IMG/VR virus record: IMGVR_UViG_3300043823_000409
Coordinates: 1 to 53,566 of that record
From: a virus
DNA: 53,566 nt
Reading direction: 5' to 3' (one strand)
Shown here: positions 1 through 53,566 of the stretch, one piece after another
How positions within the stretch are numbered: the stretch's first letter is position 1
Layout: every line of letters starts with the position of its first letter
Position numbers and translations under genes: made by a program
Notes under the pieces: generated by a model
Seen by the model: the letters and a program-made list of their open reading frames with translations, nothing else
Told to the model about the DNA's origin: nothing
Database searches by the model: none

Positions 1-227
1 GCAACGTTGGAGAGACAGCACAGACAGTGTGGTACGACCTCCCTTGGAGCAGTGAGAACTACATCCAAGCGAATGCTCGGATATACCGCCAAGGGCAAGA
101 AAAACCGGTTATCATACACCATCTAACCATGGCAAATACTATCGACGAGAGGGTAGTAAAAGTGCTAGAGGGCAAAATAAATTTGCAAGAAGCCCTTTTA
201 GATGACCTAAATTGCGTATTAGTATAG
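1..227 (+). CDS. SNF2-type DNA helicase, C-terminal fragment
   Basis: This is the last ~75 codons of a superfamily 2 helicase whose start lies outside the window; the open frame runs from base 3 to a stop at 225-227. The segment QANARIYRQGQ matches helicase motif VI of the SNF2/Rad54-like family (Q..R.hRxGQ), where the arginines contact ATP. It is followed by the usual hydrophobic strand and a short helical tail (TIDERVVKVLEGK). In phages such proteins commonly accompany family A polymerases in DNA replication or repair. The gene's 3' end contains the first copy of the GCGTATTAGT promoter that serves the next gene. Family assignment is firm; the exact role cannot be fixed from the fragment. 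Confidence 0.85.
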   Translation, partial: NVGETAQTVWYDLPWSSENYIQANARIYRQGQEKPVIIHHLTMANTIDERVVKVLEGKINLQEALLDDLNCVLV

Positions 228-230
228 CCA
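191..230 (+). promoter_or_regulatory. GCGTATTAGT-type phage promoter P1 (leaderless)
   Basis: GCGTATTAGTAT occupies 214-225. Base 230, exactly 16 bp after the first G, is the A of the ATG of the next gene, so the predicted transcript has no leader. The position where other copies have TTAGGGC holds AGCCCTT (191-197), so the upstream box is absent here. The promoter is buried in the end of the helicase gene. Confidence 0.6.
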
Positions 231-532
231 TGAAAAAACACAAAGTAAAAGCAGCGACTCCTAGACTGTCTGACGAAGAGCTCGACCCGATCGAACAGGA
301 TGATACCGACGGCATATCTGCGGATATGATGGAGGCGCACTTTTCATGGAGCCAAGAAGATATTAAGGACATCAGAAAACTCATCGCTGAGAAGATGCCA
401 CCAAAATCTAGGCTTGTGTTAGAGGCATTTTTGGAGGGATTAATTCACTTAGATATTGGGGTGTCAGAAAAGTACTGGCGATACCACTTTGCTAAGGGAG
501 TGGAGTTTATTAGACAGGAGTTTGATTTATGA
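230..532 (+). CDS. Small acidic protein with sigma region 4-like C-terminus
   Basis: A 101-aa protein. Residues 1-40 are charged and acidic (EELDPIEQDD). Residues ~45-100 read like sigma-70 region 4: a helix, then PPKSRLVLEAFLEG, which resembles the LPxxxRxvxxLxyxxG signature, then IGVSEKYWRYHFAKGVEFIRQEF, which resembles the recognition helix of the helix-turn-helix. About four residues normally found between the two HTH helices appear to be missing, so the match is divergent. An upstream TTG start at 212 is possible, but ATG 230 is favoured because it coincides with the predicted transcription start of P1. A role as a phage sigma-like or sigma-recruiting factor for the GCGTATTAGT promoters is inference. 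Confidence 0.4.
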   Translation: MKKHKVKAATPRLSDEELDPIEQDDTDGISADMMEAHFSWSQEDIKDIRKLIAEKMPPKSRLVLEAFLEGLIHLDIGVSEKYWRYHFAKGVEFIRQEFDL

Positions 533-720
533 GTACATTTATAGTGGAGCACGAATATAAGGGGTATCCGTTGTTTGAGACTATCACCGGTGTCGAAGAT
601 ATTGATCTATCCCTGTTCGATAAAGTATTGACAATGTGGGTGTGTGATAGCCCTGAAGAAATTAACGCAGTAGAAAATGAACTAAGGAGAAAGCATGCAC
701 GATCCAGTCAACCAGCCTAA
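529..720 (+). CDS. Hypothetical small phage protein
   Basis: 63 aa, starting in an ATGA overlap with the previous gene, so probably translationally coupled. It is acidic and contains a DSPEEINAVENELRRK helix near the end. No family is recognised. The end of the gene overlaps the start of the DUF3310 gene by 26 bases in another frame. Confidence 0.65.
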   Translation: MSTFIVEHEYKGYPLFETITGVEDIDLSLFDKVLTMWVCDSPEEINAVENELRRKHARSSQPA

Positions 721-970
721 GCACTACACAGACCATCCTAGTGGTGTTGAATGTATCCAAATCACTGAACACATGGGCTTTAACCTTGGAAATGCCGTCA
801 AATATATCTGGCGCTGTGATCTTAAAAAGGACGCTGTTGAGGATCTTAAAAAGGCAGCATGGTATATCCAACGTGAGATTGAGAAGAGGTCTCAAAAGCG
901 CGAGTTAATAGATGATCGAAATAGGAACGGGTACTACTACAACTCTAAGGGGGCTTTATGCGGAAAGTAA
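695..970 (+). CDS. DUF3310 (SaV-like) protein
   Basis: 91 aa. The N-terminal pattern (NQPKHYTDHPSGVECIQ), then LGNAVKYIWRCDLKKDAVEDLKKAAWYIQREI, is the diagnostic core of DUF3310, also called SaV-like in some annotations and sometimes described as nucleotide kinase-like. These proteins are frequent in early or replication modules of tailed phages; their biochemical role is not settled. The last ~25 residues (RNRNGYYYNSKG) extend beyond the domain. RBS: AAGGAGAAAGC ahead of ATG 695. The 3' end overlaps the next gene by 13 bases. Confidence 0.85.
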   Translation: MHDPVNQPKHYTDHPSGVECIQITEHMGFNLGNAVKYIWRCDLKKDAVEDLKKAAWYIQREIEKRSQKRELIDDRNRNGYYYNSKGALCGK

Positions 971-1143
971 TCGAAAAATTAGGAATACTGGGTGTGTTGG
1001 GGCTCTTTGTCGCTGGTATAGTTGGTTGGGTACTTAATATCACGACTATCTCACACGCGACAGAATTCTCTGGAATGTTATTGTTACGATTAGTCGGCGT
1101 GCCATTCCCACTCCTTGGCGCTATCTTGGGTTATGTATCATGA
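958..1143 (+). CDS. Small two-helix membrane protein
   Basis: 61 aa. Residues ~8-28 (LGILGVLGLFVAGIVGWVL) and ~40-60 are strongly hydrophobic, with a short polar link (THATEF-like) between them, so a hairpin in the inner membrane is likely. It overlaps the DUF3310 gene at its start and the next gene at its stop (ATGA at 1140-1143), suggesting coupled translation. No family is recognised. Its position among early/middle genes makes a lysis role less likely than a membrane or superinfection function, but that is a guess. Confidence 0.65.
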   Translation: MRKVIEKLGILGVLGLFVAGIVGWVLNITTISHATEFSGMLLLRLVGVPFPLLGAILGYVS

Positions 1144-1328
1144 TTGAATTTATTTTTGTTGCGGTGGTTTGTATGGGTCAGCAGTGTGACTTTATTGCAA
1201 GCAATAAGCCAATCACAAGAGAGCAATGCCAACAAACTAAGCGCGATTTTGCTGCGCTACCATTTAAGCCTGAAGTCACAGTGGCCGCGTCTCAGTGCAT
1301 GGTATTTAACGGAGGTGAAAGAATATGA
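1140..1328 (+). CDS. Hypothetical small protein with N-terminal hydrophobic segment
   Basis: 62 aa, starting in an ATGA overlap with the membrane protein gene. A short hydrophobic start (MIEFIFVAVVCMG) is followed by a soluble part with three further cysteines (QQC, EQCQQ, SQCM), which could be an exported disulfide-bearing peptide. A shifted frame from 1144 gives a similar-length ORF but lacks a start signal. No family recognised. Confidence 0.6.
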   Translation: MIEFIFVAVVCMGQQCDFIASNKPITREQCQQTKRDFAALPFKPEVTVAASQCMVFNGGERI

Positions 1329-1567
1329 AGATTGAACTAGATTTAAGTGATGAATTTGTTGATAATCTCATGGAAAAAGTACTGGTTGATGATTACGTTG
1401 GAATAACAAGCGACTTGAAAAAGAATAAAAAGATCATGCACGAAGATGATATTAAAGCGTACAAGAATGCAGTAAAAGGAATTGAGCTGTTATCTAACTG
1501 GTACTTTGCCCGTGGAGAATTTGACAGACTGGTTAAGAAAGTGAGGAATAATGAACCCAAAGATTGA
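1325..1567 (+). CDS. Conserved-type hypothetical phage protein
   Basis: 80 aa; RBS GGAGG at 1312-1316 before ATG 1325. The charged protein begins MKIELDLSDEFVDNLMEKVL and has a helical DIKAYKNAVKGIELLSNWY segment, a pattern I associate with small uncharacterised proteins of T4-like and cyanophage genomes. No catalytic motif is visible. Its end overlaps the next gene's start by 17 bases. Confidence 0.65.
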   Translation: MKIELDLSDEFVDNLMEKVLVDDYVGITSDLKKNKKIMHEDDIKAYKNAVKGIELLSNWYFARGEFDRLVKKVRNNEPKD

Positions 1568-1835
1568 TTTAGAAAGCGCCATCATGAAAGTATGGCAGAC
1601 CGGTGACGACATTGATCTGCTATTTCGCCATATGTACGACGCAGAAACACCTATGACAGAAGATGAAGTAGCCAATGCCCTCGTTGGCATCAAAGCGCTT
1701 CATGACATGCGTATGTGGGAATTGAATGATACATATTGTCGTAAGTTCGAACTAAACCAGTATTGTGTTGATCCAGAATTATTAGCAGCAAGAGCAGCAT
1801 TATTTAACCCAAAGAAGAAAGGCAGTAAAAAATGA
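1551..1835 (+). CDS. Hypothetical protein
   Basis: 94 aa. Acidic helical N-terminal two thirds (DLESAIMKVWQTGDDIDLLF) and a basic tail ending NPKKKGSKK. RBS GTGAGGAATA precedes ATG 1551, inside the previous gene. No family recognised. It is joined to the next gene by an ATGA overlap. Confidence 0.65.
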   Translation: MNPKIDLESAIMKVWQTGDDIDLLFRHMYDAETPMTEDEVANALVGIKALHDMRMWELNDTYCRKFELNQYCVDPELLAARAALFNPKKKGSKK

Positions 1836-2056
1836 GCGATGTAATTGACACCCAAGCAACAGAGGTACCATCAATCGAGCAGCAAGTATTGACAATTAGT
1901 ATGAAGGTAGAGCGCATTAATGTATTGCTTAATGCACTAAACAAGCCACTTTTAACCGATGCCGTAACATTGGCTGGATTGATTCAAGAGCTCCATGACC
2001 TATGTCGACCACAGTTAGAAGCACTGGCAGCGAAAGACAACGCACCGGAGGCTTAA
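1832..2056 (+). CDS. Hypothetical helical protein
   Basis: 74 aa. Mostly helix-forming, with a leucine-rich centre (VLLNALNKPLLTDAVTLAGLIQELHDL) that may form an alpha-hairpin or dimer. Start overlaps the stop of the previous gene (ATGA). No family recognised. Confidence 0.6.
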   Translation: MSDVIDTQATEVPSIEQQVLTISMKVERINVLLNALNKPLLTDAVTLAGLIQELHDLCRPQLEALAAKDNAPEA

Positions 2057-2057
2057 T

Positions 2058-2300
2058 ATGGATGACTTTATTCGCAAATTTCTAAAGCATCGGAAATTTA
2101 GCAATAACATCGTCGAAGAGGTAGCCAAAAAGACAGCAAAAACCACAGCCGAGCAGGAGATGGAGCACCGCCTGCAAGCTGAGGCAATGACTAAGATGGC
2201 CGTTAATGAGATGATGCCGACCTTTAGAAAGATGATGGAAAGAGAAGAAGAGGCCCGTAAAAAGGCCAAAGAGCCTCGAAAAATCATTATCCCAGACTAG
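2058..2300 (+). CDS. Hypothetical charged coiled-coil protein
   Basis: 80 aa, Lys/Glu-rich throughout with a long predicted helix (EEVAKKTAKTTAEQEMEHRL and EREEEARKKAKE). RBS CGGAGG at 2046-2051. Its TAG stop (2298-2300) lies inside the CTAGGGC box of promoter P2. No family recognised. Confidence 0.6.
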   Translation: MDDFIRKFLKHRKFSNNIVEEVAKKTAKTTAEQEMEHRLQAEAMTKMAVNEMMPTFRKMMEREEEARKKAKEPRKIIIPD

Positions 2301-2336
2301 GGCGAAAGTGCTTCAAAAAGCGTATTAGTAATAATA
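2297..2336 (+). promoter_or_regulatory. GCGTATTAGT-type phage promoter P2
   Basis: CTAGGGC (2297-2303), exactly 16 bp, then GCGTATTAGT (2320-2329); the predicted start is A2336. It is the only rightward copy with the upstream box seen in the late promoters. It drives a structured leader and the 83-aa gene at 2457. Confidence 0.65.
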
Positions 2337-2456
2337 GGACACGCTGTGAAGCGCTCCGCCCTACAAGGGCCCGATGTAAAGAAATCGGCTGGCTGCCGTT
2401 CTGCCAGCATAGAAAAACGGCATTTACACACATACACAACACAGAAAGGTAATACC
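2337..2456. ncRNA. Structured leader RNA with competing hairpins
   Basis: The 120-nt leader after P2 holds hairpins in series: GCCCT/AGGGC (2358-2362 with 2366-2370), CCGAT/ATCGG (2371-2375 with 2384-2388) and GCTGGC/GCCAGC (2388-2393 with 2403-2408). The last competes with GCCGTT/AACGGC (2395-2400 with 2416-2421). Mutually exclusive stems 36 nt ahead of the start codon suggest a regulatory leader, without a recognised riboswitch class. A GTG at 2346 would extend the downstream frame through this region, but the real start appears to be ATG 2457. Confidence 0.4.
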
Positions 2457-2708
2457 ATGACAAACCCATTTGAATTACGCTACTCTATTTTCCACGCCGC
2501 TAAGGACATTTTGATCCAGCAGCACGAAGCCAATTTGGCTGCTTGGAAAGCAATGGATACTGCAACTAAAACAGCAACTGATCTGGCTCCAAAGTTCCCA
2601 ACTATGGCTGAGATCATCGACAAGGCAATTGAGATCAATACATTTGTTAGCGCTAATACTGAAAAAGAGCTCGCTAAGATTGCTAAGAAGTCAGTAGGAA
2701 TCATTTAA
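2457..2708 (+). CDS. Conserved phage protein of T4-like type, unknown function
   Basis: 83 aa; start ATG 2457 follows AAAGGTAATACC. The sequence (NPFELRYSIFHAAKDILIQQ, then ANLAAW and PTMAEIIDKAIEINTFVS) resembles a small uncharacterised protein family I associate with T4-like and cyanophage genomes. It looks all-helical; no catalytic motif is seen. It stands alone between two structured non-coding stretches and has its own promoter, which suggests separate control. Confidence 0.65.
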   Translation: MTNPFELRYSIFHAAKDILIQQHEANLAAWKAMDTATKTATDLAPKFPTMAEIIDKAIEINTFVSANTEKELAKIAKKSVGII

Positions 2709-3048
2709 TAAGATACCCGGCATAGCCGGTTGAAATCCGGGAAACCGGTCGTGTTGGTCGCACCAATACGAGAGGGTGTATCGAATGATACGCGTTGGAA
2801 AGAGTATAGGGTAAGCGCTTACGCCTATAACCATGCTAGTACAGGCCCAGCACCCTCACGTATTGGTGTTTTAAACAATAAAGAGCGAACGATACCACCG
2901 CTCGGCAAGTAGGTATCCGAGTCAAGACATTTACGCCTGATGAAGCCGTAAGGCAGAAACCATTTGGTTGCGTAGCCCCATTCGTCTTGATCTGGTAGTG
3001 GGGGTGAGCCGAGCACTTAACTTTATAATCCATCAAAATAACTTTACA
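2709..3048. ncRNA. Candidate structured RNA upstream of the small-terminase-like gene
   Basis: A 340-base gap with no convincing gene but dense inverted repeats. Bases 2761-2778 and 2851-2868 form an 18-bp stem with one mismatch. It encloses two smaller hairpins: GTATC/GATAC around 2778-2791 and TATAGG/CCTATA at 2805-2810 with 2824-2829. A competing local hairpin pairs 2749-2757 with 2763-2771. Upstream, CCCGG 2716-2720 pairs with CCGGG 2737-2741. Downstream, GCTCGGC 2900-2906 pairs with GCCGAGC 3008-3014 and encloses several short stems, including AACC/GGTT at 2958-2969 and CCCCA/TGGGG at 2976-2980 with 2999-3003. No known RNA family or intron core was recognised. It could be a separate RNA or the leader of the next gene. 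Confidence 0.45.
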
Positions 3049-3426
3049 ATGTCAGCTAAGAAAAAATTTACTAAAGAGATGGCTGAGATCATCTTGGAAT
3101 TAGGTAAGCAGGGCGCCTCACAAAAAGCTATGTATGCCGCTATTAATGTTAGCAAAGATGTGGCAGCACGATTGAAGAAAGAAGATCCATTTTTTTCTGA
3201 AACGATGTCTATGGCCACAACTTATGGTCAAGCGTATTGGGAAAATATGCTTTTAGCCAACGTTGACAACAAAAATTTTAATTCGAGGATTGCTGAAATA
3301 GCTTTGCGCGGACAGTACCCCGATGACTATAAAGACAACCGCGAAATAAAAGCTGATTTAAAACAAGCAGTTACAATAGATTTCAATAAAGAGGTATCAG
3401 ACCTCATCGCCGCCCTAAAAATCTAA
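3049..3426 (+). CDS. terS: Probable terminase small subunit
   Basis: 125 aa from ATG 3049; an in-frame upstream start at 2968 would run into the structured region and lacks a conserved look. The N-terminal part (MAEIILELGKQGASQKAMYAAINVSKDVAARLKKEDPFF) fits a helix-turn-helix of the kind used by small terminases to bind the packaging site. The centre (GQAYWENML, then RIAEIALRGQYPDDYKDN) is typical of TerS proteins, and the C-terminus is helical. TerS would recognise phage DNA and load the TerL motor. Unusually, it is on the opposite strand from terL and ~44 kb away in this view. A terminator follows the stop. Confidence 0.6.
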   Translation: MSAKKKFTKEMAEIILELGKQGASQKAMYAAINVSKDVAARLKKEDPFFSETMSMATTYGQAYWENMLLANVDNKNFNSRIAEIALRGQYPDDYKDNREIKADLKQAVTIDFNKEVSDLIAALKI

Positions 3427-3450
3427 AAATATATTTTTACTGTTTTACCC

Positions 3451-3478
3451 AAAAAGCCACCTCTTAGGTGGCTTTTTT
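3451..3478 (+). terminator. Rho-independent terminator
   Basis: GCCACC/GGTGGC stem with loop TCTTA, flanked by A5 and T6 runs, so it can act in both directions. It closes the transcript of the small-terminase-like gene. Promoter P3 begins on the next base. The same six-bp stem recurs at 38707-38735. Confidence 0.85.
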
Positions 3479-3495
3479 GCGTATTAGTATATGTA
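3479..3495 (+). promoter_or_regulatory. GCGTATTAGT-type phage promoter P3
   Basis: GCGTATTAGTAT at 3479-3490 directly abuts the terminator hairpin; predicted start A3495, giving a 26-nt leader to ATG 3521. The -35 position is occupied by the terminator stem and holds no TTAGGGC box. Confidence 0.55.
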
Positions 3496-3520
3496 TATTA
3501 AACCGAATTGAAAGAATAAG

Positions 3521-4648
3521 ATGACAGCACACGCCGTATTGAGCGCATCAGGATCCAAACGCTGGCTTTCCTGCACACCTAGCGCCAGATTAGAGGCAAC
3601 ACTCCCAGAACCGAAAAGATCTGCCGGAGCCTTCGATTTTTCGCAAGAAGGTACTATGGCTCACTCCCTTGCAGAAGTTAAGCTACGCCACTATTATGGG
3701 GAAATTGGAATTGAGGAATACGAGAGAGAATATGAAATCATTAAAAACACGCCGTACTACAACGAAGAGTTCGAAGCGCACGTCGACAACTACGTCCTCT
3801 ATGTCCGTTCACAAATCGGAGAAGGGGATACGCCACTTTTTGAACAACGTGTGGATTTCAGCGACTGGATTCCTGACGGATTTGGTACTGCAGACGTCGT
3901 TATACTTTCAAAGCATTCAGTCCGAGTCATCGACCTTAAATTTGGAAAAGGAGTTCCTGTCTCGGCAATCGACAACTCACAACTACGACTATATGCTCTT
4001 GGTGCTTATTCAAAATTTAAGGAAGAGTATCCGGATCTCAAAGAGGTATCCTACACGATCCACCAGCCTCGCTTGGACAGCATCTCATCTGATGGCACAA
4101 CGATCCATAAGCTGGTCGACTGGGCAAATTACTACGTAAAACCAAAGGCTAAGAAGGCTTGGGCTGGCTCTGGTGAGTTCTTGCCCGGTGAGTGGTGTCA
4201 GTTCTGCCGCGCTAAGGCAACCTGCCGCGCCCGTTCAGATTACAACAACGAAGTAGCCAAGTTAGAATTCAGAGAGCCTGCGTTACTAGACGATGATGAA
4301 GTTAGTCTAGTACTTACTAAGGCGCAGAACTTACGTACTTGGGTTGCTGACGTAGAGTCCTATATTTTAAGTCGTGCAGTGGAGCAGGACATCGTGCCCG
4401 CTGGCTATAAGTTATCAACCACAGTAACACACCGCAGGATCACCGATACAGAATTAGCTGCCACCGTACTAGTTGAAAAGGGATTACCTGCTGAGCAGAT
4501 TTGGGAACCCAGAAAGTTAAAGAGCTTGGCCTCGTTGGAGAAAATTAACAAGCAGGTAACTACCTACCTTGGCGAATTGATTCAGCGACCAGAGGGCTCT
4601 CCTAAGCTGGTAAAAGTAAAAGGTGACGCCAAGGAGGATTTCTCATGA
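3521..4648 (+). CDS. DUF2800 Cas4/RecB-like nuclease
   Basis: 375 aa. It has a PD-(D/E)XK core of the RecB/Cas4 type: His48 in EGTMAHSLAE, Asp124 in GFGTADVV, Asp137-x-Lys139 in VIDLKFGKG, and the QLRLYALG helix at 153-160. Cys18 (WLSC) plus a C-terminal cluster, Cys225, Cys228 and Cys234, matches the arrangement that holds a 4Fe-4S cluster in Cas4, AddB and Dna2 nucleases. In phages DUF2800 genes sit beside DUF2815 and polymerase genes, as here, and are expected to process DNA ends in replication or recombination. It is transcribed from P3. Coupled to the next gene by an ATGA overlap. Confidence 0.85.
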   Translation: MTAHAVLSASGSKRWLSCTPSARLEATLPEPKRSAGAFDFSQEGTMAHSLAEVKLRHYYGEIGIEEYEREYEIIKNTPYYNEEFEAHVDNYVLYVRSQIGEGDTPLFEQRVDFSDWIPDGFGTADVVILSKHSVRVIDLKFGKGVPVSAIDNSQLRLYALGAYSKFKEEYPDLKEVSYTIHQPRLDSISSDGTTIHKLVDWANYYVKPKAKKAWAGSGEFLPGEWCQFCRAKATCRARSDYNNEVAKLEFREPALLDDDEVSLVLTKAQNLRTWVADVESYILSRAVEQDIVPAGYKLSTTVTHRRITDTELAATVLVEKGLPAEQIWEPRKLKSLASLEKINKQVTTYLGELIQRPEGSPKLVKVKGDAKEDFS

Positions 4649-4899
4649 AGCGCGATGACATTGTAGACATGTTTGGCGATGACTTGATGTTTATGGATCC
4701 AAGCTATTTTGATAAGGCTATTATCGGTGTTGTAACACAGTTTAATAATACTGTTGTATGCTACGATAAAAGGAAAATACTTGGTATACTGGTGAATGAA
4801 GATGGCATGACAGAAGATGAAGCTATCGAATACTTTGACTTTAACATTGCAGGCGCATGGATTGGCAACATGACCCCAGCATTCTTGGAGAAACTATGA
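4645..4899 (+). CDS. Conserved hypothetical phage protein
   Basis: 84 aa. The C-terminal half (NEDGMTEDEAIEYFDFNIAGAWIG) is a pattern seen in many uncharacterised phage proteins of similar size. No catalytic residue set is visible. Starts in an ATGA overlap with the nuclease gene and ends in one with the next gene, so the three are translationally coupled. Confidence 0.7.
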   Translation: MKRDDIVDMFGDDLMFMDPSYFDKAIIGVVTQFNNTVVCYDKRKILGILVNEDGMTEDEAIEYFDFNIAGAWIGNMTPAFLEKL

Positions 4900-5039
4900 G
4901 TACTTGGTTAATTGCCGCGATGGGTGTGGTATACTTTGTGGTAGCTTGTGACCAGTTTATTAAGGGTGGTATCGGTACTGGCATCATGTTTTTAGGTTAT
5001 GCAATAGGAAACGTGGGGCTTGTGCTAGTGGCAAAATAA
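4896..5039 (+). CDS. Small membrane protein
   Basis: 47 aa from ATG 4896 (ATGA overlap); an in-frame upstream start at 4857 is less likely. Two hydrophobic segments, residues ~4-20 (WLIAAMGVVYFVVAC) and ~25-45, with a short GG turn, predict a membrane hairpin. This type of tiny membrane protein is common in phages. Function unknown. Confidence 0.6.
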   Translation: MSTWLIAAMGVVYFVVACDQFIKGGIGTGIMFLGYAIGNVGLVLVAK

Positions 5040-5057
5040 TTATAAGAAAGGCCGCTT

Positions 5058-5315
5058 ATGTTGGTAAAATGTTATGATTCTGAGTTTGAGATCCCTGACA
5101 TTTTAATCGATAAGTTTGTGAATGATTTTAGTGGATTACCGGGTGGCGCTTTTAGAGAAGGTGTCCACCAGCTCAGAGATTCGATTTATAATGTAATTGA
5201 TTTGTTTGGTGATGAGCCAGACATATTAGAGGAACCAGAGTTTTTGACCGACTTTATCCGAGCACTGGCAATGCAACAAGCCATGGGTAAATTAGGCATT
5301 TTGTACGATGCGTAA
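5058..5315 (+). CDS. Hypothetical acidic protein
   Basis: 85 aa; RBS AAAGG ahead of ATG 5058. Acidic and helical (IDKFVNDFSGLPGGAFREGV; DLFGDEPDILEEPEFLTDF). No family recognised. Its stop is directly followed by an operator-like palindrome and promoter P4. Confidence 0.65.
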   Translation: MLVKCYDSEFEIPDILIDKFVNDFSGLPGGAFREGVHQLRDSIYNVIDLFGDEPDILEEPEFLTDFIRALAMQQAMGKLGILYDA

Positions 5316-5318
5316 TGT

Positions 5319-5334
5319 TTATCACATTGTGAAA
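5319..5334. promoter_or_regulatory. Operator-like palindrome, copy 1
   Basis: TTATCACATTGTGAAA contains the perfect 5-1-5 palindrome TCACA-T-TGTGA. The identical 16-mer occurs at 49604-49619 in the control region. Here it lies just upstream of promoter P4, a sensible place for a repressor or activator. Confidence 0.5.
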
Positions 5335-5351
5335 AATAAATGTTACAATTT

Positions 5352-5368
5352 GCGTATTAGTATGTTTG
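5352..5368 (+). promoter_or_regulatory. GCGTATTAGT-type phage promoter P4
   Basis: GCGTATTAGTAT at 5352-5363, predicted start G5368, 33 bp after the start of the operator-like 16-mer. No TTAGGGC box. The ~60-nt leader can form a 7-bp stem (GAGCTGG with CCAGTTC) before the DUF2815 gene. Confidence 0.55.
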
Positions 5369-5430
5369 TAATAAGGTTAGACGAGCTGGCACCTATTGAA
5401 GACCAGTTCTAATGTTAAAAAGGTAATATC

Positions 5431-5949
5431 ATGACTCAAACAACTAAAGTCAAAGTAGTAACTGGTAAAGTACGTTTTTCTTATGCTAACGTGTTCGCAC
5501 CTAAGGCATCTGTAGAAGGCGGCACACCAAAGTATTCCGTTTCTATCATCATTCCTAAGTCTGATAAGGAAACAATCGCTAAGATTCAAAAAGCATATGA
5601 GGACACTAAGACATCCGCAGCAGCTTACTTTGGCGGTTCAGTTCCAAAAGGATTAAAAGGTGGATTGCGTGATGGCGATGAAGAGAAAGATGATCCAGCA
5701 TATGCAAACAGCTACTTTATCAACGCCAACTCAGCACAAAAACCTGGAGTTGTAGATGCTGATCTCAATCCAATCATTGATATCAGCGAGTTTTATAGTG
5801 GTTGTTATGGTCGCGCGTCCATCACATTCTACCCATACAATGCACAAGGTTCTAAGGGCATCGCATGTGGTTTGAATAACGTACAGAAGTTAGAAGATGG
5901 TGAAGCATTAGGCGGATCTACATCTGCTGCAGCAGATTTCGCGGTATAA
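5431..5949 (+). CDS. DUF2815 single-stranded DNA-binding protein
   Basis: 172 aa. The start (VKVVTGKVRFSYANVFAPKA), then YSVSIIIPKSDKETIAKIQ and GCYGRASITFYPYN, follow the DUF2815 family, an OB-fold ssDNA-binding protein of phage replication modules. The tail is acidic/Ser-rich (LEDGEALGGSTSAAADFAV), as in SSB tails that recruit partners. It has its own promoter (P4) and terminator, consistent with high-level expression. Partners are likely to be the DUF2800 nuclease, helicase and polymerase in this window. Confidence 0.85.
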   Translation: MTQTTKVKVVTGKVRFSYANVFAPKASVEGGTPKYSVSIIIPKSDKETIAKIQKAYEDTKTSAAAYFGGSVPKGLKGGLRDGDEEKDDPAYANSYFINANSAQKPGVVDADLNPIIDISEFYSGCYGRASITFYPYNAQGSKGIACGLNNVQKLEDGEALGGSTSAAADFAV

Positions 5950-5986
5950 GTAGTTCCTTTAGTTGAGGCAAGTAGTACAGTAGTGC

Positions 5987-6023
5987 AGGGAGTGTCCATC
6001 GAAACGGTGGCCTCCCTTTTTTT
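5987..6023 (+). terminator. Rho-independent terminator after the DUF2815 gene
   Basis: AGGGAG (5987-5992) pairs with CTCCCT (6012-6017); inside, CCATCG pairs with CGGTGG around loop AAA. A run of seven T follows. It separates the abundant ssDNA-binding protein transcript from the reductase gene. Confidence 0.75.
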
Positions 6024-6055
6024 CCCTTAAACCATTAACACACAGAGAATAATAA

Positions 6056-7930
6056 ATGGATCAATACCAAGAATATATCGCAGCCAGCCGTTACGCACGT
6101 TTTGTCGATGACAAACAACGACGTGAGACATGGGGCGAAACAGTAGACCGCTATGTAGACTATATCTTTAGTCGCACACCGAAAATTGCTGACAAGACAG
6201 AATTAAAAACCGAAATCCGCAGCGCCATTTATAACCTAGATTTAATGCCGTCCATGCGCGCCATGATGACAGCAGGAAAGAGTGCCGACCGTGACAATAC
6301 TTGCGTCTATAATTGCAGCTATCTCCCTATTGATGACCCCAAAGCGTTTGATGAGGCGATGTTTATCCTGCTCTGCGGAACTGGAGTGGGATTTAGCGTT
6401 GAATCCAAATACATCAGCCTTTTGCCTGAAGTGCCAGAACGACTTTATGAGTCCGAGCACACCATCTCAGTCCACGACAGCAAAGAAGGATGGGCAAAGT
6501 CATTGCGTCTACTCCTCGCACACCTCTATGCCGGAGAAATCCCAAAGTGGGACGTCTCTTCCATTCGCGCGGCAGGAAGTCGACTCAAAACTTTTGGTGG
6601 ACGAGCTTCCGGGCCAGAACCACTAGTTGACTTATTTAAGTTTGCTGTTAATATGTTCAAACACGCAACTGGTCGCAAGCTAAATAGCTTAGAGTGTCAC
6701 GACCTGATGTGTAAAATTGGTGAGGTTGTTGTAGTGGGTGGCGTACGTCGCTCTGCAATGATCTCGTTGTCTGATCTTGATGATGAAAGGATTCGTCATG
6801 CAAAAGCAGGACCTTGGTGGGAAACTGCTCCTCATCGTGCGCTCGCCAACAATAGCGCGGTTTATAATGAAACTCCTACTGTGGGTAAGTTCATGGAAGA
6901 GTGGCTTTCTCTTTATAATAGTCATTCGGGAGAGAGAGGCATTTTTAACCGTGAGGCTGCTAAGAAGACTGTGGAAAAATATGGCCATCGCAATCCCGAC
7001 TTCGACTTTGGAACTAACCCATGCTCAGAAATTATATTGCGCCCATATCAATTCTGTAACCTTACCGAAGCTGTAGTAAGACATGACGACACAAGAGAAA
7101 CACTATTGCGCAAAGTGCGCATCGCCGCTATCTTGGGTACCATCCAATCTACCTTCACAAAATTCCCCTATCTGCGCAAGGTGTGGCAGAGAAATACTGA
7201 AGAAGAGCGGTTACTGGGTGTTTCCCTCACCGGAATCTATGATAATCCCCTTCTCACAACACAAGGAGAACAACTAAATGAGTTACTCGGAGAACTTAGA
7301 GAAGCAGCGAGAGAGGCAAACAAAGAGTTTGCGCAACTTCTTGGCGTCCCAGCAAGCGCTGCGATCACGTGTGTCAAGCCTTCCGGAACAGTATCGCAAT
7401 TGGTGGATTCAGCATCTGGAATACACCCAAGGCATAGCAAGTATTATGTTAGACGAGTTCGAGGGGACAAGAAAGACCCTCTCACGCAATTCTTAATCAG
7501 CCAAGGAATACCAAATGAACCGTGCGTTTATAAACCTGATCAGACGGTGGTGTTTAGCTTTCCTATTAAAGCACCCGCCGGAATCACCAGAGACGACGTT
7601 ACACCAATTTCACACCTCGAACTATGGCTTACATATCAACGGCATTGGTGTGAGCATAAGCCAAGCGTTACAATCTCCGTTGAAGAAGGAGATTGGCCCA
7701 TGGTCGGAGCATGGACATGGGATCACTTCGACGAAATCTCCGGAGTCAGCTACCTTCCCTATGACGGTGGAACATATCGTCAAGCCCCGTACGAAGAGTG
7801 CGACGAAGCAACATACGAAAACCTTAAAGGAAGCATTCCGGCCATCAACTGGGACGACTTCAAAGAAGTCACGGACAACGTAGAAGGAGCTCAACAACTT
7901 GCGTGTAGCGCTGGAGTTTGTGAGTTATAA
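6056..7930 (+). CDS. nrdJ: Adenosylcobalamin-dependent ribonucleotide reductase, class II
   Basis: 624 aa, somewhat shorter than the monomeric Lactobacillus leichmannii enzyme (739 aa). It reduces ribonucleotides to deoxyribonucleotides for phage DNA synthesis using a B12 radical. Visible catalytic residues: Cys87 (TCVYNC) and Cys334 (QFCNL) as the reducing pair; NPCSE at 321-325 with Asn321, thiyl Cys323 and Glu325; and the C-terminal shuttle pair Cys617/Cys622 in ACSAGVCEL. The segment VKPSGTVSQL is also typical. There is no class I partner subunit and no class III activase in the window, so activity should depend on host cobalamin and be independent of oxygen. RBS: ACAGAGAATAATAA, weak. 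Confidence 0.92.
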   Translation: MDQYQEYIAASRYARFVDDKQRRETWGETVDRYVDYIFSRTPKIADKTELKTEIRSAIYNLDLMPSMRAMMTAGKSADRDNTCVYNCSYLPIDDPKAFDEAMFILLCGTGVGFSVESKYISLLPEVPERLYESEHTISVHDSKEGWAKSLRLLLAHLYAGEIPKWDVSSIRAAGSRLKTFGGRASGPEPLVDLFKFAVNMFKHATGRKLNSLECHDLMCKIGEVVVVGGVRRSAMISLSDLDDERIRHAKAGPWWETAPHRALANNSAVYNETPTVGKFMEEWLSLYNSHSGERGIFNREAAKKTVEKYGHRNPDFDFGTNPCSEIILRPYQFCNLTEAVVRHDDTRETLLRKVRIAAILGTIQSTFTKFPYLRKVWQRNTEEERLLGVSLTGIYDNPLLTTQGEQLNELLGELREAAREANKEFAQLLGVPASAAITCVKPSGTVSQLVDSASGIHPRHSKYYVRRVRGDKKDPLTQFLISQGIPNEPCVYKPDQTVVFSFPIKAPAGITRDDVTPISHLELWLTYQRHWCEHKPSVTISVEEGDWPMVGAWTWDHFDEISGVSYLPYDGGTYRQAPYEECDEATYENLKGSIPAINWDDFKEVTDNVEGAQQLACSAGVCEL

Positions 7931-8042
7931 TTAAGTTTGTTCGGACTAATGTAGGGTAATCGAAAGAACACGGAGCCGGTGGTCCCGTCTACATAACCAC
8001 CGCCATTAACCACGGATACGTCCGTTTGCCATAGGAGCATTT
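7931..8042. other. Structured leader between nrdJ and the J-domain-like gene
   Basis: 112 bases without a gene. CGGTGGT and ACCACCG form a 7-bp stem, and ACGGA-TACG-TCCGT forms a compact hairpin with a TACG loop shortly before the RBS (ATAGGAGC). There is no T-run, so it is a leader or processing structure rather than a clear terminator. Confidence 0.35.
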
Positions 8043-8336
8043 ATGAGTTCTAAACTTTGTTCACAATGTGGTACTTGGTTTTATATTGAGCCACATGAAC
8101 AGTGGAAAAAGATTTGTTTAAGTTGTTGGAAGAAAAATAAGAAAAAGGCCGAAGAAGCTGAAGCATTTGCTGATTCATTTTTTAAAAGTCCAAAACAGTG
8201 GCGAGATGAGCAAAGAATCATACCGAAAGATATGATGCAAAGACTAATCTTTCTTTGTCATCCGGACAAGCACAACAACAGTGAAGCGTCTAATCTGGCG
8301 ACAACATGGTTAATTAAACAAAGAGACTCATTATGA
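8043..8336 (+). CDS. Zinc-ribbon protein with J-domain-like HPD motif
   Basis: 97 aa. N-terminal four-cysteine knuckle: Cys6/Cys9 (CSQC) and Cys25/Cys28 (CLSC), spacing as in a zinc ribbon. A Lys/Glu-rich helix follows, then LIFLCHPDKHNNSEAS with His73-Pro74-Asp75, the signature tripeptide of J-domains that activates DnaK-type Hsp70, followed by a helix. The order helix-HPD-helix is right, but the domain is short. The stop overlaps the polymerase start (ATGA at 8333-8336), so it may be coupled with polymerase expression. A role in bringing host DnaK or DNA to the replisome is inference. Confidence 0.7.
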   Translation: MSSKLCSQCGTWFYIEPHEQWKKICLSCWKKNKKKAEEAEAFADSFFKSPKQWRDEQRIIPKDMMQRLIFLCHPDKHNNSEASNLATTWLIKQRDSL

Positions 8337-10285
8337 TCTACTCAATCGACTTTGAAACCCGTTCAACCATCGACCTAGCCGACCAAGGCCTCGACATCTA
8401 CGCCAACGACCCCAGCACAGAAGTCCTGTGTATTGCGGCTGGCACAACCACCGAAAATGTATGGGTCTGCGACCCCAAAATGGTAGCCCCATCTTGGATG
8501 GGCGGGCTATTAAAGCACGTTTACGGCGGTGGCAAAATCCAAGCATGGAACGCCATGTTCGAGTACACCATCTGGAACTGCGTCTGTGTGCCTAAATACG
8601 GCTGGCCGCCACTAAAGCTAGAGCAGTGCATTGACACCATGGCCATAGCGGCAGCCAATAACGTACCGCAGGCCTTGGGTGACGCCGCCAGCTTCATGGA
8701 CGCAAACCAGCAAAAAGACACCCGTGGCAGATATCTAATCCAAAAGCTCTGCAAACCCAACCGTAAAGGCGAATTTGAGGCCGATCCAGAGCTCATGCGC
8801 GAACTGTTTGATTATTGTGCACAAGACGTCCGTGCTGAGATGGCCATAGGAGCCGTTTTAAGGCCCCTCTCAGACGCGGAGCAAGATATCTGGACCCTCA
8901 CCCAGCGGATTAACGTTAGAGGCGTTCCTGTGGCCCCTAAAGAGCTCCAGAACGCCGTCAAGGCAGTCAACGATGCTCAGGCAGCCCTTGACGCCCAATG
9001 TGTCTCCTTGACCGGTTTTAAGCCCTCAGAACGCGCTAAATTGCTGGGGTGGGTTAATAAGGCATTGACGGCGATTGGACAGGCCCAATTAGACGACTTT
9101 ACCGAAAAGACCGTTTCAGCTATGTTAGTGGACACTAACTTACCACAACACATTCGCCGTGCCTTGGAACTAAGGCAAGAAGGAAGCCAAACTAGCGTGG
9201 CTAAGTACGCTAAAATGTTGGAGATTCAACGTGAAGGAAAAATTCGGAACACACTGGTATATCATGGCGCTAGTACTGGCCGCTGGGCGAGCCGTGGCGG
9301 TCTTAATCTCCAGAATATTGCGAGGCCCACTTTGGGAACAAGTGAGACACAAGAACAACTTATTGCAGAAGCAATACCAAGAGTATTTGGCGGGGCAACT
9401 GGGAGTATGCGAGAACTCTCCTCTTTGGTCCGCTCTGCTATTGTTGCACCAACAGGAAAAACCTTCGTTGACGTGGATTTTAGCTCAATTGAAAACCGAG
9501 TTGGGGTTTGGCTCGCAGGACAAAACGACAAAGTGAAAATGTTCCGAGCTGGGTTGGATGAGTATAAGACGTTTGCTAGTGAGTCTTTGTATCGTGTACC
9601 TTATGATGATGTCACCAAAGACATGCGACAAGTTAGTAAGTCGGCTGTTCTTGGGGCTATGTTCGGTCAGGGCGCCAAGGGACTCGTTAAGTACGCAGAA
9701 GGAATGGGAGTATCGCTTACAGAAGAGATGGCTAAGAATGCTGTAGACAACTACCGCAAGTCTTACTCTAGGGTAAAACTGTTGTGGGCAGCATGCGAAG
9801 CCGCCGCGATTGATGCGGTTCAGAATCCCGGAACGGGATATGCTGCCGGTCAGAAGATAAAGATGAAGGTTGCTAAGGGAGCGTTGTGGATGTGCTTGCC
9901 ATCAGGCCGCTTGATCTGCTGGCAGAGGCCAGAGCTCGAGTTGCTCACCACACCATGGGGGCAAGAGAAGCTCAGCGTTACCGTTCATAGTCAGAACACC
10001 TACACCCGGCAGTGGAGCAGAAACGCCCTCATCGGCAGCTCTATCTTCCAGTCCGCCGTGCAAGGAACAGCTAGAGACTTTTTGGCGAGCGCAATGTTGA
10101 ACTTGGAGCTCCATGGTTACGAGATTATCAACTCTATTCACGATGAGGTATTGCTCCTAGTAGATGAGGATGGTGCAAAAGAGGCTTTGGATGATGTCAT
10201 CATGCTTATGACAACATCACCTAAGTGGGCATCTGACTTCCCCCTAGCTGCAGAGGGATGGGTTGGTAATCGTTACAGAAAGTGA
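8333..10285 (+). CDS. polA: Family A DNA polymerase with 3'-5' exonuclease domain
   Basis: 650 aa. The N-terminal exonuclease carries motif I (IDFETRS), motif II (NAMFEYTIWN) and motif III (YCAQDVRAE). The polymerase domain has motif A (VDVDFSSIENRV, equivalent to DYSQIELR), motif B (KSAVLGAMFGQG, equivalent to KxxNFGxxYG) and motif C (SIHDEVLLLV, with the catalytic HDE). Motifs A and B are somewhat divergent from T7 or E. coli. It is presumably the replicative enzyme. It starts inside the J-domain-like gene stop and ends one base before the convergent late gene at 10286, with no terminator between. Confidence 0.93.
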   Translation: MIYSIDFETRSTIDLADQGLDIYANDPSTEVLCIAAGTTTENVWVCDPKMVAPSWMGGLLKHVYGGGKIQAWNAMFEYTIWNCVCVPKYGWPPLKLEQCIDTMAIAAANNVPQALGDAASFMDANQQKDTRGRYLIQKLCKPNRKGEFEADPELMRELFDYCAQDVRAEMAIGAVLRPLSDAEQDIWTLTQRINVRGVPVAPKELQNAVKAVNDAQAALDAQCVSLTGFKPSERAKLLGWVNKALTAIGQAQLDDFTEKTVSAMLVDTNLPQHIRRALELRQEGSQTSVAKYAKMLEIQREGKIRNTLVYHGASTGRWASRGGLNLQNIARPTLGTSETQEQLIAEAIPRVFGGATGSMRELSSLVRSAIVAPTGKTFVDVDFSSIENRVGVWLAGQNDKVKMFRAGLDEYKTFASESLYRVPYDDVTKDMRQVSKSAVLGAMFGQGAKGLVKYAEGMGVSLTEEMAKNAVDNYRKSYSRVKLLWAACEAAAIDAVQNPGTGYAAGQKIKMKVAKGALWMCLPSGRLICWQRPELELLTTPWGQEKLSVTVHSQNTYTRQWSRNALIGSSIFQSAVQGTARDFLASAMLNLELHGYEIINSIHDEVLLLVDEDGAKEALDDVIMLMTTSPKWASDFPLAAEGWVGNRYRK

Positions 10286-12415
10286 TTAAATGCTGCCGCC
10301 GTCTTTATGGCCGGCGTCTTCTAATCTCCGTAGGTATTCTTCTGTAATAAGTTGGTTGGGTGTGCCTTTACCTTTTAAGCCACGGGTAAAGTCCATATAC
10401 CCAGCCGGCCTACCTTTAAACTCATGCACTAAGTTAAGCCAGTCTGGTATAGCCAATTCCTTCGGAACAGGCGTAAAGGCAACACCTTGGTCTTCACCAT
10501 GCAAGATGTATGGGAAAGCTGAATGCAAATCAGGACGATGTGATACTTCATTATTCAAAGTGAATAAACGAGTACCAACCGAATGTGTTGGTGATCCAAC
10601 AGTCATCGGGTCTGTCATCTCTTGCATAATGCCGGGATAATCAAAAATCTGACCTTTTTTACCGCCAACGCCCTTACCACTTAATACCGTAGAGATGGCG
10701 CCTCGGCGATCAAATGTATTGCCCAATTGTGCTAAGTGTTCTGGATTAGCAACATCAATGCCACCTTGGAATAATGGAGCGTATTCCGGGTATTGTGTCA
10801 GTCTTGCGTTCATTTCAGCGCGCAATTCAGGAGTCAACGCGCCGCTAGCAGCTTGTCTATTAAACTCATTGGTCAGTGCGTCATAAACGTGTTGATTGGA
10901 ATGGTGTTGCGTTTCAGCCCCAATCATTGGAGACCAGATAGCTTGTCCTTCAGGAAAGCGTTTATTTAAGTTGATGATTCCGCTTGCAGTAGATTGTTTT
11001 CCAACACCCCATGCGGCGTCTTCGTATGCTGGATCTACTTGTTGAAAGCGAGAAAATCCAGGACCACCAAGATCACCTTCTGTAGAACGCATTCTATCTG
11101 ATTGTGTGGTGTTCAACCACTTACCTTCATGCGGCGCAAGGGCCTCACTGGCGCGAACAATTTTTGTCGAACCAACCACCGGAACTTGCATGCCCAATTC
11201 AGCCAATGCTTTTGGATCGCCTTGAGTCATCATAGACTCATAGGTATCTCCCGGGAATGCTTTATTCAACAATGCCATTTGATCTGCTTGATTTTGTTCA
11301 AACTTTTGTGGCAAACTTTTAATATGTTCAACAACAGCAGAAGTCATTGGTGAATCTGTTGGCGGGGTATATCCTTGCAATACGCTTGAGAGAGTTGGTC
11401 TGCCGATGGAGGCGGCACCCTCATCGGCATCAGACTTTGGGTATTGACCACCATCTGCGTAACTTTGTACAGCACCACCTTGGGCATAATCCCGACCCAG
11501 TAGCGCGTCCAAGCCATAGTTAATCACTGGAGCAGCCAATGCAGCGCCTGTGCCTAATCCGCGAGCCAGTGGAAAAGGAAACATAGATGCGGCAGAACCT
11601 AATGCTCCGAGACCACTAACGATTGCACGACCATAATCATTATGTGCAGCACGTTCTATCGCGTCAGCTCCAAGTGCGCCAGCACCAGCTAAAGAAAATA
11701 CTGGAGCCGCTGTGGTCAACACCTTTCCGGGCAAACCACCGGGAGTCAAAAATTTACCGACCCTATTTAATACAGATGGAACTTCTTCAGTTGCTTCTTT
11801 AGAAGCCAAATATTCAGCTGCACGCTTTTGTGCATCTTCTACAATCTGGGCTTCTTTTGCCGCGGCAGATTCAGCACGCGTTTGGGCCGCAGATTTAGGC
11901 CCAACCATCACACCACCCACATTTTCACCACCAGCTAGTTCACCGCCCCTACCAATTGTTCTGGCCATGTCTCTAGCTTGCGCCAAGTCTTCACCGGCCA
12001 TTTGTCCTCCAGGGATATATTGACCACCGGATAATTTAGATAGCCACTTTTCGCCGCCAACTAAATCTGGAGCTGCTTCTACTGTAACAGAGGGCTTCAA
12101 ATTTTTAGAGATCTGTTCGCCGATGGCAGAACCCAAAGTTTGGGCTCCTTTACTCAATTTATGCTCTAACGCATAGTAACCACCAATCGCTGGAGTAATA
12201 TATTTGGCGCCAGAAGCACCGATGCCTGCTCCAATTGCGCGGTTAGCTGCCATATCACTTTCTTTAGGCTCCGCTGCAGTTGTTGGGGCCGCTGCAGTTG
12301 GATCATTTTGTAAAGCCTGCAACGTATTGTCGGATAATTGGTCATATCGACCGTTGGCAATATGCCCTAATTCTTCGTCACTTAGCGTTGAATAATCAAG
12401 GTTTTTTGGTTCCAT
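10286..12415 (-). CDS. Large virion protein, putative internal/ejection protein
   Basis: 709 aa. N-terminal acidic segment (SDEELGHIANGRYDQLSDN), then an Ala/Gly-rich region with hydrophobic glycine-rich stretches around residues 60-80 and 225-310 that could insert into membranes, a short linker (GGAVQSYADGGQY), and a C-terminal globular part (~400-709) with EGKWLNTTQSDRM, GPGFSRFQQVDPAYEDAAWGVG and WLNLVHEFKGRPAGYM. The C-terminal type occurs in environmental phage virion proteins; enzymatic function is unknown to me. As the last gene of the late operon beside the muramidase protein, it is likely delivered with the DNA. Its stop abuts the polymerase stop. Confidence 0.5.
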   Translation of the reverse strand: MEPKNLDYSTLSDEELGHIANGRYDQLSDNTLQALQNDPTAAAPTTAAEPKESDMAANRAIGAGIGASGAKYITPAIGGYYALEHKLSKGAQTLGSAIGEQISKNLKPSVTVEAAPDLVGGEKWLSKLSGGQYIPGGQMAGEDLAQARDMARTIGRGGELAGGENVGGVMVGPKSAAQTRAESAAAKEAQIVEDAQKRAAEYLASKEATEEVPSVLNRVGKFLTPGGLPGKVLTTAAPVFSLAGAGALGADAIERAAHNDYGRAIVSGLGALGSAASMFPFPLARGLGTGAALAAPVINYGLDALLGRDYAQGGAVQSYADGGQYPKSDADEGAASIGRPTLSSVLQGYTPPTDSPMTSAVVEHIKSLPQKFEQNQADQMALLNKAFPGDTYESMMTQGDPKALAELGMQVPVVGSTKIVRASEALAPHEGKWLNTTQSDRMRSTEGDLGGPGFSRFQQVDPAYEDAAWGVGKQSTASGIINLNKRFPEGQAIWSPMIGAETQHHSNQHVYDALTNEFNRQAASGALTPELRAEMNARLTQYPEYAPLFQGGIDVANPEHLAQLGNTFDRRGAISTVLSGKGVGGKKGQIFDYPGIMQEMTDPMTVGSPTHSVGTRLFTLNNEVSHRPDLHSAFPYILHGEDQGVAFTPVPKELAIPDWLNLVHEFKGRPAGYMDFTRGLKGKGTPNQLITEEYLRRLEDAGHKDGGSI

Positions 12416-14433
12416 TATTTAGTTCCTTGTGCGGCCTTACGTCTTTCAATTTCTGCTCGAGCTCTATCTGCAACACTATCCTCTGGCTTAACTAAACCAC
12501 GATAAGTATCAATAAAGTGTTGTTTTGCTTGGTCTCTAAAGCTGGTGTATTCCGGCGAACGTTCAAATTGATCAAAACTTGCCAATCTACCACCATTAGC
12601 TTTAGACCAAGAATCCCACATTTGTTGCTTTTTAATTTGGAAGTCTGCAGCGTCATGGATTAAACGCGCATTTCTAGCATTTACTTCAGGAGGCAATTCA
12701 GTACCAATACCTTTTGCACCCATAGCCATTTTCTCCAAACCAATACCCATACGAGCGCCGTGGAAAACTTGAGCCGCAAATTGGATACCTAACTTTTGAC
12801 TTGCGTTACTAATCGTACGGTAATCTTCAAGTTCTTTAGGTGAGAATTTGTTTGTAACATATTCCTCTTCCAATTCAGCAGGAGTTTTATTGCTTACATG
12901 CTTTGATATAGTATATAGTGCAGTAGCAGTCTTATCTCCACCATGTAAATAACCAGCAACATGTTTTCTATTAGGATCTTCTACAATATCCAAAACAGCT
13001 TTAGCAGCAGGCATTGTTTCTTCTGAGGCAGCTCTGGCTAATTTGTTCATTTCAGATTGAGCTTTACCAGCTTCTTCAGCCGCAGTATCAGCTTCTTTAC
13101 TACCAGCTTGTAAATTGGCCTTTTTAGTATCTTCCCAGTCTTTTTTAGCGGCATCAGCTTCTGCTTTAGTTCCGTATTTAGAGCTATCGAAAGTGTCACC
13201 TTGAACAAAAGGCACGCCATTTCTTTGGCGAATAACATCCGCCACTTCTCCAGATACATCTCCCAGACGCTTATTCCAAACTGGTAATAACGCCCCGTAT
13301 TTGGCTGGGTTGCTGTTAGCTAAGTTATTATAGTCAACGGCGCGTTGAGCGTACATTTTTTGTGCGTCACCGCCAGTTTTTGCAATTAAATCTTTTGCGT
13401 ATTCTGGACCTTGGTTAACAGAAGCATCAAATGCAACAACAGCAGCATCATGTGGAAGATTTCCAATACCCACTGGATCCCAGTATTTATTTTTATAGAT
13501 CTGCGTTGCTTGATCGCGTGTTAAGTTTTTAATATCCACACCGGGGTTTGCGCCGCCGTTGATACCCATATTGACCGGATATCCATTACTATCAGCCGCG
13601 CTATATCCACCTTCACGATTATCGATAAGATTATTTACTATGGCGTTAAAATCAGTTGTCTGTTTACCTGTTTGTCGATCAATTTGTGGCATTGATCTTG
13701 GTCTTGTAGTATTAGTATGCTCTTGCTTACTAATTGCAGACATGTCACCAAAGTTCTGAGCGTAGTTTACAGCGTCTTTGTCGTCCATTCCAATGTTTTT
13801 AGCGGTTTTGAAATACTGCCATTGCTGCGGGTTCCAATCAACATAACCAATGTTTTTAATGAACCCTTGTTGCTGGACAAATGATGCTGGCTCATTTGCA
13901 AATTTAGATGCGTTTCCAGCTTCAGTTTTAAAATAATTCTGGAGGATATCTCTTTGCTCGCTATTAGAACGTGCGAGCGCCAGTTCATTTTTAACAGATG
14001 GAGGAAGGTTCACACCGTTAACGCTGTTTGGCACATTGCCACCAACGCCAACGCCAATTTGTTGTAAACTTTTTCCTATTGCATCTTCTTGCTTTTGTGC
14101 AGCACCATAAGCCGCCATTTGCTGCTGATAGTTCATAATCTGCTGATCTTCAGCAGCTTTTTGTCTATCATAATTAACCAGCGATTCAGGACCGTGTGCT
14201 GCAGCATATGCGCGATTGATTCCGCCCATAAACTTAGACCAACCACTAGTTCTCTGATCAATGAAATCTTGCATGTTGTTTAAGATTTCTTTTGTAGCAG
14301 TGGGATCCATAGCAATCGTGCCCTGGATTCCTGTACTCTTTGGCGCCGCAATTTGAACAGCGCTTTGCAGCGGCGAAGAACTGCTCGAGCTATCTGGTTG
14401 TGTTGGTTGGTTGTCTAATGCTTCTAATGCCAT
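12415..14433 (-). CDS. Virion-associated muramidase (GH108-type) internal protein
   Basis: 672 aa. Residues ~262-400 hold a GH108-like N-acetylmuramidase domain: Glu274 in NREGGYSAADSNGYPVNMGI is the expected catalytic acid, followed by ATQIYKNKYWDPVGIGNLPHDAAVVAFDASVNQG. The flanks are long, polar and helical: an N-terminal Gln-rich part at 60-130 and a C-terminal Ala/Lys/Glu-rich coil. A lysozyme domain inside a large virion protein fits local peptidoglycan opening during DNA entry, like T7 gp16 or other ejection proteins. Its stop and the next gene's start overlap at 12415. Confidence 0.8.
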   Translation of the reverse strand: MALEALDNQPTQPDSSSSSSPLQSAVQIAAPKSTGIQGTIAMDPTATKEILNNMQDFIDQRTSGWSKFMGGINRAYAAAHGPESLVNYDRQKAAEDQQIMNYQQQMAAYGAAQKQEDAIGKSLQQIGVGVGGNVPNSVNGVNLPPSVKNELALARSNSEQRDILQNYFKTEAGNASKFANEPASFVQQQGFIKNIGYVDWNPQQWQYFKTAKNIGMDDKDAVNYAQNFGDMSAISKQEHTNTTRPRSMPQIDRQTGKQTTDFNAIVNNLIDNREGGYSAADSNGYPVNMGINGGANPGVDIKNLTRDQATQIYKNKYWDPVGIGNLPHDAAVVAFDASVNQGPEYAKDLIAKTGGDAQKMYAQRAVDYNNLANSNPAKYGALLPVWNKRLGDVSGEVADVIRQRNGVPFVQGDTFDSSKYGTKAEADAAKKDWEDTKKANLQAGSKEADTAAEEAGKAQSEMNKLARAASEETMPAAKAVLDIVEDPNRKHVAGYLHGGDKTATALYTISKHVSNKTPAELEEEYVTNKFSPKELEDYRTISNASQKLGIQFAAQVFHGARMGIGLEKMAMGAKGIGTELPPEVNARNARLIHDAADFQIKKQQMWDSWSKANGGRLASFDQFERSPEYTSFRDQAKQHFIDTYRGLVKPEDSVADRARAEIERRKAAQGTK

Positions 14434-14439
14434 GATTTA

Positions 14440-15315
14440 TTAGCCTCCACTTGTCAGACTAAAATTGCTACACTTAAATGTTCCTCCACCACCCTGCGCT
14501 ATCGTGCAAGCATTTAAAGGGTTTATTATAGATGAAGCTCCACTCAAACCACCAGTCACCCCTAAAGTCTTTAACAAACTGCACAATCCAGCAACACCGC
14601 CAGTAATCGCATTACCCAAAGTAGATAATTGACCCAATGCAGAACCTTGTGTTTGACCTGTTACCGTAGCTGGCGCATTGATTGCGTTAATCAAATTAGC
14701 GTAGTTTGTTGCAGTTTGGAATGGAGCATTAGTCTGAGCTGCACCGGTTGTCAAATTGGCAGATAAACATTGTGCTCCAACGTTACCGAGCGCGCTAGCT
14801 GCGGTCGCTCCAGTAGATTGGTTTTGTAATGCAGATTGCATTTGTTGTGATGCTAATGTATCAAAGGCATTTGTCTTTGCTGTGTCTAAAGCAGTTTGAC
14901 CGCGCAGACTTCCAAAGTTACCAGAACCAATATTGGCTGCTTGAGTTGGTGCCAATGTTTGTGGCATGAGCTGGCACAATTGTTGCTGTTGCGCAGCAAA
15001 CAAGCCGCCTAGAGCAGTGCTCGTATTTGGAGTAACTTTGCCTGTTGTTGAGCAAGTGATCCAAGGATTAGCTGCGCCGGTAGCAATTTGATTTAGCGTT
15101 CCTTGTGCCTGCTTGAACGCGTTACAAGGGTTTTGTAATGTGTTTACGGCATTTTGGGATGTTGTATTGGCAAACGATGGTGCAGCAGATGCAGCATTGC
15201 CCGCTTGATTAACAATGTTTTGCTGGGCGGTTGAATACCAAGATGGTAATGTCGTTTGTTGTACCGCTGAGCATTGTAACAGGTTATTTAAACCTGATGA
15301 GCATGTTGTTCCCAT
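14440..15315 (-). CDS. Putative virion protein, Ala/Gln/Thr-rich
   Basis: 291 aa. Low-complexity helical sequence rich in Ala, Gln, Asn and Thr with a QQQ tract (FAAQQQQLCQLM), nine scattered cysteines and a glycine-rich C-terminus. No domain recognised. It starts at the stop of the 1458-aa protein and lies ahead of the muramidase protein, in the place where short-tailed phages keep core or ejection proteins. Assignment rests on context. Confidence 0.5.
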   Translation of the reverse strand: MGTTCSSGLNNLLQCSAVQQTTLPSWYSTAQQNIVNQAGNAASAAPSFANTTSQNAVNTLQNPCNAFKQAQGTLNQIATGAANPWITCSTTGKVTPNTSTALGGLFAAQQQQLCQLMPQTLAPTQAANIGSGNFGSLRGQTALDTAKTNAFDTLASQQMQSALQNQSTGATAASALGNVGAQCLSANLTTGAAQTNAPFQTATNYANLINAINAPATVTGQTQGSALGQLSTLGNAITGGVAGLCSLLKTLGVTGGLSGASSIINPLNACTIAQGGGGTFKCSNFSLTSGG

Positions 15316-18300
15316 TATTTGTTCGCCTTATTTTTTACATCCAATAGATATCCTAATGCACCCTTGCTATCTGGAGGCAAGTGTTTTGCATCATGTTTTT
15401 GTTTGTGTTCACGAATTGTTTTTAAGAAATCGTGTAATACTGTTGCACCACTATCATTACTACCATTACCCAAAGCAGATACCACATCCGCTGGAATGAC
15501 AAACTCACCGTTAGCTAGCATGGCTGGAATGCTATCACTGGTCCCATCTCCTGCGCCTTGTACATATTGGTGGTGTATGATATTAAGACCACCTTCGCTG
15601 AAAAATTCTGGAGTATGAATTTCTCCACCCGCAGCGTGCATTTGGATTGGCATTGGGGATGAAGCCAAAGGATTGGCTAGATGACCAAAACCAACTTGCT
15701 GTCCATGAACCAGTCTAGCAGGTCCTGGATTTACAACGCCGTCTGCACCAGCAAGACCGCCGCCCCAATAGTACTCCACGTGGCCACCAGCCTTAGCAGT
15801 TTGAATTTCTTGCAAGCCAGATGGGTTGTAAGTTTGTGGAGTAACGGATTCTAATGCTATGGAATACGTATTTGAAGGGTCTGTTACTTGTGTCCCTTTA
15901 CTTAATGATGGGGTTAAACTTGATGCGTTGGTTGTCATAAGGCCTCCAGTAGCCGCTGTTTGTATTTCTGAGTAAGATTGTGGGTTGTAATATATTGGTG
16001 AAACTTGTTCCGTTGGGATATTAAATACTTGATCCGGCATCGCAACTTGGCAGCCGTGCATCAACTTAGCTTTTAAGTCCATCGCTGATTTTTTGGCTGT
16101 CGCAGCTTTTGTTCCAGTTGTTGCGCCTGTCATAGCGCTAGGTGTAACAGTTGTGCTAGGTGTACTAGGTGTGCTAGGTGTACTAGGTGTGCTAGGTGTA
16201 GCGGGTGTAACAGGCGTAATAGGTGTGCTAGGTGTAGCGGGTGTGCTCGGTGTAGCTGGCGTATCTGGTGTTGAAATAGTTGTTGAAACAGCCACTGTCA
16301 ATGTGGCAGTAGGTATATTTGTAGCAAGAGATACTTGATTAATTGCTGAATCAATATTGACACCAGTTTGTGTCAATGATGTGACATCATTGACTGCATC
16401 AGAGATTTGAGCAGGAGTGGCCGTTTGTCCTGGTTGGACAACATCTGCAGGAGATACTTCTACTTGCGGAGCTGTGACAGTATCTGTTTCTGGTGAAGTT
16501 GTTGGCTTTGTGCTAGGTGGCGCAACAGGAGGAACAGATGGCGTGGGTTCTTGTCCGGGACTAGCAACAGTTCCACTACTAGAAGGTGTAGTTGTCGTAG
16601 TGCTAGGAGTGGCATTGGGATCAAAAATCGTTGGATCATTTGCTGGTGTTGCTTCTCCAGGTACAACCACAGGCCCCACTGGCGCAGGCTCTGTAGTCAC
16701 ATCACTACCAGCGTCTGCAGGGGCTGTCGCAGCTTGAGTTGTTATTCCTGTAGTAACAGGAGCGCCAGATACTGTTACTGTGGCTTGTGGTGTAGTAGTT
16801 GCCCAAGCCGGAATAGTTGTTGAAGTTGGTACAGTTTGATCCTGCGATATAGATGAAGGCCATAATGCCAAAAATGCAGGCGTCATAGTCCTCAGTGCTA
16901 GTGCAGCAGTTTCCGCAGATGCTCCAGCTGAAGTCATTAAAGAATCTAATGTTGCGGTACCAGATTTTAAAGCCTGCTGGGCTATTGGGCTTGACTCGAT
17001 ATATGATTCAACACTATTAGCTAAATTGGTAGCTAATGAATTGGTGTAGTTGCTCATCATTTGTAGCATAGATGGAGCAGCGGCGGCAGCGGCAGCACCG
17101 GTAGCAGCTGTCTGAATTTGTGACTGATTAGCCGCGCTATTTTGTGCGCTTGCGTATAGATTTGTTAAGTCCCCACTAAGCTGCGCCGTTTGTGTCTGCG
17201 TCAATGGTGCAGAACTTACATTGGCTGTGCTAGTTTGTACAGCTGGTGCGGTTGTGCTACTATTTGGGCTTACTGTAGCATTTTGGTCGCTTCCAGTATA
17301 TTGCTGATCTGTTGATGGGTTTACCGTATCATTTATTACAGCAGAATTCGGGCTTACTGTAGCATTCTGATCGCTTCCAGTGTATTGCTGGCCTGTTGCG
17401 GGATTTATTGCCACACCACATCCGCCAGCAGTTGCCTTAGCAATTCCACCGCTGCCAGAAATCAAGGAAGAAATAACTGCATTCTGAGTTTGCTGCGTAT
17501 TCTTACCACTAATTAATGCGGTAGATGCTGCGGTAGAAACCGTTTGTGCCGCTTTAGCCATTGAGGCTACAGTGCTTGGGCTAAACTGACCAGAAAATGC
17601 AGCAGTTACACCGCTAGCTGCTTCTTGTCCAATGGCAGTGGAAGCCAATGAGGTCTCAAAGGATTTCATTATTTGACAACCAGTTGCACCAGACGCTGCC
17701 GTAGCTAATGTTCTGGCAAATGTTTGTGAAATAATGCTATTAACTTGAGATGAGCTTAATGATCCACCAGAAGCACTAGAAATCTGTGACAATAACCCTG
17801 GTGTAGTAGTTCCGTCTGCCGCAACAGTATCCGCCATACCGGGGACACCATTTACAACAGCACCCATACTGGCACTTAATCCACCACCGACACCACCCAT
17901 TACCGCACCTTTAACAACACAGGATCCGTTTAGCGCAGAAAGTGCGGCGCCTGTAGTTGCACCTAAAGTAACGGCGCCAACGGTTGAAGTTACAGTGGCA
18001 CCTACTGCAGCAGCAGTATCTGCTCCTAAAATAGCACTTCCTAGTTCAGGAGCAAGTTCTGGTGCAACAACTGATAACGCGGCAGCACCAATAAATTCAA
18101 TACCCTGAGCAAGCCCAAAACCACTACTGGCTTTAGCATTTGCTATTTCCTGTGCAGCACCAGTAGCACCTGTAGAGGTTCCTTTGTTGACCGTTGCATT
18201 AATGGCACAAGCTGTCATTCCTCCTTTAGTTTGAGCACAAGAAACAATACTCTGTAAAGGAGTGGTGAATTCAGCCGCTAAATCTGGTCTTCCTTGCTGA

Positions 18301-19691
18301 ATTTCCCAACCAGCCATATTACTTAAATAAGTAATCATGCTTGGATAATACGCTTGAGGGGAATCTGTTTTTAGTTGGTTTAACTGGTTAAGTAACGCAG
18401 TAGGGTTTTGGTTATATGAAGCAGCATTATAAGCGGCAGTACCAAGTTGGTTTGCCACAGTAGTGTAAAACTGATTTGGATTGCTCTGAAGTTCCTTATA
18501 CAAGCATTGTGCGCTATTTGCGGACACAAGACCGTTTGCCATTAATTGTGAAATATAAGGATTATTAGCTGCTGCTGCACTAGCAACTAAAGTCGGTGTT
18601 TTTGCGGCTATTGTGGCGCCAGTGCAAGAACAGTATGAGCTGGCAGAAGGTAGTGAGGACCAGATGTTACCCTTAGAATCTCGGTAAAGCGTGGTCGGTG
18701 ATGTACATCCGCAAGCGCCAGTGGTGGTGTTTTTAGTGCACTGTATGGCTGTATAGCAGCCGGGGTTTGTTGGGGCAACTACTGCTGCATCAGCCTGTGC
18801 TTCAGAAGACCCCTGAATGGCTTTTGTAATACAAGCAATTGGAGTACCGCTAGCAGCTTGTGCTTCCCAATATGCTAATCCAGCGGCATCTGGTGCACGA
18901 CCCAATATTGTTTGATAGTCTTGTGTTATTGCAGAAGCTGCAGAAGCTGCAGAAGCCGGTGTTGTAGTGGTATTGGTAGCAGGTGTTGTAGCAGGTGTTG
19001 TAGTGGCTGCTTTAGCTGCATCAGCCTGCGCTTCAGGTGATGCTTGAATGGCTTTGGTAATGCAAGCAATAGGAGTGCCGCTAGCAGCTTGTGCTTCCCA
19101 ATATGCTAAACCACTGGCATCTGGCGCACGACCCAAGATTGTTTGATAATCTTGTACAATTTGAGCGTTAGTGCAAAGGGTTGCGGGTGCTGCCGTAGTT
19201 GTTGTGGGGGTTGATAAACCAAGTGCTTGATATGCGGCATTTTGTTGCGCTTGAGCTTGTGCCGCAGTAGCTTGAGTACCACCAGGTGTCGGATGAAAGC
19301 CCGCGCAAGTAGCGGTGGTTGCAGCAGGAGTTCCAGTGGCGGCGTTAGCTGCCGCGGCTTGTTGTGCTTGAGCTTGTGCCGCAGTAGCTTGAGTACTACA
19401 GGGTGTCGGATGAAAACCAGCACAAGTTGCAGTCGTCGCCGTAGTTGCAGCTGCTTTAGCTGCATCAGCCTGTGCTTCAGGTGATGCTTGAATGGCTTTG
19501 GTAATGCAAGCAATAGGAGTGCCGCTAGTAGCTTGTGCCTCCCAGTATGCTAAACCACTAGCATCTGGTGCACGACCTAAGATTGTTTGATAATCTTGTA
19601 CAATCTGAGCGTTAGCGCAAGTAGCAGCGGGCGCAGCTGTTGTAGTAGCTGGAGCCGCTGCAGTTGTCGTTGTCGCTGGGGTTGTCGCCAT
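15315..19691 (-). CDS. Giant virion protein with three DUF4214 repeats
   Basis: 1458 aa, the largest protein here. The N-terminus has three DUF4214-like repeats (about residues 27-79, 175-229, 255-303), each with QDYQTILGRAPDASGLAYWE and a conserved SxEAQADAA end. Between the first two lie two copies of a CAGFHPTPxxTQATAAQAQAQ spacer. The middle is Ala/Thr/Ser-rich with glycine-rich hydrophobic stretches (~540-620). Then comes a Pro/Thr linker with (TPS)n repeats (~1130-1190). The C-terminus contains DGTSDSIPAMLANGEFVIPADVV, a motif common near the ends of phage tail or virion proteins. DUF4214 occurs in surface and S-layer-associated proteins. An ejection or tail-core role is plausible; the function is unproven. 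Confidence 0.6.
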   Translation of the reverse strand: MATTPATTTTAAAPATTTAAPAATCANAQIVQDYQTILGRAPDASGLAYWEAQATSGTPIACITKAIQASPEAQADAAKAAATTATTATCAGFHPTPCSTQATAAQAQAQQAAAANAATGTPAATTATCAGFHPTPGGTQATAAQAQAQQNAAYQALGLSTPTTTTAAPATLCTNAQIVQDYQTILGRAPDASGLAYWEAQAASGTPIACITKAIQASPEAQADAAKAATTTPATTPATNTTTTPASAASAASAITQDYQTILGRAPDAAGLAYWEAQAASGTPIACITKAIQGSSEAQADAAVVAPTNPGCYTAIQCTKNTTTGACGCTSPTTLYRDSKGNIWSSLPSASSYCSCTGATIAAKTPTLVASAAAANNPYISQLMANGLVSANSAQCLYKELQSNPNQFYTTVANQLGTAAYNAASYNQNPTALLNQLNQLKTDSPQAYYPSMITYLSNMAGWEIQQGRPDLAAEFTTPLQSIVSCAQTKGGMTACAINATVNKGTSTGATGAAQEIANAKASSGFGLAQGIEFIGAAALSVVAPELAPELGSAILGADTAAAVGATVTSTVGAVTLGATTGAALSALNGSCVVKGAVMGGVGGGLSASMGAVVNGVPGMADTVAADGTTTPGLLSQISSASGGSLSSSQVNSIISQTFARTLATAASGATGCQIMKSFETSLASTAIGQEAASGVTAAFSGQFSPSTVASMAKAAQTVSTAASTALISGKNTQQTQNAVISSLISGSGGIAKATAGGCGVAINPATGQQYTGSDQNATVSPNSAVINDTVNPSTDQQYTGSDQNATVSPNSSTTAPAVQTSTANVSSAPLTQTQTAQLSGDLTNLYASAQNSAANQSQIQTAATGAAAAAAAPSMLQMMSNYTNSLATNLANSVESYIESSPIAQQALKSGTATLDSLMTSAGASAETAALALRTMTPAFLALWPSSISQDQTVPTSTTIPAWATTTPQATVTVSGAPVTTGITTQAATAPADAGSDVTTEPAPVGPVVVPGEATPANDPTIFDPNATPSTTTTTPSSSGTVASPGQEPTPSVPPVAPPSTKPTTSPETDTVTAPQVEVSPADVVQPGQTATPAQISDAVNDVTSLTQTGVNIDSAINQVSLATNIPTATLTVAVSTTISTPDTPATPSTPATPSTPITPVTPATPSTPSTPSTPSTPSTTVTPSAMTGATTGTKAATAKKSAMDLKAKLMHGCQVAMPDQVFNIPTEQVSPIYYNPQSYSEIQTAATGGLMTTNASSLTPSLSKGTQVTDPSNTYSIALESVTPQTYNPSGLQEIQTAKAGGHVEYYWGGGLAGADGVVNPGPARLVHGQQVGFGHLANPLASSPMPIQMHAAGGEIHTPEFFSEGGLNIIHHQYVQGAGDGTSDSIPAMLANGEFVIPADVVSALGNGSNDSGATVLHDFLKTIREHKQKHDAKHLPPDSKGALGYLLDVKNKANK
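16140..16270 (-). repeat. Tandem Thr-Pro-Ser coding repeats
   Basis: Short tandem repeats of GGTGTGCTA/GGTGTAGCG type on the plus strand encode a (TPST/TPAT)n linker in the 1458-aa virion protein. The sequence is prone to length change by slippage. Confidence 0.8.
18780..19615 (-). repeat. Three DUF4214 coding repeats with near-identical DNA
   Basis: Three ~150-bp units encoding the DUF4214 domain share long identical stretches, for example the segment encoding LGRAPDASGLAYWEAQA. A further pair of CAGFHPTP spacers lies between units one and two. The close DNA similarity suggests recent duplication within the gene. Confidence 0.8.
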
Positions 19692-19697
19692 GTTGCC

Positions 19698-19967
19698 TTA
19701 TTGTGGTTTACAAACTTGTGTTGCGTCGTAATTTGTATCTAATACTGGCTTGATAATAACTGTTGATGTTGCCTTATCAATTTCCATTCTTCCAAAACAG
19801 CACATATTCCAATCGTCTCCAGTGCGTTCATCGTATGATGGCACATGTAATTGGATATGCTTAGCTAAGTATTCTTTACCGTTTTCAAAAACACGCCAAA
19901 CATGATCTACTGATCCACGTCCCGCCTGTCCACGGGTTTTATTAAATCTGATATGGTATTTGTTCAT
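19698..19967 (-). CDS. Hypothetical protein paired with 2OG oxygenase
   Basis: 89 aa, basic N-terminus (YHIRFNKTRGQAGRGS), then DHVWRVFENGKEYLAKHIQLHVPSYDER and DWNMCCFG. The start overlaps the oxygenase stop (ATGA), so the two are coupled. No family recognised; it could be a small partner or substrate of the oxygenase. Confidence 0.65.
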   Translation of the reverse strand: MNKYHIRFNKTRGQAGRGSVDHVWRVFENGKEYLAKHIQLHVPSYDERTGDDWNMCCFGRMEIDKATSTVIIKPVLDTNYDATQVCKPQ

Positions 19968-20629
19968 ACAATCACCGGTTCGTCTTGATTAACCACTGGG
20001 TTAGGATCATCTTTTATACTGATATTCATGTGAATAAACTTCACGGGCTTATCAGATCCATTTCGGGTAAACGAATGTGGCAACCAAGAGTTTGTAAAAA
20101 ACAGTGTTCCGGGTTTTGCGTCAAATACAATACTATTTGTTGCTTCTGTTATCTGAGATACATCTTCTTCAGGTAAACTAATTTGGAGTTTTCCGGGTCT
20201 TGGGTCGTGTAAAACCAACTTACAACCATCTTCCGGGACTTCCAAAAAATAAAATCCAACCAGATGAACGCCATCGTTGTGGATGTGTTCTTCCATGTTG
20301 GAGTATTTAAAGTGTTGCTGACCCCAAAGTGAATGAAAATACGTAACTTTGTTACGCATATCGTACCCCTGGGATTTCATAATGTTCCAACCGGTACCGA
20401 CAACATATTGCGCAAAGTTTTGAGTTCTCGCGTCTACTAATAAGTTATCTGTCATTACCGACGGATATAAAGGGTTCAATGGTCGGTGCTGTAAAGATGT
20501 CGCTACATGCTCATCAAATACTGGCAACACATCATTGACGTATTCTGGCTTATGAATCGTATGAATGGCAGTTGTAAAATAATGCCCCGTTTGCAAAGTG
20601 TCTTTCACACTTTCCGTTTTATCACTCAT
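19964..20629 (-). CDS. 2-oxoglutarate/Fe(II)-dependent oxygenase
   Basis: 221 aa. A double-stranded beta-helix enzyme: His117-x-Asp119 (EEHIHNDG) and His185 (WLPHSF) form the iron site. FYFLEVPEDGCKLVLHDPRPG and AKPGTLFFTN are typical of the 2OG-Fe(II) oxygenase group common in aquatic phages. A basic residue for 2-oxoglutarate is expected about ten residues after His185 (K194 or K197). It may hydroxylate a virion or host protein or nucleic acid; the substrate cannot be told. It is first after promoter P5, with a ~58-nt leader that includes AAAAGC/GCTTTT. Confidence 0.8.
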   Translation of the reverse strand: MSDKTESVKDTLQTGHYFTTAIHTIHKPEYVNDVLPVFDEHVATSLQHRPLNPLYPSVMTDNLLVDARTQNFAQYVVGTGWNIMKSQGYDMRNKVTYFHSLWGQQHFKYSNMEEHIHNDGVHLVGFYFLEVPEDGCKLVLHDPRPGKLQISLPEEDVSQITEATNSIVFDAKPGTLFFTNSWLPHSFTRNGSDKPVKFIHMNISIKDDPNPVVNQDEPVIV

Positions 20630-20687
20630 TTTTCACCTATGCAAAAGCCGTATTGCTGCTTTTAATTATTAATTAGTCATTTACTTC

Positions 20688-20727
20688 TATATACACTAAT
20701 ACGCAATTTATAGGTTTTGTGCCCTAA
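20688..20727 (-). promoter_or_regulatory. GCGTATTAGT-type phage promoter P5
   Basis: On the minus strand: TTAGGGC (20727-20721), 16 bp, GCGTATTAGT (20704-20695), predicted start A20688. It reads toward the 2OG oxygenase and the last virion genes. Confidence 0.7.
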
Positions 20728-20994
20728 TTAATACGCAGGACCGTTAATAATTTGAGTTACATCCTTGGCCCATTTTTGCCAAGTATCGTAGTCTGTTGCC
20801 ATGGGGAGTGGATACGCCCCAAAGGCTTCATTGGAGGCAATATGATTGGCTGTAGTTTTCCAGCTTTCCTCCGAGGTATGTGGGATATTCTCCTCACCAT
20901 ACCACATCACAAAGTTTCCGTTCCATTCTTCCCAAGACATATAGTCTGGAGAAAAGGGGAAAAATTGCTGTAATGAAACTCCCTTGGAGGACAT
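20728..20994 (-). CDS. Hypothetical Trp-rich protein of the tail module
   Basis: 88 aa with eight or so aromatic-rich clusters (MSWEEWNGNFVMWYG; DYDTWQKWAKDV). The pattern of paired Trp motifs is familiar from small proteins next to podovirus tail genes. Starts at the stop of the 718-aa tail protein (20994). Probably a minor virion or assembly protein. Confidence 0.6.
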   Translation of the reverse strand: MSSKGVSLQQFFPFSPDYMSWEEWNGNFVMWYGEENIPHTSEESWKTTANHIASNEAFGAYPLPMATDYDTWQKWAKDVTQIINGPAY

Positions 20995-23150
20995 TAAGGC
21001 CTTTCATCCCCATATTCGGCCGTGATAATATTACGACCCATCTCATAGTTTCCGTCCAGTTCATTAGACTCGAATAGTAGACGCATTAGGCGATATTCCA
21101 CACGTAAGTCGATTTTCCCAGTGGTTGGGTCAAAATAATACGGACCAGAGGTTTCGGAATCAATGCTATCACCCGCAAATTTACGACCTAAAATCGTCAA
21201 GGCCATCGTACCGGTTTGCAAGAAATTAGGCTCAAAACGGCGTAAGTGCATGCGCCTATTCATACCTTGCAATTGGTCGCCACTTGGGGTTCCAGTAATC
21301 CAGCTAATATCCGGGGTGGTGATACTAGAATAAATGGCTTCCTCACCATTTATTCCCACAGCATTTTGACCAAATTCATGCTGCCAAATAGCATATCCGC
21401 CGATCGCTACATAGATCGGGTCTCCAGCATCCGGCGTTGTTCCGAAGCTAATATTTACTGTTATTAATGTAACCCCTGGAGTACCAATAGTAGTGTTATA
21501 GATATGCTGACTTGTCACAACGGTATAAATAATTCCGGTGTTATCATTAGTCGTTGTCAAGAAGTCCCCGGGGCTAAATTGTGGGGTTTGATCGCCAGCT
21601 AAATAAAACTGATACGCCGTTGGCGGAGTTAAGCTAGATGGCGCAGTAATAACATATTGTGGCTTACTATATGAAACATTATAGTTCCAATCAGCCCAGA
21701 CAGGTGTTGGGAACAATTCCGTTGTATATCCACAAGAACGTTGAGCACCTACTGCAGAACCAGCATCATACCAGATCTTATCCTTGGTATTGTAGATGAT
21801 TGCGTCAGTACACTCTGTTGCTGTACCGCGAGGATAAAAGAACCAAATCTCATTGTAGCGGGGTACTTTGGTGGCCCATACTTTTTGGCGTTGTTCGTAG
21901 TTGATGTTATCAAACAACCAGTTTACGTTCTTATCATTGGGCAATACCGCGACGCTACCATTATAGACGTAGAAGCGATCCACACCCATCCAGAAGAAGC
22001 TGCCATCCATTTCAACAACTGCGTTAGATGACATGATAGAGATTTGGCTAGAAACAATATCATAATTCCAATAAGTCGACGGAACTGTAGTGCTTCCTGA
22101 GCCTGCCGAATTAAATGAAACACGGATCAAACTGTCAGTAGCCCAGAATAATCCTGATGGTGAATTAGTACCACCACGCATTGGCATACCTTTAACGATC
22201 TTGGAAGACGATACGTTAACTTGGTTGGCTAGAGGGCCGTTCCAGTCAGAAAATGTCTGGTCTGTGTACGTTCCATTAACATTATTATTGGCAATGTAGC
22301 CATGTGATCCGTATACAAAAAGGAACGGATACAACACACAAACGCCACCATCCACAGAGATAGGCTTATATGTTGGGTATTGGCCACCGGAATCGGATAG
22401 TCCTGTGAAAGTCCAAGTTTGATTTGCGCCAGGAGTTACGTTGCCAACTAAGACTTGACTTACCACACCGTTATCAATATTAACTAGATTTTTGCCGGGG
22501 TGTGCAAATACGTTTAACTGACCACCAGAGGGGCTAAATTGGGAGTCAAATTGCCAATCATTTAAGTCTGGTCCAGCCACTGGATCTGCTGTAAACACCG
22601 GAGCATTATCAATCCAACCCATGGTTGGTGATCCAGAGATCGTACCGCCAGTTACGTTTACAGTTGTATTTGGTGAAGTGTAGCTAGATGTTGATACGGT
22701 ATAAACCGTTGGCGTTCCACTTTGGGTGAAAATAACATTGGTGCCAGTGGTAAATACACTAGTTTGGTCCCCAACAATGACAAAATCTGTCGTTGTGTTT
22801 GAGGTAATAGGAAACTCAACCTGACCCGGCAGCACATTAACAGCATACGGCCCACTACCAATTGGTAGTGATGTTCCTGTTGTAAATACATCCAGTTCGT
22901 TTGCATTACCTGCAAAAATATAGTTAACACCATTGTACGGAATAGTGATCATACCACGATAAATACCACTAAAACTCGTAAAAATGGTGCGGTAACCGCC
23001 CATCTTTTTAGCTACTTCACGCTGAAATCGGCACCAAACACCATCAGTAAATTCTAGTGTTTCAAATATAGTACCGTCGCGTTTAATCCCCGCTGGCACA
23101 GCCAACGTATAGATTAAATTATACTGTTGTGCGGTCTGCTGATCAGCCAT
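20994..23150 (-). CDS. Tail protein, large beta-rich
   Basis: 718 aa. The start (IKRDGTIFETLEFTDGVWCRFQREVAKKMGGY) is a signature I associate with tail or stabilisation proteins of environmental podoviruses. It is followed by Gly/Thr/Asn-rich beta sequence, WATDSLIRVSFN and FFWMGVDRFYVYNG blocks reminiscent of beta-propeller blades, and a C-terminal part ending RMHLRRFEPNFLQTGTMAL and VEYRLMRLLFESNELDG. Likely the nozzle or hub below the adaptors. The precise counterpart in T7 or P22 is not certain. Confidence 0.6.
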   Translation of the reverse strand: MADQQTAQQYNLIYTLAVPAGIKRDGTIFETLEFTDGVWCRFQREVAKKMGGYRTIFTSFSGIYRGMITIPYNGVNYIFAGNANELDVFTTGTSLPIGSGPYAVNVLPGQVEFPITSNTTTDFVIVGDQTSVFTTGTNVIFTQSGTPTVYTVSTSSYTSPNTTVNVTGGTISGSPTMGWIDNAPVFTADPVAGPDLNDWQFDSQFSPSGGQLNVFAHPGKNLVNIDNGVVSQVLVGNVTPGANQTWTFTGLSDSGGQYPTYKPISVDGGVCVLYPFLFVYGSHGYIANNNVNGTYTDQTFSDWNGPLANQVNVSSSKIVKGMPMRGGTNSPSGLFWATDSLIRVSFNSAGSGSTTVPSTYWNYDIVSSQISIMSSNAVVEMDGSFFWMGVDRFYVYNGSVAVLPNDKNVNWLFDNINYEQRQKVWATKVPRYNEIWFFYPRGTATECTDAIIYNTKDKIWYDAGSAVGAQRSCGYTTELFPTPVWADWNYNVSYSKPQYVITAPSSLTPPTAYQFYLAGDQTPQFSPGDFLTTTNDNTGIIYTVVTSQHIYNTTIGTPGVTLITVNISFGTTPDAGDPIYVAIGGYAIWQHEFGQNAVGINGEEAIYSSITTPDISWITGTPSGDQLQGMNRRMHLRRFEPNFLQTGTMALTILGRKFAGDSIDSETSGPYYFDPTTGKIDLRVEYRLMRLLFESNELDGNYEMGRNIITAEYGDERP

Positions 23151-24424
23151 TAAAACGTGCCACCAGAAATTAAACCAGCGGCGATTCTCGCTGGAGTTGT
23201 GATCAATGGAAAGGATGTATTAGAGTTGTCAATGCGTAACATTTCGGTTGCGTTTGCTGCCAAACCTAAGACACTAGTTCCATCTAAGTACATACCGCTC
23301 TCGTTATCTGCAGAGAAGGAATACGATGGATCAGCGGCGGTTCCACTAGTTGCGTAAAACAAACCTAAAGGCGCTTCTGTCAATGGATAGATATTTATTC
23401 CATCGCTTAATACCGCGACTACAGTACCCGTTGGCAGAATAAACGCCGGAGATGAAGATCCCTGTACCGTGAAATTGATGTTATACCCAGTTTGGTTCGT
23501 TGAATTTGCCAAGATATAAATCTGGGTAATTGCAGGAATGGTCACCGTGAGAGTGGTTGTACGAGTACCAGATTGCGCGATATATGTTTGAATAATCGGG
23601 GCAAAGTTGACTAAACTCAGTGTTGGGCCAACGATACTATCCACATCGTAAGTTGCTGCAGTGAATGCTGCTGCTGATGGGGCAGTTAAACCAACTGTTA
23701 CATAGCCAGCAAGAGTATTATCAAATAGGATAAAGCCAGAATCCCCCGGGTTTGCCGTAATCGTTGTCGCGCCATTGATTAATGCTGGTGCTTGCGGGGT
23801 TATGCTTAATGCGCCAGTTCCGTTGTTTCTAAAGCCGATGTACCAGCCGTCTAACAATGTGGCTGGATCAGGGAGCGTGAAAGCTCCTGCCCCACCATTC
23901 CACACATAGGTAACGGCCAAACTCGTATTGTCTAATGTTGGGGTTACCGTTATATCTACCGGATTCTGAGCGGTGGCTAATTGACCATTGACCGTTGTTA
24001 GACCTGCTCCAGCCAATGATGAAGCATCAGCACTGGATGTGCCAACACCAAAGTTAATAATCCCCCAAGTTCCACCAATATCAACTGTATTGTTTGTCAG
24101 ATAGAAATAGATGGCTTTTCCGGGGTCAACTGTGACACCATTATCTAAAGTGGCATCTACTACAGTAAAGCTAAAAGCACCAATATTACGAACCAAAATA
24201 TCAGTGCCCAAAGACCCTTGCTCGGCATTTGGGAGGATTAATGTTAACGCAGATGTTGCAGGAATACAGTCCATAATACGGGCTGTAGCAGTTTGTCCCA
24301 ATTGAGTATCAACAACTTGAGGCCAGTATAACTGTGTAGTTGTTGCAAAATTCAACGAAACATACGAAACGTCCGTTGGTTCAATAACGGTACCAGTAAA
24401 CGGTGAGGTAAAAGTTTGTGACAT
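23150..24424 (-). CDS. Virion structural protein, beta-rich
   Basis: 424 aa. Opens with SYVSLNFATTTQLYWPQVVDT, then LTLILPNAEQGSLGTDILVRNIG, and continues with Thr/Ala/Gly-rich beta repeats. The end (SDNESGMYLDGTSVLGLAANATEMLRID) resembles sequences that precede tail-fibre chaperone or trimerisation domains. Lies between adaptor and tail hub genes and is probably a tail or spike component. Confidence 0.55.
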   Translation of the reverse strand: MSQTFTSPFTGTVIEPTDVSYVSLNFATTTQLYWPQVVDTQLGQTATARIMDCIPATSALTLILPNAEQGSLGTDILVRNIGAFSFTVVDATLDNGVTVDPGKAIYFYLTNNTVDIGGTWGIINFGVGTSSADASSLAGAGLTTVNGQLATAQNPVDITVTPTLDNTSLAVTYVWNGGAGAFTLPDPATLLDGWYIGFRNNGTGALSITPQAPALINGATTITANPGDSGFILFDNTLAGYVTVGLTAPSAAAFTAATYDVDSIVGPTLSLVNFAPIIQTYIAQSGTRTTTLTVTIPAITQIYILANSTNQTGYNINFTVQGSSSPAFILPTGTVVAVLSDGINIYPLTEAPLGLFYATSGTAADPSYSFSADNESGMYLDGTSVLGLAANATEMLRIDNSNTSFPLITTPARIAAGLISGGTF

Positions 24425-24427
24425 ATA

Positions 24428-25090
24428 TTAAGGTTCCTGAACGGTAACGTTTCTGTCGAGTCTGCGTGAATTGTCTTCTTTTTTAACGGCTTGCAACTCG
24501 TCGTTATAATAGCTCTTCCAACTATCAATTTTATCTAGTGCTTTCAGATACGTCATCGCATGGTACATGCAAGCATATAACATTAATTGAGGCGTTTCTC
24601 TAGTAAATAAGTTTTGTTGGTTTTGTGAATCAAGCGGTTGAATTTCGCTGTAATAAATGATTTCTACTGGATAAGATTGATCCGGTATCGGAGCAAAGGC
24701 CCAATTGTTGTAGTCATATTCTGCGTAATACAATGGCTGGGCGTTTGTAGATTCTGATTGAAAATACGCCACATAGTCCTGCCCACGGATTTTAATTGGA
24801 TTACCATTAGTTTTCATACTAACGGTCTTTTTCCAACGGGCTGGTTTATTTAATACTGACTGGTTTGCAGTCAATGTTGTTTCCACAACAGTTAGTTGCA
24901 AATAAGTCTTTAATGCCGCAGCAATAGATGATTCCGCCAATGCAATAATCGTTGGCACAGTGTCAATAAATTCTTGGTCTGTTCGTTCTGTGTAGTTTAA
25001 AATCTGAGCAAACAAAGAGTCATAAGTCATCACAACGGCACTACCCGTTGGGATTGTTATATCCATACCGTCGATTGTTATTGTTGTCAT
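24428..25090 (-). CDS. Head-to-tail adaptor-like protein (short)
   Basis: 220 aa. After a 25-residue beta start the protein is like phage adaptors: FAQILNYTERTDQEFIDTVPTI, ALAESSIAAALKTYLQ, then KTNGNPIKIRGQDYVAYF, PLYYAEYDYNNWAFAPIPDQSYPVEIIYYSEI, and a helical C-terminus. Such proteins form the ring under the portal. The start overlaps the end of the 354-aa adaptor (25087-25090). Confidence 0.7.
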   Translation of the reverse strand: MTTITIDGMDITIPTGSAVVMTYDSLFAQILNYTERTDQEFIDTVPTIIALAESSIAAALKTYLQLTVVETTLTANQSVLNKPARWKKTVSMKTNGNPIKIRGQDYVAYFQSESTNAQPLYYAEYDYNNWAFAPIPDQSYPVEIIYYSEIQPLDSQNQQNLFTRETPQLMLYACMYHAMTYLKALDKIDSWKSYYNDELQAVKKEDNSRRLDRNVTVQEP

Positions 25091-26151
25091 CTTGTGTAAT
25101 ATGAAATATTAGGCTGGAAATAGATAGGAGATTTATCCCGTTCTTCGTTATTGGCCTGCATAAATAATTTATCAGCTTGTTGCTCTAAGTATTGGATACG
25201 AGTCATATCCACATTAGGCAATTGCAAAGATAATTTATGAGATAGACTGGCCTGTATTGAAGCAATCCAACGGTCTGGCACATAAATCTGATCGGTTAAT
25301 GATCCAACGTCTTGCATCTGCGTTTCAATGATAAGTTGGAACATCTGGAAGTCATTATTTGGAACAGGCCATAAATACATGGAAGGTTCAATGGTACGAT
25401 CGTACCAGTACTGTAATGAGCGAACGGATGGGAACTGTTTGTTTGGGAGATTCCAGTAGTCATCTCGGTTTAAGCGAGCCAATGGAATAACTTGTTGTGA
25501 TTGTGAGAACACAATCTGACGCAACGAGAACGTTGGTGCTACAGTTTCACGCAAACGATAGTATGTGAATGGTTGTGTAATATTCACATTAAAGTACGCC
25601 CACTGACTATCGCCAAGGGTTGTTGCTGGGAAAGTTTGTTGTGTTGTCCAAGTAACGCCATCATTACTGGTTTCGTACACTAAATTGTATGTTGTGGTTG
25701 TGCCGGGTGAATAGGCGTTAAAACCAACATAGAACACACGCTGAGATGGTGTATATGATGCACCAAACCAGTTCTCTGTCAATGTTGATGTGGCGTAGTT
25801 GTCTAGCGTTTGACTAAACAAATTGCCGGCGTTTGGATTATCCGCTGGTAACGCGCTAGATGGTTGTAGGTTTTGCACATACACCCAGTTAGCTTCACGA
25901 ACATCAATCGTAGTGCTAGGTAGCGTTAAAATCTGTTGATCAGCTTGTGCGCCTAACAGAACATTATTTAACAACCAAAGATTGACACCAAGATTAGATA
26001 GATTTTGTAGGTTGTAAAAAAGCGCCAACCGAGCGGCGTCAACCAGCTCGGGTGTTTGTTCTTCAGCAACTTTGCCGGCGTCCCTAAATGCGTATGAGAT
26101 AAGCTGGTGAACGCTGACTGCCGTTTGGCCAGTTGTGTTTGAATACGCCAT
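25087..26151 (-). CDS. P22 gp4-like adaptor with inserted jelly-roll-like domain
   Basis: 354 aa. Residues 12-80 (VHQLISYAFRDAG and LALFYNLQNLSNLGVNLWLL) and 220-354 (QYWYDRTIEPSMYLWPVP, VPDRWIASIQASLSHKLSLQLP) match P22 gp4-type head-completion adaptors. Between them, ~100-218, sits a beta-rich insert (FGASYTPSQRVFYVGFNAYS, YETSNDGVTWTT, FTYYRLRET) that reads like an F5/8-type discoidin or carbohydrate-binding fold. The core would join portal to tail; the insert would project from the neck and might bind glycans (inference). It is preceded by the Lys-rich 55-aa gene. Confidence 0.75.
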   Translation of the reverse strand: MAYSNTTGQTAVSVHQLISYAFRDAGKVAEEQTPELVDAARLALFYNLQNLSNLGVNLWLLNNVLLGAQADQQILTLPSTTIDVREANWVYVQNLQPSSALPADNPNAGNLFSQTLDNYATSTLTENWFGASYTPSQRVFYVGFNAYSPGTTTTYNLVYETSNDGVTWTTQQTFPATTLGDSQWAYFNVNITQPFTYYRLRETVAPTFSLRQIVFSQSQQVIPLARLNRDDYWNLPNKQFPSVRSLQYWYDRTIEPSMYLWPVPNNDFQMFQLIIETQMQDVGSLTDQIYVPDRWIASIQASLSHKLSLQLPNVDMTRIQYLEQQADKLFMQANNEERDKSPIYFQPNISYYTR

Positions 26152-26152
26152 A

Positions 26153-26320
26153 TTACCTTCCGCGGCCGGCGGCTCGCTTAGTTACCTTTTGTGGTAGATT
26201 TGGTTTTGCTTTGCCAGCTTTTACAAACTCCTTGCCAACCTTTTTAGGAATGCCAAGGGTTGATTTGCCGGCAGCAGCCGCATACATCGCGGCTTGCTGA
26301 TCTTTTGACTTGATTGGCAT
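26153..26320 (-). CDS. Small basic protein
   Basis: 55 aa from ATG 26320. Sequence [31 protein letters not shown] recurs as a short conserved phage protein, Lys/Arg-rich to the end ([10 protein letters not shown]). Longer in-frame starts (to 26431) run back into the previous gene and are unlikely. Possibly a virion or DNA-binding peptide. Confidence 0.65.
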
Positions 26321-26321
26321 A

Positions 26322-27245
26322 TTAGCGCTTACCTGCGCGACCGCCGCGTTTTTGACCAGGAATAGTGCTAACAGGAGCTGCCCCAGCGGCAGAACCCAAT
26401 GCGCCAATGTTTGTTGGTGTAGGTTGACCAACAGGTGCAGTTGGAGCTGCAGCGCAAGCCGGAGTACCCAGACCTTTAGCTGCCATAGCGCCTTGGATTG
26501 CAGCTTGTGGTAATCGAGCGCCGGTATTTAATGCTGCGTTTCTAGCTGCAATACGGTCCATATTGGCTTGAGCAATGCGGTTTTGTTCTGGTGTGCCTAG
26601 GATCTTGTTACGTAAATCGGTTGCTTGGTTTTTCAAAAAACCACCAACTACAGGCACTTTACCAACTGCGTTTAGAACACCTCTACCGATATCATATTGG
26701 TCATCGCCTGTGGATCCGCCATCAGCGAATTTCTTAACAGTGTTATCACCCTTACCAGCGGCACTAGCAACTTTTACTTCTTTTGTGCTAGAAACTACTT
26801 TTTTCAATTTGCTAGCGTCACCAGCTGGTTTTTTGTTGGTCTTAACAACATCACTGCCTGCTAAATTGGCTTTAGTAGCTGCTTTAGATGGTGCTTTAGC
26901 GCGCTTATCACCAGTTACTTTTGTTTTTTCCATTTTAACGGCGTCTCCAGATGGTTTTTTGGCTTCATTGGCTACAGAACCACCGGCTTTAAATTTCTTA
27001 ACAGTGCCCTTTTCCTTCTTAGCGCGACCACCTTTTTTGAGTGTCGAAAGGTCTGTTTTTTCATCTTCGTGGAGCTGTTTATCGTGCATCCCAAAGGCTT
27101 TTTTGATTAGTTTTTTGTCTTCTTTAACATCGTCATGCTTTACTTCGCCGCCTTTTTTCATCTTGCCGCCAGAACATTTTGCTTTAGCGTGGCCGCCTTC
27201 TTTGAAGTGTTGCATTTTCGGTAGTGTTTTGAATCCGTCTGCCAT
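26322..27245 (-). CDS. Lysine-rich putative virion/DNA-binding protein
   Basis: 307 aa. Residues 1-185 are highly basic and repetitive, with [20 protein letters not shown] and spaced FADGG/FKAGG/FKEGG motifs of a type common in phage virion proteins. Residues 186-307 contain a helical part ([20 protein letters not shown]) and a Pro/Ala tail ending KRGGRAGKR. The high charge suggests contact with packaged DNA. First gene after promoter P6. Confidence 0.6.
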
Positions 27246-27289
27246 GGTATTTCCTCGAGGTTAAATGTTAAAATAGGATGATCAGTCCT

Positions 27290-27329
27290 TATATCTACTA
27301 ATACGCTAAACAGGGCAAAATTGCCCTAA
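27290..27329 (-). promoter_or_regulatory. GCGTATTAGT-type phage promoter P6
   Basis: Minus strand: TTAGGGC (27329-27323) overlapping the stop codon of the endolysin gene, 16 bp, GCGTATTAGT (27306-27297), predicted start A27290. Drives the Lys-rich protein and neck/tail genes. Confidence 0.7.
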
Positions 27330-27847
27330 ATTGCTGTTAAAAACAGCTCTCGTTCTTTTCTACGGCGGGGTTCCAAGACAGCTGGTGTAACCCAGTTCAT
27401 AAAGGCGTCTGCCGCACCGCGGTAGTCATTTCGATTCAGATGTTGGACCACTTCAGACTGCTTAAAATGATCTGCCCCAATGTTGAAGCAGAGGCTGTAT
27501 AGGGCGTCCATTTGGTTCTGGTTAAGGGGAACCCTTACTGATGATGTTAAAGCCTCGTCACACCACTTTAAATCGGTTTTAAACAGGTCTTCTACTTGCT
27601 GGTCTGATAAGACCGCATGCAACATCCATTGTTCTGTTGGCTTAATCAGGTGCCCAACACCGATTGTCCAAAGTCCCCTGGAGTCCCTGTAGGCTGTGTG
27701 GCGTTTGCCCTCAAAACCAGTGATAAAATTGAATGTTGATTCTGTTATTGCCACGATATCTGTTTCTACTGTCTTTACGAATTGAAATGTTTGTAATACC
27801 CAAATCAACGTGCACAACCATATTGCTAAAAATAGCCTTTTATTCAT
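27326..27847 (-). CDS. Signal-anchor endolysin, GH24 lysozyme
   Basis: 173 aa from ATG 27847, chosen for the AGGAG box six bases upstream; an in-frame start at 27877 is possible. Residues ~4-24 (RLFLAIWLCTLIWVLQTFQF) are a hydrophobic N-terminus without a clear cleavage site, as in SAR endolysins that are exported by Sec and then released. The catalytic triad has T4 lysozyme spacing: Glu46, Asp55, Thr61 (FEGKRHTAYRDSRGLWTIGVGH). The C-terminal NQMDALYSLCFNIG and WVTPAVLEPRRRKERELF are typical of the family. It hydrolyses peptidoglycan at lysis; spanins and a holin-like gene are adjacent. Confidence 0.9.
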   Translation of the reverse strand: MNKRLFLAIWLCTLIWVLQTFQFVKTVETDIVAITESTFNFITGFEGKRHTAYRDSRGLWTIGVGHLIKPTEQWMLHAVLSDQQVEDLFKTDLKWCDEALTSSVRVPLNQNQMDALYSLCFNIGADHFKQSEVVQHLNRNDYRGAADAFMNWVTPAVLEPRRRKERELFLTAI

Positions 27848-27886
27848 AGTAGCTCCTCTTTTGTGGCAATATACCACAATTGAATG

Positions 27887-28384
27887 TTACTTAGCGTTTT
27901 CGTACGCTTGTAAGTCTCTAAGTTGTTGGGCTACTTTGAGGTATTTTGCGTTGTTTTCGGCTGCGACACTGAGGATGGTAGCAAGGTCAAGGGAGGTGGC
28001 GGCTCCATCAGAGCGGCGGGGGCCTGAGGTTTCACCAGTTGCACTTGCGTTGTACAGCCGAATGAAGCCACCATCAATAGTACAAGGAGCGTCGTTATTA
28101 GGACGTACCGCACTAGAAATTTGTTTTTGAAGACTGGCGTTGACAGATCCCAGTTTGTCAATTTGTTTAATATAATTTGCGACCAAGAGGTCGCCTTTTC
28201 TTTGAATATCATTTACTTTTTTCTCCGCGTCAATATTGGCTTTCTCTATTTTAGCAATATAAAAGTCAGATGTCCAGCTATAAGCTGAATAGCCAAATAG
28301 TGCGCCAGAAGTGGCAGCCACGATAACGTATATGTAAATTGCGCTGCCAAGACTGGCAACGCCACTAATCAGATTTTTCCACAT
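27887..28384 (-). CDS. i-spanin (Rz-like)
   Basis: 165 aa from ATG 28384; a GTG at 28411 would add nine residues. One N-terminal transmembrane segment (~11-33, SAIYIYVIVAATSGALFGYS) is followed by a long helical periplasmic part with coiled-coil character (IEKANIDAEKKVNDIQRKGD; VAAENNAKYLKVAQQLRDL), the Rz plan. It encloses the o-spanin gene in another frame. Together they would fuse inner and outer membranes at lysis. Overlaps the end of the holin-like gene. Confidence 0.85.
   Translation of the reverse strand: MWKNLISGVASLGSAIYIYVIVAATSGALFGYSAYSWTSDFYIAKIEKANIDAEKKVNDIQRKGDLLVANYIKQIDKLGSVNASLQKQISSAVRPNNDAPCTIDGGFIRLYNASATGETSGPRRSDGAATSLDLATILSVAAENNAKYLKVAQQLRDLQAYENAK
27931..28113 (-). 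CDS. o-spanin (Rz1-like lipoprotein), embedded
   Basis: 60 aa, wholly inside the i-spanin gene in a different frame. From GTG 28113 the product is a lipoprotein signal (RYVLITTLLVLLMVASFGC) with lipobox Cys20, then a Pro-rich tail (VKPQAPAALMEPPPPLTLL) typical of Rz1. An in-frame ATG at 28212 would put 33 polar residues ahead of the signal and is unlikely. No strong RBS is seen, so translation may be coupled to the i-spanin. Too short and nested to be found by simple gene calling. Confidence 0.85.
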   Translation of the reverse strand: MRYVLITTLLVLLMVASFGCTTQVQLVKPQAPAALMEPPPPLTLLPSSVSQPKTTQNTSK

Positions 28385-28607
28385 TGTCTTTTTGGGTAGA
28401 GGCTTTTCCACCGATGAGGATACCGGACCCGCCTAACACAGAGCCAATTCCGATACCATACTCAGAGGCTTGAAAGGTATGATTATACAGTGCGTGAACT
28501 ACTCCGAGTCCAATAAAAGATGCTAGGGCGATAAAAGACGACACACGGGCTATGCACCACGTGCGGTTGTCGTCTTCTGTGAATAGATCCACTAAGAATC
28601 TATTCAT
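28365..28607 (-). CDS. Holin-like membrane protein
   Basis: 80 aa with two hydrophobic segments, ~20-40 (IARVSSFIALASFIGLGVVHAL) and ~49-67 (GIGIGSVLGGSGILIGG), and a charged C-terminal tail (KASTQKDNVEKSD), fitting a class II holin. Its place directly before spanin and endolysin genes supports this. Its stop lies inside the i-spanin gene and its start overlaps the previous gene (ATGA). Confidence 0.7.
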   Translation of the reverse strand: MNRFLVDLFTEDDNRTWCIARVSSFIALASFIGLGVVHALYNHTFQASEYGIGIGSVLGGSGILIGGKASTQKDNVEKSD

Positions 28608-28834
28608 TTTTTCAATGCGTCTAGTTTATCCTCAATGCGGTGTACGGCCTTGAGAACTTCATCCCAACGACTGTTGAAGTCGTCCTTGCGAAGATAGTTG
28701 TCAGATACGTGGCCTCGTAGGTCAGATAGGTCATCTTTGAGTTCTTGAACAGCGGTCCACAACTCTTTACAAAACCAACCAATCGCAACACAGATCAGCG
28801 GTAGTACCGTATTGATTAGTGTTTGCACATCCAT
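28604..28834 (-). CDS. Membrane-anchored coiled-coil protein of the lysis cassette
   Basis: 76 aa. One transmembrane helix (~6-22, LINTVLPLICVAIGWFC) followed by a heptad-like coil to the end (LWTAVQELKDDLSDLRGHV; VLKAVHRIEDKLDALKK). Such proteins often accompany holins in lysis cassettes and could be a second holin or a regulator. Coupled to the holin-like gene. Confidence 0.65.
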   Translation of the reverse strand: MDVQTLINTVLPLICVAIGWFCKELWTAVQELKDDLSDLRGHVSDNYLRKDDFNSRWDEVLKAVHRIEDKLDALKK

Positions 28835-28835
28835 T

Positions 28836-29105
28836 TTAGAGGCCTGTTTCGCGCTCTAATCGCTCTTTGGCTTGTTTAATAGCCAAAGCAATGATTGGAC
28901 CAACTTCGGTTGCAGCAGCAGGAGCGGCAGCAGGAGCGGCAGCAGGAGCAGCAGCAGGAGCAGCAGCAGGAGCAGGAGCGGGGGTTACAGCAGCAACAGC
29001 TTTAGCAACTTCAGCTTCTACAGCAGTTTCAACTGGAGTAACGAGGGATTTTAACTCTTCAACTTCAGCTTCGATAGAAGAGATGATTTTGTCTGTGATG
29101 CCCAT
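28836..29105 (-). CDS. Small protein with Ala-Pro repeat linker
   Basis: 89 aa. Helical acidic N-terminus (IISSIEAEVEELKSLV), an (AAPA)n linker around residues 43-65 encoded by GCAGCAGGAGCG-type tandem repeats (28915-28985), then a C-terminal helix (IIALAIKQAKERLERE). Possibly an extended linker protein between fibre and lysis genes; no family recognised. Confidence 0.6.
   Translation of the reverse strand: MGITDKIISSIEAEVEELKSLVTPVETAVEAEVAKAVAAVTPAPAPAAAPAAAPAAAPAAAPAAATEVGPIIALAIKQAKERLERETGL
28915..28985 (-). repeat. Ala-Pro coding microsatellite
   Basis: Tandem 12-bp units of GCAGCAGCAGGA/GCGGCAGCAGGA encode the (AAPA)n linker of the 89-aa protein. Unit number is likely to vary between related phages. 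Confidence 0.8.
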
Positions 29106-29120
29106 TTTATTAGTTTCCTA

Positions 29121-30623
29121 TTATTGGTTTTTTAATGATTGTACTTCGGCTTGCAACTCTTGAATTGCTTTGACTAGCATTGGGATTAAGTTCGATGACT
29201 TAACCATTTTGAAGTCTTCAATGTTATATTGTTTACTTGGTGCTGTTTCAACAAGGCTTGGGATTACTTGCTCAACTTCTTGCGCAATAAAGCCAACGTG
29301 CGTTGTTGCTGGATCTTCTTTAAGGCTATAGTTAACCACGTTGAGCTTGCAAATGGTGTCTAAGTAGCCAGTAACAGGCGTTACATTTTCTTTGATACGG
29401 GCGTCAGAAATAACGCCGTATGTGCCAGTGACGTTGTATGTAGATCCAGCGGTGGTGAGCTGCATTTTGAGGACGTTATTAACTGTCCAGTCAAAGTTAG
29501 TGCCATCCCAAGTCATGGAGTTATTCACACCAAATGTCACGCCACTGGTTGACAAGTAACTTACACCAGTACCGGCGGAAGTGCCACCAACGTAGAATAC
29601 CGCGCTGGCGTTTGTCAAAGCAACAGAAGTGCCACTAAACGTACCTGTTGTTGCTGCTACAGAACCACCAGATAGGTTGGTTGCTGTAGTGGCTGTAGTG
29701 GCTGTGGTGGCTGATGTAGCAGAGGTTGCTGTAGTAGCAGTGGCCGCGTTACCAGACACGCTGATTGGCCAAGTGCCAGAAGCGCCTGTGCCAGTTGGTG
29801 TTGGTGGAGTGTACCCAAGGCCAGTAGTAATCTGGCTAGATGTCAGGGTATTTGTGCTGATTGATGCTACGGTAGCAGCTTGACCAGAAATAGCAATCGG
29901 CCATGTGCCGGAGGCGCCAGTACCCGTTGGTGTTGGTGGGGTGTATCCAAGGCCAGTAGTAATCTGGCTGGATGTTAATGTATTTGTGCTGATAGAGGCT
30001 ACAGTGGCAGCTTGGCCAGAAATAGCGATTGGCCATGTACCAGTTGCATTGGCGCCAGATACGCTTGGTGCACCAACAGTATTGTAAGATACTGCAACTG
30101 CAGCGCTGCCGTTAAATGACGTACCAGATGCTGCGCCAGCTCCACTATTATTAAACACTACCGAGTTGGTTGTTGTACCAGTTGTAATACTAGAAGCGAT
30201 GTTAATTGCACCGTTTGAATTGGTGATGACGATACCAGTACCAGCTGTCAGGTTAGCCTTTGTCAGACCACCGGTTGATGAGTTACCAATTAAGAGCTGG
30301 CCGTCAGTATACGTCACCTGACCAGTACCACCGTTCAGTGTAGACAGTGTGCCACCAAGGGTTAACGTTCCAGAGGTGGTGATTGGACCACCAGTTAGGG
30401 TAAGTCCTGTTGTGCCACCTGAACCACTGATGCTAGTTACTGTACCAGTTGCAACCGTTGTGGTGGAGGCAATGATGTTAACTGTGCCGCCTTGGTTAAA
30501 ATAAATCTTACCATCAGTAACGTTTAACGCCAACTCTCCGGGCAACAGATTAGCCGCAGTAGGGATGTGCCCTGTTGTAGTGCTGTAGTAAAGCTGAATG
30601 GGTGTATAGCCGGTTGCAGCCAT
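29121..30623 (-). CDS. Tail fibre with C-terminal S74 chaperone
   Basis: 500 aa. The start (TPIQLYYSTTTGHIPTAANLLPGELALNVTDGKIYF) is a widespread fibre N-terminus. The centre is Thr/Gly/Ser beta sequence containing two 44-residue tandem repeats. The last 95 residues form a peptidase S74 intramolecular chaperone: Ser406 and Lys411 in SDARIKEN have the spacing of the self-cleaving Ser-Lys dyad, followed by GFIAQEVEQVIPSL and a C-terminal coil. The chaperone trimerises the fibre, then cuts itself off. Last of the fibre group; lysis genes follow. Confidence 0.88.
   Translation of the reverse strand: MAATGYTPIQLYYSTTTGHIPTAANLLPGELALNVTDGKIYFNQGGTVNIIASTTTVATGTVTSISGSGGTTGLTLTGGPITTSGTLTLGGTLSTLNGGTGQVTYTDGQLLIGNSSTGGLTKANLTAGTGIVITNSNGAINIASSITTGTTTNSVVFNNSGAGAASGTSFNGSAAVAVSYNTVGAPSVSGANATGTWPIAISGQAATVASISTNTLTSSQITTGLGYTPPTPTGTGASGTWPIAISGQAATVASISTNTLTSSQITTGLGYTPPTPTGTGASGTWPISVSGNAATATTATSATSATTATTATTATNLSGGSVAATTGTFSGTSVALTNASAVFYVGGTSAGTGVSYLSTSGVTFGVNNSMTWDGTNFDWTVNNVLKMQLTTAGSTYNVTGTYGVISDARIKENVTPVTGYLDTICKLNVVNYSLKEDPATTHVGFIAQEVEQVIPSLVETAPSKQYNIEDFKMVKSSNLIPMLVKAIQELQAEVQSLKNQ
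29778..30041 (-). repeat. Two 132-bp tandem repeats in the fibre gene
   Basis: Two copies of a 44-codon unit (GTWPIAISGQAATVASISTN, then LTSSQITTGLGYTPP and TPTGTGAS), with a third partial GTWPISVSGNAAT. The units differ mainly at silent positions. This is a typical site of fibre length variation. Confidence 0.85.
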
Positions 30624-31670
30624 TTATAATTCCTTATAGAACTTTAAGTTAGTAATTAATCGTTCGTTATCTGGTTCTAAATCTACGGCGATTTGACCGT
30701 GTTTAATCGCCAATTCTTTGTTGCCTAAGTGATACGCCGCCACCGCGACCAAGTCATGCGGTTTGGCGCCCCACACAGAGGGGTCCATGGTGTAGACGTC
30801 TTCTTTTTGGGTGATGTTCAACGCCATTAACGCCACATTTAAACTCTCTTGCCACATCTCTTTAGTATGGTAGGAGAGTGATAGCTCTACCCAAGGTTCA
30901 CGTGTTCCGGGCGCCTCGTTGCATGCCTTTTGAAACCACTCAATGCCGTTCTGGCCTAGCTTGTCATACGCGTGGCCTAATAGGCGCATTGCGTAACATC
31001 TTTCGTTTGGCCATGTGGCTTCGGGCATGTTTAGGTACTTATTGAGCGCCACAACAGCGTCTAACCACTTGTTATAAAACGTCAACTCTCTGGCGTAGTA
31101 AAACGCATTACGAGGACAGTGTGGGTCCTCAGTCACTGCCACATGCAATAGGTCTAAATACTGACCGCGAGACTTTGTTGGATCTGGCTGGTGTACTACC
31201 AACAACATATCTGTTTGAGCCCAAACCTCTTTGGTTCTTGGATCTGGCACTGGATACTCATGGCACGGATGATGCCAATGATACCCATGACGGTGGTGAA
31301 TCTTTTCGTAGTAGAATGCTATGCCTTGACCCCAGTCAAACTTATAACGAAGTCGTGTGGTATCAGGCTTCCAAACGCGCTCTATCTCTTGCCGCCAGCC
31401 CGGTTGTAGCACTTCATCAAGATCCAAGCTAATACATATATCAATATCGCTAGGCAGTAGTACCAAGCTAGCATCTCGAGCTTTGTCGAAACGCCATGGT
31501 TTAACACTGATATTATGTACGATCGCACCATGTTTTTTCGCTAATTCTACCGTATTGTCTGTTGATCCAGTGTCGGCTATTACAATAAGATCTGCATCTT
31601 TGGCCGACTCACAAAACCGTTCAACAAACATTTCTTCATTTTTGCTAATTGCATAGACCGCAATTTTCAT
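30624..31670 (-). CDS. Glycosyltransferase family 2 with TPR-like C-terminus
   Basis: 348 aa. N-terminal GT-A fold: ISKNEEMFVERFCESAKDAD, IADTGSTDNTVELAKKHGA (nucleotide-sugar site) and SLDLDEVLQPGW with the DxD-type metal motif Asp83/Asp85. Residues ~200-345 have TPR-like helical pairs (AFYYARELTFYNKWLDAVVALNKYL; HLGNKELAIKHGQIAVDLEPDN). A soluble cytoplasmic enzyme. It lies between fibre genes, so it may glycosylate virion fibres or modify the cell surface; both are inference. Confidence 0.82.
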   Translation of the reverse strand: MKIAVYAISKNEEMFVERFCESAKDADLIVIADTGSTDNTVELAKKHGAIVHNISVKPWRFDKARDASLVLLPSDIDICISLDLDEVLQPGWRQEIERVWKPDTTRLRYKFDWGQGIAFYYEKIHHRHGYHWHHPCHEYPVPDPRTKEVWAQTDMLLVVHQPDPTKSRGQYLDLLHVAVTEDPHCPRNAFYYARELTFYNKWLDAVVALNKYLNMPEATWPNERCYAMRLLGHAYDKLGQNGIEWFQKACNEAPGTREPWVELSLSYHTKEMWQESLNVALMALNITQKEDVYTMDPSVWGAKPHDLVAVAAYHLGNKELAIKHGQIAVDLEPDNERLITNLKFYKEL

Positions 31671-31691
31671 TTAAAACTCCAAAATATTGGA

Positions 31692-32021
31692 TTATACTCC
31701 TGTTGGGCCTGTTGGTGCAACGGTAGTTGTATCTGGTGTTACTGTTGGGAAAATAATATTTGGGTTCAACGCCAATAACGCTGCCTGTGCTTGAGCTTCT
31801 GTAAGAACAGGGCCTGTAGGGCCTGTAGGGCCTGTAGGGCCTGTAGGTGCGACAGTGGTTGTGGCTGCAACAACGGGTGGGTATGTGTCACCAATATTGA
31901 GCCCTTTTGCGCTATCTACCGCATAAACTTGAACGCCATCATCGGGCGTAACTTGGACATCTGGGTTGTTGGTGCTTAAAAAACCAGTAATTACACCGTT
32001 TACAGTGTGTATATGAATCAT
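31692..32021 (-). CDS. Small fibre-associated protein with GPTG repeats
   Basis: 109 aa. N-terminal globular part (MIHIHTVNGVITGFLST; GLNIGDTYPPVV), then [15 protein letters not shown] collagen-like triplets, and a repeated VAPTGPTG at the end. Resembles fibre tip or chaperone-like small proteins. Start overlaps the previous stop at 32021. Confidence 0.6.
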   Translation of the reverse strand: MIHIHTVNGVITGFLSTNNPDVQVTPDDGVQVYAVDSAKGLNIGDTYPPVVAATTTVAPTGPTGPTGPTGPVLTEAQAQAALLALNPNIIFPTVTPDTTTVAPTGPTGV

Positions 32022-32299
32022 TATGAATTTTCCTCAATAGCAGAAACAGTGTAATTTAAATCGTAAGCTCCAAATGTAATTGGTACTCCAGCGGCGGCGT
32101 ACATATGTGTTTCTGTTGGTGGACCGTAGTAATAACTGCTTAAATAAATAGAGCCATAGCTTGCCCCATTTACCGTAAATTGCGCGCTGTTAGTTCCGGT
32201 TGAAAGCACGACACAAACTTTTGCGTTTGATTGTGGGGTGTATGTAAAATATACAAAAGTTGAGCCAGCGCTACCATTTGCGATTAAACCTGTTGCCAT
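32021..32299 (-). CDS. Small beta-rich virion protein
   Basis: 92 aa, rich in Tyr, Ser, Gly and Thr (FVYFTYTPQSNAKVCVVLST; SSYYYGPPTETHMYAAAGVP). Probably a compact beta sandwich attached to or stabilising a fibre. No family recognised. Confidence 0.55.
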   Translation of the reverse strand: MATGLIANGSAGSTFVYFTYTPQSNAKVCVVLSTGTNSAQFTVNGASYGSIYLSSYYYGPPTETHMYAAAGVPITFGAYDLNYTVSAIEENS

Positions 32300-32308
32300 A
32301 ATTATTCC

Positions 32309-34066
32309 TTAATCAATTTGTCTTGTTACGGTTGCTGTCGCATTTTGTATGCCGTACATAATTGCGCTATTACCGATCAATTCAACTTTATTACCCGGGA
32401 CGCTGCTAGTATTGCCATTTACCCAACTTGAATTAAATGTAAGCCTTGTTGTTGCCGTTCCCGTGGTTTGAACTGTAACAGGGTTTCCAGAGGTTGCTGC
32501 CGCTATAGCTATGCCAATCGGTACAATGCTTAAAGCCGGATTCGATGTGTACAGAAATGGTGTATAAGAAGCTGGGCTACTGTCCAATAAAATTGAAGTT
32601 GCGAGTGTGCCGCCACCATTTAAGTAATTATAACTCGGTAAAGAAAGCGATATAAAGCCAGAGGATGCAGCAAAACTTGATGATAGCACAGTTTCAGAAG
32701 TGATAGATAAAGAGGAGGATAAATTGAGTTGATATAGTACATTGGAGCTTGGTGTGAATGGGCTCCAACCACCGTAACTAGAAGAATTTGGGGTTATAAA
32801 AAACGCAGTAACACCACCACTACCGAGAGGGAAGAGATACACATACATTTGAGACATGTTAGCACTATTGGATGTTAACGCCGATGAAGTTGCTACCGAA
32901 GTAAAAGAAGTTCCGTTCCAATTGTATTGAGCCAACTGTACCGCGGTGTAATACCCCCCACCTAAAGAAATATAAACTGAGGAACCTTGGACAACCATAG
33001 ATGAACTACCATAATTTCCGGTATTTGATCCAAAAACAGATGTACTAACTGTTGCGCCTGATGAGTTTACGTAATTTAAGTAATTATATCCTGAGTTACT
33101 ACCACTTTGGTTTGTTTGCAGGAAGAAAAATCCCCCAGAAGTGTCCGGAGCCCAACTAAGGAACACAGCGTATCCAGGAGAATACCCACCCGTTCCGTCA
33201 TTTATAAATGTTATTGTGGAGGTTGTAGCTGAAAATATGTACCAAAGTGGGTAGTATCCTGCGGGAGTATACCCACCATTAATTATAGCAAAATTTCCGT
33301 TAGAAAGGACCATTAGATCGCTATTGCTATTAGTATTGGACCCAACACTGGTGCCTGCGTTTATGCGTATTCCGTTGTATGGTGTTCCAAAGGTTCCTGT
33401 GTTTGTCAAAGGGCACACGTCCCCAGCGCCAGCGCTGGTGTTATTGCCGGAAACAACTACAAATCCCGATGTTCCTATAGGCGCAATTTTAATTGCATAT
33501 GTGTTGTATGAAAGCCCAGTTCTGGAAACAGAAAAATTCTGAGTTCCGGTGTTTGTGTAAGAGCCTACATAATATGTACTGCTATTGTTTCCTGTTACAA
33601 TTGCAAAACCACCACCGGGGATGGCGCAAATATCAAGTGGCCAAGTAGTGCTAGCTGAACTCCGAAAAACCGTATTGCCAACAACTGTTGATCCAGATGG
33701 GGTCATCACGCAGTACATGATTGCACCTTGACTGTTGTCCATCCAAGCTATTGCAATATTGCCGTTAGACAAATAAACTGCTTTAATAGCATAATACACA
33801 ATACCGTTACTATATGAGCCGCTATTAAAATATGGGTTTCCGGTGAAACCAAAATGAGTGTTAGATATAGCTCCGGAGCTATTCAAAAAAAATGGACGTA
33901 AATAGCCTGTTATGGGATCATAAGAAGAAACTCCTGAGCTAGTGGAGGTCGCATAGTATGCTTGGCCGTTAGGGTATGCAGAAACCAAATCACCTTGAGA
34001 AATATTCTCGCCAGCAGTTAATGTAACTGGTGTTGCACTTTGAGCAAAGTTAGTTAAATAAGTCAT
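32309..34066 (-). CDS. Fibre/receptor-binding protein with propeller-like repeats
   Basis: 585 aa from ATG 34066, which overlaps the previous stop (TAATG). Repeated blade-like segments (LSNGNIAIAWMDNSQGAIMY; IPGGGFAIVTGNNSSTYYVG; APIGTSGFVVVSGNN; LMVLSNGNFAIINGG) suggest a beta-propeller over ~60-430. The C-terminal ~70 residues (VQTTGTATTRLTF; KVELIGNSAIMYGIQNAT) form a separate beta module. Likely host-recognition protein attached to the collagen-like fibre encoded just before it. Confidence 0.6.
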   Translation of the reverse strand: MTYLTNFAQSATPVTLTAGENISQGDLVSAYPNGQAYYATSTSSGVSSYDPITGYLRPFFLNSSGAISNTHFGFTGNPYFNSGSYSNGIVYYAIKAVYLSNGNIAIAWMDNSQGAIMYCVMTPSGSTVVGNTVFRSSASTTWPLDICAIPGGGFAIVTGNNSSTYYVGSYTNTGTQNFSVSRTGLSYNTYAIKIAPIGTSGFVVVSGNNTSAGAGDVCPLTNTGTFGTPYNGIRINAGTSVGSNTNSNSDLMVLSNGNFAIINGGYTPAGYYPLWYIFSATTSTITFINDGTGGYSPGYAVFLSWAPDTSGGFFFLQTNQSGSNSGYNYLNYVNSSGATVSTSVFGSNTGNYGSSSMVVQGSSVYISLGGGYYTAVQLAQYNWNGTSFTSVATSSALTSNSANMSQMYVYLFPLGSGGVTAFFITPNSSSYGGWSPFTPSSNVLYQLNLSSSLSITSETVLSSSFAASSGFISLSLPSYNYLNGGGTLATSILLDSSPASYTPFLYTSNPALSIVPIGIAIAAATSGNPVTVQTTGTATTRLTFNSSWVNGNTSSVPGNKVELIGNSAIMYGIQNATATVTRQID

Positions 34067-36897
34067 TACAATAATCTCCAATCAGACCCATTGTACCATA
34101 TGGTAAATTGTTGGTCGGCAATGTTTAAAATTAAACCAGATGAAACACCCATAATGGTGTTACCATTGTTGTTAAGGGTTACGTTGTTGGTATACCAAGA
34201 ATTAGTGGCGTCGATTAACACAGCTGAATATCCTGTCGTTGGCGATGCTGGTAGTTCAATTGTAAATGAGCCGGCACTTGAGTCTACTAAATAGGTATTG
34301 CTAGATGATGCTATATTATATGCACTATTTACATAAATCGTCGAGGCGCTAGATGATGCGCCCCAATATACTGTTGTGCCATTAGATAATAGAGAATTGC
34401 CAGTGGGCCCAATTGGTAACCGTGTTGCGCTATTTGTGCCATTGCCGACAATCAAATCGCCGGTTGTGGTAATTGGTGATAAGGCATTAAACGCTGCAGA
34501 TGCTGTAATTTGTCCTGTACCACCGTTACCGATTGGCAGTGTACCAGTTACGCCGGTTGTTAGCGGTAAGTTAATAGCATTTGTCAAGTCCACAGAACTT
34601 GGGACACCTAATGCTGGGGTTACCAATGTTGGCGATGTTAATGTTGGTGATGTGCTGAGAACTACGCTGCCAGTACCAGTGGATGTTGTTACGCCGGTAC
34701 CGCCATTTACTACAGGCAACACACCAGTTACGCCGGTTGTGAGTGGCAAACCAGTGGCGTTGGTTAATACAACGGAGCTTGGTGTACCTAACGCTGGAGT
34801 TACCAACGTGGCGTTGGTAGACAGCACCACATTGCCAGTACCGGTTGTTGGTGAGCTAGATGCAGAAGTGATCTGACCCTGAGCGTTTACAGAGAAGTTG
34901 CCGATTGTGTACGGGCCAGAAGTAACCGAGGTATTAGACAGGCTAAACTGATAGCCAGTGAGGGTTAATCCTGTGCCAGCTGTGTAAGTTGGAACCTGAG
35001 AGAACTGTGCAAATACAAAGCTAGTTGTGCCGAATACAAATGGCCCTACGGTGGTTAATACATACGCCTCACCCGTATTATTACCGCCGGTAACTAGGAA
35101 GTACGCACCTGTGTCTAAGCCAAGCGCGCTATCTGGCGTATACATATTGCCATCGGTTGCCCTAGTTAGTATCCAAGGTGACACCGATACAACACCAACT
35201 TGACTAACGTAATAAACACCGTTTTGCGCGCCAGTTGTTTGTGCGGTAACCAAAATGCGGTCATTTAACGCCGCTGTATATGATCCAATTGTTAAAGGAC
35301 CGTTAGTGGTTGATGTTAATGTTGCTCCAACACCTGAGTTAGCTAAACTGGTAATTGATAGTCCAGTTCCGTTAACCAGTGTGTTAATTTCAACTCCTTC
35401 GTATGTTAACGAAAGTGTGATTGTGGTTGGGGATGGTACAGAATAAACAAAGTATGGTGTTCCAGCAACGATGCCGTTACCTGTTACACCAAAAACAATC
35501 ACGTTATTAACAGATAATCCATGTGCTGTCGCTGTTGCTAACGTATTACTGGTTGTTATAGTTGTCCATGTTGGTGTTGTACCACCATTTGCATATGTTG
35601 CAGACAGATTCGTTACCGACATGTCCGTCACAGGTGGGTGGATATCCAAGCCGGCTGCTAGTTGGTTGTCAACGTATGCCTTGTTGGCAATATCCTGGCC
35701 GTTAACCGGCGTGTTCATTACTACACCACTAGTTGTGGTTACGCTTGTGAATGTCGCTGCGGCTGGTGTTGTGCCACCAATAACAGAGTTGTCAATTGTA
35801 TCGCCAGTGATCGACACACCAGTCATTGTTCCGCCAGTGATCGTTGGTGTTACAATCGTTGGGCTGGTTGACAACACAACTGTTGTACCGGATCCAGTGA
35901 TGCTGTATGATGTTGACCAAGCGACGCCGTTTGAGTTTGCAATTCCGGCTGCTGGGTAAACTGTTGGTCCGGCAGTGCCGGTTGGTCCTGTAGTTCCCGT
36001 TGCGCCCGTAGGCCCCAGATTACCTGTAGGGCCGGTTGGTCCTGCTACACCAGTTGGGCCTGTAGGGCCAAGTGCGCCTGTTGGGCCAACAATACCGGTT
36101 GGGCCAGTTGGGCCAACAAGTCCTTGCGCGCCAGTGGGGCCTGTTGGTCCAATCGCTCCTGTAGGGCCTTGAGGTCCTGCTGCAGCATTAAGGTTTACAG
36201 TCCAAGAAGAGTAGGTTCCAGAACCTAATGTTACTGAAATATTTACAGACAGTACGCCGGTTGCGCTGTTATATGAGCTAACATCACCATTCATGTAAAT
36301 GAATGCGTTATATGCGATTACAATTGGTTGCCCTGTTGTATAAGCTAGTCCGGTACCCACTGTTAATGTTTGTGGTCCAGCACCAATAGTTAGCGCAGAT
36401 CCACTAGTCGTTGCATACAACTGACCTGGGCCTGTTGGGCCTGCTGAGCCCTGTGGGCCTTGTGGTCCGATAGAGCCTGTTGGTCCAGTGCTGCCAGTGG
36501 GGCCAATCGGGCCTTGTGGCCCCATTGGGCCTACGCCACCGTTTGCACCTGTTGGGCCTGTGCTACCAGTTGGTCCAACTTGACCTGTAGGTCCTGTTGG
36601 TCCGGGTACTGTAGAACCCGCTCCAGTGGCGCCAGTTGGGCCTGTAGGGCCTGTTCCTGAAGGGCCTGTGGCTCCGGTATTACCTGTCGGTCCTGTGGGC
36701 CCTGTAGGGCCTGTATTGCCAATCTGGCCTGTCGGGCCAGTAGGCCCAATAGCGCCTGTCGGACCTGTAGGACCGCCTAAGTTGGCAATACTCTGTAGCT
36801 GAACCTGTTTAGTAACACCATTTTGCACAATAACAGTCGCCTCGCTCCCTGAAAGGGGGCCGGCTACCTGTAGTTGTGATATCGAACGATCTGCCAT
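34066..36897 (-). CDS. Long tail fibre with collagen-like stalks
   Basis: 943 aa. N-terminal 40 residues ([25 protein letters not shown]) are a common fibre attachment head. Two GPTGPTG collagen-like stretches (~42-155 and ~240-310) flank a beta module. The second half has fibre repeats ([25 protein letters not shown] and its variants, each with VVNGGTG or GNGGTG). The end ([38 protein letters not shown]) is a known fibre tip type. Gly-X-Y repeats in phages form trimeric stalks. Overlaps the receptor-binding gene, suggesting stoichiometric expression. Confidence 0.8.
35960..36775 (-). repeat. Collagen-like GPTG coding repeats (two blocks)
   Basis: Blocks at about 35960-36180 and 36420-36775 consist of 9-bp units such as GGGCCTGTA/GGTCCTGTT on the plus strand, encoding Gly-Pro-Thr triplets. 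A shorter block in the 109-aa gene (31807-31850) uses the same unit, so the repeats may have spread between neighbouring genes. Confidence 0.85.
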
Positions 36898-36912
36898 GGA
36901 TGTCTCTTATAA

Positions 36913-37260
36913 TTATTGTTTTATGTCGCCGGATGCACCAGCGTCTGGTGGCGTTCCTTCGATAAATATGCTGTCGTATTGTGTTGGCTCGTTTGGATTG
37001 CCCTGTGTGACAACCTCTTGACCGCCAGTTGGGCCAATGGATACATCCTGATCAGGACGTGGGAATCGCAGTGCGATATTTTCTGTTTGGAGTGCTGGGA
37101 GACGCCATGGGTCAAACTCATCCAAGTCATCTTTACAAACCCGCATTCCGGGAAAGTTTGGATCTGGCATTAGATCCACGTAAGCAAACTTCCTGTTGCA
37201 GCGATCGCAGATCGCTACAGACAGGACACTATTACCTCGAGTATCGAGGTAAACGGGCAT
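36913..37260 (-). CDS. Head/tail structural protein with zinc-knuckle-like cysteines
   Basis: 115 aa. AICDRCNRKFAYVDLMPDPN, then VCKDDLDEFDPWRLP, is a pattern seen in small structural proteins of environmental phages; Cys in CDRC plus the later Cys may bind metal. The C-terminal 50 residues are extended and acidic. Start overlaps the previous stop at 37260. Exact role unknown. Confidence 0.6.
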   Translation of the reverse strand: MPVYLDTRGNSVLSVAICDRCNRKFAYVDLMPDPNFPGMRVCKDDLDEFDPWRLPALQTENIALRFPRPDQDVSIGPTGGQEVVTQGNPNEPTQYDSIFIEGTPPDAGASGDIKQ

Positions 37261-37565
37261 TAACCCTTAACTCCTGATTGGATAACTGTTAGTGTGTCAC
37301 CTTCTGCGCCACCAGAGATTCTGATTGCACGATAAGGTTGACCTAAAAAGCCATCCGCGCTCGGGGCTGTTGAAGGGGCGGTTACCCAAGTAAATGTTGC
37401 AGTTGTGAACTGTTGGTTAACAACTGGGTATGGGTCTGTTGCAGAAACCTGCACAGTACCAGAACCAGAATTTACATAGGTAACGCTAAATGGATTTTGG
37501 TATTGGTCGAGAATGACTGGGGGTGTGGCCCCAGTCACATCGGCCGTAACAACTACTTGACGCAT
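37260..37565 (-). CDS. Small beta-rich head protein
   Basis: 101 aa. Beta-strand pattern (RQVVVTADVTGATPPVIL; SGSGTVQVSATDPYP; YRAIRISGGAEGDTLTVIQ). Looks like a decoration or minor head protein; a Thr-rich Ig-like fold is possible. No family recognised. Confidence 0.55.
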   Translation of the reverse strand: MRQVVVTADVTGATPPVILDQYQNPFSVTYVNSGSGTVQVSATDPYPVVNQQFTTATFTWVTAPSTAPSADGFLGQPYRAIRISGGAEGDTLTVIQSGVKG

Positions 37566-37578
37566 AGCCGACTCCTAA

Positions 37579-38109
37579 TTATTGGTTAGTCATGCCTTGA
37601 CCAACGTTGATGATCGAACCATCAAAGTTACGTGCTGTGTAGTCAACGCTAAATGTACCGGCTAATGTGCCAGTTACACCAGAGATTGTGCCCATAGTGA
37701 AGGTAACTTGCAAGTCGCTAGTACCAATGTTAGCCAATGCTGTGATAGCAGCAGAAGTGGCAGCAGGGGCAAAAGCAACAATACCGTTAGAAGTTGTTGG
37801 TGTGATTGTACCAATAGCTGTAGAACCTACGTTAACAGTGATTACGCCACCAGTAATTGCTGAAGGAGCGCTAGTTTCGAAGAACTGAACGTTAGTGATG
37901 ATTGCGCCAGCTGGAATGGTGATTGTGGTTGCTGTAGTAGAAGAAGCGCCAATACCGTAGGTAGTGATAGCGCCAGCAGCTGGAGTAGCTGTGAATTGAA
38001 CTTGTTGGCTTGCGGCTACGGCACCAGAGTTATCAGGAGCGATAACGCCATTGTTAGATGGGTTATTGTATTTGTATACGCGAATTGGTTGATTAAATGT
38101 TACTGACAT
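37579..38109 (-). CDS. Putative capsid decoration protein
   Basis: 176 aa. Thr/Ile/Ala-rich beta sequence (TTITIPAGAIITNVQFFET; GVITVNVGSTAIGTITPT; LQVTFTMGTISGVTGTLAGTF). First gene of the P7 transcript, right after the capsid and HNH genes, as expected for an abundant head accessory protein. No catalytic motif. Confidence 0.55.
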   Translation of the reverse strand: MSVTFNQPIRVYKYNNPSNNGVIAPDNSGAVAASQQVQFTATPAAGAITTYGIGASSTTATTITIPAGAIITNVQFFETSAPSAITGGVITVNVGSTAIGTITPTTSNGIVAFAPAATSAAITALANIGTSDLQVTFTMGTISGVTGTLAGTFSVDYTARNFDGSIINVGQGMTNQ

Positions 38110-38206
38110 TTGATTTTATCCTATCAAGAGTTTATAGCCCCACTCAGTCGCTTGATCGTAGCCCCGGGAAGTGACGGGGCCCTGTTGGGGGCGATTCTTC
38201 CTTATT
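38110..38206 (-). other. GC-rich leader of the P7 transcript with alternative stems
   Basis: Between the P7 start (38203) and ATG 38109 the plus strand shows two AGCCCC and two GGGGC blocks, allowing alternative pairings, for example GCCCCG/CGGGGC. Such competing stems could protect the mRNA or tune translation of the head protein. Confidence 0.35.
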
Positions 38207-38242
38207 TTTACTAATACGCAAAAGTACAATAAAGCGCCCTAA
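38203..38242 (-). promoter_or_regulatory. GCGTATTAGT-type phage promoter P7
   Basis: Minus strand: TTAGGGC (38242-38236) overlapping the HNH gene stop, 16 bp, GCGTATTAGT (38219-38210), predicted start A38203, leader ~94 nt. Confidence 0.72.
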
Positions 38243-38691
38243 ACAAGGTATTTATTGGATTTTTTGACGTTTTCTTCGCCGGGGATTACTCTGAGGTTGG
38301 AGAACACATGCAAACCAGACACATTTTTGCCTTGAAGTGGAATAATGTGGTCTACATGGTGTGGGATGCCAGATGCTTGGGAAAGCATAGCAGCAAGTTG
38401 GTATTTTGCTACGATGAGGTGGGAATCTGGGTCCCAGCTTGGAGTACGTTGAAGCTGCATGGCGCGACGTTTGCCCTCATAGGCTGCGCGTTTGTCTTTG
38501 TTTTCAGACCACCATTGTTTATTGTATTCGGTTACTTTTTCTTTATTTTTATTCTTGTATTTTTTGTTCTTTTCTGCTACTTTTTCTGGGTTTGCCAATG
38601 CCCAAGCCTTAGCACGTTCTTTAGCTAATTCTTTATTGCGCAAGTACCATTCTCTTGCTAAACGTTTTTGGTTTTCTTTTGAAGTTGCCAT
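38239..38691 (-). CDS. HNH homing-type endonuclease
   Basis: 150 aa from ATG 38691; a longer in-frame ORF to 38739 would start within the terminator and is rejected. Residues 1-80 are a basic helical DNA-binding region (KRLAREWYLRNKELAKERAK; KNKKYKNKNKEKVTEYNKQW) with repeated YxxN patterns. The HNH core is HHVDHIIPLQGKNVSGLHVF then SNLRVIPGEEN: catalytic His115, Asn132, Asn141. It stands alone between the capsid terminator and promoter P7, the usual setting of a free-standing homing endonuclease that has invaded an intergenic site. Confidence 0.85.
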   Translation of the reverse strand: MATSKENQKRLAREWYLRNKELAKERAKAWALANPEKVAEKNKKYKNKNKEKVTEYNKQWWSENKDKRAAYEGKRRAMQLQRTPSWDPDSHLIVAKYQLAAMLSQASGIPHHVDHIIPLQGKNVSGLHVFSNLRVIPGEENVKKSNKYLV

Positions 38692-38706
38692 AATAATATT
38701 ATACAC

Positions 38707-38735
38707 AAAAAAGCCACCTTGTGGGTGGCTTTTTT
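38707..38735 (-). terminator. Rho-independent terminator after the capsid gene
   Basis: GCCACC/GGTGGC stem, TTGTG loop, flanked by A6 and T6. In the leftward direction it follows the capsid stop (38754). The stem is identical to that at 3451-3478. It should end most capsid transcripts before the HNH gene. Confidence 0.85.
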
Positions 38736-38753
38736 GCATTTTTACTACAAGGA

Positions 38754-39671
38754 TTACAGACCTGCTGTACCGAAAACATTTCTTGCATCATGCCAGCCGG
38801 TCGCGTAGCGCTCGGTTGCTTTATAACGCATAGAATCTGTTTCGAAATCCCCTTCCATCGATTTTTCCATTGGACGACGCATAACGAGCATTAAGCCGTT
38901 TTCTGCATCAGTCTGGATCCACCAGGCTTTGCTAGAGGACAAACGTGTAACCACGTGTGTGCCTTTTGGCAACATACCTGTAGACTTGATTGGGTTCAAA
39001 TCGTTGTCAGCTGTACCAGAACGGAGAACAGACTTGAGGATAACCTCAGACTGGAACTCGAGTGCTGGTGGAACAACTAACTGTTCAGCTTTCAAGCGGA
39101 TACGCTTACCATTATTGTCCACTGCAGAGCGGATTTGAATCAACATCTGTTCAACAGAAGTTTGGCTCAAAGAAGCAGCTGTAGACAATTGGTTAGAGTA
39201 AGAACCGCCGTTAGCGATTGGGTGAGCTGTGTTGATCAAAGTAACGCCGTCGCCACCAACATAACCTGTTGTGAACGCAAAGTTCAGGATGTTAGCGCAA
39301 AGAGTTTCTTTGGTTTCAATCATAGACTGAGCCAAGTGCTTAGCGAAAGTGGAACCGATACGGATGTGATCACCGTCTTCCATCAAAACCTTGGTCAAGG
39401 CATATGCCAAGCCATAGATTTGGTAGATAAAGCGGGTGATGTACAATGTACCGCCTTGATCGTAGCTAACTGGAGTGCCATCAGGCATCGCAGGAGCTGC
39501 GTTCATACCATAAAGCATTACTTCTTCATGGTAGTTACGTGGAATACCTTGGATCTCTTCTACAAATCCTTTCCACTCGTCATCGCGTTGTTCATAAACG
39601 CCATCAAAGACTTCGTTGATAATCGGTTCGACTACCGCACGAAAGTCTGTACTGCGCATTGGGGTTGCCAT
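38754..39671 (-). CDS. Major capsid protein
   Basis: 305 aa. The pattern RSTDFRAVVEPIINEVFDGVY, FIYQIYGLAYALTKVLMEDG (spine helix region), TAHPIANGGSYSNQLS, IRLKAEQLVVPPALEFQSEVILKS and the C-terminal KATERYATGWHDARNVFG fit HK97-fold capsid proteins of the Mu gpT-like group. It has no N-terminal protease-cleaved delta domain of obvious size; scaffolding is probably supplied by the separate 326-aa protein. Followed by a strong terminator. It will be the most abundant virion protein. Confidence 0.88.
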   Translation of the reverse strand: MATPMRSTDFRAVVEPIINEVFDGVYEQRDDEWKGFVEEIQGIPRNYHEEVMLYGMNAAPAMPDGTPVSYDQGGTLYITRFIYQIYGLAYALTKVLMEDGDHIRIGSTFAKHLAQSMIETKETLCANILNFAFTTGYVGGDGVTLINTAHPIANGGSYSNQLSTAASLSQTSVEQMLIQIRSAVDNNGKRIRLKAEQLVVPPALEFQSEVILKSVLRSGTADNDLNPIKSTGMLPKGTHVVTRLSSSKAWWIQTDAENGLMLVMRRPMEKSMEGDFETDSMRYKATERYATGWHDARNVFGTAGL

Positions 39672-39693
39672 GTGCTATTCCTTTCGTATTATA

Positions 39694-40356
39694 TTAAACC
39701 GATGTCGACGGAGCGGCAAACTGGTTGTTAGAGATCTGAACTTGAACGATTGTGTAAGCGTCGCCCCATTGGTTTGTGTTACCAGCTGGGTAAGCTACTT
39801 CACGACCGAGTCCAACTACACGAACCTGACCTTGGTTGCCTGAACCAACAGCAGTTGCGAGCAATGCTGTAGTAGAGAAACCTGCGCCACCGTTGCCGAT
39901 AGCATAGCCATCAGTTACAGTAGAACCTGCAGTTGTGTCGAAGTTGTATTCAGTACCGAGAGCTGCAGAAGTTGCTGAACCGTTAACTTGAGCTTCGTAT
40001 ACGAGTGCTGGATCAGAGAAAATCCAGAAAACGATGTTTGTAGAAGCATCGAGAGTAGTTTTAGCAGCATACTTAGCTACAGAACGACGACCGTCAGAGT
40101 TTGTGTACTCTACGCCGTCAAACACGCCGTAAACTTTACCGCTTGTAGCAGTTTGGTTAGCGATGGTCAATTGGCCGGAAGAAGTGATCGATACAGGTTG
40201 GAACTGCCAGAAAGACTGGCCAGTTGTCAAGCTGTAAGGAGCAGTATATGTTGTTCCTGGGACATAGGTGTTAGTACCAACAAATGGTACTGCACGGTCT
40301 AAACCGCTAGGATGATATACAGGCTTCAGACCAAAGGGTTGAAATGTTGCAGACAT
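39694..40356 (-). CDS. Capsid-associated structural protein
   Basis: 220 aa. Starts SATFQPFGLKPVYHPSGLDRAVPF and continues as beta sequence (YSLTTGQSFWQFQPVSITSS; GVFDGVEYTNSDGRRSVAKY; VVGLGREVAYPAGN). This type is often found directly before the capsid gene in environmental podoviruses and may decorate the head. Enzyme motifs absent. Confidence 0.65.
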   Translation of the reverse strand: MSATFQPFGLKPVYHPSGLDRAVPFVGTNTYVPGTTYTAPYSLTTGQSFWQFQPVSITSSGQLTIANQTATSGKVYGVFDGVEYTNSDGRRSVAKYAAKTTLDASTNIVFWIFSDPALVYEAQVNGSATSAALGTEYNFDTTAGSTVTDGYAIGNGGAGFSTTALLATAVGSGNQGQVRVVGLGREVAYPAGNTNQWGDAYTIVQVQISNNQFAAPSTSV

Positions 40357-40387
40357 TTATATTCCTTTGTTTTTGTTTTGAAGAATG

Positions 40388-40948
40388 TTATGAAAAACGA
40401 ATATTAGCATTCGCCTTTGAGGCCTCTTTTTCCATTTCCAAAATACCACCTTCAAGAATTGAACGACCACCTTTGCCTTCTTGGGCTTGGCCCCGAACTG
40501 CAGCAGTGATGTTACGTTGGTGCTCCAATGGATCATCCAAGTGCAACATTTTCATCACTTCTTGATAGATTTCTTCTGGTAACTTGAAGAGAACCATTTC
40601 ATTACAGCTAATACAGCCTTCAAACTTGCCTGAGCTCATTTTGCCTAAGTTTTCAAAGCCTTTTCCTAATTCACTGGCTTTCACCGGCTCATAACCCAAC
40701 GCTAAGCGTTTGTCGATACTGTCATAGTTATTTGTGGTGGATAACCAACACAAATGGAACCCAGGAATTACCCCGGATGGCAAATCAGGTAATGCACTGT
40801 TTTGCCACTTATCACGGAACGCTTCAAGGCGCTCCCTTTTTGATACCGCTTCCGGATTTTCGGCTTGCGCCATCCGATCTTTCGTTTCTTCAACTCGCTC
40901 TAAGAGACGGTCTTCTAAGTCACGTTTGATTCTGTTATTTGTTGCCAT
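40388..40948 (-). CDS. Conserved head-module protein
   Basis: 186 aa. N-terminal helix (RIKRDLEDRLLERVEETKDRM), then PSGVIPGFHLCWLSTTNNYD and RLALGYEPVKASELG, a conserved-looking core found next to scaffold genes, and a CISC pair at about 113-116. The C-terminal half is helical. Perhaps an assembly or virion protein; function unknown. Confidence 0.65.
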   Translation of the reverse strand: MATNNRIKRDLEDRLLERVEETKDRMAQAENPEAVSKRERLEAFRDKWQNSALPDLPSGVIPGFHLCWLSTTNNYDSIDKRLALGYEPVKASELGKGFENLGKMSSGKFEGCISCNEMVLFKLPEEIYQEVMKMLHLDDPLEHQRNITAAVRGQAQEGKGGRSILEGGILEMEKEASKANANIRFS

Positions 40949-40953
40949 TTTAA

Positions 40954-41934
40954 TTAACCTTTATTTTGACGATCATACGAAGCATATGCTCGGATCATTT
41001 TGTTGCGTCTATCTGGATCATCCCAAGCGCCAGCGTCCTTAATTGCCTGAACACGGTCACGTGAAAGTGTGATGGTGCCGGGTTTTTGGCTTGTTGCTGC
41101 TGCGCGACCGGAAGATGTCGGATTTGCTCGTTTTGTTGTGCCTTTCGCTGCATAGCGATGTGGCAAACGGGCTGACAGACGATTATCTAACTCATCCCAA
41201 TATTCTGGGTCTGCTGGATCCCATCCATCAGATGCGAGTTCTTGGTCAATTACTTTGGCAATTCTACTATCTGTATCTCGAGCTTGTGGATCGTACCAAG
41301 AGTTCTTTTTTAGCCATGATGTTGCATTGGCTTGAACCTCAGTATTAGCTGGGTTCGGAACATTTTGTTTTGGTGACTTCGCATGCTCTAATTGTTGCTT
41401 TTTGTACGCTTGGGCTTGTTGCAAACGTTGTTTAGCGTCTGTCAACTGCTCCAAGAAATCCACCTGACCAGCAGCGTCATTGGACTTAGCAGCTTGCAAC
41501 ATCTTCATCTTTGCATATTCAACACGAGTGGCTTCATCTTCGATAGCCTTGTCTAATTGTGCAAACTGGTAAGACGCTGCGGTGTTTTCTACCGCTGCCA
41601 AGCGCTTTGCCAACTCTTCGTTGCGGCGCTCAAGTGAATTAATCTTATTCTTAGCAGAAAGGTCTCGTTGCTTTTTTAACTCTTTTTTGAGTTTGCGTTC
41701 TTCACGCCTAGCTTCACGAATTCTTTCTCGCTCTTCATCAGTTTCGCCGTAGTCTTCATCATTATCGTCGTGATCATCTGCATGATCATCGTCGCTATTT
41801 TCTGATGCTTTTACTTTGTTGTCCTCTTCACCGATATCAATTTCTTCGGGAAGTTCAACCTTGGCTATTACTGTACCGTCGTTTTTTTCCTTAAAAGGAA
41901 CGTGATCTTCTACTTCTTTTTCTTTCTTTGCCAT
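40954..41934 (-). CDS. Scaffolding-like protein
   Basis: 326 aa. Acidic N-terminus (Asp-rich DDDHADDHDDNDEDYG near residue 48), then a long charged coiled coil (~65-190), a Trp-containing motif (ATSWLKKNSWYD), DPADPEYWDELDNRLSARLP, and a basic tail with NKMIRAYASYDRQ. This is the plan of P22/T7-type scaffolds in the correct place between portal and capsid. Confidence 0.72.
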   Translation of the reverse strand: MAKKEKEVEDHVPFKEKNDGTVIAKVELPEEIDIGEEDNKVKASENSDDDHADDHDDNDEDYGETDEERERIREARREERKLKKELKKQRDLSAKNKINSLERRNEELAKRLAAVENTAASYQFAQLDKAIEDEATRVEYAKMKMLQAAKSNDAAGQVDFLEQLTDAKQRLQQAQAYKKQQLEHAKSPKQNVPNPANTEVQANATSWLKKNSWYDPQARDTDSRIAKVIDQELASDGWDPADPEYWDELDNRLSARLPHRYAAKGTTKRANPTSSGRAAATSQKPGTITLSRDRVQAIKDAGAWDDPDRRNKMIRAYASYDRQNKG

Positions 41935-41950
41935 ACTTTTCTTTCAAAAG

Positions 41951-42391
41951 TTAATCTACAAACGCTTTCATTTTTTGTGCAGCTTCAAATGATTTGATCC
42001 TTGAGATCACTTCACGCGCCTGCAATGTAATAAACACTACAGAAGCGCCATCATCATCTGGTTGCACAACAAAACGATCACCGCCGTACTTAATCGTACG
42101 AACTAAGTCTCCCACATTACACCAAGGACCTTCTGGCCATGGTGTTAGGTCATCTGGGCTTTTATACGCCAGTGGACCAATGCTTCTTACTTTGGCTACT
42201 GTTTCGTTAAACTTTAACGTCTGTCTGGTCTCATCCACTAGGATGATTCCACCCTTACTTGTCGTCTTTTCCCTGCGTAACTGCACAAGTACTCGGTCTC
42301 CAAGAATTTCTACTCCAGGATCTACATCTGGGAAACATTCTGCTTCCGAACGAAGATCTGGTTCGTCATTTTCTCTAAAATCAATCGCCAT
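41951..42391 (-). CDS. GroES-like co-chaperonin
   Basis: 146 aa. After an acidic 28-residue start, GVEILGDRVLVQLRREKTTSKGGIILVDETRQT matches the Cpn10 start and mobile-loop region, and NETVAKVRSIGPLAY, VGDLVRTIKYGGDRFV and DDGASVVFITLQAREVISRI complete the fold. Phage GroES homologues such as T4 gp31 replace the host co-chaperonin to fold a capsid protein too large or awkward for GroES. Its place in the head module supports that role here. Confidence 0.85.
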   Translation of the reverse strand: MAIDFRENDEPDLRSEAECFPDVDPGVEILGDRVLVQLRREKTTSKGGIILVDETRQTLKFNETVAKVRSIGPLAYKSPDDLTPWPEGPWCNVGDLVRTIKYGGDRFVVQPDDDGASVVFITLQAREVISRIKSFEAAQKMKAFVD

Positions 42392-42418
42392 TACGGCAAT
42401 CCCTTCCGGCTATACAGC

Positions 42419-42607
42419 CTATTCTTCGTCGTCTTCCGTCAATATTTCGTCTATAATTGCTAAACAGGACCTTAGTCCTTCAATACGCCCTAAATAGAGT
42501 TTATAGTCTTCAAATGTATTCACATTTGTTCCAGCGGTGACGGTTTCCGCTTGAATCTGTACTTCAGCGCGTACGCGGCTGATAATTTCTGACAAAAAGT
42601 CCTTCAT
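42419..42607 (-). CDS. Small hypothetical protein, leaderless
   Basis: 62 aa. Helical and acidic (FLSEIISRVRAEVQIQAETV; RIEGLRSCLAIIDEILTEDDEE), of a type seen near portal genes in environmental phages. Its ATG coincides with the predicted start of P8; no leader or RBS is available, so translation should be leaderless. Confidence 0.65.
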   Translation of the reverse strand: MKDFLSEIISRVRAEVQIQAETVTAGTNVNTFEDYKLYLGRIEGLRSCLAIIDEILTEDDEE

Positions 42608-42646
42608 ATTCTCACTAATACGCTGGGCAGAATAGATCCGCCCTAA
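42607..42646 (-). promoter_or_regulatory. GCGTATTAGT-type phage promoter P8 (leaderless)
   Basis: Minus strand: TTAGGGC (42646-42640), 16 bp, GCGTATTAGT (42623-42614), 16 bp from its first G to A42607, which is the A of the ATG of the 62-aa gene. Drives the GroES-like, scaffold and capsid genes. Confidence 0.75.
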
Positions 42647-42651
42647 ATGTA

Positions 42652-42885
42652 TTAATAAAAGTTGCCGCCGCCGATTTCGTTGAGGTTTTTACCTGGGCCA
42701 ACTTTGCTATCTTTTGTTACTTTAGCTTGTTTAGCACCAATTTTCCAATTGTTATCACGGTGTGAACCAGAATTACCTTTGTCAATTGTTGTTTCACCAG
42801 GACCACCAGCATAGCCAGGTGTTCCAGTCATTTTATATGATTTGCGGAAGCCTAATTCGCCGCCATCTTGTTTTTTAGTCGCCAT
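42652..42885 (-). CDS. Small Gly/Lys-rich protein
   Basis: 77 aa, Gly/Lys/Asn-rich and probably disordered (GTPGYAGGPGETTIDKGN; KVGPGKNLNEIGGGNFY). Starts at the portal stop (42885). No family recognised; may be a small virion protein. Confidence 0.55.
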   Translation of the reverse strand: MATKKQDGGELGFRKSYKMTGTPGYAGGPGETTIDKGNSGSHRDNNWKIGAKQAKVTKDSKVGPGKNLNEIGGGNFY

Positions 42886-45767
42886 TATTGTCCTTCAGTT
42901 GGTTGTTGTGGTTGTGCTTCTTGCATTTGTTGCATTTGTTGCATTTGTTGCTGGTGTTGTTGATCAGATTGCGCCATTTGTTGAGCATTTTGCTGGTCAG
43001 ATTGCATCATTTGTTGGGCATTTTGTTGTGCCTGTTGGCGTAATTGCTGTTGATGTTGTTGTTCTGCTTGTTGTGCCTCAATTTGTTGTTGAACTTGTTG
43101 GGCTTGTTGGTCAAAAAACTGCTGCTGTACTGCTAAACCATGCTGGCGAATATCTTGTTCGGCAGTTTGGATAGCCTCACGTGCAGACTGATCTTGATCT
43201 GCTTCCAATTGAGCTTGCATTTGGCTCATTTGCGCACCAGCTGTGATCATTGCCACACGCTCTTTAGCAGAGTTGTTAATATTGGCCATTGCAATATCTG
43301 TTGCATTGCGTTGGTTGTCAATATTTGTCTGAGTGCTGTACTTAGCTTGCAATTCCTGAACTTTAGCTTGCAATTGTGCAACTTTGATTTGGTAATCTTG
43401 CTGCATGTTTTTCGTATCAAGCTGCATTTGAGCTTGTGCTTCTTGCAACTTGCGTTGAGTTTCAGCAGTTTGGGTTTTAACAATAGCGGCAGCTGTAGGA
43501 TCTGACAACATTTGAGATTGTTGTTGAGATTGTTGAGCCTGAGCTACGTTTTGAGCCAATTGTTGAATTTGTGGCAAGAATTGTGCCAGCATTTGCTGAG
43601 CGTCTTGGTTGACCATTTGTGATGCCAGGACCAAGGCTTGCTGCGAATTTTGATCCATTGGCTGCTCTTTGTGCAGTTTTAGCTCGTCTTTTCCGCCGGC
43701 TGCATTTGCAACATAACCGCTCATAGATTGCAAGTAGTGCAACGTCAAGTGTTGCTTGATATGCTCTAACGCATGCGGTGCAAACGTTGGTCCAATAACT
43801 GGGTTTCCACCGAAAGCAGTATTCTGAGCGTACTCCAAGTGAATCTTAATGTGCGCGATGTGATCTTGATCAGGGAATGCTGCAGCAGGCTGACCCATTG
43901 TCATTGAAACGTTTTCAAGCGCTGGGTTAGACTCATTTACACCCATTGGGTTCGGCAATATTTCATCAATTTCAGGGATCTTGAGCTGCTTTAATACACG
44001 ACGATACACTGCACGTGCATCAAACATGTTGGGAGGCGCGCTGCCCATCATCTGTAACAGGGCTTGATTTTGAGCTAAGCGTTGTGTTTCAGAGAAAATA
44101 TTGGGATCGGAAACTGGGCGAACATCAGAGTTGTACGCAAAATCACGAACTTCAATCTCAGTTCCAGATTGGTTGTCCATTTCAGACAAGTACCAGTGGT
44201 TGATACGAGATAGAATTTTGAGGGATTTAGCTTGGCTACGATGTAAGCGGGCATGAATGCTAGAGAATACTTTAGCACCCTGTTCAATTAATGCTTGTGT
44301 TGTTCCAACTGGAGTATTTGCATTAGCGTCTGAAATCTTTTCTTCAGCTGTTGTGACAACGCCTTTAGCTGCGTTAGTTAGCCAATCAAGCAGGCTTAAT
44401 AAGACTGAAGACGGTGGATTAAACGGCATCGGCATCGCAATCTTGCGAATGTCATCAACACCAGGACCACTTTCTACTTCAACTACTTGGGTAGGTTCGA
44501 TCCTGTCAGACTGTCCACTAACTCGTCCAGTTTTGAGTTTAAGCATCGTCTGACTGTTGTTGATATGAGCAGCGTCCAACAAAGCACGTAAAGAGCCAGT
44601 AAGAGCAGCAGACAGACCACCAATAAGATGGGGCAGGCCAATAGCATAAGCACCGCGCCAAGGAATGAATTTGAACTCAACGATCCAGTCCAACTTCTCA
44701 CGTTTTTCATCGTTTGCGTCCCAGTTACGGTACAGAGATAATACTTTACCGCTTGTTTCATCAATAGTTAAAATATAAGGTGCGCGTTCTCCATCGGTTT
44801 CTGGATCAGCGTCTAAGCGCATAAAGCAAGTAATCTCATAAATACGACGCAACTCGTCGATATTTTCTGAAGGCATGTCTTTGCCTTCGATCTTAGCGTT
44901 TGCTTCTTCAGATCGAGTTTGATCTGTTAACGGTGCATCCGATGTTGAAACAACGTGGATATCGCGGTATAAGCCTTGCTCAATGCGTTTTAAGTAAATG
45001 TCGCCAGTGATGTCTTGTTGCTCGGTGACACGCTGGGAGGTATAGAAATTTGTGGAGGAATACGGCAGGATGATGTTATCAATCGGAATCCACTCGCAAG
45101 ATGGGCGAGATTGCTCTTCATCGTAACGCCATTTAAGGAACTGTGAACCACCAAGTGGTAGCTGTGTAAGAAGCTGTTCCATTTCATCGCGGTATTCTGC
45201 GATTTGTTCTGTGAACTGCCAGTTAAGAAACTCGGCTTTACGCCCAGCAACTTTTTCTTTTTGGTCGCTGTCTTCACCTTTGATATCGGTTTTAACAATA
45301 CCATCAGATGGGAGAAGTTCTTTTGACGCGCTGGCTGCAAAGTCAACGCAAGCCTCTGCCATTACTGGATGAACGACTTTAGAAGCTCCGTCAAAAGTAG
45401 CGCCACCAGGAGCGTCTTTGCCAAGACCAGTACGACGTAAGCCCTCTTCGTATTGCTTATCCCTTTGTTTGCGCGCTTCTTTGTCGACATCAATGTAATC
45501 CAAGTATTCATTGGCAAGGGATTGCAAATCCCCCTCATCCAGTTCTTCAGCCAAGTTGGCATAGAATTCTGGATCTTTGAGCGGGCTTGACTTTTCTTTG
45601 TAGTTTACAACTACTGAGCCATCATCCAGTTCAATGTACTCTTCGTCGACTTCATCGGAGTCTAAACCGAAGACAGCTTCGTATTCTTGGTCTAACTCTT
45701 CTTTATCATCTTGGTCGAGTCCGGGCAGATTACTGCCAGACTGAATCGGTAACTGTGGTTGTGCCAT
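42885..45767 (-). CDS. Portal protein
   Basis: 960 aa. The N-terminal 150 residues are acidic (EELDQEYEAVFGLDSDEVDEE). The core (~140-620) has portal features: LPLGGSQFLKWRYDEEQSRP, FIPWRGAYAIGLPHLIGGLSAALTGSLRALLDA and PPSSVLLSLLDWLTNAAKG, then the stem region (VGTTQALIEQGAKVFSSIHARLHRSQ). From ~700 on the sequence becomes a very Gln-rich coiled coil ending in repeated QQMQQM units, an unusually long barrel or crown tail. It would form the dodecameric DNA gate next to TerL. First gene after promoter P9. Confidence 0.85.
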   Translation of the reverse strand: MAQPQLPIQSGSNLPGLDQDDKEELDQEYEAVFGLDSDEVDEEYIELDDGSVVVNYKEKSSPLKDPEFYANLAEELDEGDLQSLANEYLDYIDVDKEARKQRDKQYEEGLRRTGLGKDAPGGATFDGASKVVHPVMAEACVDFAASASKELLPSDGIVKTDIKGEDSDQKEKVAGRKAEFLNWQFTEQIAEYRDEMEQLLTQLPLGGSQFLKWRYDEEQSRPSCEWIPIDNIILPYSSTNFYTSQRVTEQQDITGDIYLKRIEQGLYRDIHVVSTSDAPLTDQTRSEEANAKIEGKDMPSENIDELRRIYEITCFMRLDADPETDGERAPYILTIDETSGKVLSLYRNWDANDEKREKLDWIVEFKFIPWRGAYAIGLPHLIGGLSAALTGSLRALLDAAHINNSQTMLKLKTGRVSGQSDRIEPTQVVEVESGPGVDDIRKIAMPMPFNPPSSVLLSLLDWLTNAAKGVVTTAEEKISDANANTPVGTTQALIEQGAKVFSSIHARLHRSQAKSLKILSRINHWYLSEMDNQSGTEIEVRDFAYNSDVRPVSDPNIFSETQRLAQNQALLQMMGSAPPNMFDARAVYRRVLKQLKIPEIDEILPNPMGVNESNPALENVSMTMGQPAAAFPDQDHIAHIKIHLEYAQNTAFGGNPVIGPTFAPHALEHIKQHLTLHYLQSMSGYVANAAGGKDELKLHKEQPMDQNSQQALVLASQMVNQDAQQMLAQFLPQIQQLAQNVAQAQQSQQQSQMLSDPTAAAIVKTQTAETQRKLQEAQAQMQLDTKNMQQDYQIKVAQLQAKVQELQAKYSTQTNIDNQRNATDIAMANINNSAKERVAMITAGAQMSQMQAQLEADQDQSAREAIQTAEQDIRQHGLAVQQQFFDQQAQQVQQQIEAQQAEQQHQQQLRQQAQQNAQQMMQSDQQNAQQMAQSDQQHQQQMQQMQQMQEAQPQQPTEGQ

Positions 45768-45827
45768 AAGTATTTTTTATTTGATTGCTGGGTTTTAGGG
45801 CCAACAATATGGAATTAGGGAAGTCCT

Positions 45828-45867
45828 TAATTTAACTAATACGCTAAACGAGGGAAATCCGCCCTTA
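45828..45867 (-). promoter_or_regulatory. GCGTATTAGT-type phage promoter P9
   Basis: Minus strand: TAAGGGC (45867-45861) overlapping the TerL stop, 16 bp, GCGTATTAGT (45844-45835), predicted start A45828, ~60-nt leader to the portal ATG. Confidence 0.7.
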
Positions 45868-47310
45868 TTGGGCATAAGGATTGGCAAAACGGCTTCTGGG
45901 GTTATCATCGGCATAATCGTAATCCCTAGCTGGCAGGGGATCTAAGTGAATCCAGCCGGCATCTCGTAAAACACGCAATGCTTGGGATAATGAATCCACA
46001 TAGTCATCGTGGCCTTTTGCTTCAGGAAAAGAGCATACTTGGCGGATAAAACGCTTCGCCCACTCCGCAAATTCATTCTTTTTTGCCATATCTTCAGGGA
46101 TATACACTCGGCCCTTTGCAATTAATGGTGCCACAATGTTCAAACGCTGCACCTTATCCGCTCTGCCAGGGTTGTATCCTTTAACCGGCACACCAGAACC
46201 TTGGAGTTCTTGGATGAGCGATATACCAGCGGATTTATCTTCCATCAAAATAAGGTCTGCTTTTCTTCCTTTTCCAAAGTCATTATCCGCCCCGTATACC
46301 ACCTCTTTGAAATCCTCGATTATTTTACGCCGCAATTCGGGGTAAGACAGGTGATGGTCCCATGAATCCAGTAATATCACACAAGTCCCCACGTCGGTAT
46401 TTTCAAAGACGCCCCATACTGTGCATGCTGTCGGATCGTTCACTGTCTTTTCGCTGGTAGCCGGATCATATGACGCAATGACGTATTCTAGGTTTGGTGT
46501 TGGCTTATTGGATGGCCACATCTTGAAGTGTTTACGCTTGACAATACCCGCTTCTTCCGGATCTAATATCTCGCCGTAGATCTCCTGTCTACCAATGTCG
46601 GTTCCATCATAAGTCTCAAGTTGTTTGAAGAAGGTTGCTGATAGGTTTTCCTTATTATCAAACGATGACGCGTTAACCATATACACATCCCCACCCACTT
46701 TCCCTTCAGCAAGGTCCACGATCAATTCGCGTGGCTTTGGTGTTGTGGTGATGATCTGCTGAACACGAGCAATACGTGGATCTTTAAGACGCAGCGTGAA
46801 CTGTACGCCATCGTAAGCGTCGTCTAAGTAATCAAACGCGCATAACTCATCGAACCAAGCTCCATGATACTGCTTACCACGATACCGTTCTGGTTCTGAC
46901 GCTGGAATACCTTGGATAATGGATCCATTGGTTAACGTGATTTCAAACAATGACTTGTTGTAGTCTCGGATAAGTGATGCTGGAATAATGTTGAGTAGTC
47001 CAGAGTCTCCTTCAAAACAAGTTGCTCGGATGTCGTTTGACGTTGGCGCCGTAACCAACCAGCGGGTGTTGTCATACAGCCAAGCACGGATACCAATCCA
47101 GTGAGCCGCAGTATGTGTCTTACCAGATCCTCGTCCTGCCAGCATGAGGAAAGTGTCATACTCTCCGTCTTCCGGTTCCTTTTGGTGCGGTAGTGCTTGG
47201 ATTTTCCATTTGATCCGCCAGATTGCAGCATCGAGGGCCTGTTTGGGCCAGTGCTTCCTTTCGTCTGCGAACTTCTTCAATATTTGTTGTTGTTCTTTGG
47301 TTAATTGCAT
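45865..47310 (-). CDS. terL: Terminase large subunit
   Basis: 481 aa. ATPase: Walker A LAGRGSGKTH (57-66), Walker B AWFDE with Asp154/Glu155, coupling region IITTTPKPREL. Nuclease: Asp282 (ASYDPATS), Glu357/Asp358 (ILMEDKSAG) and Asp435/Asp436/Asp439 (GHDDYVDSLSQAL), the RNase H-like metal triad region. It pumps and cuts DNA during packaging. The ATG overlaps the end of the intein-like ORF by ten bases in another frame. Confidence 0.93.
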   Translation of the reverse strand: MQLTKEQQQILKKFADERKHWPKQALDAAIWRIKWKIQALPHQKEPEDGEYDTFLMLAGRGSGKTHTAAHWIGIRAWLYDNTRWLVTAPTSNDIRATCFEGDSGLLNIIPASLIRDYNKSLFEITLTNGSIIQGIPASEPERYRGKQYHGAWFDELCAFDYLDDAYDGVQFTLRLKDPRIARVQQIITTTPKPRELIVDLAEGKVGGDVYMVNASSFDNKENLSATFFKQLETYDGTDIGRQEIYGEILDPEEAGIVKRKHFKMWPSNKPTPNLEYVIASYDPATSEKTVNDPTACTVWGVFENTDVGTCVILLDSWDHHLSYPELRRKIIEDFKEVVYGADNDFGKGRKADLILMEDKSAGISLIQELQGSGVPVKGYNPGRADKVQRLNIVAPLIAKGRVYIPEDMAKKNEFAEWAKRFIRQVCSFPEAKGHDDYVDSLSQALRVLRDAGWIHLDPLPARDYDYADDNPRSRFANPYAQ

Positions 47311-48272
47311 GCTATAAATCCTTCTCCTACCAATATACCGCTTTCGGGGTTTTCTGTTTCAATGTGGACACAGCCTTGCGGAATGATGGCGTACACATCG
47401 CAAATAAACCGCCAGTTATGTCTTACGATTGGTTTTGGTGGTGGTTGTTCGGGTGATATGATCAGTTTGCTTTTAAAGTACAGTGAGTAGAAGCGGTTAA
47501 ATTTCAATGTGGTCTTACAACCCAATGACTCCGCTAAAAACTGGATTTGCCTTATTACCAATTTATTATAAGACGAAATACAGAACTTATCCTTGGCTTT
47601 ATTGTATCTGCGCCCACGAGATAGCATAATCCCAGAAAGCAACTCTTGGCGCTGCTCAAAACTACCAAGTAAGTAATTATTCGGAATGATTGACGGAATG
47701 GGCGCCAACTGAGAATAGATTGATGGCTTGGTCTTGAAGTTAACGCTCTTTTTTGAACGAAATTCTTTCAGATAGCCATGGTCCAAGAATTTCTGTGAAA
47801 TGAATTCTTCATACTCAGTTGGGATTTTTAATGTCTTGTCTGACTTGCGGTTGAAGAACCAAAATCCAAATATGAATGGGGGAACAGGAAGATCTTGAGC
47901 TGGGAATTGAAGCGGCCCCGCTGTGGGGACAGAGTAGGCAAGACGCGTTGGTCTCCCCTCTAGCGGAATGCTGGCGAGTTCTTCGGCAGTCTTAATCTTT
48001 GGCTGCCTGCGGAATTTGAACCTACCTTTGTACTCGCTTGCTCGATTGCGGTACTTTTCGTTCTCGATTGGAATTTTAAGCTGGGAGTCACCAGCGATCT
48101 CAGTTCCATCTCGAAATTCAATGCGATAGCAATTCTGGGCGCGATAATGCTGCACCACCTTTACCTTAGTTGGTTTACCAAATCGATCGAATAAAATGTC
48201 ACCCGGTTTTAAATCTGACGCTATTTTCCAATAGTCAAGGGTTAACACCTTTTGTGTTGCCAAAATTGCCAT
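47301..48272 (-). CDS. Free-standing degenerate intein (Hint plus LAGLIDADG)
   Basis: 323 aa whose ends coincide with intein ends. Block A is AILATQKVLTLDYWKIASDLKPGD with Ala2 in the place of Cys1, directly after the start Met. Block B is RDGTEIAGDSQLKI with Gln64 where His is expected. The two LAGLIDADG motifs are FIFGFWFFNR (133-142) and ELLSGIMLSRG (210-220), both lacking the catalytic acid (Asn/Arg in place of Asp-Gly positions). Blocks F and G are CDVYAIIPQGCVHIE and GEGFIACN, with Cys for the penultimate His and terminal Asn followed by stop. There are no exteins. It overlaps the 102-aa gene by 38 bases and terL by 10. Splicing and cutting both look lost. Confidence 0.8.
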   Translation of the reverse strand: MAILATQKVLTLDYWKIASDLKPGDILFDRFGKPTKVKVVQHYRAQNCYRIEFRDGTEIAGDSQLKIPIENEKYRNRASEYKGRFKFRRQPKIKTAEELASIPLEGRPTRLAYSVPTAGPLQFPAQDLPVPPFIFGFWFFNRKSDKTLKIPTEYEEFISQKFLDHGYLKEFRSKKSVNFKTKPSIYSQLAPIPSIIPNNYLLGSFEQRQELLSGIMLSRGRRYNKAKDKFCISSYNKLVIRQIQFLAESLGCKTTLKFNRFYSLYFKSKLIISPEQPPPKPIVRHNWRFICDVYAIIPQGCVHIETENPESGILVGEGFIACN

Positions 48273-48543
48273 GAAAGTTTTCTAAGACCCATCGGTCTAA
48301 CCAGCGCCCTAACGGCGCACGTATTTTGTTTTGTACTGCATTAGGTAGTTTCTGTATATTCAAGACGGCGTCTGTGACGCCAAGCCTAAATTGGAGGTAC
48401 CGAGCCGTTTCTTTATCAAGAATGGTTTCTGGTACATCTACGGAATCAAAGTTATATAAATCGCATACCAACACACGTAAGCCTTTGAATGTGCCATCGG
48501 CATCTTCCAGGGCTCCCTGTATTTGATAAACGTATTTGTCCAT
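48235..48543 (-). CDS. Hypothetical protein, first late gene, leaderless
   Basis: 102 aa (MDKYVYQIQGALEDADGTFK; LRVLVCDLYNFDSVDVPETI; DKETARYLQFRLGVTDAVLN; RAPLGRWLDRWVLENFHGN). No family recognised. Position before terL would suit a small terminase, but the better TerS candidate is at 3049. Its last 13 codons overlap the intein-like ORF, so its C-terminus may have been altered when that ORF arrived. ATG coincides with the predicted start of P10. Confidence 0.65.
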   Translation of the reverse strand: MDKYVYQIQGALEDADGTFKGLRVLVCDLYNFDSVDVPETILDKETARYLQFRLGVTDAVLNIQKLPNAVQNKIRAPLGRWLDRWVLENFHGNFGNTKGVNP

Positions 48544-48582
48544 AATCTAACTAATACGCACATTTTGTCGATTTCGCCTTTA
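48543..48582 (-). promoter_or_regulatory. GCGTATTAGT-type phage promoter P10 (leaderless)
   Basis: Minus strand: TAAAGGC (48582-48576), 16 bp, GCGTATTAGT (48559-48550), then 16 bp from its first G to A48543, the A of the ATG. It opens the whole leftward late region. Two operator-like repeats lie immediately upstream. Confidence 0.72.
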
Positions 48583-48617
48583 TAACTGAAAGTTATATCT
48601 ATATAACCAAAAGTTAT
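48581..48617. promoter_or_regulatory. Paired operator-like repeats upstream of P10
   Basis: TATAACTGAAAGTTAT (48581-48596) and TATAACCAAAAGTTAT (48602-48617) match at 14 of 16 positions. Each is a near inverted repeat with ATAAC/GTTAT arms. Their starts are 21 bp apart, two helical turns. This fits a pair of sites bound cooperatively by a dimeric regulator next to the -35 box of P10. Confidence 0.55.
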
Positions 48618-48619
48618 CA

Positions 48620-48849
48620 TTGACAGGGTTGGCACACTTGTTTGCGTTTTTCCAAGTCGTTCTCCTACTTATTTATTATTTTTTTTTAAAAATAAAAATA
48701 AAAATGAAATAAAGTGTGCCAACCCTGCCAATTTTATGTTAAGTCCTTGATTTTAAAGGAAATTGTCAAAAAAGAAGTGTGCCAATTTCGTGGCAATTTG
48801 ACAGGGTTTGTTTTGCCTATTAGGGTTTACCCTAATAAAAGTGCGCCAA
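48620..48849. repeat. Iteron-like repeats flanking an AT-rich tract; candidate replication origin
   Basis: TTGACAGGGTTGGCACACTT (48620-48639) and its inverted copy at 48712-48731 match at 19 of 20. Further AAGTGTGCCAA units lie at 48775-48785 and, with one change (AAGTGCGCCAA), at 48839-48849. The three direct units are spaced 63 and 64 bp, about six helical turns. Another TTGACAGGG is at 48798-48806. Between the inverted pair is an A/T-only-like tract (48664-48716). The arrangement resembles iteron origins with an unwinding element; a regulatory array is the alternative. Confidence 0.5.
48818..48837. promoter_or_regulatory. Perfect 9-2-9 palindrome
   Basis: TATTAGGGTTTACCCTAATA is a perfect inverted repeat. 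Each arm contains TTAGGG, the core of the -35 box of the phage promoters, so it could be a bipartite binding site for the same factor. Confidence 0.45.
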
Positions 48850-49132
48850 TTTTACAAAAAAAAATTTTAGGAAGTCGACTTTTTGGCTGGAATTCAAAAA
48901 CTTGCTCTTTGGCATGGGGCCACCGCCCGACCACCCCGGTACCTGGAAAGGGTGGACTGGACTGGCAAAAAGGGGACTCCCCAAAAAGGAGGGTCACCAC
49001 TCTGCGAAGTAAGCGCTCACTCACTTAGGCCAGCGCGCCATCTTGGCACTCAACCATCCTGACTGCTAGTAATGGGGACAGAGTGGCACGCTAGCACCGC
49101 GCCCCTTCCGCTCAGCAGGCGCGCACGCTACT

Positions 49133-49147
49133 TGATAATGATTCTCA
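49133..49147. promoter_or_regulatory. Fur-box-like site 1
   Basis: TGATAATGATTCTCA matches the 7-1-7 Fur consensus TGATAATnATTATCA at 13 of 14 defined positions. Confidence 0.5.
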
Positions 49148-49168
49148 TTTGCATCTATGCAGGCGAGA

Positions 49169-49183
49169 TGATAATGGTTCTCA
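49169..49183. promoter_or_regulatory. Fur-box-like site 2
   Basis: TGATAATGGTTCTCA, 36 bp downstream of site 1, two mismatches to the 7-1-7 Fur consensus. Confidence 0.45.
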
Positions 49184-49287
49184 TTCGCATTCAGGCTGGC
49201 GCGCCACGCTGGCTAATAACCATACTGGCAGTGTGGGTATTTGGCAGGGGCTTGACGGCACGGTGGCAATGTGGTAGTTCAGCTAAT

Positions 49288-49302
49288 TGAGAATGATTCT
49301 CA
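49288..49302. promoter_or_regulatory. Fur-box-like site 3
   Basis: TGAGAATGATTCTCA is a perfect 7-1-7 palindrome differing from the Fur consensus by one symmetric change. It is the best dyad of the three. Confidence 0.5.
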
Positions 49303-49603
49303 TTACGCTGGGCGCGGAGGATTGGCAGTGTGGCAATGTGGTGGAGTGGTGGAGTGGGCACGGTGGCTAAGCGCGCGCGAGGAGCTGAGGTGGCAGTGGA
49401 CTCTAAATACCCAAAAAACTGATCAGGCACGCACCCCACAATATCCCACTATGCCCCACAAACGCGTCAGATCGCGCTATACGCCACGATCGCAGTTTGG
49501 CAGGGGATAGCATCACCGCGCGCTGATCTCTAGCAATCCAGTAAACATAAGGCTTTGCTGTCCGTTTTGCCCCGAATTACTATGTTAGTGCTCACTCCGA
49601 ACT

Positions 49604-49619
49604 TTATCACATTGTGAAA
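49604..49619. promoter_or_regulatory. Operator-like palindrome, copy 2
   Basis: TTATCACATTGTGAAA, identical to 5319-5334. It is followed 23 bp from its start by GCGTATATTTCT (49627), a half match to the phage promoter. In copy 1 the spacing is 33 bp, exactly one helical turn more. Confidence 0.5.
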
Positions 49620-49639
49620 CGCAAATGCGTATATTTCTC

Positions 49640-49675
49640 TTGCAATTGTGTTTGGCATCGACGATACTTCTTATA
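49640..49675 (+). promoter_or_regulatory. Possible host sigma-70 promoter for the early operon
   Basis: TTGCAA (49640-49645), 17 bp, GATACT (49663-49668). It reads toward the early operon at 49857, leaving a ~180-nt leader. Its -35 is the same as that of the stronger promoter at 51987. Confidence 0.4.
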
Positions 49676-49856
49676 TCGGAAGTGCAGTGGCTAATCCACT
49701 CAAACACAAACCCAACCGTGATCAATAAGGGGGAGCTGGCAGAACCAGTGGCGTTATCCAATACGCCGTATGACGGACAATAGATAGTAATACTCACAGC
49801 GCATTGGTTATGAGCCAGTGCGCTGGAGGGATTACTAACCAACAAGGAGAATCACC

Positions 49857-50015
49857 ATGACCCATACAGAATGGCTGGAAGAGTTCAACAACCCAAACAA
49901 CCAACAGCGCTACGCAGAGTACTGCGAGCGCATGACAGCATACCGCCACAAGGTCGAGCCATACATTGTATGGTTTAGGACACTGGGTGGATTCCCAAAC
50001 AACGGCACACTATAA
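49857..50015 (+). CDS. Small early protein
   Basis: 52 aa, beginning MTHTEWLEEFNNPNNQQRYA and ending VWFRTLGGFPNNGTL. RBS AAGGAG eight bases before ATG 49857. First gene of the rightward operon. Hydrophilic with a Trp/Tyr-rich centre; no family recognised. Early phage proteins of this size often bind host factors. Confidence 0.7.
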   Translation: MTHTEWLEEFNNPNNQQRYAEYCERMTAYRHKVEPYIVWFRTLGGFPNNGTL

Positions 50016-50026
50016 GGAGCATGAGC

Positions 50027-50203
50027 ATGACACTATCAAGCTATATTAATCAATACGTAAACGCGGACAATGCACGTGAGTACGCTGGGATTGCGGATAA
50101 ATATAATTACATCGTGGACATCACAGGCTTACCTGCAGGGCACAGTTTTATTGAAGTAATCGAAGACTATTTAGATCGCTATTTTGAGTTAAAGGGAGAG
50201 TGA
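50027..50203 (+). CDS. Small early protein
   Basis: 58 aa. ATG 50027 is preferred over ATG 50021 because AAGGAG (50014-50019) is then seven bases away. Acidic and helical (SYINQYVNADNAREYAGIAD; FIEVIEDYLDRYFELKGE). No family recognised. Confidence 0.65.
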   Translation: MTLSSYINQYVNADNAREYAGIADKYNYIVDITGLPAGHSFIEVIEDYLDRYFELKGE

Positions 50204-50205
50204 CC

Positions 50206-50607
50206 ATGGCATACATGAACCAAGACAAAAAGAAAATCATCAAGGCTAACCTAGACAAGGTGCTCAAACCACTGGGCATCAAATACAGCCTGCGCGTTGA
50301 TAACTACATGAGCATCAACTGCACCATCAAGTCAGGCTCGGTGGACTTCATTAATAACATGCGCCAGCGGACTGGTGACAAGTTCAAACTGCACACGGAC
50401 TGTGGATACATCCAAGTCAACCCGTACTGGTTCAATGAGCACTTCACTGGCGAGGCTCACAGTATCATCAACCAAGTGATTGACGGACTGAAGAGTGCGG
50501 ACTGGTACGACAAATCGGACTCGATGGTGGACTACTTTGACACCGCGTATTACATGCACCTAAACATCGGCGCGTGGGACAAACCATACGAACTGAAAGG
50601 CAACTAA
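50206..50607 (+). CDS. Conserved phage protein of unknown function
   Basis: 133 aa from ATG 50206 with GGGAGAG upstream. The order MAYMNQDKKKIIKANLDKVL, YSLRVDNYMSINCTIKSGSVDFI, then SMVDYFDTAYYMHLNIGAWDKPYE is a conserved early phage family also seen in T4-like genomes. It looks like an alpha/beta fold with a conserved C-terminal acidic/aromatic patch. Function not known. Confidence 0.75.
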   Translation: MAYMNQDKKKIIKANLDKVLKPLGIKYSLRVDNYMSINCTIKSGSVDFINNMRQRTGDKFKLHTDCGYIQVNPYWFNEHFTGEAHSIINQVIDGLKSADWYDKSDSMVDYFDTAYYMHLNIGAWDKPYELKGN

Positions 50608-50608
50608 A

Positions 50609-50806
50609 ATGATTACCAACCGATACAACTTTGACAAAACGCACGCCATTGGATTTAAAGACCTTATTGAACTGGGCGCGTGGATTGACGAAAACTTTAC
50701 AAACGTAGAGGAATTAACAGGCTATCAGCTCATGGCTGATGGTGTGCATATTAGAATTAATAGTGACTTAACATCTATCATTTTAGACTTCGGGGACAAA
50801 CAATGA
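50609..50806 (+). CDS. Small early protein
   Basis: 65 aa (YNFDKTHAIGFKDLIELGAW; GVHIRINSDLTSIILDFG). Alpha/beta, no family recognised. Coupled to the next gene by an ATGA overlap. Confidence 0.6.
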   Translation: MITNRYNFDKTHAIGFKDLIELGAWIDENFTNVEELTGYQLMADGVHIRINSDLTSIILDFGDKQ

Positions 50807-51108
50807 GCACATTATTTCCAGTAATTGACATCGAGTATAAGAACCGTAAGCCATCGCGTGCAGTCATCATGCGTACGCTGGCTGAGTACCTCAAGCAGGG
50901 TGGTAAGTCATTCTGCATCACTTGGGGCGAGAACTGCATCGAGCTGGACTACCACCCAAACCATGAGCAGTGGTACGGACGTGGCTGGATCAAAGAGATT
51001 GGTGGGGACTCAATAGCCAATGAGCTCAATGAGATGCGCAAGCAAGCCATTGCGGAGATTAAGAAGTTTAAAGCAGACCATTTTCAATTCATTCACATCG
51101 GAGGGTAA
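50803..51108 (+). CDS. Small early protein
   Basis: 101 aa. SRAVIMRTLAEYLKQGGKSF then CIELDYHPNHEQWYGRGWIK and a C-terminal helix (ELNEMRKQAIAEIKKFKADH). The GGKSFCITWGEN centre suggests an alpha/beta fold. No family recognised. Confidence 0.65.
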   Translation: MSTLFPVIDIEYKNRKPSRAVIMRTLAEYLKQGGKSFCITWGENCIELDYHPNHEQWYGRGWIKEIGGDSIANELNEMRKQAIAEIKKFKADHFQFIHIGG

Positions 51109-51112
51109 CACC

Positions 51113-51367
51113 ATGAAAACAATAGAACAAAAAGCGCAAGATTTTGCACTGGGTCAAATATTGTCCGAATGGGAGCAGGGCATGACTTACGAGGACATTT
51201 TGAGGGTCTTAGAAAGCGAGGATCCTGAGGAGAACGAGAAGGATGACGGAGGAGGCTGGAGAGTAGTCGCATGGCAACCTTATGAAATGGATGAACCACG
51301 GGAAATAGCACAAGCCATTAGAGATATGGTATCGGAATTAGTTTTAACATTCGGGGAGCAATCATGA
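51113..51367 (+). CDS. Small acidic early protein
   Basis: 84 aa from ATG 51113 (GGAGGG upstream); a longer frame from 51020 overlaps the previous gene and is rejected. Acidic (LESEDPEENEKDDGGG) with a C-terminal helix (EIAQAIRDMVSELVLTFGE). The middle (ILSEWEQGMTYEDILRVLE) could be a small HTH-like unit. Coupled to the next gene. Confidence 0.6.
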   Translation: MKTIEQKAQDFALGQILSEWEQGMTYEDILRVLESEDPEENEKDDGGGWRVVAWQPYEMDEPREIAQAIRDMVSELVLTFGEQS

Positions 51368-51783
51368 ACTCAATTACATCAATTGATATTGACGACTTAA
51401 TCAAAGAGCACGGAGAGGAGCAGGCTTTGCGTTTGTTTGAGGCGTTTAAAACAAACCATAAGCCTGATATACAACTGACCAATGATTTCGCGATACAGAT
51501 TGTTAGAGAGCTTCCTGAAGGCTTTGCAAAGGTAGACCCCAATGGTACTGAGTGGCGACTATACAATCCCGACACTGACAGCTTTTTAGAGTGGGCTGAA
51601 TGTTACCGCCTTGTATTGCCCAATGGATGTCACGCCAACATTGAGGTGTTGGACTACACATACTACGTGGACGTAGAGGACTCTGACGGAGACGTACAAG
51701 AGTGCGAAAACTGCGACGGCTGGAGAGAAATCTCACATGTGATCATTGACTTTTATGACAACATTCAAGCGAGGGTATTATGA
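51364..51783 (+). CDS. Early protein with CxxC pair
   Basis: 139 aa. N-terminal helix (DIDDLIKEHGEEQALRLFEA), a beta-rich centre (WAECYRLVLPNGCHANIEVL; YYVDVEDSDGDVQECENCDG) with CENC near 114-117, and a helical end. Single CxxC plus Cys80 and Cys89 could bind metal. No family recognised. Confidence 0.65.
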   Translation: MNSITSIDIDDLIKEHGEEQALRLFEAFKTNHKPDIQLTNDFAIQIVRELPEGFAKVDPNGTEWRLYNPDTDSFLEWAECYRLVLPNGCHANIEVLDYTYYVDVEDSDGDVQECENCDGWREISHVIIDFYDNIQARVL

Positions 51784-51983
51784 AATATGAAATTCAAACC
51801 CAATTTACCTATGGCTGGGAAAATGTATGGGAATGTGATGGTAAGCCTGAATACTTTGATAGCTATGAAGATGCTATGTACGCATTGGATGACTTCTTTG
51901 AAGAGGTGGAGTCAGATTACTTTAATGGCTACATCGAAGACAAATACGACAGAGACGACTATCGGATCATCAAAGTAAAATAA
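51780..51983 (+). CDS. Small conserved early protein
   Basis: 67 aa (YEIQTQFTYGWENVWECDGK; SYEDAMYALDDFFEEVESDY; YRIIKV). This short alpha/beta type with an EDA helix is widespread in phages. Function unknown. Starts in an ATGA overlap; followed directly by a strong sigma-70-like promoter. Confidence 0.7.
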   Translation: MKYEIQTQFTYGWENVWECDGKPEYFDSYEDAMYALDDFFEEVESDYFNGYIEDKYDRDDYRIIKVK

Positions 51984-51986
51984 TTG

Positions 51987-52015
51987 TTGCAACTGGACTG
52001 GACGGTCTGTATAAT
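51987..52015 (+). promoter_or_regulatory. Host sigma-70-type promoter
   Basis: TTGCAA (51987-51992), exactly 17 bp, TATAAT (52010-52015): a perfect -10 and good -35 with ideal spacing. Predicted start near 52022, short leader, RBS AAAGGAGAA before ATG 52043. This is the clearest host-type promoter in the window. Confidence 0.8.
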
Positions 52016-52042
52016 CTCAATATCAACTAAAGGAGAATCACA

Positions 52043-52318
52043 ATGGCTTATAGATCACTTAACTCAATCTGCCGTGCACGCGATGAAGCACGCTACATCA
52101 GCCGTACTTGGAGCAATCAACCAACTGCACCTGACGTGCCGTGGGAGCCAGTGTACGAGGTACCAGTGGAATCGCTTGATGACATCATCTTGGTGTGCAG
52201 ACCTGACCCAACCACAATCAGTGGCGAGCGTGGTGTTGAGATGACACGTCGCCAGTACGAAGAGAATAAAGCGCAGTACCAAGAAGAGTTGCGCGTACTA
52301 AGAGGAGCATCAAAATGA
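52043..52318 (+). CDS. Small early protein
   Basis: 91 aa. Basic N-terminus (RSLNSICRARDEARYISRTW), then VPVESLDDIILVCRPDPTTI and a C-terminal coil (TRRQYEENKAQYQEELRVLR). First gene after the sigma-70 promoter. No family recognised. Confidence 0.65.
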   Translation: MAYRSLNSICRARDEARYISRTWSNQPTAPDVPWEPVYEVPVESLDDIILVCRPDPTTISGERGVEMTRRQYEENKAQYQEELRVLRGASK

Positions 52319-52467
52319 GATACCAATATTATGTAGCAGGCGAAGGGTTTGATGATTATGAGGACGCTGTGTTTTATGCGGACGTCATGCTCGCCCAGTT
52401 TAATGAGTACCACGCGGTATTTACGCAGGCTGAGATTCTAGCGAGCCTGAAGGAGTTGGTAGAATGA
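52315..52467 (+). CDS. Very small early protein
   Basis: 50 aa (MRYQYYVAGEGFDDYEDAVF; YADVMLAQFNEYHAVFTQAE; ILASLKELVE). Starts in an ATGA overlap after AGAGGAGC and ends in another. Alpha/beta, acidic, similar in look to the 67-aa protein at 51780 (DDYEDAV versus DSYEDAM). Function unknown. Confidence 0.65.
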   Translation: MRYQYYVAGEGFDDYEDAVFYADVMLAQFNEYHAVFTQAEILASLKELVE

Positions 52468-52739
52468 AACATAGACACGCAGAACTGATACACGCTTGGG
52501 TAAATGGTGCTGAGATACAATGGAAAACCATTAACGGTAAATGGCTAGATATCAAAAGCCCACGATGGAATGCTGATGAATATCGAGTAAAACCTAAGAT
52601 GGATGACACTTGGTATTACATCATCAGAGACCATCAGATCATACAGTCAAAATACGCAGACTCACGAGTTGACGCGGATCTTCGGATTGTATTTGATGGC
52701 GAAACAGGCAAACCTAAATCAGCGGAGGTGTTGAAATGA
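52464..52739 (+). CDS. Conserved small phage protein
   Basis: 91 aa. HAELIHAWVNGAEIQWKTIN then PRWNADEYRVKPK is a common phage pattern (a domain often found repeated or fused in early proteins). The second half (IIRDHQIIQSKYADSRVDAD) is a small beta unit. Function unknown. Confidence 0.7.
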   Translation: MKHRHAELIHAWVNGAEIQWKTINGKWLDIKSPRWNADEYRVKPKMDDTWYYIIRDHQIIQSKYADSRVDADLRIVFDGETGKPKSAEVLK

Positions 52740-52924
52740 ATGAGCCATGCACCCATTGCAATAAGAAATATAAGTGCGACTCTTACCACATGGCGTGCGC
52801 TGAGTTCAGATTCTTTGTGAATACTGGGGGTCAGTCACGCACTCAGTCGCGAATCCCATCTCGCGAGATTTACGTTGAGATATTCCACACGGAGCCTAAG
52901 ATGACAAGGAGGGATACTGCATGA
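52736..52924 (+). CDS. Small Cys-rich protein
   Basis: 62 aa. N-terminal cysteines in CTHC, KYKC and MAC with a nearby His suggest a metal site; the remainder is basic (SRTQSRIPSREIYVEIFHTE). Coupled to both neighbours by ATGA overlaps. Confidence 0.6.
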   Translation: MNEPCTHCNKKYKCDSYHMACAEFRFFVNTGGQSRTQSRIPSREIYVEIFHTEPKMTRRDTA

Positions 52925-53265
52925 AGGTCGTTATTAACAAATGCCACGGAGGCTTTGGGCTCTCCGATCAAGGGATTGAGCACTACGTCAAGTTAAAGGG
53001 ACTAGAGCTCGTTCGCAGGGACTCTCAGTTCGCATTTAGTGAGTCGTATGATTACTACTATCCTGATAGCGATAAGTTATTTTTATCAAGGTATATCGGA
53101 CGTGATGACCCTGCGCTAGTGCAGACTGTAGAAGACATCGGAAAGAAAGCCAATGGACGCTATGCTAGCCTTAAAGTGGTTGACGTGCCCGATGATGTAG
53201 AATGGGAGATTGATGAGTACGACGGACTGGAATGGGTCGCTGAAAAACATAGAACATGGAGCTAA
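52921..53265 (+). CDS. Conserved phage protein of unknown function
   Basis: 114 aa. The order KVVINKCHGGFGLSDQGIEH, RDDPALVQTVEDIGKKANG, LKVVDVPDDVEWEIDEYDG, EHRTW-like end (EKHRTWS) is a well-conserved family in many phages, usually in early operons. Alpha/beta; no enzyme motif recognised. Confidence 0.75.
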   Translation: MKVVINKCHGGFGLSDQGIEHYVKLKGLELVRRDSQFAFSESYDYYYPDSDKLFLSRYIGRDDPALVQTVEDIGKKANGRYASLKVVDVPDDVEWEIDEYDGLEWVAEKHRTWS

Positions 53266-53266
53266 T

Positions 53267-53443
53267 ATGGAAACAACATTACCAACAGATGATGTATTGA
53301 TTGTTATGAGAGCCTTGTATTTTTACGAGGACAAGCTGACCAACACGGCAGATCAGCACAGAGACGACGAAGAATGGGATCGTGTGGTATGGCTACGATC
53401 CCAGTTGGGCAACAAGCTAAAATTCGAGGCACGCATTGACTAA
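53267..53443 (+). CDS. Small early protein
   Basis: 58 aa from ATG 53267; the longer frame from 53210 lies inside the previous gene. Helical (DDVLIVMRALYFYEDKLTNT; WDRVVWLRSQLGNKLKFEA). No family recognised. Confidence 0.6.
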   Translation: METTLPTDDVLIVMRALYFYEDKLTNTADQHRDDEEWDRVVWLRSQLGNKLKFEARID

Positions 53444-53566
53444 CTACCGATACGTCCTCATAGACGAGTTTGGGGGCACGCTACGGCGTTTTGCCAGTAA
53501 GGTGGAGGCTACCCCCTACCTTACTGCTGGAACGCGACTAGAGGTACTCCCAAAGGCTCCTAAAGC
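53436..53566 (+). CDS. Small early protein, 3' end cut off
   Basis: Open frame from TTG 53436 to the window edge (at least 43 codons), beginning TNYRYVLIDEFGGTLRRFAS. GAGG lies six bases before the TTG, and the start overlaps the previous stop by eight bases, as is common in this operon. The N-terminal pattern is typical of small phage proteins. Incomplete. Confidence 0.6.
   Translation, partial: MTNYRYVLIDEFGGTLRRFASKVEATPYLTAGTRLEVLPKAPK

Follow-up and report, generated by a model that had tools for sequence, protein, structure and literature searches.

Fur-type dyads in the early/late control region of a freshwater phage family as candidate operators for host nutrient regulators

The window, a stretch of 53,566 nucleotides that makes up one entire IMG/VR virus record (IMGVR_UViG_3300043823_000409), contains three Fur-type dyads in the control region from which the divergent early and late gene blocks appear to be driven. 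We propose that the Fur protein of the infected cell uses these dyads as operators, a reading to which we assign a probability of about 0.6. In relatives of this phage, the equivalent regions also carry boxes for a second host nutrient regulator, NtrC.

The control region separates the late operon, on the minus strand, from the early genes, which start at position 49857 on the plus strand. The original prediction described the surroundings of the dyads as a gene-free, GC-rich zone ahead of the early operon. This is a fair description: the region is divergent, the only ORFs listed within it are short and unsupported, and the local GC content is 0.52 at 49001-50000 vs ~0.45 across most of the window. 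The relevant features are as follows, with the strand given where the feature has one.

42885-45767, minus strand: portal, in the late block
48235-48543, minus strand: opening ORF of the late operon (102 aa), followed by the terminase ORFs 47301-48272 and 45865-47310
50200-50607, plus strand: early-operon ORF of family phrog_10415, an anchor for finding relatives
48544-49856: divergent control region, flanked by ORF 48235-48543 and the terminase ORFs (minus strand) and by a 52-aa ORF at 49857-50015 (plus strand); it holds all the elements below
48619-48651: left arm of the iteron inverted repeat, GGGTTGGCACACTT, part of an origin-like element with equivalents in relatives
48700-48732: right arm of the iteron inverted repeat, with an AT-rich core between the arms
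48740-48752, minus strand: IHF-like motif AATCAAGGACTTA, adjoining the iterons
48821-48834: third palindrome class, TAGGGTTTACCCTA, enriched in family control regions
49008-49021: AGTAAGCGCTCACT, member of the second palindrome class (AGTNAGNNCTNACT), enriched in family control regions
49133-49147: Fur-type 7-1-7 dyad 1, TGATAATGATTCTCA, no mismatch to TGANAATNATTNTCA
49148-49175, plus strand: possible sigma-70 promoter directed towards the early operon, TTTGCA-16-GATAAT, a weak match
49169-49183: Fur-type dyad 2, TGATAATGGTTCTCA, one mismatch to TGANAATNATTNTCA
49288-49302: Fur-type dyad 3, TGAGAATGATTCTCA, no mismatch to TGANAATNATTNTCA
49605-49619: TATCACATTGTGAAA, member of the fourth palindrome class (TTTCACANTGTGAAA), enriched in family control regions

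The three dyads are of the 7-1-7 type, near TGATAATNATTATCA, and have the sequence of Fur boxes, as had been predicted; the third is indeed a perfect palindrome around its central base. Their chance occurrence had been deemed unlikely, and the numbers bear this out: three sites with at most one mismatch are present in 48544-49856 vs 0.005 expected from first-order Markov shuffles, and none of 3000 such shuffles contained three sites. A promoter scan found six promoter-like sites vs 2.5 expected, and no strong promoter was visible in it beside the dyads. The possible sigma-70 promoter has its -10 element inside dyad 2 and its -35 element abutting dyad 1, but the match is weak because Fur boxes contain GATAAT by nature.

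The terminase large subunit appears to be split over two overlapping ORFs in this phage family (45865-48272 in the window), the first of which has a sub-threshold homing-endonuclease match at residues 196-257. In Caulobacter phages such as GB2A, the terminase is also coded by two genes, with a methyltransferase in between. A search of known phages with the region at the DNA level found nothing. The window has no match to the D5-type primase-helicase gene of the relatives, and IMG/VR found no end repeats for this record; thus, it is probably incomplete and lacks a piece between positions 53566 and 1.

Relatives were identified through their terminases (466 matches in one scan, of which 80 were kept, with 84-91% amino-acid identity). 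The original prediction had suggested looking for the boxes in related phages, and they are there: using a threshold of at most one mismatch, the 80 relatives contain 40 sites in the 96.6 kb located 1.25-3.2 kb upstream of the terminase vs six in the other 702 kb, which represents a 48 times higher density. Two hundred permuted palindromes of the same composition gave 1.2 sites on average vs 40 for the real motif, and the sole high permutation (37 sites) corresponds to the real dyad, only with two of its positions masked. In the records of 24 relatives, 30 sites were found for the pattern vs three for a reversed control. Similarly, 33 sites are found in 48 nonredundant control regions (77 kb), compared with none in 297 kb of late coding DNA. 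Most family members have just one or two Fur dyads each. No Fur gene was detected in 16 family records, so the host's Fur protein would be needed. The same 16 records are devoid of integrase genes, which is apparently in line with a virulent lifestyle.

Beyond the close relatives, a dyad is also found in four contigs with much more distant terminases (33-36% identity; L406, L427, L444 and L454), where it lies upstream of the terminase match by 1.1-2.6 kb; this is no more than suggestive, because these contigs were picked by their Fur site. The examined stretches of two known relatives, Caulobacter phage GB2A and the Manatee Spring contig MW202545, contain no such dyads. Fur boxes are not restricted to this phage family, since exact Fur 19-mers are also present in many viral contigs that are unrelated to it. 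Five unrelated or distant viral contigs (L456, L393, L395, L445 and L042) carry two or three Fur-type dyads each, and those of L456 are each found upstream of a small gene; other phage groups may use Fur boxes too.

Among GTDB representatives, a single genome bin encodes such terminases, a MAG named 'uncultured beta proteobacterium' with three family contigs; the other 185 genomes of its genus gave no match for them. This co-binning in one MAG weakly suggests a betaproteobacterial host. The absence of Fur from the host would speak against the prediction, but a single strong Fur gene was found in this MAG, and Fur is also encoded by 19 of 20 related genomes; the host assignment itself is weak. 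A search for the host Fur regulon motif showed that, in the MAG, the same motif is located upstream of tonB, of genes for a cupredoxin and a HiPIP, and of a DUF6662/FMN-binding operon. In 41 related genomes, there are 56 exact sites vs six for the reversed pattern, and the genes adjoining them code for FeoB-like, FbpA-like, TonB, TonB-receptor-like, HiPIP and DUF6662 proteins (TonB, HiPIP and cupredoxin were called by Pfam; the FeoB-, FbpA- and TonB-receptor-like proteins were recognised from sequence and the others by Pfam or by likeness to MAG proteins). Since it precedes iron genes in the candidate host lineage, the motif is the Fur box of that bacterial group. The phage dyads agree with these bacterial sites in their core, in the G/T variation at positions 4 and 12 and in their A/T flanks, which supports their identification as Fur-box sequences.

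The position of the dyads is conserved in part of the family. In many relatives, the dyad adjoins a conserved motif, AATCAAKGACTTA, which we take to fit the IHF consensus WATCAANNNNTTR; next to this motif, iteron-like repeats are arranged as an inverted repeat around an AT-rich core. At a threshold of at most one mismatch, a dyad starts 28, 29 or 30 nt upstream of the IHF-like motif in 23 of its 50 copies, and no copy has a dyad start at the remaining offsets between 18 and 43 nt. In three relatives (L052, L111 and L200), a dyad is present at both ends of the element, ~203-205 bp apart. In addition, some relatives have a second copy of the element directly upstream of a ~770-aa gene with PriCT_2, D5_N and DUF5906 domains, which identify its product as a D5-type primase-helicase; this is the second locale of the Fur-type dyads. 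The iteron sequence varies between phages, yet it is similar between the two copies of one phage. A known RNA at the iteron hairpin of the window was considered and rejected, as all Rfam matches are sub-threshold microRNAs, below gathering scores.

Taken together, the iteron repeat with its AT-rich core and the neighbouring IHF-like motifs look like an origin. One might imagine that the dyads are architectural, Fur and IHF together shaping the iteron element and gating the firing of the origin rather than transcription. The fixed distance at which dyads flank the palindromic element is in favour of such a role, as is the duplication of the element in some relatives, with one copy beside the primase-helicase gene. 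However, the window as well as L058, L060, L062, L088, L099 and L114 have dyads outside the element, within the GC-rich zone. In the window, they are 380-560 bp away from the IHF/iteron element, outside the conserved register, and unlike in many relatives there is no dyad 28-30 nt upstream of the IHF-like motif. As the origin function is moreover putative, we find such an architectural role unlikely.

When the 48 control regions were searched without bias for exact palindromes, TGCACCA-N3-TGGTGCA ranked first, with 54 exact sites in 26 regions and none in late coding DNA; if one mismatch is allowed, 89 sites are found in 33 regions. In genomes of the host lineage, this box is found upstream of glnA-like (six loci), PII-like (one) and AmtB-like (two) genes, recognised from their protein sequences. 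That a 17-bp TGCACC-type dyad precedes glnA, PII and amtB genes in this lineage indicates that it represents the NtrC box. The original prediction did not mention NtrC. The Fur-type dyads are part of a larger array, in which other members of the family have NtrC boxes, either in place of Fur boxes or alongside them. Exact NtrC boxes (TGCACCANNNTGGTGCA) form arrays upstream of the terminase in L050, L060, L062, L070, L078, L099, L122 and others, with up to seven boxes per control region, sometimes accompanied by sigma-54 -24/-12 elements. No NtrC box was found in the window within three mismatches at 48300-50100. Among the matches listed, 23 of the 25 viral contigs with two or more exact NtrC boxes belong to the phage family, and such arrays look like a signature of it.

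The distribution of the two operator types is patchy. Among the 40 control regions with a length of 1 kb or more, both Fur and NtrC operators occur in 16, Fur alone in six (including the window), NtrC alone in 14 and neither in four, i.e. 36 of them have at least one type. Approximately 45% of the family control regions are devoid of a Fur dyad at one mismatch or less. This includes L050, the relative with the closest terminase (91%), which has several NtrC boxes. Thus, the family does not depend on iron control, and operator types are swapped within short evolutionary times.

Exact sigma-54 elements (TGGCACRNNNNTTGCW) number 13 in control regions and are absent from late coding DNA, and no elements with a spacing of 3 or 5 were found in control regions. 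In four relatives (L060, L062, L088 and L099), a sigma-54 -24/-12 element is followed, 15-29 nt further on, by the start of a Fur dyad. In L099, L060 and L098, sigma-54 elements face each other in palindromes (TGGCATAGATCTTGCTAGGCAAGAAGCGTGCCA), an odd arrangement for a working promoter; they might possibly be a trap for sigma-54 polymerase.

Clusters of this kind bring to mind decoys, as the original prediction had also envisaged: replicated phage genomes would soak up Fur, or NtrC in the relatives, and shift host iron or nitrogen uptake in favour of the phage. Both the clustering of the sites without a strong promoter beside the dyads of the window and the seven NtrC boxes that L060 packs into ~300 bp would suit such a function. 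The low number of Fur dyads in most family members fits it poorly, as they are few relative to a global regulator, which Fur is, and which is usually abundant. A decoy also has no need for a fixed spacing to an IHF-like motif or for a position at the primase-gene promoter. Of the two possibilities raised initially, sensing or decoy, sensing better matches this anatomy, including the dyad located downstream of sigma-54 elements in four relatives, and we regard titration of the regulators as improbable to the same degree as the architectural role.

Four further palindrome classes are enriched in the control regions of the family (TAGGGTNNACCCTA, AGTNAGNNCTNACT, TTTCACANTGTGAAA and TGTTGCNNNGCAACA). 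The window contains such sites at 48821-48834, 49008-49021, 49583-49596 and 49605-49619, with equivalents in relatives, but the class TGTTGCNNNGCAACA is absent from it. When TTAGTNAGNNCTNACTAA was tried as a host operator, no exact copy of it was present in the 41 genomes from relatives of the candidate host. This variety of palindromes, together with the fact that most early proteins have no assigned family, leaves some room for the Fur-type dyad being the operator of a phage-encoded or of another host regulator, with an accidental resemblance to the Fur box. We consider this rather implausible, given that core, positions 4 and 12 and flanks all match the iron-gene sites of the candidate host lineage. 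Finally, a chance or compositional artefact is highly improbable in spite of the exact Fur-like 19-mers in many unrelated viral contigs, as it is contradicted by the enrichment in the window, by the conserved position in the family and by the absence of sites from late coding DNA.

We thus favour the hypothesis that the dyads are operators for the host's Fur. Points that weigh against it are the host assignment by one MAG, the location of the window's dyads out of the conserved register and with no strong promoter visible next to them, and the many family control regions that lack a Fur dyad. In an iron-sufficient cell, holo-Fur would bind the dyads and restrain, or less likely assist, transcription and the start-up of replication, and in an iron-poor cell this control would be released. 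Host Fur would act on phage transcription and perhaps also on the origin-like element. Fur is mostly a repressor, and in L060, L062, L088 and L099 Fur bound behind the sigma-54 element would block initiation; for these two reasons, repression in iron-sufficient cells is the likeliest sign of regulation. In the relatives, host NtrC would likewise tune early and late transcription and replication to the nutrient state. The initial proposal that the phage senses the iron state of its host through Fur is thus supported in part, as regards the dyads, which are enriched, positionally conserved Fur-box sequences identical in type to an iron-gene motif of the candidate host lineage, in phages without a Fur gene of their own; the response to iron itself is what we infer from them.

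More generally, the most fitting interpretation of the control region as a whole is an array in which operators for different nutrient regulators of the host can be exchanged. Such operators occur above chance in the family, and the promoter match of the window is a weak, sigma-70-like one. It is about an even bet that this widespread freshwater phage family uses a fast-changing combinatorial array, made up of Fur sites, NtrC sites with sigma-54 promoters and at least four further palindrome classes, in the early/late control region and beside the primase-helicase gene, so that the nutrient state of the host would set core transcription and replication. If this is true, these phages time or scale the start of replication by means of the iron and nitrogen regulators of their hosts while carrying no nutrient gene, and the availability of iron and nitrogen in lakes is directly linked to virus productivity. 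Readable operators could also allow the physiology, and perhaps the identity, of the hosts of uncultured phages to be deduced.

Control of phages by host nutrient regulators is already known from cyanophages, with PhoB and NtcA, but we found no earlier report in the open-licence literature of an apparently virulent phage with a control region built of Fur and NtrC operators. Cyanophage genes under PhoB control through Pho boxes include pstS of P-SSM2 and S-PM2d004/133/134, and the PhoB-bound promoters of S-PM2d include those of the DNA polymerase and of a UvsX-like gene, i.e. core replication genes (PMC10976474). There, virulent phages rely on a nutrient regulator of the host, as we also propose for the present case; in contrast, the cyanophage systems involve phosphate and PhoB, with sites scattered before single genes and demonstrated binding, whereas here iron and Fur (and NtrC) would operate on predicted sites clustered in one region. 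Some predicted Pho boxes of S-PM2d did not bind PhoB (PMC10976474), showing that predicted phage operators can fail. NtcA sites are located upstream of cyanophage nitrogen genes (PMC8115048). Like the NtrC boxes described here, they are predicted sites for a host nitrogen regulator in a phage, but they precede host-derived metabolic genes, while no nutrient gene is involved in our case. Temperate lambda-type coliphages have Fur boxes before the sitABCD operon (PMC6969025). There too, a Fur box is part of a phage genome, but in those temperate phages it drives a cargo metal transporter, whereas here it belongs to the control region of a phage without integrase. The bacterial Fur box itself, a 7-1-7 dyad, has the same core, symmetry and flanks as the phage dyads; it is found upstream of iron genes, and here it is located in a phage.
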